A DNA stretch of 32,219 nucleotides from Spirochaetaceae bacterium (GTDB taxonomy: Bacteria > Spirochaetota > Spirochaetia > Treponematales > Breznakiellaceae). This document shows, one piece after another, positions 1-32,219 of this stretch; the stretch's first letter is position 1, and every line of letters starts with the position of its first letter. The stretch spans positions 1 through 32,219 of the forward strand of contig JAISMB010000136.1 in the NCBI GenBank assembly GCA_031276945.1, read 5' to 3'. A program made the translations under genes and the position numbers. The notes under the pieces were generated by a model, which was given only the letters and a program-made list of their open reading frames with translations, made no database searches and was not told the origin of the DNA.

Positions 1-31
<31 letters not shown>

Positions 32-90
32 TTTACTGTCTGTCTGCCTTTCCTTAATCGAACCATTTTTCTATAGTACCTTGTCCCCTC

Positions 91-257
91 AAGAAATGTC
101 AAGCTTCGATTGCAGGGTAGGTCAGACCTCGCCCGCTTGCTCATGCCGTAGGATAGGTCAGACCTCGCCGTCAAAATAGGTCAGCGGCAGGGTAAGTCAG
201 ACCTTGCCCGCTGCTCATACCATAAAGAAATGTCAAGCTTCGATTGCGGGTAGGTCA
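91..257. repeat. 23-bp direct repeat with AGGTCAGACCT copies
   Basis: A 23-base word beginning AAGAAATGTCAAG and ending TTCGATTGC occurs at 91-113 and again at 225-247, each time followed by a GGGTAGGTCAG stretch. Between the two copies are AGGTCAGACCTCGCC (about 120 and 155) and an AAGTCAGACCT variant (about 194). This is the left edge of the dispersed AGGTCWGACCT family, placed directly upstream of a decayed transposase. I see no coding sequence in 1-266. Confidence 0.75.
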
Positions 258-266
258 GGTAGGTCA

Positions 267-860
267 CGCTTTATCAACGCGGTATCCTGGATTATCAGAA
301 CCGATGTTCCTTAGAGAGATGTACCTCCTGAATACGGCGACTGGAAAAATACACACCGAAGATTTTCCCGCTGGCGGGATAGAGATGTCTGGAAAACAAG
401 AGCCGCTGAACTTATCGGGGAAGTGGATACCCAGTGGCTTATGATAGATGCAACGTATAGTAAAGTCCATGCGGACGGATGTGGAGCAGTCGGAGGAAAT
501 CAAGCAAAAGGGGGCTCAATACCAAAGTCCACCTTGCTATAGATAAGAAAGGAAAGCCGGTACGTATCATAGTTTCAGCGGGGCAGGAGGCTGATTGCGC
601 CTATGCGCCGCCTTTAATGGCAGGTTTATCGGTAAAAGTCTTGTTAGCCGATAGAGGGTATGACGTGAACCAGGGAGGAGACACAGCCTGTGCAGGAGGT
701 AGTAAGGTAGTTATTCTTTCCAAGCGTAGTCGGAAGGTGGTAAGGACTTATGACACAGAGCTGTATAAGAAGCGCCATCTTATTGAGCATGTATTTCGGT
801 GACTTAAGCAGTGGAGAGGTATCGCCGCTCTCTATCTCAGATTTATCTTCCTTCCTTTTG
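267..860 (+). pseudogene. Decayed IS5-family transposase (IS427-like)
   Basis: Pieces of a DDE transposase can be read through frame changes and stops. In one frame, from about 270, the text reads W-I-I-R-T-D-V-P, a stop where Trp is expected, then RDVPPEYGDWKN, RRFSRWRD and, near 445-500, the catalytic block MIDATYSKVHADG with GAVGGNQ. That frame ends at a TAG near 540. The frame starting about 479 continues with RGLNTKVHLAID, LLADRGYD (second catalytic Asp) and YKKRHLIEHVFR. A further shift gives LKQWRGIA near 803-830. The first roughly 40 residues are missing. This order of motifs is that of IS5-group enzymes. At least two frameshifts and two stops make it inactive. Terminal inverted repeats were not identified. 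Confidence 0.85.
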
Positions 861-925
861 ACGACACCACCTAGCGGAAAACTGATCACAAGCCACTGAT
901 CACTGTTTACTATCCTGCCTCCGAG

Positions 926-965
926 GTCTGACCTGTCAGAGACCTACCTGTCAGAGACCTACCAG
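926..965. repeat. AGGTCTGACCT palindrome and GTCAGAGACCTACC repeats
   Basis: A perfect AGGTC-T-GACCT palindrome near 929-939 is followed by two copies of a GTCAGAGACCTACC-like word. The cluster lies just upstream of the putative nfu promoter and downstream of the transposase relic, so it marks an edge between decayed mobile DNA and the conserved genes. Confidence 0.7.
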
Positions 966-995
966 AGCTGGGCTTATGCCCAAACGCCGAAGGCT

Positions 996-1024
996 TGCCT
1001 TTGCACGGTTTTTTCTGTATGTTA
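996..1024 (+). promoter_or_regulatory. Putative sigma-70-type promoter for nfu
   Basis: TTGCCT at 996-1001 and TATGTT at 1019-1024 are separated by 17 bases and lie 16 bases before the start codon. Neither hexamer is perfect and the distance leaves a very short leader, so this is a weak prediction. Confidence 0.35.
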
Positions 1025-1040
1025 GGCATAAGGAGTTTAT

Positions 1041-1271
1041 ATGAGTGTTGTTGAACAAATAAAAGATGCGCTTAATACGGTTCGCCCTTCGCTTCAGGCT
1101 GACGGCGGAGATGTGGAATTTGTGTCTTATGCAGAAGATAACGGCGTTCTTTCCCTTAAATTGAAAGGCGCCTGCGGTGCTTGCCCTATGGCGCAGATGA
1201 CTCTCAAGCAGGGTATTGAGCAATTTGTGCGCCAGCAAGTTCCTGAAGTGAGCGAAGTAGTAGGAGTATAA
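1041..1271 (+). CDS. NifU C-terminal-domain Fe-S carrier (Nfu type)
   Basis: The 76-residue protein consists only of the NifU C-terminal (Nfu) domain. The family binds a labile 4Fe-4S cluster, usually at a subunit interface, and passes it to apo-enzymes in the cytoplasm. The signature QADGGDVEF (residues 19-27) and the cluster-binding GACGACPMA (Cys45 and Cys48) are intact. There is no A-type or NifU N-terminal domain, so it is a minimal carrier, not a full scaffold. The start is well set: AAGGAG lies 5 bases before the ATG. Upstream is repeat and transposon debris. Downstream mfd starts 88 bases away on the same strand, with a hairpin between. In a bacterium with Fe-S sensors like the one at 7929-10013, a general cluster carrier makes sense, but a specific client is not shown. 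Confidence 0.93.
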   Translation: MSVVEQIKDALNTVRPSLQADGGDVEFVSYAEDNGVLSLKLKGACGACPMAQMTLKQGIEQFVRQQVPEVSEVVGV

Positions 1272-1290
1272 CTATTCCTCTTCAAACCGA

Positions 1291-1324
1291 GGCGCCGGGC
1301 GCTTGCTATAAAGAGACCGGCGCC
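1291..1324 (+). other. Inverted repeat upstream of mfd
   Basis: GGCGCCGG at 1291-1298 pairs perfectly with CCGGCGCC at 1317-1324 across an 18-base loop. Each arm also contains the self-complementary GGCGCC. No T-run follows, so it is not a standard terminator. It ends 35 bases before the mfd start codon and could attenuate or be an operator; this is inference. Confidence 0.45.
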
Positions 1325-1359
1325 GTATTGAAAAAAAGAGACTGGAAACCAAGCAACGA

Positions 1360-4300
1360 TTGAATCAAGAGCATACATTTTTACAGACAGTAGCCGCCTC
1401 CCCTTCAATAGCCTCGGTAAGGGAAGCGGTGCGACAAGAATCCTTCCCTTTTACTATTGATGCGCCGGATAGCTCTCTGCGTTCGGTCTTGACCGCCCTC
1501 TTTTATCAGGATAAGCCCAGAACTCTGCTTGCAGTTGTGCCACAGGAACGAATCGGACAGGCGCTCGCCAGCGATCTGCACGCCTTCGGTATACCGACGC
1601 TCTACTTTCCGTGGTGGGGAACGCTCAGTTATACTGAAAGCCCTGCTCTCGCTGCGGTGTTTAGCGAGCGGGTCCGTGCGCTTGAAGCCCTCGCTTCTGG
1701 TAGAAAGACCGTGATTATCATGGCTGCCCGTGCCTTTCTGACGCCGCTTCCACCGCCTGCTTATTTTAGAAGCCTCCTTTTTACCGTCCATACCGGCGCA
1801 AGCGTTGATCCGCTCTCCATAGGCGCCAAACTGACCGCATACGGTTATACCCGTGTGCCGCGGGTACAAATGCGCGGAGAGTTTGCGGTGCGCGGTGAAG
1901 TGCTTGACCTGTCGAGCAATGACGATGAAAGTTACCGTCTGCTTTTTGATTTTGAACGGATAGCAGAGATAAAACGCTTTGATCTAGTTAATCAGTCAAG
2001 TATAGAAACGGTTGCGTCTATCTGCATACACCCGCAAAAAGAACTTATCTGGACCGATGAGCTGATACTGCAATTACAGGAAAATCTGGAGAAGATGCCC
2101 GAATTCCCGACCGGTGCGGCACGGACTATTGAACAGCTCATTGAGCATAAAAAAGCCCCCAGTGAAGAGCTGTTCTTTTCCCTTGCTTTTGAAAAGCCCT
2201 CCTCCGTACTTGACTACCTCGACAGCACCGGACTTGTCGTCTTCTTTAACCATGAGCGCCTTGAAAAACTGCCGGAAACGCTCATGTATGAATATACGAG
2301 CCTGTACCAAAAAAAAGACCCGCAATGGGAATTACCGCCTCCGACTTTGCTGCTTTTGGATTTCAAGCGTCTTACCCAAGAGGCGGTGCGCAGTATTTTC
2401 TTTGGGACTTTCCTGCAAAGCAGCCGGTGCTACCGGATTGCAGCCGAGGAGCCGCAAAACTTTTTGGGTAATATTACCTTTTATAAAGAAGAAATGACTG
2501 CCCTTATACAGCAAGGCTGGAACATTGTGGTAGCTGTTGATTCTGAGGTGCAGATTGAACGTATGCGCACCCTGTTCAAGCACAGTGCCGTTACCGTTCT
2601 GCTGCTTGCCATACAATCCGGTTTTATCCTGAATGAGTTAAAGCTTCGGGTTATACAGGAGCATGAGATATTCGGCAAGAAGCTAACCCGTCCAAACTCG
2701 CTTAAAACGGTACGCAGCGCGGCGCTTGATACCTTTGTCGATCTAAATCCAGAGGATTTTGTCGTACACCTCAACTACGGCATAGGACGGTTTAAGGGTA
2801 TAGACCGGATAAAAGCTCTGGGACATGAACGAGATTATATAAAGCTTGAATACGCCGGTGGGGAGACGATCTTTGTTCCTATAGAACAGGTTAATTTAAT
2901 TCAGCGCTATATCGGTAATGAAGGGAACGAACCGCCTTTGGATTGGCTGGGGTCTAAAAGCTGGGAAGCCCGGAAAAACCGTGTTAAGAAAGCTGTAGAG
3001 GACCTTGCGGGTAAACTGCTTGCCCTCTATTCAAAACGCAAAGCTTCAACGGGCTTTGCCTTTGGTCCGGATACTGAATGGCAGGCTGCGTTTGAAGCTT
3101 CCTTCCCTTTTGAAGAAACAGAGGATCAGATCCGGTGTGTGGAAGAAATTAAAGCCGATATGGAAAGCCCTCATCCTATGGACCGGCTCATCTGCGGGGA
3201 TGTGGGCTATGGTAAAACCGAGGTAGCTGTCCGTGCCTGCTTTAAGGCGATTATGGCGGGGAAGCAGGTTGCCTTTCTTGCACCAACGACTATACTAGCC
3301 GAACAACATTACGAGAATTTTCTTGAGCGTTTTGCCCAGTTTCCCGTACGAATAGCCATGCTCTCACGCTTAGTCGATAAACCGCTTATAAAAAAAACAC
3401 TCTCTGCGCTGGAGCGCGGTGAGATTGATCTGGTAGTCGGCACGCACCGGATTCTTCAAAACGACGTACAGTTCAAGAATCTGGGACTTATGGTCATTGA
3501 TGAAGAACAGCGTTTTGGCGTCAAAGATAAAGAGAGGCTCAAGGAAATGAAGCACAACATCGACTGTCTCACGTTAAGCGCCACGCCCATCCCGCGCACT
3601 TTACATATAAGTTTGTTAAAAATACGCGATATGAGTCTGCTCAACACAGCGCCGCAAAACCGTCACCCCATTGAAACTGTGGTTACTGAATATAAGACAG
3701 AACACATTGCCGCTGCTATCCGGCGTGAAGTAAAACGCGGGGGACAGGTCTTTTTTTTACATAACCGTATAGAAAGTCTTGATAAGACACGTCTTGACCT
3801 CGAACGACTCGTGCCTGAAATGCTTATAGAGACGGCTCATGGACGGATGTCTGCGCAGGAGCTGGAGAATGTGATGCACAGGTTTATTCACGGCGGATTC
3901 CATGTACTTGTTTCAACGACTATTATTGAAAACGGCATAGACATTCCCAATGTCAATACCATCATTATAGACCGGGCAGACCTCTACGGCGTTTCTCAGC
4001 TCTACCAGTTGCGCGGCAGAGTCGGTCGTTCTGACCGTGTTGCCTTTGCCTATCTTTTTTATCCGGACCATAAAAGCATATCGGAACTTGCCATGAAACG
4101 CCTGCAAGTCATTTCAGATTTTACTGATTTAGGTTCTGGTTTCAAGATAGCTTTGAAAGATATGGAAATACGAGGCGCCGGTAATCTTTTGGGTAAAGAA
4201 CAATCAGGCGACATCTATTCAGTCGGATTCGATCTGTACGTCCGTCTTTTAGATGAAGCTGTCCGTAAACTCGAAGATGAACACTACGAAGCTGAAACTG

Positions 4301-4737
4301 AAAGTCTTTTGGAATTAGAATATTCCGGTTTCATCCCAGACAGCTACATTGATTCAATGCAGGAGAAAATGGATGTCTACAAAAAAATCGCCAGTATTCG
4401 GGAAAAAGCAGAGGTACGGCTTATGTATGCAGAATTGCTTGATCGTTTTGGTCCTCTGCCAGAAGAAGTCTTGTCGCTCTTATCACTAGCAGAAATACGC
4501 ATTATCTGTCGCGAGCTTGCCGTGTCCTCATTGCGTGAACGTGCCGGCTTTGTTCGGGTTTCATTTGCCAAAGTCGCCCGGATCAATATAGACCGGTTAC
4601 TACAACTGATAAAAGACTCAAAAGGAACAATAAAACTGGATCCCAAAGCACCCAATACCGTGATATTAACAAGCGGCACTATCGGGCTGAAAGAAAAAAG
4701 CGCCTTTATTCGTGAAAAACTGTCAGTATTAGTGTGA
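1360..4737 (+). CDS. mfd: Transcription-repair coupling factor Mfd
   Basis: This 1125-residue protein is close to the length of E. coli Mfd (1148). Mfd is a DNA translocase that pushes stalled RNA polymerase off damaged template and recruits UvrA. Domains in order are a UvrB-like N-terminal part (about 1-330), a CarD-like RNA-polymerase interaction domain at about 460-530 (VVHLNYGIGRFKGI), and a RecG-like helicase core. The core has Walker A GDVGYGKTE near 612, DEEQ near 713, LSATPIPRTL, ENGIDIPNVN near 853 and QLRGRVGRS near 882. The last 150 residues form the TRCF domain. No frameshift is seen. The start used is TTG at 1360, because no in-frame ATG fits before conserved sequence; its Shine-Dalgarno match is poor (CTGGA about 12 bases upstream). 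Cotranscription with nfu is possible. Confidence 0.97.
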   Translation: MNQEHTFLQTVAASPSIASVREAVRQESFPFTIDAPDSSLRSVLTALFYQDKPRTLLAVVPQERIGQALASDLHAFGIPTLYFPWWGTLSYTESPALAAVFSERVRALEALASGRKTVIIMAARAFLTPLPPPAYFRSLLFTVHTGASVDPLSIGAKLTAYGYTRVPRVQMRGEFAVRGEVLDLSSNDDESYRLLFDFERIAEIKRFDLVNQSSIETVASICIHPQKELIWTDELILQLQENLEKMPEFPTGAARTIEQLIEHKKAPSEELFFSLAFEKPSSVLDYLDSTGLVVFFNHERLEKLPETLMYEYTSLYQKKDPQWELPPPTLLLLDFKRLTQEAVRSIFFGTFLQSSRCYRIAAEEPQNFLGNITFYKEEMTALIQQGWNIVVAVDSEVQIERMRTLFKHSAVTVLLLAIQSGFILNELKLRVIQEHEIFGKKLTRPNSLKTVRSAALDTFVDLNPEDFVVHLNYGIGRFKGIDRIKALGHERDYIKLEYAGGETIFVPIEQVNLIQRYIGNEGNEPPLDWLGSKSWEARKNRVKKAVEDLAGKLLALYSKRKASTGFAFGPDTEWQAAFEASFPFEETEDQIRCVEEIKADMESPHPMDRLICGDVGYGKTEVAVRACFKAIMAGKQVAFLAPTTILAEQHYENFLERFAQFPVRIAMLSRLVDKPLIKKTLSALERGEIDLVVGTHRILQNDVQFKNLGLMVIDEEQRFGVKDKERLKEMKHNIDCLTLSATPIPRTLHISLLKIRDMSLLNTAPQNRHPIETVVTEYKTEHIAAAIRREVKRGGQVFFLHNRIESLDKTRLDLERLVPEMLIETAHGRMSAQELENVMHRFIHGGFHVLVSTTIIENGIDIPNVNTIIIDRADLYGVSQLYQLRGRVGRSDRVAFAYLFYPDHKSISELAMKRLQVISDFTDLGSGFKIALKDMEIRGAGNLLGKEQSGDIYSVGFDLYVRLLDEAVRKLEDEHYEAETESLLELEYSGFIPDSYIDSMQEKMDVYKKIASIREKAEVRLMYAELLDRFGPLPEEVLSLLSLAEIRIICRELAVSSLRERAGFVRVSFAKVARINIDRLLQLIKDSKGTIKLDPKAPNTVILTSGTIGLKEKSAFIREKLSVLV

Positions 4738-4903
4738 GCTACCCAAGGCTCAAGCGGTGGGCTTCTTGTTTCACAGACCAGACTGAGACCGAAAGATCAC
4801 GCCCTGCCATCCAGCACGCCTTGTATTCCTGCGCCCTCCCAAGAATCTGAGCCTTTAACAGTGAGTTTGTAGTGCAGCTTTTTTATTTAAGAAATGATGA
4901 TGC

Positions 4904-5902
4904 TTATGAGGAAGGCAGTAATACGTGCTTAAATATCGGCTGGAGTTTATCCCAGACCTCTTCAATAGTACCCGGTATGCTTACGCCGGCAGCGTTCATA
5001 TGACCACCGCCACCGAATTGTACGGCAATCTTTGACACATCAACGGTTCCTTGAGAGCGAAGCCCAACGGTACAGTTTTGCGCTGTCTCCTGCCGGATAA
5101 CGACGACTGCATCAACCCCAGCTATGGATTGTAATAACTGGTACAAACTGTCTGAATCTCGGTGTTCGAGTCCAAACCGCTGCGTTTCTTCTAATGTTTC
5201 GTGGGTTACAATGAGTTTTCCTGAAAAGTAAGAACGCGCATTAGAAAGCAGGATACCAAGGAAAATGCAGAAATTAAAGGTTTTTCCCCCGTTGATTGCA
5301 TTAAAAACCCTCTGTGGACTGGCACCGTTACGGACAAGTTCTGCCGCGCAGTCAAAGGTAGCAGCCCCCTGTTCGGTAACATGGCGGAAAAAACCGGTAT
5401 CAGTGCATAAACCAAATAACAATAATTCCGCTTCTTCGGCTCTCAGATTTATTCCAAGGGCTTTAACCAAAGAAAAAATCATGGAAGTTACAGAGGGCGC
5501 TTGGGGATCCAGAAAAACCGGTGTCGCGCTGCTCTCTTTCGTATACTGACTACTAGCTTTATGATGATCAATAATTGCAGTTGGTAATCCTTCCAGCAAA
5601 GATGCGATAGTACCGGTACGGCACAGCGTTGAACAATCAACTATAATAAGCTGCGCGCCGTACCGGTCGGCTTCATTGATAGATGCGGTAAAGCGGTCCC
5701 GATAATGCACAATCTCCGGTCTTTTGAAGGGGCCGGCAGAACAGAGAAGGACTTTTTTACCAAGACGGTTCAACGCCTCCCCTAGCACTAACTGACTTCC
5801 TATACAATCACCGTCCGGCTCCTGATGTCCCGCGATGATAAATTTATGACCTTCTTCAATAAAAGAAATAAGTTCATGCGGAACTATTACCGGCTTGTGC
5901 AT
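4904..5902 (-). CDS. NrnA-like DHH/DHHA1 phosphoesterase
   Basis: The 332-residue protein has the bipartite DHH/DHHA1 fold of NrnA enzymes, which hydrolyse nano-RNAs of two to five nucleotides and in many species also dephosphorylate pAp. Metal-binding motifs are present: HQEPDGD (His26, Asp30, Asp32), IVDCST (Asp89), the name-giving DHH at 112-114 and a distal Asp in CTDTGFF. The C-terminal DHHA1 motif GGGGHMNAAG sits near 300. The usual motif-I residues are all there, so it should be active. It starts 15 bases after the stop of the small secreted-protein gene, with AAGGTAAGG as ribosome site in between, so the two are probably one transcript. Whether pAp or nano-RNA is the main substrate cannot be told from sequence. 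The 166 bases between its end and mfd (convergent genes) hold no gene and no clear terminator. Confidence 0.9.
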   Translation of the reverse strand: MHKPVIVPHELISFIEEGHKFIIAGHQEPDGDCIGSQLVLGEALNRLGKKVLLCSAGPFKRPEIVHYRDRFTASINEADRYGAQLIIVDCSTLCRTGTIASLLEGLPTAIIDHHKASSQYTKESSATPVFLDPQAPSVTSMIFSLVKALGINLRAEEAELLLFGLCTDTGFFRHVTEQGAATFDCAAELVRNGASPQRVFNAINGGKTFNFCIFLGILLSNARSYFSGKLIVTHETLEETQRFGLEHRDSDSLYQLLQSIAGVDAVVVIRQETAQNCTVGLRSQGTVDVSKIAVQFGGGGHMNAAGVSIPGTIEEVWDKLQPIFKHVLLPSS

Positions 5903-5917
5903 GAGGTTACCTTACCT

Positions 5918-6355
5918 TTATTCTACCGGACGATCAAAGTCCAGCCTGAAATCTTCCGCCTCAGGGTTAAAGCGATCATCAAGATTGCTATCGTAGATTA
6001 TACTGCCCCATGAAGGATGATTCGATTCGTTACGGATATAAAGCCTGACATGACTAAAGGTCCCAGCTTTATAAAAAACAGTCAAATAGGGCCATGCTGT
6101 CCCGGGACTCAATGAAATAATATCGCCCCTTCCCCCAATGGTAAAAAACCAGTCGTACGGTAAATACGTGTACAGCACCTCATCAACATTATCCCGGTAT
6201 GCCACTACATATCCCTTGCTATACGGATAGATTTTCTCGATAGGCACATTAACATAGTAGAAATCAGAATTTCTTGCACCTACATCCTGCGCAAAAACCG
6301 GTATAGCCGTTACTAACGCAACCATGACGGCTGTTAAAAAACAAACTTTCTTCAC
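5918..6355 (-). CDS. Small secreted protein of unknown function
   Basis: I do not recognise a family. The start chosen is GTG at 6355, because a perfect GGAGG lies 5 bases upstream and the result is a clean signal peptide: MKKVCFLTAVMVALVTAIPV followed by FA, with cleavage likely before QD. The upstream in-frame ATG codons (6367, 6376) would bury the ribosome site. The mature part of about 123 residues is rich in Tyr, Trp and Asp (YDWFFTIGGRGD, TAWPYLTVFYK) with no further membrane segment and no Cys, suggesting a soluble, mainly beta, periplasmic protein. It contains an RGD tripeptide-like GRGD, which may be chance. A good promoter lies just upstream, and the NrnA-like gene follows after 15 bases. 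Confidence 0.75.
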   Translation of the reverse strand: MKKVCFLTAVMVALVTAIPVFAQDVGARNSDFYYVNVPIEKIYPYSKGYVVAYRDNVDEVLYTYLPYDWFFTIGGRGDIISLSPGTAWPYLTVFYKAGTFSHVRLYIRNESNHPSWGSIIYDSNLDDRFNPEAEDFRLDFDRPVE

Positions 6356-6385
6356 CTTATCCTCCATAAAAAACATAGTGTTATA

Positions 6386-6414
6386 ACTATATCGGATTAT
6401 GTTAAGCACTGCAA
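6386..6414 (-). promoter_or_regulatory. Sigma-70-type promoter for the secreted-protein operon
   Basis: Read on the minus strand, TTGCAG (6414-6409) and TATAGT (6391-6386) are separated by exactly 17 bases. Transcription would begin near 6379, giving a short leader of about 24 bases that carries GGAGG before the GTG start at 6355. The agreement of promoter, ribosome site and signal-peptide start supports all three. Confidence 0.65.
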
Positions 6415-6544
6415 GAGGAAAAAAGCGGCAGGAGAGCGGATAGAGAAGGTATCCGCATACCTCCACCGCGCTCTTTCTCTGAGGATTATCATGACAGCGA
6501 TACAGCACAAAAGCAGTCTGAAGCTCTGCCCTTTAAGCTGTCTC

Positions 6545-6700
6545 TTAGTTATCAGAGATAGCACACAGGCAGATAGCTCTGAGAGAGAAAGCGGCGAGGA
6601 AGGAAACGGTGCGGGGCGCATAAGGGAAAATGATACCGCTCCGCTCTTTGAATCAGCGAGACACGTTCTCAATACGATGGCGCTCCTTATATAGTCCTTT
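6545..6700 (-). pseudogene. C-terminal remnant of an IS5-family transposase
   Basis: On the minus strand the sequence reads LYKERHRIENVSR, then after frame slips FKERSGI and YAPRTVSFLAAFSLRAICL ending at TAA (6547-6545). It aligns with the C-terminal end of the transposase relic at 267-860 (YKKRHLIEHVFR, LKQWRGIA), so it is a second, oppositely oriented copy of a related element that has lost everything upstream of the last roughly 50 codons. Positions 6701-7017 contain no gene that I can support; a 21-bp direct duplication occurs at 6753-6794. Confidence 0.7.
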
Positions 6701-6752
6701 GTCAAGAGCGCCGCGGGCGCTTCCCCACCCAAATCTATACGTTCCCAACCCA

Positions 6753-6794
6753 TTTCTCTAAGTTGGAAAACTGTTTCTCTAAGTCGGAAAATTG
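6753..6794. repeat. 21-bp direct duplication
   Basis: Two adjacent 21-base copies starting TTTCTCTAAGT and ending GGAAAA(C/T)TG lie at 6753-6773 and 6774-6794, differing at two positions. The stretch lies between the two transposon relics in otherwise featureless sequence. Confidence 0.7.
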
Positions 6795-7017
6795 AATTTG
6801 AGAAAGACTGCCTCTTTTTTTCAGGTGTGATAAGAGCGGGAAAATGATTATCAATGATGCCGTAGAGACATACGACCTATCATACGGGGGTGTAAATCTG
6901 CGTTTTACTTTGGGGTAAGTAGTATTTTTCCCAAGGGCTGCCCTGAGACTATCTATTACGGAAGCTCGGTGTAAAGGGTAGGCGCCAAACACTGAAAGAG
7001 ACGCGGGAGCGGCGTTC

Positions 7018-7927
7018 CGTCTTAAAATAGACGCTTCCCGCCTCTCACAAGAAAAAAAGGATTACCGCGCAAGACTCTTCCTTGGGAAAAAAAGCGGTTG
7101 AGAAACGCCGTTACCGCATCCGAAGCCATATATGCCTTTGATTTATAAGACAAAAACCGTGAAGGTTAAGAAACAGGAAGTCTTTGAAGAGCGTGAAATC
7201 CAAGTCCTCTCAAGTCAAATGCGCCAGTCTGTCAGAGAGGAAATCCACGGCAACATAAAAGTCTTGTCCACGCTCAAAAAGCGAGGGAAAAGACGAAGGA
7301 AGCTCACGTTTCTCTCCCGCTGTAACACAGTAGAGTTAAAACAGTCCGGCATAATCTACCGAATTGTCGGGAATAGGCTGTTTGTGCAGGGGTTTAAGAA
7401 GCCATTCAGATTGGAAGGCTTGGAATAGATACCTGTGGCGCAGACAACCAAAGTTTAGACGGAGGAAACCAAAGTTCAAGGAGCGGAGAGGGCGATGCGA
7501 AACTGATAAGAAAAGCGTCCGGTTATTATCTGCATATCACCGGTTATACGGAGAAAAAGAAGCGGGAACAGACCGGTAAAAGCGTAGGGCTGGACTTCGG
7601 GATAAAAGATAACATCGTAGACAGTGAAGGAAACAGTACAACTGGGTATTTCTTGAAACGAAGCGGCTGAAGAAAATATCAAAGAAGAAGATATGGCAAG
7701 AGAACGATGTGATAGCTGTTTAGGATGAGAATATCGCTTGAGGGAAGTCATCAAAGGTGAAGGGCTGAGGAGGGGAGGTATACGTGCGGAGGCGGTTACT
7801 CGGAAGAGAGCGGGGCAGAAGGGGCGGCGTATACGACAGGAAAGAATAAATATTCAGGGGAGGGCGCAGAAATACAATGCGTGCGGAATTTGAAACAAGA
7901 AGACCAGCGCTCAAAGCCTTGGGGTAG
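7018..7927 (+). pseudogene. Decayed IS200/IS605-type TnpB
   Basis: TnpB (an RNA-guided RuvC nuclease in intact elements) can be followed through several frames. RLKIDASRLSQEKKDYRARL is read at 7018-7077. A frame with KTKTVKVKKQEVFEEREIQV, LSSQMRQSV, YRIVGNRLFVQGFKKPFR runs 7132-7428. A third frame from 7500 gives KLIRKASGYYLHITGY and the RuvC-I block VGLDFGIKDN, ending at TGA near 7670. Further relics read ENDVIAV then a stop and DENIA, and finally RAEFETRRPALKALG with TAG at 7925. The section with RuvC-II and the zinc finger (CxxC pairs) is absent, so there is a large internal deletion as well as frameshifts. No tnpA partner is visible. The relic ends 1 base from the stop of the chemoreceptor gene. 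Confidence 0.85.
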
Positions 7928-7928
7928 C

Positions 7929-10013
7929 TCAGTGTATGTCTTTCAGAGAACTCATATTGTCCAAGACGGTTTTACTAGAATTGAGCAAGAGGGTGGTCTC
8001 ATTCTTAATTGTTGTTATGAGCTGATTTATCAGGGTAAGCGCATCAATAACCTGTTTACCATTGTTACTTTCTATTTCAACCGCATCAGCTATTATCTGA
8101 TCTTCATTTTTAACCGCATTGACTAAGGTGATAATCGCATCAAACTGATTCTGAGCGTATACTGAAGACTCCAAGGAACTATCAATCAAGCTCTTAATGT
8201 TGCCCAGACTATGCTCTATCTCCCGTGATTGAATGCCGGCAGTTTCTGCAAGGTGGCGGATTTCACCAGCGACAACCGCAAAACCTTTGCCTATCTCTCC
8301 GGCATGAGCCGCCTCTATAGAGGCATTCATCCCCAGTACCTTAGTTTCCTGAGAAACCGATTCTATAATTTTGCTGATATGAATCAGTATAGTTGATTGC
8401 TCCGCCATTTTACCGACCAGCTCTCCAATTTTAAGTATCTGATTTTTCCCTTCCAATGATGATGTGTTCAACTGGATTACCGTTTGGGCATTGCGCTTAA
8501 CATTTTCATTGATAGACCGAATCTTGTGTACCATTGCTTCAATAATAACAAATGACTTCTTTATATGGGTAACCGCTTCAGTTATCAGGCTCAGCAGAGC
8601 ATTAATACCTTTGATATTACTGTTTATTTCCTGTAATGTCAGAGCATAGATTTTTTCGATGGCAGTCTTTAATTCATACTGGTAGCGTTCTTCATTTAAT
8701 TTATTTTGTACTATAGTGTAATGCCAGCAATGTTCAGGCTTGTTAAGCCCGTTAATAATAGCAATCGCCATCTGCTCGCAATTCGTGTAGCCGCACGCGC
8801 CGCAGTTAAGAAAATCATCTTCGTTGATCTTATACAGCTTCTTATACGCAGCTTCCAGCTCTTCTTCAGAAGGTTTCTTTATCATCGTATGAAAGAGAGC
8901 GGAGCGATCAACGTAGGAACGAGTAAAAAGTCCTTCATCCCAATACTGATCAAGAATATGTTCCAGCTTAGGTTTTGAAAATAAGGACTGTTTGTACTGA
9001 GCCTGCGCTTCATGGGATCGTTTCTCAGCATCCAATTCAATATCTTCTACATAGCGCTGCTGGGTAAGCGTGCCGGCGCCTCCGTTACAGCCGAGCTTGC
9101 AACTCAAGCAATCGACTAAACTGCACGGAGGGTTCTGTTCATCAAGAAATTGCTTTAATCGGTCAAGGTACTGGTAAACATCAGGGACTCCTTCTATCTT
9201 ACGGGTGGAATAGAAGGCATTTTTATCATACCGCGCAAAGGTCTGCATAAGACCGCCGGGTGTAGAAAACATAACCGCCCGCTCAGCAGGCGGATTCTCG
9301 TACGGTAGGGCGCTGTAATTTTCAAGGCGGTCGCCGCTGTCTTCCAAATACTGCTGTATGGAAAGAAAGGTAACATTGTAATCGCCCAGACCAACGGCGT
9401 TAAATTCCCTCCGTTTTGAATAACAGGGGGAGAGAGCTGCAATTTTGCACTCAGCGTACTGCGGATAAAACTTCCTGATTACTTTCATAATATGCCCCAT
9501 AGGACTATCAGCCGGCGCAAGGTAGCGGATAAGCTCAGGATGGTATAATTCAATGAATGAAACGAGACTGGGACAAGGCTGGGCTATGATAAGGGATGGG
9601 TTGTATTTCTTTTTATAAGCTACATAGGACTTAATCGTCAGCTCCGCACCGAAACTTACATCAAAAACTGCCTGTACACCGAGCTTTTTAAGAAATCCGT
9701 TGAATTTGAGATAATTGTTGCTAAAATTGGCAATAACAGCCGGTGCGACAACAGCAATGATACGAGTTCCTGTTTTAACATCACGGATGAAGGTATCAAA
9801 ATCATCAATACCAACACGCGCTCCATGTTTACACGTGCGTATACATTCGCCGCATCCTATGCACAACTCAGAGTGCAAAGAAATTGTATCTCCTGAGCCG
9901 TCGTTGCACATCTTGACCGGACATACTGCAATACACCGATGACAATTAATGCACTTTTCCTTAAGTACCCGTATAACAGGCACTAATTTTTCATTGTTTG
10001 TCTCATTGCTCAT
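7929..10013 (-). CDS. Cytosolic chemoreceptor with [FeFe]-hydrogenase-like sensor domain
   Basis: This 694-residue protein couples a hydrogenase-like Fe-S module to chemotaxis signalling. Two 4Fe-4S ferredoxin motifs come first (Cys21/24/27/31 and Cys51/54/57/61). A H-cluster domain follows: IIAQPCPSL (Cys147), LSPCYSKRREF (Cys197) and DCLSCKLGCNGG (Cys305, Cys309). These match the four cysteines that hold the H-cluster in true [FeFe] hydrogenases, but the proton-relay Cys of the usual TSCCP is Pro here. A four-Cys Fe-S motif (CGACGYTNC, Cys404/407/412, and Cys429) links to a coiled coil and an MCP signalling tip near 560-590 (NASIEAAHAGEIGKGFAVVA). There is no signal peptide or membrane helix, so it is cytosolic. 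The likely job is sensing H2 or redox state and signalling to CheA/CheW, not bulk catalysis. Maturases and chemotaxis partners are not in the window. The ATG at 10013 follows GGCGGTAAG. Confidence 0.85.
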   Translation of the reverse strand: MSNETNNEKLVPVIRVLKEKCINCHRCIAVCPVKMCNDGSGDTISLHSELCIGCGECIRTCKHGARVGIDDFDTFIRDVKTGTRIIAVVAPAVIANFSNNYLKFNGFLKKLGVQAVFDVSFGAELTIKSYVAYKKKYNPSLIIAQPCPSLVSFIELYHPELIRYLAPADSPMGHIMKVIRKFYPQYAECKIAALSPCYSKRREFNAVGLGDYNVTFLSIQQYLEDSGDRLENYSALPYENPPAERAVMFSTPGGLMQTFARYDKNAFYSTRKIEGVPDVYQYLDRLKQFLDEQNPPCSLVDCLSCKLGCNGGAGTLTQQRYVEDIELDAEKRSHEAQAQYKQSLFSKPKLEHILDQYWDEGLFTRSYVDRSALFHTMIKKPSEEELEAAYKKLYKINEDDFLNCGACGYTNCEQMAIAIINGLNKPEHCWHYTIVQNKLNEERYQYELKTAIEKIYALTLQEINSNIKGINALLSLITEAVTHIKKSFVIIEAMVHKIRSINENVKRNAQTVIQLNTSSLEGKNQILKIGELVGKMAEQSTILIHISKIIESVSQETKVLGMNASIEAAHAGEIGKGFAVVAGEIRHLAETAGIQSREIEHSLGNIKSLIDSSLESSVYAQNQFDAIITLVNAVKNEDQIIADAVEIESNNGKQVIDALTLINQLITTIKNETTLLLNSSKTVLDNMSSLKDIH

Positions 10014-10051
10014 CGCTTACCGCCGTTTCATTTATTGAATAAATTAAGAAT

Positions 10052-10080
10052 ACTTTACTCTCTTGACTGTATTTTTGCAA
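10052..10080 (-). promoter_or_regulatory. Putative promoter for the chemoreceptor gene
   Basis: On the minus strand TTGCAA (10080-10075) and TAAAGT (10057-10052) are 17 bases apart and 38 bases before the start codon. The 190-base gap after the upstream aminoacylase gene leaves room for a separate promoter. The match is moderate, and motility genes may use another sigma factor. Confidence 0.35.
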
Positions 10081-10203
10081 GATCATTAAAAACTAATCTT
10101 AAAATAAGACCACATTTCAAAGGGGTAAGTCGTTAAGATAAGACGGTGTAGGCTTTGAGCTTGAGACTGTGTGCGGGAAACTTTTAGCTGTGCGCAGAAC
10201 GGC

Positions 10204-11772
10204 TCAAGGTTGCTCCTCGTTTTGAGAACACTGAGGCTCTCCCTTCACCATAACTAAATCCATGCCCTCTGCCAGAGCGGTTGAGTGAACATAATCGGCA
10301 TGATCCGTGAAGCGTTCTGGGTCAAAAACAAGTATATCAGCATAATAACCAGCCTTGAGAACGCCGCGTTCTGCAAATCCGAGCCGTTGAGCAGGCATTG
10401 CGGTCATTTTATGCAGAGCCTCTTCCAGAGAGAGGATGGCGCTCCCGCGGACGTAGTCGCGTAGGAACTTAGGAAAAGCCCCATTGAGCCTTGGATGCGG
10501 TCTTGCCGCAGCGCCATAAAGCGAATCAGAAATAAGCGCTGTCCACGGAAGACGGGCAATGACTGCAATATCGTCGTACGCCATACTCAAAACAATAATG
10601 CCGACCCTGCCTTCTTCTGTTACAATCAAATCAGCAAGCAGATCAACCGGCTCAAGACCGGCTTCCTCAGCTATCTGCATCACGCTTTTACCGCAATAGC
10701 TTTCATGCTCCAAAAGCGTGGTAGAAGCTATCAAGATACGTTCCCAGCCTATGCTGGCTGCCATATTATCCCAGCCCGGTTGCGGCTCAGCAAGGTATTT
10801 GCGCAGTTCTTCTCTACCGGCTTGGGTAGAAAGCTTGGCTATAAGGCGCTTGCTGCCTTCTTCAAGGAGCGCCGGAGGAATAAGGGAGAGCAGAGTCGTT
10901 GAGCCGCCATCATACGGGTAAAAGTCAGCGGTAACTGCTTGCCCTTTTGCACGCGCCGCCTCTATCCTTTCAATGGCACGGAAAATAAGACTGCGCCAAT
11001 TATGAATACCCGTTGCCTTAAAGTGGCTGATATTAAGCGCAACTTCAGCCTTATCCGCGACATCAATCATCTCCTGCACCGATTCTACAAGACTGTCCCC
11101 TTCACCGCGTATATGAGCGCAGATAATCTTACCGGCGCGTCCAACCGGAGCTGCCAGAGCAGCAAGCTCGTCTTTTGAGGAATAACATTCAGGCTGATAC
11201 ATAATGCCGAAGGAAAGCCCTCGTGCGCCCTGTTCTAATGCCTCGGTAACCAGAGCTACAGCTTGCGCCAGTTCTTCAGGGGTAAAAGGACCTGGTGCAA
11301 AACCTCGCACAGCGGTTTTTATTGCCCCCGCACCGGCTAAAAAACCTATGGCGAACGGTATTTTCAGCTTTGAGAGAGCCTCGCTGTACTGAAGGTAGGT
11401 GTCGAAGGGCAGACCGGACGGTATTGCCCCAACGACCGGTTCTATATACCGGTAGTATTCTTCCCGCCATTTATGAGCGCAGGGAACAGGCGCCATACCG
11501 CAGTTTCCGACAACCAGAGCCGTAATCCCCTGCGCTTTTTCTGTCTTTCCGAAATCAGGCGCGGTAAAGATCGCACTATCCGCATGCCTATGAATATCCA
11601 CAAAACCCGGACAGACGATCCGCCCCTGGGCATTTACAATCCGCGCATGACCGACAGCAGGCAGCGCAGTACCGATAGCCGCTATTCGCTCCCCTTCCAG
11701 CATTATATCCGCGCGGAACGCAGGAGAGCCTGAGCCGTCATAGACCGTTCCGCCTTGAATAAGGATACTCAA
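10204..11772 (-). CDS. N-acyl-D-amino-acid deacylase (D-aminoacylase)
   Basis: The protein is an amidohydrolase of the D-aminoacylase type, which frees D-amino acids from N-acyl-D-amino acids in the cytoplasm. From the TTG start at 11772 it has 522 residues, normal for the family. Motifs: N-terminal SILIQGGTVYDGSG; PGFVDIHRHAD with the metal His pair (61 and 63); VGNCGMAP with the family's metal-bridging Cys (91); ICAHIRGEG; ISHFKATG; DFYPYDGGST; ISDSLYG with the catalytic-type Asp; C-terminal DILVFDPERF. The TTG is preferred over an in-frame start 90 bases further upstream, because TTG overlaps the preceding stop as TTGA, which suggests translational coupling, and because the family begins with this sequence. 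It is the last gene of a three-gene operon with a D-amino-acid enzyme and a polysaccharide deacetylase. Related D-hydantoinase or allantoinase activity is less likely. Confidence 0.9.
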   Translation of the reverse strand: MSILIQGGTVYDGSGSPAFRADIMLEGERIAAIGTALPAVGHARIVNAQGRIVCPGFVDIHRHADSAIFTAPDFGKTEKAQGITALVVGNCGMAPVPCAHKWREEYYRYIEPVVGAIPSGLPFDTYLQYSEALSKLKIPFAIGFLAGAGAIKTAVRGFAPGPFTPEELAQAVALVTEALEQGARGLSFGIMYQPECYSSKDELAALAAPVGRAGKIICAHIRGEGDSLVESVQEMIDVADKAEVALNISHFKATGIHNWRSLIFRAIERIEAARAKGQAVTADFYPYDGGSTTLLSLIPPALLEEGSKRLIAKLSTQAGREELRKYLAEPQPGWDNMAASIGWERILIASTTLLEHESYCGKSVMQIAEEAGLEPVDLLADLIVTEEGRVGIIVLSMAYDDIAVIARLPWTALISDSLYGAAARPHPRLNGAFPKFLRDYVRGSAILSLEEALHKMTAMPAQRLGFAERGVLKAGYYADILVFDPERFTDHADYVHSTALAEGMDLVMVKGEPQCSQNEEQP

Positions 11773-12890
11773 ACGAGCATCCCGCGCGCCTGCACCGGCA
11801 TGATGCGCACCGTGTTTTGTTCCAGTAAATACACGGTATTGTGCATATTGATGGCGGTACACACATGAAGTGGTAAGAGCGTGATGATCTGCCCGACAGA
11901 AAGACCGGTCTTTCCGGTGCGTGCGGTAATGATTCCGTGTTCTTCATTCATACGGTCAAGGCGCAGCTCTTCCTTTCCTTCAACCACTGCATAGCCTTGG
12001 TAGTTGAAAGGCGCGCTGTGAAGCGGCTGATCCGTGGGGAAGCACTTAGTGCCGCCGTCTATAATGGCATAATCAGCGCGCGGACAGCTCACGACCGTTG
12101 CGACAAAACGCACCGCAATATCCTGTACCGTGGCAACACCTTCATTGCAGAGCATGAGATCGTTAAAGATATACGTGCCGGGACGTATCTCGGTTACTGC
12201 GCCGGTCTGCGCTAAAGCTCTGCCGGTGGGAGATGAACCGCCGCTTATGTCTTTTAAGTGAATGCCCCGTTCTTCAATTTCTTGGGCGGTCTGTTTGAGT
12301 AATGCGCCCTCTTCGACCGCGGCTTTCTCATTATCAGTCGTTGCCTGCCCCTGATAGATGAGGCTTTTGAAGGTGTAAATACCGGTGAGGTTGAGACCGG
12401 GCAGCTCGATCAGAGCCGCTACAAGTGCGGCGGCTTCTTGCCGGAGAACGCCGGTGCGTTGAGCGCCGGTATCTATCTCAAGGCGCACCTCAAGATTAAG
12501 AGCGGCGGCGGTTGCGGCAGCGCTTAAAGCCTGCGCACCGGCAAAGCTGTCTACCGCAAGAATAAGCCGCTTCACCTGTTTTGCCAGTGCAATCGCCCGG
12601 TTGATACGGAAAGCGCCGACCAAAGGATACGCAATAAAAATATCGTCAAGTCCGGCGGCGGCAAAAACCTGTGCTTCGCTTACTTTGGCACAGGTAATAC
12701 CGACCGCACCGGCTTCCCTTTGGAGATGGGCAAAGAACGGCATTTTGTGCGTCTTGACATGGGGGCGCAGCGTGCAGCCGGCTTGATCAACGACCTTTTG
12801 CATACCGTTAATATTACGGCGGGACTGTTCAAGATCAATAATCAAGCACGGTGTTTCAAGCTGCCTCTTGATTGAATCGGGAATGATCAT
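11769..12890 (-). CDS. D-threonine aldolase / D-serine dehydratase-like PLP enzyme
   Basis: The 373-residue protein is a fold-type III (alanine-racemase-like) PLP enzyme. Family members cleave D-threonine to glycine and acetaldehyde or dehydrate D-serine. The N-terminal TIM barrel carries the PLP lysine in RPHVKTHK (Lys46), plus EIDTGAQRTGV and DISGGSSPT for phosphate binding. The C-terminal D-serine dehydratase-like domain ends with LLPLHVCTAINMH (His342, Cys344), the zinc-binding pair of this family. Both halves and all key residues are present. It overlaps the upstream deacetylase by ATGA and the downstream deacylase by TTGA, so the three proteins should be made together. With a deacylase that releases D-amino acids, a role in their breakdown fits. 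The exact substrate (D-Thr, D-Ser or a hydroxy-aspartate) cannot be read from sequence. Confidence 0.88.
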   Translation of the reverse strand: MIIPDSIKRQLETPCLIIDLEQSRRNINGMQKVVDQAGCTLRPHVKTHKMPFFAHLQREAGAVGITCAKVSEAQVFAAAGLDDIFIAYPLVGAFRINRAIALAKQVKRLILAVDSFAGAQALSAAATAAALNLEVRLEIDTGAQRTGVLRQEAAALVAALIELPGLNLTGIYTFKSLIYQGQATTDNEKAAVEEGALLKQTAQEIEERGIHLKDISGGSSPTGRALAQTGAVTEIRPGTYIFNDLMLCNEGVATVQDIAVRFVATVVSCPRADYAIIDGGTKCFPTDQPLHSAPFNYQGYAVVEGKEELRLDRMNEEHGIITARTGKTGLSVGQIITLLPLHVCTAINMHNTVYLLEQNTVRIMPVQARGMLV

Positions 12891-13609
12891 GCTTTTGCCT
12901 TCTGTTCAGGCGGCACGCGAGAGCCGCTGGCTGGTATGAGGCTCTGGGCATTCGTGGCATAGTAAATATCCTCATGCCCAGCGACAAGACGGCAGAAATC
13001 TTCCAAGACCTGCCAGTTGCGGTTCACTTCAAATTCATAACTATGCCCCCAGAGGTAAAATACCTGCGGCGTCTCCGGTTTAAGGCGCAAAAATTCTTCT
13101 GCAAGGTCAAGCAGCGCCGGATCGTCATGGTGGCAGGTCGGCTGGTAAGTCAAAAGATCGGCGGGAACGGCAAAAGAATGGGTACTGACAACGCCTCGCG
13201 CATAGTGCAAGCCGCAGGTGCGGGCAGTGTCAATGACCGTTTGGTTATACGTACCGTAAGGGTAAGCCATGCCGACAACGGTGGTATCAAAAATCCGTTC
13301 CAGATTGAGCTTATCCTGCTCAAGTTCATTGGCGACAGTGTCTGCATCCAAATTTTCGAGGTGCGGATGGGTCAAGGAATGGACTGCGATTTCATGCCCC
13401 GCATAGAGGGACGGCAGTTCTTTAATATTCATCCGGCGTATCCGTATCCCCGCTTTATCCCAGCCGCCGGCTGCACTTTGGATACCGCTATTCAGATTAA
13501 AGGTCGCTTTTATCTGGTAACGGTTGAGGATCGCTACGAGTTTTCTATCTTGCTCAACCCCATCATCATAACTGAGGGTCAAGGCTTTCAGAGTACTATA
13601 AGGAAACAT
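12887..13609 (-). CDS. NodB-type polysaccharide deacetylase
   Basis: A metal-dependent carbohydrate esterase of family 4 type, removing acetyl groups from an N-acetylated sugar or related amide. From the ATG at 13609 it has 240 residues. Motif 1 is LTLSYDDG (Asp-Asp near 15-16, Tyr in place of the usual Phe), motif 2 is HSLTHPHLENL (His77, His81), motif 3 is AYPYGTYN, and LWGHSYEF supplies the late His. The start is chosen at FPYSTLKALTLSYDDG; an in-frame TTG 60 bases upstream would add 20 poorly conserved residues next to the repeat array, and neither has a strong ribosome site. No signal peptide is seen, so it probably acts in the cytoplasm on imported oligosaccharide or peptide-sugar. It heads the D-amino-acid operon and lies just downstream of the A-B repeat array, where its promoter must be. 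Confidence 0.82.
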   Translation of the reverse strand: MFPYSTLKALTLSYDDGVEQDRKLVAILNRYQIKATFNLNSGIQSAAGGWDKAGIRIRRMNIKELPSLYAGHEIAVHSLTHPHLENLDADTVANELEQDKLNLERIFDTTVVGMAYPYGTYNQTVIDTARTCGLHYARGVVSTHSFAVPADLLTYQPTCHHDDPALLDLAEEFLRLKPETPQVFYLWGHSYEFEVNRNWQVLEDFCRLVAGHEDIYYATNAQSLIPASGSRVPPEQKAKA

Positions 13610-13685
13610 AAAGGCTAGTCTAAGGGGAGTATGCAAACTTGTCAACTCATCAATACGCTCAACGGTCAAGAGGTTCCCCGCTCCG

Positions 13686-13830
13686 GTCAGACCTCGCCCC
13701 CTTTAAGTCAGACCTCACCCCCTTTAAGTCAGACCTCGCACCCTTTAAGTCAGACCCCGCCCCCTCTAAGTCAGACCTCTCCCCCTTTAAGTCAGACCTC
13801 TCCCCCTTTAAGTCAGACCTCTCCCGCAAG
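13686..13830. repeat. Family A tandem array (21 bp, 7 units)
   Basis: Seven units start at 13686, 13707, 13728, 13749, 13770, 13791 and 13812, exactly 21 bases apart. Each starts GTCAGACCTC and ends in CCCCTTTAA with a few substitutions. The unit contains an imperfect form of the AGGTCWGACCT palindrome across its junction. The last unit passes through a perfect hairpin (CTCCCGCA, loop AGAGA, TGCGGGAG at 13821-13841) into family B. Open frames across it are repeat artefacts. Confidence 0.95.
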
Positions 13831-13962
13831 AGATGCGGGAGTCTCGACCGAGAGATGCGGGAGTCTCGACCGAGAGATGCGGGAGTCTCGACCGAGAGAT
13901 GCGGGAGTCTCGACCGAGAGATGCGGGAGTCTCAGCCCAGAGATGCGGGAGTATGAGCGCTG
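13831..13962. repeat. Family B tandem array (22 bp, 6 units)
   Basis: Six units start at 13831, 13853, 13875, 13897, 13919 and 13941, 22 bases apart. Each starts AGATGCGGGAG and continues TCTCGACCGAG, which is itself an inverted repeat (TCTCG, AC, CGAGA). The fifth carries a CTCAGCCCAG variant that provides the TGA stop of rlmE (13934-13932). The sixth diverges after AGATGCGGGAG, where the rlmE coding sequence begins. Confidence 0.95.
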
Positions 13963-14585
13963 AGGTTTGAGCGTTTTTGTAAACCGAGGTAGTAGGTTTC
14001 AAAAGACTCGCTGCGGCAGGCTTTCGGCTTGAAGCTCTGGGCGCGGAGAAATAAGGAGCGCAGACGGCTCAGTAAAGCAGCGCTGTCGGCGCTTTGAAAC
14101 ACCTTTACCAGAAAGTTCCCGTCCTTCACCAGAAACGCCGCCGCATAATCCAGAGCAGCCTCGGCAAGCGCCAGAGAACGCAGGCTGTCCACCGAGCTGT
14201 TTCCCGTTGTTGCCGGCGCCGCATCGCTCATCACTATATCAAAAGGACCGTGCGAAGACACCGCTTCACGCACCGGTAAAGCGGTCATATCACCCTGCAC
14301 AAAGACAAAGCTGCCTGCGGACGAGGACAGGGCAGCGGCGCAAGCCGGCAGAAGCTGCGCCGTATCAACCGCGGTCAGCGCAAGATTCTGCCCCCAGCGG
14401 CGGGCGGCGTACAAACTCCAACTGCCCGGCGCGGCGCCGAGGTCAAGCACGCGCACAAGGCTGCCCCGCCCAAAAAGGGCAAACTTCTCATCCATCTCTT
14501 GCAGCTTATAGACCGACCGCGCCGGAAAGCCTTCACGGTGCGCTTTAAGCGTCCAATAATCCGGTCTTTTGTAGTGTCGTGCCAT
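13932..14585 (-). CDS. rlmE: RlmE/FtsJ-type 23S rRNA 2'-O-methyltransferase
   Basis: A SAM-dependent methyltransferase of the RrmJ family, which methylates the ribose of a uridine in the 23S rRNA A-loop. It has 217 residues against 209 in E. coli. The SAM motif LDLGAAPGSWS lies at 47-57. The catalytic tetrad is complete: Lys27 (SVYKLQEMDEKF), Asp121 (MSDAAP), Lys161 (FLVKVFQ) and Glu196 (SFETYYLG). The ATG is 6 bases after the dxr stop, so the two are cotranscribed; GGATAG overlapping that stop may serve as ribosome site. The odd part is the C-terminus: after GLQKR the last dozen residues (ending AHTPASLG) are encoded by family B repeats, which also provide the stop codon. The original end was therefore probably lost to repeat insertion or expansion. 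The added tail follows the fold, so activity is likely kept. Confidence 0.93.
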   Translation of the reverse strand: MARHYKRPDYWTLKAHREGFPARSVYKLQEMDEKFALFGRGSLVRVLDLGAAPGSWSLYAARRWGQNLALTAVDTAQLLPACAAALSSSAGSFVFVQGDMTALPVREAVSSHGPFDIVMSDAAPATTGNSSVDSLRSLALAEAALDYAAAFLVKDGNFLVKVFQSADSAALLSRLRSLFLRAQSFKPKACRSESFETYYLGLQKRSNLSAHTPASLG

Positions 14586-14591
14586 CTGCTG

Positions 14592-15686
14592 CTATCCGAG
14601 GGTGAAAAGACGCTGTGCGGCACACGAGCGCGCCTTTGCGTCCGTTTCCCAAACCGCCTCTCTAGTTACGGCTGCGCCGGCTTGCCAATCCTGCGCGAGG
14701 ACGTGCGCAACAACGCCGGCTAGAGCAGGAAAGGGCAGCCGCCCCTGCAAAAACGCCTCGACTGCCGTTTCATTCGCCGCATTATACGCAACCGGATAGA
14801 GAGGACCGGCACGTTCCGCCTGATACGCAAGCGGCAGCAGGGGAAAACGCTCGTGATCCGGTTTCTCAAAGCTCAAGGTAAGATTATCAAAGTTAAGCGG
14901 CGGGATAAGCGAATCAGGCGCAGAATCAGGATAATACAGGGCTTTTTGAAGGGGCAGGCGCATGGAAGGGACGGATAATTGCGCGCAGAGGCTGCCGTCC
15001 GTCCAACGAATCAGGGAGTGGACCGTGCTTTGCCGGTGAATCAGCGCCTTTATTTTTTCAACCGGCAGCCTGAAAAACCGTGCGGCTTCAATAACTTCAA
15101 GTCCTTTATTCGCCAGAGTCGCCGCATTAACCGTGATGACCGGTCCCATTTTCCACGTTGGATGCACTAAAGCATCCTGCACCGAAACCTTTGCCAACTG
15201 CTCGTGGGTATAGTCGAGAAACGGACCGCCTGAAGCGGTCAAGAGCAGCTCCGCGACCGTGCGCCGGTTCTGCGCTAAGAGCAGGTGAAAGAGCGCCGAA
15301 TGCTCAGAATCAACCGGAATGATACGGGAGCCGGTTCGCGCCGCCGCTTCTTGGATTAAGGAACCAGCCATGACCATTGTTTCTTTATTGGCAAGGGCAA
15401 GGTCCATGCCCGCTTCGACCGCTGCAAAGGACGGGTCTAACCCGCCCGCGCCTGCTATGCCGTTGACGGCAAGATCAGCGCCTGATTCTTTAAGCGCAGC
15501 CGCGATACCGGCACGCACACAACGGGCGCGCGGGAATTCGGCTGCCAGCTCTTGTAAGGCGGCGCTGTTCCGGTATGCGGTTAAGAGTACGACCTCGAAT
15601 TGTTCGGGAGCATGCCTGATAATATCAAGCGTACTGCTCCCTATCGAGCCAGTTGCGCCTAAGACTGCAACGCGTTTTTTCATCAT
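14592..15686 (-). CDS. dxr: 1-deoxy-D-xylulose-5-phosphate reductoisomerase
   Basis: The enzyme turns DXP into MEP with NADPH, the first committed step of the MEP isoprenoid pathway, in the cytoplasm. The 364 residues are a little short of E. coli (398) but all motifs are present. GATGSIGSST at 10-19 binds NADPH, ALANKET is at 97-103, and PVDSEHSA has metal ligands Asp126 and Glu128. TASGGPF and the flexible-loop-type HRQSTVHSLI follow. The first of two consecutive ATG codons is used, with AAAGG about 8 bases upstream. It precedes rlmE closely. The unrecognised gene upstream on the same strand ended nearer in the past: a 151-bp duplication now separates them. With this gene the organism should make isoprenoid precursors by the MEP route and be a candidate for fosmidomycin sensitivity. 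Confidence 0.96.
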   Translation of the reverse strand: MMKKRVAVLGATGSIGSSTLDIIRHAPEQFEVVLLTAYRNSAALQELAAEFPRARCVRAGIAAALKESGADLAVNGIAGAGGLDPSFAAVEAGMDLALANKETMVMAGSLIQEAAARTGSRIIPVDSEHSALFHLLLAQNRRTVAELLLTASGGPFLDYTHEQLAKVSVQDALVHPTWKMGPVITVNAATLANKGLEVIEAARFFRLPVEKIKALIHRQSTVHSLIRWTDGSLCAQLSVPSMRLPLQKALYYPDSAPDSLIPPLNFDNLTLSFEKPDHERFPLLPLAYQAERAGPLYPVAYNAANETAVEAFLQGRLPFPALAGVVAHVLAQDWQAGAAVTREAVWETDAKARSCAAQRLFTLG

Positions 15687-15761
15687 AACAAAGCCCTTTA
15701 TGACGTGGATGAGAGACAGTGTATAGCTTTTGCAGGAGAAGTAGCAAGAGCGGCAGCGGGA

Positions 15762-16063
15762 TTGAGAGGATTCCGCCGCTTTACGGTCTGTCTAGTTCCG
15801 CTCTTTTTTCTTGTGTGCTGCGGATCGCACTGGTTTTTGCTGGTGTAAGAAATGTAAGAGCGGCTCTTCCCACCGCTCGGCATGCGCACCTTCAGCACAA
15901 AATCGGCGGTACTTGAGAGGATTCCGCCGCTTTACGGTCTGTCTAGTTCTGCTCTTTTTTCTTGTGTGCTGCGGATCGCACTGGTTTTTGCTGGTGTAAG
16001 AAATGTAAGAGCGGCTCTTCCCACCGCTCGGCATGCGCACCTTCAGCACAAAACCGGCGGTAA
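15762..16063. repeat. 151-bp tandem duplication
   Basis: Positions 15762-15912 and 15913-16063 are near-identical direct copies, differing at only a few bases (for example TAGTTCCGCTC against TAGTTCTGCTC, and AATCGG against ACCGG). The unit holds the last roughly 40 codons of the minus-strand gene ending at 15943 plus its stop and about 30 bases downstream. The copy next to dxr is therefore a coding leftover without a start. The high identity points to a recent event. Confidence 0.92.
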
Positions 16064-16812
16064 AGGTCGATTATAGCCGCACTAATCAGCCGCTTATCAA
16101 GCGCATCAAGGGCGCTTTGGGCAAACAAATCCCCTGCAAACGTAAGAGCTTCTTCCGGCGGGAAGAGCCGGCGGTCAAAGCGCGTCATGGCATAGAGGGC
16201 AGCCGCCACACAGTTAATACTGTGCTGTTTGAGGTAAAGCACCGACTCGGCAATGGCAAGAGCGCCGCTGCGCACCGCGGCATTGTCCGCGGCGGCGTTG
16301 TCTTCGCGGTTAAGGCGCTGGACAATCGCTCTAAACTGGGTATACGTGCTAATTACTACCATAATATGTAAACTGGGAACGCAGAATAAATGCGGATCAA
16401 AGAGGTGAATGAGCATAAGCCGCGCCTTGCGCCGGCATCCGGGACGCTCGGTCGTGGAAAGCGCCTGTCTGTAGACGACCGCGGCAAAACTATACAATCG
16501 CTGCATGGTAGCGACAAAATCTTTAACTGGCTCAACAGCCGCCTCTCCATACTGACGCAGGAGCGCGCCGAGCAGTTCTACCCAAAATCCGACAAAGTGC
16601 AGATACACGCCGACTTGTTCAGGAATAAAAGGAATGCGGCTATCCAAAGGATGATCAACCGCATAAATCGGCACGCGCGAACGCAAGGCGAGCCGGTACT
16701 GTAAGCCGAAAAAATCGGCGCAGAGTGATTTGATACATGAGAGTCCTCGCAGGCGAAGCGCAGGCTTTTTGATAAAGAGCGCGATAGTCCGCCATAATGA
16801 ACATGATTCCAT
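15943..16812 (-). CDS. Unrecognised protein, weak PAP2-like motif
   Basis: I cannot assign a family with confidence. The 289-residue product starts MESCSLWRTIALFIKKPALR and has a moderately hydrophobic stretch (VGVYLHFVGFWVELL near 70-90). A segment FCVPSLHIMVV near 150 recalls the PSxH core of PAP2 phosphatases and inositol-phosphorylceramide synthases, and DSRIPFIPEQ near 60 recalls their N-terminal loop. The later part is alpha-helical and Ala-rich, with no second PAP2 motif evident. The C-terminus ends in a basic HKKKEQN tail. The ATG at 16812 lacks a clear ribosome site, so the start is uncertain. Codon use resembles its neighbours. Its 3' end has been duplicated in tandem by 151 bp. It probably forms an operon with dxr and rlmE and diverges from the immunophilin gene 88 bases away. 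Confidence 0.6.
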   Translation of the reverse strand: MESCSLWRTIALFIKKPALRLRGLSCIKSLCADFFGLQYRLALRSRVPIYAVDHPLDSRIPFIPEQVGVYLHFVGFWVELLGALLRQYGEAAVEPVKDFVATMQRLYSFAAVVYRQALSTTERPGCRRKARLMLIHLFDPHLFCVPSLHIMVVISTYTQFRAIVQRLNREDNAAADNAAVRSGALAIAESVLYLKQHSINCVAAALYAMTRFDRRLFPPEEALTFAGDLFAQSALDALDKRLISAAIIDLYRRFCAEGAHAERWEEPLLHFLHQQKPVRSAAHKKKEQN

Positions 16813-16900
16813 GGGGACAATAGTAGCGCAAAGAACGCCTGATTACTAGGAGAGGCGGCGGGCGGCTTGTTTTTAACGGCTTTTTATAGAAGAATACCGT

Positions 16901-17929
16901 ATGCGTAAGTTAGATGCCGCTGGTTTAGGCGGATTATTATTGGTCTGTATGGCTGAAACGGTCTGGGGAGCGCCGAAAGACAACGCTTTGGGCGCCGGAT
17001 TGTTTGCGCGGATAAGCACGGTCCGCGGCGAGATTGTAGTGCAGCTTGAATATCAGAAAGCGCCGCTGACGGTCTGCAACTTTGTTGCCCTTGCCGAGGG
17101 CAAAATGCCCCGCGCCGGCGCCAAGCGTTTTTATGACGGCTTAACTTTTCATCGGGTTATTGCTGATTTTATGATACAGGGCGGCGATCCGCTGGGCAAC
17201 GGAACAGGCGGACCGGGCTATCAATTCCCCGATGAATTCGAGCCGAGCCTTAAACATGACAGCCCCGGGATTCTTTCTATGGCGAATGCCGGTCCCAATA
17301 CTAACGGCAGTCAGTTTTTTATTACCCATAAGGCAACGCCGTGGCTTGACGGCAAACATACGGTCTTCGGCAGGGTTATTGAAGGGCAGCAGGTGGTCAA
17401 TGCGATTAAACAGGGCGATAAGATAGAAAAGGTAACGATCATTCGCAACGGGCTGCCGGCAACGACTTTTAAGACTGACCAAGAAGCTTTTGATACGCTG
17501 GTGCAACGGCATAAAGAGGCGCTCTCGGTGCGCGTCAAGATGCAGCGCAAGAATGATCTTGCCTTGATTGCCCGGCAGTACCCTGACGCAAAAAGCAGTC
17601 AATCGGGCATTTATTATAAAGTACAGAAAGCCGGCAGCGGCGCAAAGCCGGCAGCGGGTGCGAAGGTGCGTGTCGGGTATAAGGGGGCTTTCCTGTCCGG
17701 CGCTGTTTTTGACGCTTCGGATATTCACGGCGGACCGTTAGAGTTTACGGTTGGGGTTGGGCAGGTCATTTCAGGCTGGGATGAGATGCTCCTTGATATG
17801 CAGAAGGGCGAAAAACGCCTCATAATACTCCCCCCGGAAGCCGCCTATGGGGAACAGGGTGCGGGCAACGGTCTTATTCCGGCGCACAGCTTTTTAGTTT
17901 TTGAGATGGAACTGCTGAACATTCAGTAA
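16901..17929 (+). CDS. Double immunophilin: cyclophilin–FKBP fusion
   Basis: One 342-residue chain carries two unrelated peptidyl-prolyl isomerase domains. An N-terminal hydrophobic segment ([17 protein letters not shown]) looks like a signal peptide, so it should act in the periplasm. The cyclophilin part spans about 35-190, with [15 protein letters not shown] (Arg85, Phe90, Gln93), GSQFFIT (Phe140), Trp148 and His153, equivalent to the human CypA active site. A linker of about 50 residues (190-240, charged and helical) leads to an FKBP domain at about 245-342, with [23 protein letters not shown]-like VISGWDEML and [11 protein letters not shown]. Such dual-family immunophilins have been described in a few organisms including spirochaetes, from memory. 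Start and ribosome site are weak. Its stop is directly followed by the inverted B'-A' repeat array. Confidence 0.9.
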
Positions 17930-17950
17930 CGGCTCATTTCAGCGGCTCTG

Positions 17951-18099
17951 CCGCATCTCTGGGCTGAGACTCCCGCATCTCTCGGTCGAGACTCCCGCAT
18001 CTCTCGGTCGAGACTCCCGCATCTCTGGGCTGAGACTCCCGCATCTCTCGGTCGAGACTCCCGCATCTCTCGGTCGAGACTCCCGCATCTCTTGCGGGC
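17951..18099. repeat. Family B array, inverted copy (22 bp, 7 units)
   Basis: Units start at 17951, 17973, 17995, 18017, 18039, 18061 and 18083, 22 bases apart. They are the reverse complement of the family B units at 13831-13962, and include both the CTCGGTCGAG form and the CTGGGCTGAG variant. The last unit changes into family A through a hairpin CCCGCA-TCTCT-TGCGGG, mirroring the junction in the other array. Confidence 0.95.
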
Positions 18100-18380
18100 G
18101 AGGTCTGACTTAAAGGGGGCGGGGTCTGACCTAAAGGGTGCGAGGTCTGACTTAGAGGGGGCGAGGTCTGACTTAGAGGGGGCGAGGTCTGACTTAAAGG
18201 GGGCGAGGTCTGACTTAGAGGGGGCGGGGTCTGACCTAAAGGGTGCGAGGTCTGACTTAAAGGGGGCGAGGTCTGACTTAGAGGGTGCGAGGTCTGACTT
18301 AAGGGGTGCGAGGTCTGACCTAAGAGGGTGTGAGGTCTGACCTAAAGGGGGCGGGGTCTGACTTAGAGGGGGAGAGGTCA
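18100..18380. repeat. Family A array, inverted copy (21 bp, 13 units)
   Basis: Thirteen units begin at 18100 and step by 21 bases (one step of 22 at 18310-18332), then a truncated unit follows at 18374. Each starts GAGGTCTGAC or GGGGTCTGAC and ends AGGGGGC or AGGGTGC, the reverse complement of the array at 13686. The last GAGGTCA word supplies the TGA stop of the RNase II-type gene (18380-18378). Confidence 0.95.
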
Positions 18381-20189
18381 GGACTCGGTAAAGTTGCACT
18401 CTAGTTCCGGTATTTTGACTGATTGCAGGACAAGGGGGATTTGCTCGTTCGGCTCGTACTTGCTGCGGGTAATGAGGAACGTTTCCAAGCCTAAAGCCGG
18501 AATATACACAACACACCCGTTGCTTTTTTGCTCAAGAACAACGCCCTGCCAGAGGGAATCTTTTTTATCAGATAAATACACGCAGGTCCAGTGCAGCCTT
18601 GAGGCGCGTTCCGCACGTATCAGCGCGCTAGTCCCCGCCTCCGCCATGCCCAGCCGTATTTGGAGCGTTTCCGTATCAAGCGGCTCTTTTCCGCCCAGCA
18701 GCGCCCGAATCTGCTGGTGCGCGAGGAGATCGGTATACCTTCGTAAAGGGCTTGTTACCTGCGCATACTGACTCAAGCCCAAGCCGTGGTGCTTAGCCGG
18801 CTTCGGAGATACCAGCCGCGAACGCATACAGCGGCGCAGTTGGTAGGAGCCGGCAAGTCCGGGCAAAGACAAGCTGGGCTGCTCGTATGCCTCCTGGCTC
18901 ACAAACGGGAAGGGGAGCTGGCGCTGCATTGCCCAGAGAGCGCTGCCTTCGCCGGCAAGAAGCATACATTCACGCACCAGAGCGGTAGAACGGTAGGAGG
19001 GGAGCGTTTCAAGCGTCAGAGCAGTAGCGGAGACCGTAATATGTATTTCGGGAAAATGCAGGATAACCGCCCCATCTGAGAGTCTGCGCTTCTGATTGCG
19101 CTCAGCAAAATCAAAGAGCGCCTGTATATCAGGATCAGTAGATTCATCGGCTTGCGCATAGCTCAACCGTTTTACCGCAACGATTGAAGGGAAAATCTCT
19201 GTAGCAGCGAGTGAACCGTCAGTGTTCAAAGTCATTTTGAATGACAGAGCAGGAGATTCTTCCGCTAATCCCAGGGCAAAGAGCGGAAGCAGAGCCGGAT
19301 TGAGCATACGGGCAGTCCCTTCAGGCGCATACAAGGTCGCTCCCCGTCCGGCAGCCTCTGTATCGGCGGGGCTTCCGGGTATCACCGAGACCGCAGGGTC
19401 AGCCACATGAACCCAGATGGTATTCCCTTCTATTGAGACAGCATCATCAGGATCATCGCTCCAGGCATTATCAATGGCAAAGGCTTTTAAGTGCCTCAAA
19501 TCAAGCCGGTCATGCTGCTTTGCAGGCGGATTAACCTGAGCCGCAGCAGAATCCTGCGCGATACCGAACCGTGCAGGATGGGGATTGGTGCGAATATCCC
19601 AGAAACCGGTTGATAACAGGAGTTTATGCGCATGAACCGGAGTTTCCGGTTTACCGGCTCCTTTGAGCAGACGGCTCTTCTCACTTTTCCCCAAGGCGAA
19701 AGCTTCAATCTCCTGAAAAAATTTGCTGTCCCGCTCCCTATCCACAGAACCCTCAGCAAGCCGGACAAGAAAAGCTTTCCGTTCCGCGGCTTCAGCTTTC
19801 TTACGCGCTCTTTTCTCTTTTTCGTAGGCGACAGAGTCCTGAGCCTGCCGCCGCACAGCTTCTATCGTGCCGGTAAAATACAAGCCGTCTCGCAAAATGC
19901 GATACGCATTCCATGCCGCAACCGGAGTCCATACGCCAAAAATCAATTCGGCTAGCTCTTTCAATGAAAGAGTCTCATCTTCCAGTAAATCCCAGGCTTC
20001 CTGTAAATCCGCCCCCAGCTCCGTATCTAATGCTGCAAGCGAAGCGGGACCTTCATGCAGCAGCATGAGGTCTTTATCCCGCACAGAAATAGTTTCGCCG
20101 CCGCGCACCGTTATACTCAGTTTCTCGCCGGTCTCATTAACGACTGCGGCTTTATTTTTGTATACCACTAAACTCTTTGCCGGTATCAT
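18378..20189 (-). CDS. RNase II/RNB-domain 3'-5' exoribonuclease
   Basis: A 603-residue enzyme with a central RNB domain, which degrades RNA from the 3' end. The metal-binding acidic cluster lies in FAIDNAWSDDPDDAVSIEG near 235-252, VHVADPAV follows, and the RNA-proximal signature YAQVTSPLRRYTDLLAHQQI lies near 475. An unusual N-terminal part (MIPAKSLVVYKNKAAVV and a charged coiled stretch with KEKRARKKAEAAERKAF) replaces the classic cold-shock domains, so it is closer to the short bacterial/chloroplast-type RNB proteins than to E. coli RNase R. The ATG at 20189 is chosen, since the in-frame TTG at 20225 lies in a probable promoter. The last residues before the stop (NFTES) run into the repeat array. 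It follows the DUF4015 gene by 60 bases. Substrate preference is unknown. Confidence 0.88.
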   Translation of the reverse strand: MIPAKSLVVYKNKAAVVNETGEKLSITVRGGETISVRDKDLMLLHEGPASLAALDTELGADLQEAWDLLEDETLSLKELAELIFGVWTPVAAWNAYRILRDGLYFTGTIEAVRRQAQDSVAYEKEKRARKKAEAAERKAFLVRLAEGSVDRERDSKFFQEIEAFALGKSEKSRLLKGAGKPETPVHAHKLLLSTGFWDIRTNPHPARFGIAQDSAAAQVNPPAKQHDRLDLRHLKAFAIDNAWSDDPDDAVSIEGNTIWVHVADPAVSVIPGSPADTEAAGRGATLYAPEGTARMLNPALLPLFALGLAEESPALSFKMTLNTDGSLAATEIFPSIVAVKRLSYAQADESTDPDIQALFDFAERNQKRRLSDGAVILHFPEIHITVSATALTLETLPSYRSTALVRECMLLAGEGSALWAMQRQLPFPFVSQEAYEQPSLSLPGLAGSYQLRRCMRSRLVSPKPAKHHGLGLSQYAQVTSPLRRYTDLLAHQQIRALLGGKEPLDTETLQIRLGMAEAGTSALIRAERASRLHWTCVYLSDKKDSLWQGVVLEQKSNGCVVYIPALGLETFLITRSKYEPNEQIPLVLQSVKIPELECNFTES

Positions 20190-20195
20190 GGCATA

Positions 20196-20225
20196 ACTAT
20201 AACGGTAAGAGCGAATAAAGAACAA
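20196..20225 (-). promoter_or_regulatory. Putative promoter with almost no leader
   Basis: On the minus strand TTGTTC (20225-20220) and TATAGT (20201-20196) are 18 bases apart. Only 6 bases separate the TATAGT hexamer from the ATG at 20189, and no Shine-Dalgarno precedes it, so the message would be leaderless. The gene may also be read from the upstream DUF4015 promoter. Confidence 0.35.
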
Positions 20226-20249
20226 GACGTGCAGGAAGGCTTTGCGCCG

Positions 20250-22337
20250 CTACATAATATCATCGTACCGTCCTGAGTTATTCCAATAGGTAAAACCGTC
20301 CTGTCCGGCATCCCTCACCCCCTGCACCTGCCGGCGCACGTACGCTTTGTTGTAGTACTGCCTGTCGTACGAAACATTTAAGAAAAAGACCTGCACCCAG
20401 GGGCGCACGACAACCGCATTGCGGCTTATCATCTTTGTACGGACTGTGCCGTAATAGTAGATACGGTACGGGCGCTCTTCAGGCGGTTTTTGAGCAAGAA
20501 AATCCTGTTCAAAATGGCTCGGATAGTACATAGGGCAGATGACATCAACATACCGGGCTAAGAGCTCAACCTCTTGTCCGGTGCGCGAGCCGCTCCGGTA
20601 CCAGCCGTTTGAGCCATAAATATCAATAGAAAGGGGGGCGGTGAGCCGACCGCGGACATAGTGCAGAAACGAAAGAAGGGCGCTGTCCTTGTCCATCCCC
20701 GGCTCCCGCCAGCGAAATTCCGCGTTGCCTATATTAGTCCCATCAGTCGGGAACCGGATATAATCAAACTGAATCTCGTCAAATCCCCGCTCGTAAAGCT
20801 CTAGTGCGACAGCGGCATTGTACTCCCATATTTCTTCGGAATAAGGATCAACCCAGCGTTCATCGTAGTAGGTGCCGGTCGCTCTGTTATAGCCTATCCA
20901 CGGCTTATTCGTCGTCGAATCCCAGACGGCAAAGCGTCCGTTTTCTTTTTTTACCGCCTCCGGATCCTTAAAGACAACAAGGCGCGCCACAGTATAAATA
21001 CCTGACTCCTTCATTTTAGGCAGAAACATAGCCAGGTCCAGCGGGCTGAATACTCTGCCTTTCTCAAGGAGCGTCTGATTTTGAGGGGTGAAGCGAAGCC
21101 TTCCGTAATCGTCCTTCATATCAATCACAATCATGTTGAGGTGGTTGGCGGTCAGCAGGTCGAGGTATGCCTGTACCTGCTTCTCATTCAGAGCATAGCC
21201 TTGGGGTATGTACAAACCTTCTTTTTCAGCAGCGTCCCTCTGATCAGGCTCATCAAATAAAAGCCAAAGCTCAGACAGATTGATAAGAGGCGAAGCCGGA
21301 TCAAAACCATTCTCCTGCATAAGAAGGCAGGAGGGTTTTACCCCGAATGCTTGCGGAATATCACGGATGAATTGGAGGAGTTCGGTATTATACCAAGAGT
21401 GGAGCAGAGCCGGCTGGTCAGGGGGAAGCCATAATTCGCCTACCGCTCCCTGCTGGAGGAAACGGAGCGTTGAGCTTGCTGCAGTTAAGGATTCCACAAT
21501 GGAAAAAGCTTGACCGTCCGTAAAGACCGGTAGGAATGTTTTATTTCCCCAATCAAGACGGTAAATACGACCACGGAAGCTCTGGGAGGCATAGAGAGCG
21601 GGTGTTTGCGCATCAGTGCCTGAGACAACGGTAAAACAAGAAACTTCGTCCGGATTATCAAGTGTTTCCATACATTCAAGACCGGCGTTGAGCCTGGTCC
21701 AGCCGCCTGAGGGTTTTTCTGCATTGTAATAGGATACGCCGTAGATGCTGTGGGATACAAAGACCGTTATTGCAGGCAGCGCAGCAAGGCTGACCGCCTT
21801 AATGCCGTCTGTTTTTGGATGCGGCGTGCCGAGGTTTTTCCATGTCCGCCCCGCATCCTGCGATAAAAAGACCGCATCTTTGACCGCGCAGACCATTACC
21901 TTGGGGTTGCTCTGCATGACCGCAAGGTCTTTAATGTCCTGCACAATCTGTTTTAAGGAAACCGTGCCTTGCTCATAAAGTTTGAGCGTTTTTTCAGGCA
22001 GTCCTTCGTTACACGGCTCCCAGATAAGCATATCAGTTGACTTAACGATACCCTGATCCGTTAAGAGCGCCCAGTACTCGCTTGTTTGCAGTATTTTACG
22101 GACTGCGCCTCCCTGCCACAAGATGGTTTTCCCGCCCCAGCGATCCAGCGCGAATAAGCCTGTCTCTGTCCCGATGAGCAGGGGCAATTTACCCCTTATG
22201 TCCGCGGCTTGCCCGGGGGTATATATCTCTGTCTTGTCTGCGCTGGGACTTTGCACAAGCTGCTCGTTCTGTGCCTGTAGATGCGTTTTGGAACAAGACA
22301 GTACCGTAATAATCAAAAATAGGTATTTATATAGCAT
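20250..22337 (-). CDS. Exported DUF4015 glycosidase-like protein with BNR-type N-terminal domain
   Basis: The protein has 695 residues from the ATG at 22337. It begins MLYKYLFLIITVLSCSKTHL; LSC could be a lipobox, otherwise cleavage would follow near LQAQ. The N-terminal half (about 50-330) looks like a beta-propeller: GTETGLFALDRWGGK, and an Asp-box FLSQDAGRTWKNLG typical of BNR/sialidase-type repeats. The C-terminal half (about 380-690) matches the putative glycosyl-hydrolase domain DUF4015, with IVIDMKDDYGRLRF, DEIQFDYIRFPTDG (acidic barrel-end motif), SIDIYGSNGW and DVICPMYYPSHF. It is therefore probably an envelope-associated glycoside-binding or cleaving protein; the substrate is unknown. 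The exact start is uncertain, since ATG 22349 is equally possible and neither has a ribosome site. It is followed after 60 bases by the RNase gene and diverges from the rfu operon across the repeat block. Confidence 0.8.
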   Translation of the reverse strand: MLYKYLFLIITVLSCSKTHLQAQNEQLVQSPSADKTEIYTPGQAADIRGKLPLLIGTETGLFALDRWGGKTILWQGGAVRKILQTSEYWALLTDQGIVKSTDMLIWEPCNEGLPEKTLKLYEQGTVSLKQIVQDIKDLAVMQSNPKVMVCAVKDAVFLSQDAGRTWKNLGTPHPKTDGIKAVSLAALPAITVFVSHSIYGVSYYNAEKPSGGWTRLNAGLECMETLDNPDEVSCFTVVSGTDAQTPALYASQSFRGRIYRLDWGNKTFLPVFTDGQAFSIVESLTAASSTLRFLQQGAVGELWLPPDQPALLHSWYNTELLQFIRDIPQAFGVKPSCLLMQENGFDPASPLINLSELWLLFDEPDQRDAAEKEGLYIPQGYALNEKQVQAYLDLLTANHLNMIVIDMKDDYGRLRFTPQNQTLLEKGRVFSPLDLAMFLPKMKESGIYTVARLVVFKDPEAVKKENGRFAVWDSTTNKPWIGYNRATGTYYDERWVDPYSEEIWEYNAAVALELYERGFDEIQFDYIRFPTDGTNIGNAEFRWREPGMDKDSALLSFLHYVRGRLTAPLSIDIYGSNGWYRSGSRTGQEVELLARYVDVICPMYYPSHFEQDFLAQKPPEERPYRIYYYGTVRTKMISRNAVVVRPWVQVFFLNVSYDRQYYNKAYVRRQVQGVRDAGQDGFTYWNNSGRYDDIM

Positions 22338-22512
22338 AGATTGAACCATAGCGAAAAATTGAAAAGAAAGAAAGAGAGGCAGAGAAAAGCTCCCGTCGGG
22401 CATGGTGTACCGGCTCTCCGGAAAGACAGTACCTCTGATTGCTGGAGGTTTGAGCATTTTCTCCTGCACCGGTAGAAAGACCATCAGCGCAAAGGTCTGC
22501 CCTATTTTGACG

Positions 22513-22581
22513 GCGAGGTCTGTCCGTGCCTGCATGCCTGCGAGGTCTGACTTACCCAACCTGCGAGGTCTGACCTATGTC
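22513..22581. repeat. GCGAGGTCTGACC words at the edge of the 23-bp array
   Basis: GAGGTCTGTCC (about 22513), GAGGTCTGACTT (about 22541) and a perfect AGGTCTGACCT (about 22565) are spaced by 24-28 bases and lead straight into the family C array. They lie upstream of the DUF4015 gene, whose promoter must be between here and 22338. Confidence 0.8.
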
Positions 22582-22855
22582 GGTTCAGCGGACTGAAATA
22601 GATCGGTTCAGCGGACTGAAATAAATCGGTTCAGTAGGCTGAAATAAATCGGTTCAGTAGGCTGAAATAAATCGGTTCAGTAGGCTGAAATAGATCGGTT
22701 CAGTAGGCTGAAATAGATCGGTTCAGCAGGCTGAAATAAATCGGTTCAGTAGGCTGAAATAGATCGGTTCAGCAGGCTGAAATAGATCGGTTCAGCAGGC
22801 TGAAATAGATCGGTTCAGCAGGCTGAAATAGATCGGTTCAGCGGACTGAAATAGG
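22582..22855. repeat. Family C tandem array (23 bp, 12 units)
   Basis: Twelve units begin at 22582 and repeat every 23 bases; the last is cut by two bases. Each starts GGTTCAG, has CGGA, TAGG or CAGG in the middle, then CTGAAATA(G/A)ATC. The TTCAG and CTGAA arms form a 5-bp stem with a 4-base loop in every unit. Variation is confined to the loop and to one G/A position near the end, as expected from amplification with drift. It fills the divergent interval between DUF4015 and rfuA. Confidence 0.95.
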
Positions 22856-22874
22856 TTGTGTCGCGGGCTAAGGC

Positions 22875-22915
22875 GAGGTGCGAGGTCTGACCGTGCCTGC
22901 GAGGTCTGACCTGAC
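22875..22915. repeat. Two further GCGAGGTCTGACC words
   Basis: GTGCGAGGTCTGACCGTGCCT and GCGAGGTCTGACCTGACTG close the repeat block on the rfu side. The phrase TGCCTGCGAGGTCTGAC also occurs at the left end of the block, so the 23-bp array is bracketed by the same family. About 90 bases then separate it from the rfu promoter. Confidence 0.75.
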
Positions 22916-23002
22916 TGTGTTGCACGCAATGCTTGCGCCGCTCGGTGTGAAGTCTGGATGCAGCACGGCATACGATCCGGATGCAGTTTTGCTAGAGCTG
23001 GC

Positions 23003-23031
23003 TTGACTTTCTTTACCGCAAGGTATTATCT
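23003..23031 (+). promoter_or_regulatory. Putative rfu promoter
   Basis: TTGACT at 23003-23008 with TTATCT at 23026-23031 (17-base spacer), or TATTAT two bases earlier (15), lies directly before the riboswitch. Transcription would start near 23038, a few bases before the aptamer P1 helix, as expected for a riboswitch leader. Confidence 0.6.
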
Positions 23032-23041
23032 TATGGCTAAC

Positions 23042-23159
23042 GATTTTCAGGGTCGGGTGCAAATCCCAACCGGCGGTAAAGCCCGCGACTTTAGGAGTAA
23101 TCCTAAACTGAACCGGTGAAATTCCGGTGCCGACGGTACAGTCCGGATAGAAGAAGATC
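23042..23159 (+). promoter_or_regulatory. FMN riboswitch (RFN element)
   Basis: The aptamer shows nearly the full RFN consensus: CAGGGTCGGGTGCAAATCCC, ACCGGCGGTAAAGCCCGCGA, GAACCGGTGAAATTCCGGTG, CCGACGGTACAGTCCGGAT. P1 is closed by GATTTTC (23042-23048) and GAAGATC (23153-23159), with one G-U pair. In this family FMN binding favours the terminator or blocks translation, so the importer downstream should be switched off when FMN is plentiful. The placement, right after a promoter and before a terminator and rfuA, fits transcriptional control. Confidence 0.96.
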
Positions 23160-23172
23160 TCCCCCTTGTATC

Positions 23173-23202
23173 AACCCTGGATCTAACAGTCCAGGGTTTT
23201 TT
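23173..23202 (+). terminator. Rho-independent terminator of the FMN riboswitch
   Basis: AACCCTGGA (23173-23181) pairs perfectly with TCCAGGGTT (23190-23198) over an 8-base loop and is followed by a T-run. It lies 14 bases after the aptamer and 65 bases before rfuA, so it is the expression platform of the riboswitch. An antiterminator would have to form between the aptamer 3' side and the first arm. Confidence 0.9.
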
Positions 23203-23266
23203 ATGTACCGGTACAGGCGGAGGCGCCGATCACTGAAACGCAGAGCTTAGTACCGGAGGTATTTTT

Positions 23267-24277
23267 ATGAAGCAACGGATGAAACACGGTTTGTTTACAG
23301 CATTAGCGATGATGCTCTCAGTCAGTCTTTGGGCAGGCGCCGGCAGGGAACGCGGCGCGCCGCTTGGGCGGGAAATAGCGGTTTTCATACCCGGTCTTAT
23401 GGCTGGCAGCGCCATTTATGAGATGCTTGCCCAAGGGGTAAAGAGAGCGGCACAGGAAGCTGGCGCGGTGAACGTAACCGTAATCGAAGGAGGGTATAAT
23501 CAAGCGGACTGGGAAGCGTCCTTGACATCCCTCGCCGCGATGCACAAATACGATCTTATCGTCTCGTCAAACCCTTCGCTGCCGGCGCTGGTGCAGGCGG
23601 TGTCTGCCCGGTTCCCCCAGCAAAAATTCCTGCTTTTGGACGGAGAATATGCCGGCAATCCGTCTGTCTATACCCTGCGCTACAATCAGCGCGAACAAGC
23701 CTACCTTGCCGGTTATTGTGCGGCATTGAATGCGCAGGAAAGAGGAACAAGACGAATCGGGCTTGTAGCCGGACAGGAATACCCGGCAATGAATGATATA
23801 ATACTGCCGGCTTATACTGACGGCGCGCGTGCCGTTGATCCGGACTTTACCGTTGATTTTCGCGTGCTGGGCAACTGGTTTGATGCGGGAAAGGCAGCCG
23901 ATTTAAGCACCGCCTTGATCCGTTCAGGCGTGGGCGTTATTCTTGCCATCGCCGGCGGCGGCAATGAAGGGGTGGTTGCGGCAGCGGCTGAACACGGCGC
24001 GGGTGTGGTCTGGTTTGACACCAACGGCTATGCGCTGCGCCCGGGCGTCATAGTCGGCAGTGCGGTGCTGTACCAAGAAAAAGCAGCCTATGAAAAAACC
24101 AAGCTCTTTCTAGCCGGAGAGCTGCCCTTGGGAAAAGCCGAAGTCGTGGGGATTGCCGAGGGTTATGTTGATTTTATTGAAGACGACCCGCATTATCAGG
24201 CTGCCGTCTCGGAGAGCGTCCGTCAGAAACAGGCTGCGCTTATTGCGCGCCTCCGTGCAGGGGCATTGAAGCTCTAA
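23267..24277 (+). CDS. rfuA: Riboflavin ABC importer, substrate-binding protein (RfuA-like)
   Basis: A 336-residue BMP/Med-family substrate-binding protein. In T. pallidum the corresponding protein (RfuA, TP0298) binds riboflavin; the FMN riboswitch here supports the same ligand. Features include GREIAVFIPGLMAGSAIYEM, AGYCAALNAQ, GLVAGQEYPAMN and IAGGGNEGV, spread over the two lobes. GGAGG lies 7 bases before the ATG. The signal peptide is MKQRMKHGLFTALAMMLSVS followed by LWAGAG. Unlike most BMP proteins, there is no Cys at the expected lipobox (GAGRERG), and the first Cys is in the mature lobe, so lipidation at the usual place is impossible. It would then be periplasmic and soluble. The gene's TAA is directly followed by the rfuB ATG. 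Confidence 0.9.
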   Translation: MKQRMKHGLFTALAMMLSVSLWAGAGRERGAPLGREIAVFIPGLMAGSAIYEMLAQGVKRAAQEAGAVNVTVIEGGYNQADWEASLTSLAAMHKYDLIVSSNPSLPALVQAVSARFPQQKFLLLDGEYAGNPSVYTLRYNQREQAYLAGYCAALNAQERGTRRIGLVAGQEYPAMNDIILPAYTDGARAVDPDFTVDFRVLGNWFDAGKAADLSTALIRSGVGVILAIAGGGNEGVVAAAAEHGAGVVWFDTNGYALRPGVIVGSAVLYQEKAAYEKTKLFLAGELPLGKAEVVGIAEGYVDFIEDDPHYQAAVSESVRQKQAALIARLRAGALKL

Positions 24278-25792
24278 ATGACCGTGCCGCTTTTAGCCTT
24301 ACAGTCCATAGACAAATACTTTGCCGGCAAGACAAAAAAGGCGCTGGCAGGCGCTGATTTTCAGGCACAAAAGGGTGAGATCCATGCGCTGCTGGGAGAA
24401 AACGGCGCCGGCAAATCAACGCTTATGCACATAGCAGCCGGTTATCTCAAGCCTGATGCCGGGCGGCTTGTGATCAACGGCGTACCGGTTTCTTTCTCAA
24501 GTCCATCTGATGCGCTGAAAGCCGGTATTGGCATGGTTACTCAATATCCTCAAGCGACAGCCGGCTTTATGCTCTGGGAAGATTGTACGCTCGGCACTGA
24601 GCAAAGCTTGCTCTTAGACCGGAAAAAGGCGCGCCGGCTCGTGCAGGAATATTCTTGCCGCTTTGCCTTTGACCTGCCGGTCGACGCCTTCACTGACACG
24701 CTGAGTATCAGTCAACGGCAAAAAGCCGCCGTGCTTGCCCTGCTCTTGCGCAAGGCAGAGTATTTTATCTTTGATGAGCCGACAGCCGTCCTCGCTCCTG
24801 TTGAAACACAGCGGCTTTTTAGCTTATTTCAGACGCTTAAAACAGCAGGAGCCGGCATTATTCTTATTTCTCATAAACTTGATGAAACCCTTGCGCTTGC
24901 AGATCGGGTAACGGTTCTACGGCAGGGAAAAACGGTTTTAACCGGCAATCCTCGGTCTTTTGACCGAGCCATGCTCAATGCCTGTTTATTTGGAGAGGAC
25001 GCCTCGCTTCAGTTTGCAGAGCGCACACGCAAGAGCGTCAGCACGGCTGCCCCTGCGGTTCTGCGGGTAAACAAGCTTTCGGTAGAGGCTTTCGGCGCTC
25101 CTTTTTTGCGTACTATCTCCTGTGAGGTAAGAGCCGGAACTATAGTTGCTGTGCTGGGGGTGCGCGACAGCGGACTGAGAACCTTTGAATATGCGCTGAC
25201 CGGACAGCTCCCCATCAAAGAGGGGAGCGTTGTCCTTGCCGGCACGCCTCTAACCGGCTCCGGCATACGCGCTTTCCGGCGTTCAGGCGGCGCTTACCTA
25301 AGCTCGGACGGTTCTGCGGCAGCGCCGGCATTGCCGCTGCGTGATACCCTGCTTATTCACCTGCACCGGCACGTACGGGGCGGTTTGTTGGGCAGGCTGG
25401 GCATAATGGACCGGGCATGGATGGACAAGGAGATTAAAGCGCTGATGGAGGAAGCTGGCGTCGTGTGCAACCCTCGTGCGCGTACAGACTCCTGTTCAGG
25501 CGGCATGCTCCAAAGGCTTGTGCTGGCACGGGAATTAGCGGAGAAAAGCTGTCTTTTGGTACTTTCAGAGCCGGGTAAAGGGCTTGATCGTCCGAGTCGG
25601 GAACGCTTGTGCCTCAGGCTCCGTGCTTATGGGGAACAGGAGCATAAACCGGCAGTACTGATCTTTTCTACTGACCTTGATGAACTAGCACAGCTTGCAG
25701 ATGAGATACTTGTTCTCCACAACGGCAGTATTACTGAGCGGCTTAAAACCGGTGCGGATAGGGAACGGATTATCGCAGCCATGACCGCATAG
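24278..25792 (+). CDS. rfuB: Riboflavin ABC importer, double ATPase (RfuB-like)
   Basis: The 504-residue protein has two fused ABC ATPase halves, as in sugar and nucleoside importers of the RbsA/BmpB type. The first half has Walker A LLGENGAGKSTLM near 38-48, signature LSISQRQKAAV near 141, Walker B FIFDEP near 163 and the switch ISHKLDE near 197. The second half is degenerate: Walker A reads GVRDSGLRTFE, the signature is SCSGGMLQRLV and Walker B is LVLSEPGKGLD, so only one site is likely to hydrolyse ATP fully. It starts at the base after the rfuA stop, with no own ribosome site visible other than within the rfuA end. It should drive RfuC/RfuD at the cytoplasmic face of the inner membrane. 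Confidence 0.92.
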   Translation: MTVPLLALQSIDKYFAGKTKKALAGADFQAQKGEIHALLGENGAGKSTLMHIAAGYLKPDAGRLVINGVPVSFSSPSDALKAGIGMVTQYPQATAGFMLWEDCTLGTEQSLLLDRKKARRLVQEYSCRFAFDLPVDAFTDTLSISQRQKAAVLALLLRKAEYFIFDEPTAVLAPVETQRLFSLFQTLKTAGAGIILISHKLDETLALADRVTVLRQGKTVLTGNPRSFDRAMLNACLFGEDASLQFAERTRKSVSTAAPAVLRVNKLSVEAFGAPFLRTISCEVRAGTIVAVLGVRDSGLRTFEYALTGQLPIKEGSVVLAGTPLTGSGIRAFRRSGGAYLSSDGSAAAPALPLRDTLLIHLHRHVRGGLLGRLGIMDRAWMDKEIKALMEEAGVVCNPRARTDSCSGGMLQRLVLARELAEKSCLLVLSEPGKGLDRPSRERLCLRLRAYGEQEHKPAVLIFSTDLDELAQLADEILVLHNGSITERLKTGADRERIIAAMTA

Positions 25793-25846
25793 GTCTCCCG
25801 TTTTAAGGATGTTACTCATTTCAGAAAAGGAGAGAGAAACTTAAAA

Positions 25847-26800
25847 ATGTCCATTCTTGAAGCATTTTTTATAGGACCGTGGCGCGGACCGTGGTTTTTG
25901 GGAAACACTCTTGACAGTATAGCGCTCCTGCTCACCGCTGCTGCTGGAACACTCGTGGCATTCCGCGGCGGTTGCTTTAATCTCGGTGCTGAAGGGCAGG
26001 TCTACCTCGGCGGTGTCGCCGCTTCGTGCGTGCTTTTGGGGGGCAATGACTGGAATCACGCCCTTATTCTTATCGGTGCAGCGGCAGCGGCGCTGATGGC
26101 AGGCGGCTGCATGGGCGGCATAGCAGGCATACTCAAGCGCTACTGCGGCGCCCATGAGGTGATCAGTTCTTTTCTGCTGTCCTCCGCCTTGACCCCGGTC
26201 GCTGACTATACCATCAACAATTATCTCCGCGACAAAAGTGGAAACCTCATAGCTTCCCCGCTCTTCTCTGCAACGCTTCCGCACTTATTGCCGCCTTCGC
26301 ACCTCTCTGTATCCTTCATTGGAGCATTAACGCTTGTTTTGATGACCGCCCTCTTTATCAATACAAGCTCCGGCGGCTACCGGTTCCGCCTTGCCGGTGC
26401 TGATCGGGCTTTTGCCCATTACGGCGGCATTGAAGCGCAGCATTACTGGGTGCCTTCATTAGCCTTATCAGGCGCTCTTTGTGCGCTTGCTGGTTTTTTT
26501 GCTGTGGCAGGCACGTATGGACGATGCCATCTTGGCTTTTCCGGTTCACTAGGCTGGCACGCCCTTGCCGTAACCTTGATAGCCGGTAACCGCCCCCTTG
26601 CGCTTTTTCCAGCAGCCCTTTTGTACGGCGCTGTTAAAGCAGGCTCTGAAGCGGCGCTCTTAATAACCGGGCTCCAGCTTGAGACCGCCTCCTTTATTCA
26701 AGCTGCTGTGCTGCTTGTAGCAACGGCGCAGCTCTTCCCCCGACATAAGCGGCAGTTACCATTCAAGAAAGGCGCTGAGCAGGGAGGGCGGCATGATTGA
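25847..26800 (+). CDS. rfuC: Riboflavin ABC importer, permease 1 (RfuC-like)
   Basis: A 317-residue membrane protein of the BPD_transp_2 (ribose/nucleoside-type permease) family. Several hydrophobic segments are evident, and the family word FRGGCFNLGAEGQVYLGGV (about 39-57) matches the conserved NxGxEGQ motif. HEVISSFLLSSAL is the loop that meets the ATPase. Start ATG 25847, 54 bases after rfuB, with AAAGGAGAGAG upstream somewhat far from the start. It overlaps rfuD by 8 bases (ATGATTGA), so the two permeases are coupled and probably form a heterodimeric channel. Confidence 0.9.
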   Translation: MSILEAFFIGPWRGPWFLGNTLDSIALLLTAAAGTLVAFRGGCFNLGAEGQVYLGGVAASCVLLGGNDWNHALILIGAAAAALMAGGCMGGIAGILKRYCGAHEVISSFLLSSALTPVADYTINNYLRDKSGNLIASPLFSATLPHLLPPSHLSVSFIGALTLVLMTALFINTSSGGYRFRLAGADRAFAHYGGIEAQHYWVPSLALSGALCALAGFFAVAGTYGRCHLGFSGSLGWHALAVTLIAGNRPLALFPAALLYGAVKAGSEAALLITGLQLETASFIQAAVLLVATAQLFPRHKRQLPFKKGAEQGGRHD

Positions 26801-27620
26801 CAGTATCGCCCTTGCTGCCGGTCCTTTGTTACTGGCTTCTCTTGCCGCTTTATACACAGAATTATCCGGCGCCTTAGGGGTTTTTATTGAAGGCTTTATG
26901 AACATAGGCGCTTTTTTTGCCTATCTTTTTACCGTCAAGACCGGCTCTGTCCTGATAGCTTGTCTGCTTACCGGAGCGCTTGCCGGCAGTATAGGCTTTG
27001 CCCTTGCCTGTTTTGTCCGTTCAACAGGCGCTAATCCGTTCATAGCCGGTCTTGCCTTAAACCTTTTCGCTGAAGGCTTGACCGCCTCGCTTTCCGCAGC
27101 TTTCTTCGGCACGAAAGGAGTGCTTCGCAGTCCAGACTTCCCCCCGACCGACCGGTTTTCATGCGTCTACCTTGCCTTAAGCTTGCTGCTTGCTACGGCA
27201 TTCGTGGTAAAAAAGACGGTGCTGGGTCCTCGGCTCATCGCATCCGGCACAGCGCCGTCTGCCGCGTATGAACGGGGCATCCATACCCAACGCTACCGTG
27301 TAGCCGCATGGACCGCTGCTGCCATAGTGTCGGCGGCGGCAGGGGCGCATCTGACGTTCCGTGTCAGCGTCTATACACCTGGAGGTGTTGCCGGACGCGG
27401 CTGGATAGCATTAGCTTGCGTGTATTTAGGCTTTCGTCGTATAGGCGGCACTGCCGCTGCCGCGCTGCTTTTTGCGGTTGTTGAATACATAGGCTACAGC
27501 GTTCAGGTCATAGGGGCGGTTTCTGCAACACTTGTTCTGGGCTTACCCTCTGCTCTTGCGCTCATGCTCTACGCGCTCTCGTGTGCAGGTTCTCAGATGC
27601 GCAAGCCTGTCTCTTCTTAA
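26793..27620 (+). CDS. rfuD: Riboflavin ABC importer, permease 2 (RfuD-like)
   Basis: The 275-residue second permease of the same family. It contains ALYTELSGALGVFIEGFMNIGAF near the start, the counterpart of the NxGxEG region, then GANPFIAGLALNLFAEGLT, which is the conserved coupling-loop region. Around eight hydrophobic segments are visible. The ATG follows GGGAGGG by a few bases inside the end of rfuC. It is the last gene of the operon. Thirteen bases on, the sequence changes to the AGGTCTGACC-type tandem repeat, and no clear terminator precedes it. Confidence 0.9.
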   Translation: MIDSIALAAGPLLLASLAALYTELSGALGVFIEGFMNIGAFFAYLFTVKTGSVLIACLLTGALAGSIGFALACFVRSTGANPFIAGLALNLFAEGLTASLSAAFFGTKGVLRSPDFPPTDRFSCVYLALSLLLATAFVVKKTVLGPRLIASGTAPSAAYERGIHTQRYRVAAWTAAAIVSAAAGAHLTFRVSVYTPGGVAGRGWIALACVYLGFRRIGGTAAAALLFAVVEYIGYSVQVIGAVSATLVLGLPSALALMLYALSCAGSQMRKPVSS

Positions 27621-27638
27621 GTTATTATATTGTTTTAC

Positions 27639-27850
27639 GAGGTCTGACCTTCAGCTAATCCAACAAGGACGCACTTTTTATTCCAACAAAGACTGCCTCT
27701 GAGGTCGAGGTCTGACTTATTTTGCCGGCGAGGTCTGACTTTTCAGCTAATCCAACAAGGACGCACTTTTTATTCCAACAAAGACTGCCTCTGAGGTCGA
27801 GGTCTGACCTATTTTGCCGGCGAGGTCTGACCTTCAGCTATCCAACAAGG
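27639..27850. repeat. 91/92-bp tandem duplication containing GAGGTCTGAC words
   Basis: Unit starts at 27639, 27730 and 27822; the third is partial. Each unit has GAGGTCTGAC, then TTCAGCTAATCCAACAAGGA, then CTTTTTATTCCAACAAAG, then a second CGAGGTCTGAC and TTTTGCCGGC. Two GAGGTCTGAC words per unit flank a 60-base insert unlike the other arrays. The interval 27621-28028 holds this repeat, two promoter candidates and no gene I can support. Confidence 0.9.
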
Positions 27851-27911
27851 ACGGGGTTTAAGCCCTCTGCCCGCCTTTACACGGAAATCCTGAAAATCTG
27901 TATCCTCACCC

Positions 27912-27940
27912 TTTGCATACTTTGTATGCTGTGCTATACT
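27912..27940 (+). promoter_or_regulatory. Possible distal promoter for pgsA
   Basis: TTTGCA (27912-27917) and TATACT (27935-27940) are 17 bases apart. A better promoter lies 66 bases downstream, so this could be an alternative or chance. Confidence 0.35.
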
Positions 27941-27977
27941 ATCAGGCGGAACACCGCAGACCTTATGGACTGTTTTA

Positions 27978-28005
27978 TTGACAAAGTCGGCGCAGTTGCT
28001 ATACT
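27978..28005 (+). promoter_or_regulatory. Sigma-70-type promoter for pgsA
   Basis: A perfect TTGACA (27978-27983) and TATACT (28000-28005) are 16 bases apart, ending 23 bases before the pgsA ATG. This gives the pgsA pair its own promoter, separate from the riboswitch-controlled rfu operon. Confidence 0.7.
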
Positions 28006-28028
28006 TACGATACAGAAGATTTATACCT

Positions 28029-28616
28029 ATGAATGTTGCTAATAAAATCACAGCGGCGCGTATTGTGCTTGCACCGGTTCTTTTTATCCTTTATTTTATC
28101 CCGCTGTGGACTGAAGAGTGCCAGCCGGCTCTCGTGTATACTATGGCGGTACTGCTACTCTGTGCAGAATTGACTGACTTCCTTGACGGCTTCTATGCAC
28201 GCAAATACCATGAAGTGAGTACGTTCGGCAAGCTATTCGATCCCTTCGCTGATGTTATACTGCACCTGACCCTGTTCGTATGCCTCAGCATGAGCGGGTA
28301 TATGCCGGTGCTTTTCCTTATACTGATTATATACCGTGAGTTTTCCATGACGTTCTTACGGCTTGTCATTATAGAAAAAGGAATCGCAGTCGCTGCCCGT
28401 AAGGGCGGAAAAGCAAAAACAATGCTGTACGTGCTTGCCATCGCCTATACCCTTCTCATTGAATGCACTAAACGCCTCGGATTTTCCATCTTAGAAGCGC
28501 CGGTCTATACGACCGTTGCCACAATGCTCTTTGCCGGCTGTGTCGCCAGTGCCTACCTTTCATTTATTGATTATCTTGTGCATTTTAGGCATGTACTATC
28601 GTCAAAAGGATTATAA
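28029..28616 (+). CDS. pgsA: CDP-alcohol phosphatidyltransferase (PgsA-like)
   Basis: An integral membrane enzyme of 195 residues that joins a CDP-diacylglycerol to an alcohol; the best fit is phosphatidylglycerophosphate synthase. The CDP-alcohol phosphotransferase motif is complete: Asp50, Asp53-Gly54, Ala57-Arg58, Gly67, Asp71 and Asp75 (ELTDFLDGFYARKY then FGKLFDPFADV). Hydrophobic segments flank it on both sides. The ATG 28029 is preferred over a TTG start at 27978, which is in fact the -35 hexamer of the promoter. MNVANKITAARIVLAP is a typical PgsA beginning. It is followed after 15 bases by an acyltransferase gene, so the two form a phospholipid pair. Phosphatidylserine or other alcohol specificity cannot be ruled out from the motif alone. 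Confidence 0.88.
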   Translation: MNVANKITAARIVLAPVLFILYFIPLWTEECQPALVYTMAVLLLCAELTDFLDGFYARKYHEVSTFGKLFDPFADVILHLTLFVCLSMSGYMPVLFLILIIYREFSMTFLRLVIIEKGIAVAARKGGKAKTMLYVLAIAYTLLIECTKRLGFSILEAPVYTTVATMLFAGCVASAYLSFIDYLVHFRHVLSSKGL

Positions 28617-28631
28617 AGGATTATTATAACT

Positions 28632-29543
28632 ATGGCTTATTTATCTATCAGGGAGCGGTATAGCTATCTGTTCAGCGATTTAGCGCGTCTTTCTCACGAA
28701 GCAGGGATCATTGATGATCATAATGTTTATCAAGAGGCAAATGCCGAAACCCGCGCCATTCTGTATAAAGTTATTGCGGAGAATTTGCATGACGGTTCAT
28801 GTTTAGAAGGGCGGGAGCATTTTGCTGAATTTCTACAGCAGCTCAAAGCCGGCAAACATGGGCTTATTTTGGCAGAGCATTACAGCAATATGGATTTACC
28901 CCTCTTGTGTTATTTACTTGAGCAGGACAAGGGAGATTTTGGCAAAGAGATTGCAGCGCGTATCGTTGCTATATCAGGCAAGAAGCTCAACGAAGAGAAC
29001 CCTATGATTAAAGCATGGGCTGAAGGTTTTAGCCGTATTGTGATTTATCCGAGCCGAAGCCTTGCCTCTGTTACCGATCCTGAAGAACTTGCGCGGGGTA
29101 GAAAAATAAACCTTGCTGCAACACGGGCATTAAGCACTGTCAGGCGGAACGGACAGAGCGTTCTGGTCTTCCCAAGCGGTACTCGTTACCGTCCGGGCAA
29201 GCCTGAAACCAAGCACGGCGTCCGTGAGACCGATTCGTATTTACGCATATTTGATATAATGATCCTCGTGTCAATTAACGGTTCAATTCTGAGGATTTGC
29301 GAAGATGAACCGGATAATATGCTTGCAGATTTGGTCGTGCCTGATACGGTTGTCATGGCGGCAAGTCCTGTGATGTACTGCAAGCAATTTCGTGAAGAAG
29401 TAAACGCCTCTCTCGCCTCTAGCAGCTCTGAGGCGATTGATCTAAAACAAAAACATGTTGACCGTATTATGGAATTACTTGCGTTACAACACGAACAGTA
29501 TGAAAAAATACGCCTATCTAAAGCCCCTCCGCTCCTGATCTAG
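28632..29543 (+). CDS. Glycerol-phosphate acyltransferase (PlsC superfamily)
   Basis: A 303-residue acyltransferase. The catalytic HX4D block is AEHYSNMDLP (His83, Asp88), and the phosphate-binding block is VFPSGTRYRPG near 179, with Ser in place of the usual Glu of FPEGT. There is a further block SRIVIYPSR near 140. It lacks clear membrane helices, unlike PlsC of E. coli, and so resembles soluble or peripheral glycerol-3-phosphate acyltransferases. It transfers a fatty acyl group to glycerol-3-phosphate or lysophosphatidate in membrane lipid synthesis. The start is set by ATG 28632 with AAAGGA upstream. It is cotranscribed with pgsA. Its TAG (29541-29543) is 3 bases before the first 23-bp repeat unit. 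Whether it acts at position 1 or 2 of glycerol is not decided. Confidence 0.8.
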   Translation: MAYLSIRERYSYLFSDLARLSHEAGIIDDHNVYQEANAETRAILYKVIAENLHDGSCLEGREHFAEFLQQLKAGKHGLILAEHYSNMDLPLLCYLLEQDKGDFGKEIAARIVAISGKKLNEENPMIKAWAEGFSRIVIYPSRSLASVTDPEELARGRKINLAATRALSTVRRNGQSVLVFPSGTRYRPGKPETKHGVRETDSYLRIFDIMILVSINGSILRICEDEPDNMLADLVVPDTVVMAASPVMYCKQFREEVNASLASSSSEAIDLKQKHVDRIMELLALQHEQYEKIRLSKAPPLLI

Positions 29544-29546
29544 GTT

Positions 29547-29753
29547 GGATCAGTGGGCTGAAACGAGCCATTTCAGCCTGTTGAAACGAGCCATTTCAGC
29601 CTGTTGAAACGACCTATTTCAGCCTGTTGAAACGAGCCATTTCAGCCTGTTGAACCGAGCCATTTCAGCTTATTGAAACGAGCCATTTCAGCTTATTGAA
29701 ACGACCTATTTCAGCCTGTTGAAACGACCTATTTCAGCTTATTGAAACGAGGT
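29547..29753. repeat. Family C tandem array, opposite orientation (23 bp, 9 units)
   Basis: Nine units are spaced 23 bases apart: 29547, then 29570 and every 23 bases to 29731. Core words are TTTCAGCCTGTTGAAAC and GAGCCA, with CTTAT and GACCTA variants. The reverse complement of the array at 22582 gives TTTCAGCCTGCTGAACC with GATCTA, so both belong to one family. Each unit again forms a TTTCA/TGAAA stem. The block fills the convergent interval between the acyltransferase and the CapD-like gene. Confidence 0.95.
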
Positions 29754-29795
29754 CTAACCGAGGTCTGACTTAAGGGAGCGAGGTCTGACCTATCC
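29754..29795. repeat. GAGGTCTGAC-type words bridging to the CapD-like stop
   Basis: GAGGTCTAACC, GAGGTCTGACTTAAGGGAGC and GAGGTCTGACCTATCC follow the 23-bp array directly. The last palindrome ends 3 bases before the TAA of the next gene (29798-29796). The A-type word and the family C array thus lie side by side here, as at 22513-22581. Confidence 0.85.
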
Positions 29796-31232
29796 TTAAG
29801 CCTTCAGCGCTTCCTGTAAAATAGCCCGCAGCGCATCGGCATCACGGTAACATTGGGGCTGTTGCGGATCAAAACGGCAAATGGGAAGCAGGCGCTGACT
29901 CAGCGCGGCAAGATCGAGGGAAACGGTCGTTTTTTTCCGTATCTTGGCAATCCTGCTTATATCGGTTGGTTCTGGTATTTCATCGGCGCTCCAGAGCTTT
30001 TCGTCCAAGCGTTCACCGGCACGCAAGCCGATATACTCTATCTTGAGGTCTTTTCCCGGTTCAAAACCGTAAAAGCGTATCATCTGTTCAGCAAGGTCCT
30101 GAATCCGTACCGGCTCTCCCATATCAAGCAAATACAGGCTGCCGTTCTCACCAACGCCGGCAGCTTTCAGTACCAGAGAGCAGGCTTCCGGTATAGTCAT
30201 AAACCACCGGCGCATATCAGGATGCGTTACTGTTACCGGTCCGCCTTTTTCAATTTGCTTTTGAAAGAGCGGGACGATTGAGCCGCGCGATGCGAGTACA
30301 TTGCCGAACCGGACAGCCATAAAATCGCCTTCGTTCTCGGCAGCTTCATGCAGCACGAGCAATTCGCACAGGTACTTGGAGATACCATAGATCGAAATTG
30401 GGTCAACAGCTTTATCAGTGGTAATATGCACAAAACGGCTGACCTTGTGGTGTCGGGCGGCGCTGATAAGATGCGCTGTACCAAAAAAATTATTTTCTAT
30501 TGCGGCAACCGGATTCTCTTCCATCAGGGGAACGTGTTTATAGGCAGCAGTATGAAAGATGACATCAGCGCGCAGCCTGCCTAGAATATAGTCCATGTAC
30601 TGAGCATCTTTTAAGTCGCCTATAATCGGTATTATAGTAGCCTTTTCGCCGACACCCTCTTCCTGCAAGAGCCGCAGTTCCCGATCTATCTGATAAATAG
30701 AGTTTTCACCATGACCAAAGAGGTAAAGGCGCGCTGCACCGCCTGAAAGCAACTGCCGGCACAGTTCACTGCCTATGCTGCCACCAGCGCCGGTTACCAA
30801 AACCCTTCTGCCGCGCAGGTAGGTGAGGCTTTCTTTTAAGTTTATCGTAACCGGTGTGCGCCCCAAGAGGTCTTGCGGATTTACAGAGCGCGTTTGAATG
30901 AGGTGGGCATCGCCTTCAATAATTTGAGAGATGCCCGGTAGTATGCGTATTTTTATAAAGCCGGCTGCTTTAAGCGTACGGTACAGCTCTTTCAAAAACT
31001 CTCGCCCTGCACTGGGCATGGCAATAATTGCCGTATCCGGCGACTGTATGCGTAATAACTGCGCTACATCATGAATAGGACCGAGCACCGGCACCCCATC
31101 AATACGCCGCCCTATCTTTTCAGGATCATCATCTAAGAATGCGGCTAATTCGCCGAATACAGCTTTTCTGCGTACTTCACCGGCAAGAGTCTGTCCTGCA
31201 AAACCGGCACCAACGATATATACTTGTGGCAT
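29796..31232 (-). CDS. CapD/FlaA1-type nucleotide-sugar dehydratase/epimerase, no membrane anchor
   Basis: A 478-residue protein of the polysaccharide biosynthesis CapD family, extended SDR enzymes that act on UDP-GlcNAc (4,6-dehydratase or epimerase). An N-terminal Rossmann-like part is about 1-140 (VYIVGAGFAGQTLA, FLDDDPEKIG), and the SDR part starts with VLVTGAGGSIGSELC near 147. HTAAYKHVPLMEENP and HITTDKAVDPISIYGISKY (about 268-286) provide Thr-Asp-Lys and a Tyr-x3-Lys pair. Most long CapD/PglF relatives have Met at the Tyr position and begin with four membrane helices; both differ here, so this is a soluble form. GERLDEKLW is the usual C-terminal word. The start ATG follows AGGAAGGG. 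Its likely product feeds a surface glycan, flagellin glycan or capsule. It follows radC by 41 bases on the same strand. Confidence 0.88.
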   Translation of the reverse strand: MPQVYIVGAGFAGQTLAGEVRRKAVFGELAAFLDDDPEKIGRRIDGVPVLGPIHDVAQLLRIQSPDTAIIAMPSAGREFLKELYRTLKAAGFIKIRILPGISQIIEGDAHLIQTRSVNPQDLLGRTPVTINLKESLTYLRGRRVLVTGAGGSIGSELCRQLLSGGAARLYLFGHGENSIYQIDRELRLLQEEGVGEKATIIPIIGDLKDAQYMDYILGRLRADVIFHTAAYKHVPLMEENPVAAIENNFFGTAHLISAARHHKVSRFVHITTDKAVDPISIYGISKYLCELLVLHEAAENEGDFMAVRFGNVLASRGSIVPLFQKQIEKGGPVTVTHPDMRRWFMTIPEACSLVLKAAGVGENGSLYLLDMGEPVRIQDLAEQMIRFYGFEPGKDLKIEYIGLRAGERLDEKLWSADEIPEPTDISRIAKIRKKTTVSLDLAALSQRLLPICRFDPQQPQCYRDADALRAILQEALKA

Positions 31233-31273
31233 ACCCTTCCTATCGACAAGAGAAAAGCATTCCTTGAGAGAGG

Positions 31274-31972
31274 CTAGGCTTCTAGTCTTCCGTCTGCCCG
31301 GTAACTAAAGTAATCGGTCTCTGAAAAAACAAGATGATCGAGAAAGTATATACCCAACAGTCTGCCGGCTTCTTGCAGCCGCTCAGTAATTTCGTTGTCT
31401 TCAGGAGACGGGGTGATCTGTCCTGAAGGATGGTTATGAGCCACAATAACAGCGCTTGCCCGATCAGTAAGCGGATCGGCATAGACTTCACGCGGATGCA
31501 CAATGGTCCGGTTCACCAGTCCTATGGTTACGGTGCGCAGAGCAATGACTTCATAAGCACCATTGAGAGAAAGCGTTAAAAAGCGCTCCTGACGCCTATC
31601 GACTTGAGGTCTGACCAGCTCATAAATATCATGCGGACGGGTGATTTGCGTCCCGACAAAACCCCAGCGGCGCCGACCGAATTCAAGCATAGCCATCAGC
31701 AGACACACTTTTGCCTCACCAAGACCGGACAGTAAAGAAAGCTCTTGGACCGAGGGGATTGAGGTACTGTGATAAAGCAGTTCGAGTAACGCCTGCATTG
31801 AAACGCTTAGTTTCTTGTTTTTTATGCCGGCGTTAAGCACTATGCTCAACAGTTCGCAGTTGGAAAGGGCGCTGACCCCTTTGCTGATAAGTTTCTCACG
31901 CGGTTTTTCATAGATACTGCCGCTACCGTCTTCCGTATCGTACAAATAAATATTCGTATCATTCATGTTCAT
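31274..31972 (-). CDS. radC: RadC-family JAB/MPN protein
   Basis: A 232-residue RadC-like protein. An N-terminal HhH-like region (about 25-95, KGVSALSNCELLSIVL and LSGLGEAKV) precedes the JAMM metalloprotease-like core, with AHNHPSGQITPSPEDNEIT near 176-194 providing His-x-His and the distal Ser/Asp. Despite the name the family's role in repair is unproven. The word CTGGTCAGACCTCAAG (coding LVRPQV, complement of the intergenic GAGGTCTGACC) lies inside the gene near 31605-31620. It starts at ATG 31972; an ATG two codons on is possible, and no ribosome site is clear. Confidence 0.92.
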   Translation of the reverse strand: MNMNDTNIYLYDTEDGSGSIYEKPREKLISKGVSALSNCELLSIVLNAGIKNKKLSVSMQALLELLYHSTSIPSVQELSLLSGLGEAKVCLLMAMLEFGRRRWGFVGTQITRPHDIYELVRPQVDRRQERFLTLSLNGAYEVIALRTVTIGLVNRTIVHPREVYADPLTDRASAVIVAHNHPSGQITPSPEDNEITERLQEAGRLLGIYFLDHLVFSETDYFSYRADGRLEA

Positions 31973-31980
31973 ACTGATCT

Positions 31981-32217
31981 ATGGATTCAAGTGCTTGTTT
32001 TGCTTTAATGAATTTGGATAAAAGAGAAGTATTTAGCAAATATTTTGCGCAGCTTCCAGAGGAAGACCGAGGTCTGACCTATCCCACCAGTCCATCACCA
32101 GAGGAGCTTGAGGTCTGTCCTCCATGCAGTATCAGTTACCAGCGAGATAATACTGACAATACCGTGTTCCCGATGGTATGCGCCGCTGTACTGCCACTGT
32201 TCAGGCTTCTGTACTAA
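31981..32217 (+). other. Repeat-interrupted 3' flank, doubtful 78-codon frame
   Basis: An ATG-started frame runs to TAA at 32215-32217, but the start is only 8 bases from the divergent radC start, with no ribosome site. Its beginning (MDSSACFALMNLDKREVFSK and YFAQLPEEDRG) has plausible protein-like composition. After 32065 it consists of AGGTCTGACCT (about 32070) and GAGGTCTGTCCT (about 32110) repeat words and low-quality sequence. It may be the remnant of a truncated gene overrun by repeats. The window ends at 32219. Confidence 0.3.
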
Positions 32218-32219
32218 TT

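Follow-up and report, generated by a model that had tools for sequence, protein, structure and literature searches.

A soluble chemoreceptor of a Spirochaetaceae bacterium with a putative sensory [FeFe]-hydrogenase input domain

Analysis of a 32,219-nucleotide stretch of DNA (the window, contig C142 of a 2.18-Mb Spirochaetaceae assembly that is 82% complete) identified a gene in which two ferredoxin motifs, an [FeFe]-hydrogenase-like H-domain, and a further FeS domain are joined to a methyl-accepting chemotaxis protein (MCP) domain. The encoded protein is a soluble, cytoplasmic-type MCP fusion, and it probably acts as a chemoreceptor in the cytoplasm, with a sensory [FeFe]-hydrogenase domain of low turnover as the input that conveys an H2 or redox signal to CheA. 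Its architecture, fold, strict conservation of ligand and pocket residues, and solubility, as well as CheA and CheW in the same genome, were observed. The receptor belongs to a large and already recognized class of putative H2-sensing receptors. Its gene and domains occupy the following positions in the window.

7929..10013 (-), whole receptor gene (Fer4-Fer4, H-domain, FeS, MCP), 694 amino acids (aa), ATG start
9819..9968 (-), two [4Fe-4S] ferredoxin motifs, residues 16 to 65, with C21, 24, 27, 31 and C51, 54, 57, 61 (Pfam Fer4)
9075..9764 (-), H-domain (Fe_hyd_lg_C), residues 84 to 313 (Pfam, 1e-27), with a fold match to solved [FeFe]-hydrogenases
9567..9587 (-), L1 loop IAQPCPS, with ligand C147 and Pro146 at the position of the group A proton-relay Cys (alignment to canonical HydA)
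9411..9431 (-), L2 loop SPCYSKR, with ligand C197, K200, and S195 at the Met353 position (alignment)
9078..9113 (-), L3 loop DCLSCKLGCNGG, with ligands C305 and C309, L303 at the Met497 position, and an extra invariant C302 (alignment)
8727..8810 (-), C-terminal FeS domain Cx2Cx4Cx16C, residues 402 to 429 (PF04060, 5e-8), with C404/407/412/429
8457..8726 (-), helix linking the FeS domain with the coiled coil, residues 430 to 519 (full-length AlphaFold2 model, low confidence at about 492 to 508)
8073..8456 (-), MCP signaling hairpin, residues 520 to 647 (MCPsignal, 1.1e-17), with the tip NASIEAAHAG, which is like that of the genome's other MCPs

All Pfam matches of the receptor (Fer4 twice, Fe_hyd_lg_C, PF04060, and MCPsignal) were above cut-offs, and the Pfam architecture confirmed the direct fusion of H-domain and MCP in one open reading frame (ORF) that a sequence-only reading of the DNA had proposed. 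The two ferredoxin motifs, the H-cluster loops, and the ligand cysteines at 147, 197, 305, and 309 named in that reading were recovered by Pfam and by cysteine position, as were the further four-Cys motif (PF04060) and the MCP signaling tip (MCPsignal, 1.1e-17). The four-Cys motif after the H-domain has a spacing of exactly Cx2Cx4Cx16C, a motif known from putative sensory hydrogenases in groups C and D, where it lies in the C-terminal domain (PMC8163306). No transmembrane segment was detected in the receptor by hydropathy, in agreement with the earlier claim; its top Kyte-Doolittle 19-mer scored 1.3, whereas those of most other MCPs of the source genome scored 2.2 to 3.6. A model of the sensor (pLDDT 90.5, pTM 0.90) was matched to structures in the PDB, all 50 of those listed being [FeFe]-hydrogenases (best E value, 6e-22), and the H-domain as modeled has the hydrogenase fold. 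A geometric ground for refutation named in the sequence-only reading, four cysteines that could not face one cluster, was addressed by this fold similarity only. In the full-length AlphaFold2 model, the FeS domain and the MCP coiled coil are joined by one helix, and confidence was low around residues 492 to 508 and 637 to 654.

Comparison of 40 MCP/H-domain fusions showed that all 16 cluster cysteines were invariant, along with Lys200 (PCxxK), Ala90-Pro91, and Gly253-Gly254, and that Pro146, Gln145, Asp301, Cys302, and Asn310 were invariant too. An architecture with 16 invariant cluster cysteines is far beyond chance. Relative to canonical HydA, the alignment placed Pro146 in the position of the CpI relay Cys299, Ser195 in that of Met353, and Leu303 in that of Met497, and the last two substitutions are the pattern of TamHydS (PMC8163306). 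The proline of AQPCPS had been regarded as unusual, but it was the norm of the lineage (40 of 40 fusions); because about 10% of the sensory sequences in HydDB have been reported to carry proline at the relay position (PMC10055695), Pro146 is the rule for a recognized minority type and was rejected as an oddity. Cys302 (DCLxC), which the sequence-only reading had not mentioned, lies three residues ahead of the L3 ligand; it was invariant in the MCP fusions, and no equivalent was present in the group A, C-like, and D-like sequences used for comparison. The relay Cys is also missing from TamHydS and TmHydS, both of which are slow (PMC8163306, PMC10055695), and by analogy with them the proposal that the receptor senses H2 with poor turnover is plausible.

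Three H-domain genes were found in the source genome, namely, the receptor, a 693-aa paralog with the same architecture and 55% identity (contig C42), and a canonical group A hydrogenase (L001 on contig C17; NCBIfam group A6, 803 bits). The genome encodes about 20 MCPs, and CheA and CheW, which had been suggested as a check on a chemotactic role, were both present. Neighbors of the receptor gene were predicted to encode an amidohydrolase, an alanine-racemase-like protein, a polysaccharide deacetylase, an FtsJ-like methyltransferase, and DXP reductoisomerase; these are unrelated to hydrogen, and no linkage to hydrogenase genes was found. Elsewhere in the window (16901-17929), cyclophilin and FKBP domains occur in a single protein, a double prolyl isomerase.

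A scan of species genomes returned 516 relatives of the receptor. Almost all of the best 80 of these came from Treponema-type metagenome-assembled genomes (MAGs), many of them from termite gut or rumen as indicated by isolate codes and titles, and an MCP domain with a conserved hairpin was present in 69 of the 72 readable ORFs among these 80 (the other 3 were truncated or broken). A set of 30 relatives supplied many fusions of 690 to 750 aa. Judged by record titles, the hosts of the fusions come from H2-rich guts, rumen, and digesters, which bears out the setting expected at the outset, treponemes of H2-rich habitats. The MCP fusion itself had been taken as unusual, a view that did not hold, since HydDB group C2 already has an MCP link (PMC5037454), and a unique fusion was rejected on the basis of the paralog in the same genome and the 516 relatives. 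Two MCP-fused H-domain receptors were found in tandem in one genome (L074:4300-8662, G006). Such receptors also occurred in contigs labeled Phycisphaerae, Halothermothrix, and Tannerella (L183, L185, and L167, respectively), where horizontal transfer may explain them; the Tannerella contig is short and may instead have been misbinned.

In three sequences (L082, L083, and L084), the Fer4-H-domain-FeS module was carried on hybrid histidine kinases (HisKA, HATPase, and receiver), with Hpt in two of these and GAF in one. The occurrence of the same module on these kinases supports its role as an input domain. PAS-tailed sensors were also present in organisms with MCP and histidine kinase fusions. 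In a tree of treponeme H-domains, the MCP and histidine kinase fusions formed one clade (support, 100/99) that excluded the PAS-tailed, group D-like, B, and A sequences; the labels B and D were assigned partly from motifs and from one NCBIfam match (L093, B1) and not from the HydDB classifier. The split of MCP-only sequences from those with histidine kinases was weak (69/90), and the deep position of the clade includes some long branches. The tree rejected placement of the receptor with the PAS sequences (group C) or with the group D-like ones, though the deep branches are long.

In the proposed mechanism, H2 or an H2-coupled ferredoxin pool would alter the state of the H-cluster, and the change would be relayed by way of the C-terminal Cx2Cx4Cx16C domain to the helix that leads toward the MCP hairpin, which would then set CheA activity and hence swimming reversals. 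The relay is more likely to proceed by conformational change than by electron flow, because in TamHydS H2 fails to reduce the C-terminal cluster but does alter the secondary structure of the protein (PMC13104023). The bound cluster, H2 as the ligand, the relay, and the behavioral output are what we infer for the receptor. No H2-binding or taxis data for any MCP fusion were found in the papers examined. The receptor could instead serve redox or energy taxis, with the ferredoxin clusters reading the reduced-ferredoxin pool, the H-domain acting as an electron sink or redox reporter, and H2 not being the physiological ligand. The invariant pair of N-terminal [4Fe-4S] motifs and a further one on the C-terminal side are consistent with such a role, as are the solubility of the receptor, which places it to read the cytoplasmic pool, and the altered proton path (Pro146), which would slow H2 turnover. 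However, the H-cluster-specific residues K200, A90-P91, and G253-G254 are invariant and would be needless for a plain ferredoxin sensor, and redox taxis of this kind is considered unlikely.

HydE, HydF, and HydG were not detected over cut-off in the 82%-complete source genome. The absence of these maturases, which the sequence-only reading had named as evidence against itself, is thus literally the case for this bin; however, the bin is incomplete and has a group A hydrogenase, and all three maturases were present in a congener (G001), so that an incomplete assembly is the simplest explanation in the case of the source genome. Across 44 other fusion-bearing genomes, HydG was found in 22 and HydF in 24 (both in 20, one in 6, and neither in 18); the completeness of these genomes is unreported, and part of the deficit must therefore be missing sequence. 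Two genomes that are 98 to 99% complete (G022 and G027) encode the fusion but lack all of HydE, HydF, and HydG, and both keep canonical hydrogenases. Canonical group A hydrogenases with none of the three maturases were also found in G020 and G023 (single contigs, 99%), G024, and G029. These six genomes are 95 to 99% complete, and their group A hydrogenases are L062, L057, L041, L043, L046, and L040 (in G020, G023, G022, G027, G024, and G029, respectively). Since G020 and G023 each consist of one contig, their deficit is unlikely to be a mere binning artifact. Maturases are missing from too many relatives for H2 sensing by a full H-cluster to count as settled, and the deficit is no proof for or against a full H-cluster in the receptor. 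The maturases missing from the bin, from 18 of the 44 fusion genomes, and from G022 and G027 stand against the H2-sensor reading, as does a gene position unlinked to hydrogenase genes.

An H-domain that carries a [4Fe-4S] cluster only, lacks the organometallic [2Fe] site, and responds to O2, NO, or redox would be consistent with retention of the fusion in the near-complete, maturase-free G022 and G027 and with the joint absence of HydF and HydG from 18 of 44 genomes. Yet no degenerate pocket was seen in the maturase-negative genomes, the alignment showing identical pocket residues in fusions with and without genomic maturases. Furthermore, the maturase-free genomes keep group A hydrogenases, so another maturation route may explain the absence, and the congener G001 has the full set; a domain of this kind is considered quite improbable. 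For the many gut treponemes that have receptors and canonical [FeFe]-hydrogenases without HydE, HydF, and HydG, it can be suggested only tentatively that this combination reflects either a novel maturation route or [4Fe-4S]-only sensing. A slow hydrogenase that still works, with the MCP part as a localizer or relic, would fit the complete ligand set of the H-domain but is very improbable, given that 69 of 72 readable relatives (among the best 80 of 516) keep the MCP and its conserved hairpin and that the relay Cys is lost throughout.

H2 is the central intermediate of gut fermentation, and none of the papers examined demonstrated a receptor that guides cells toward or away from H2. Members of the receptor family are soluble and abundant in spirochetes of termite guts and rumen, and their pocket has a distinctive invariant signature (QPC / SPCxxK / DCLxCxxGCN), properties that make H2 taxis directly testable. 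The maturase gap would also pose the problem of how gut treponemes assemble their [FeFe] cofactors.

H-domain sensor/transducers were reportedly described in termite-gut Treponema by Ballor, Paulsen, and Leadbetter in 2012 (Microb Ecol; cited in PMC4070709), with chemotaxis suggested, and the kind of host is like that of the receptor. The receptor has the four ligand cysteines in L1, L2, and L3 and the fold of H-domain proteins in general. It shares the fold, the four ligand cysteines, and PCxxK with the group A hydrogenase of the same genome (L001), which differs in having TSCCP with the relay Cys and no FeS/MCP tail and in exceeding the NCBIfam group A cut-off; the receptor, with Pro146 in place of that Cys, fell below it (88.8 versus 405.95 bits). 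TamHydS (group D, or M2e) resembles the receptor in Ser at M353, Leu at M497, Cx2Cx4Cx16C, and lack of PAS but has no MCP (PMC8163306). The receptor thus has the group D residues and no PAS, but clustering with group D was not seen; treponeme sequences with D-like motifs formed a separate clade in a tree from which TamHydS itself was left out, and the label D applies by motif only. TmHydS (group C, or M2f) is like the receptor in its two Fer4 motifs, H-domain, C-terminal FeS motif, and absent relay Cys and unlike it in ending with PAS instead of MCP, in having Ala at the relay position, and in M353G and M497S (PMC10055695). The Cx2Cx4Cx16C motif after the H-domain, a trait of group C HydS, is therefore shared, with MCP in place of PAS, and the treponeme PAS-type sequences formed a clade separate from the receptor. 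As in chemoreceptors, an MCPsignal hairpin is present, with CheA and CheW in the genome. HydDB lists [FeFe] Group C2 as "chemotactic (putative)," with its role given as undetermined (PMC5037454). By description only, the receptor corresponds to that group, in which an H-domain is likewise tied to a methyl-accepting chemotaxis protein and H2 sensing is proposed (PMC5037454), the link here being a direct fusion.
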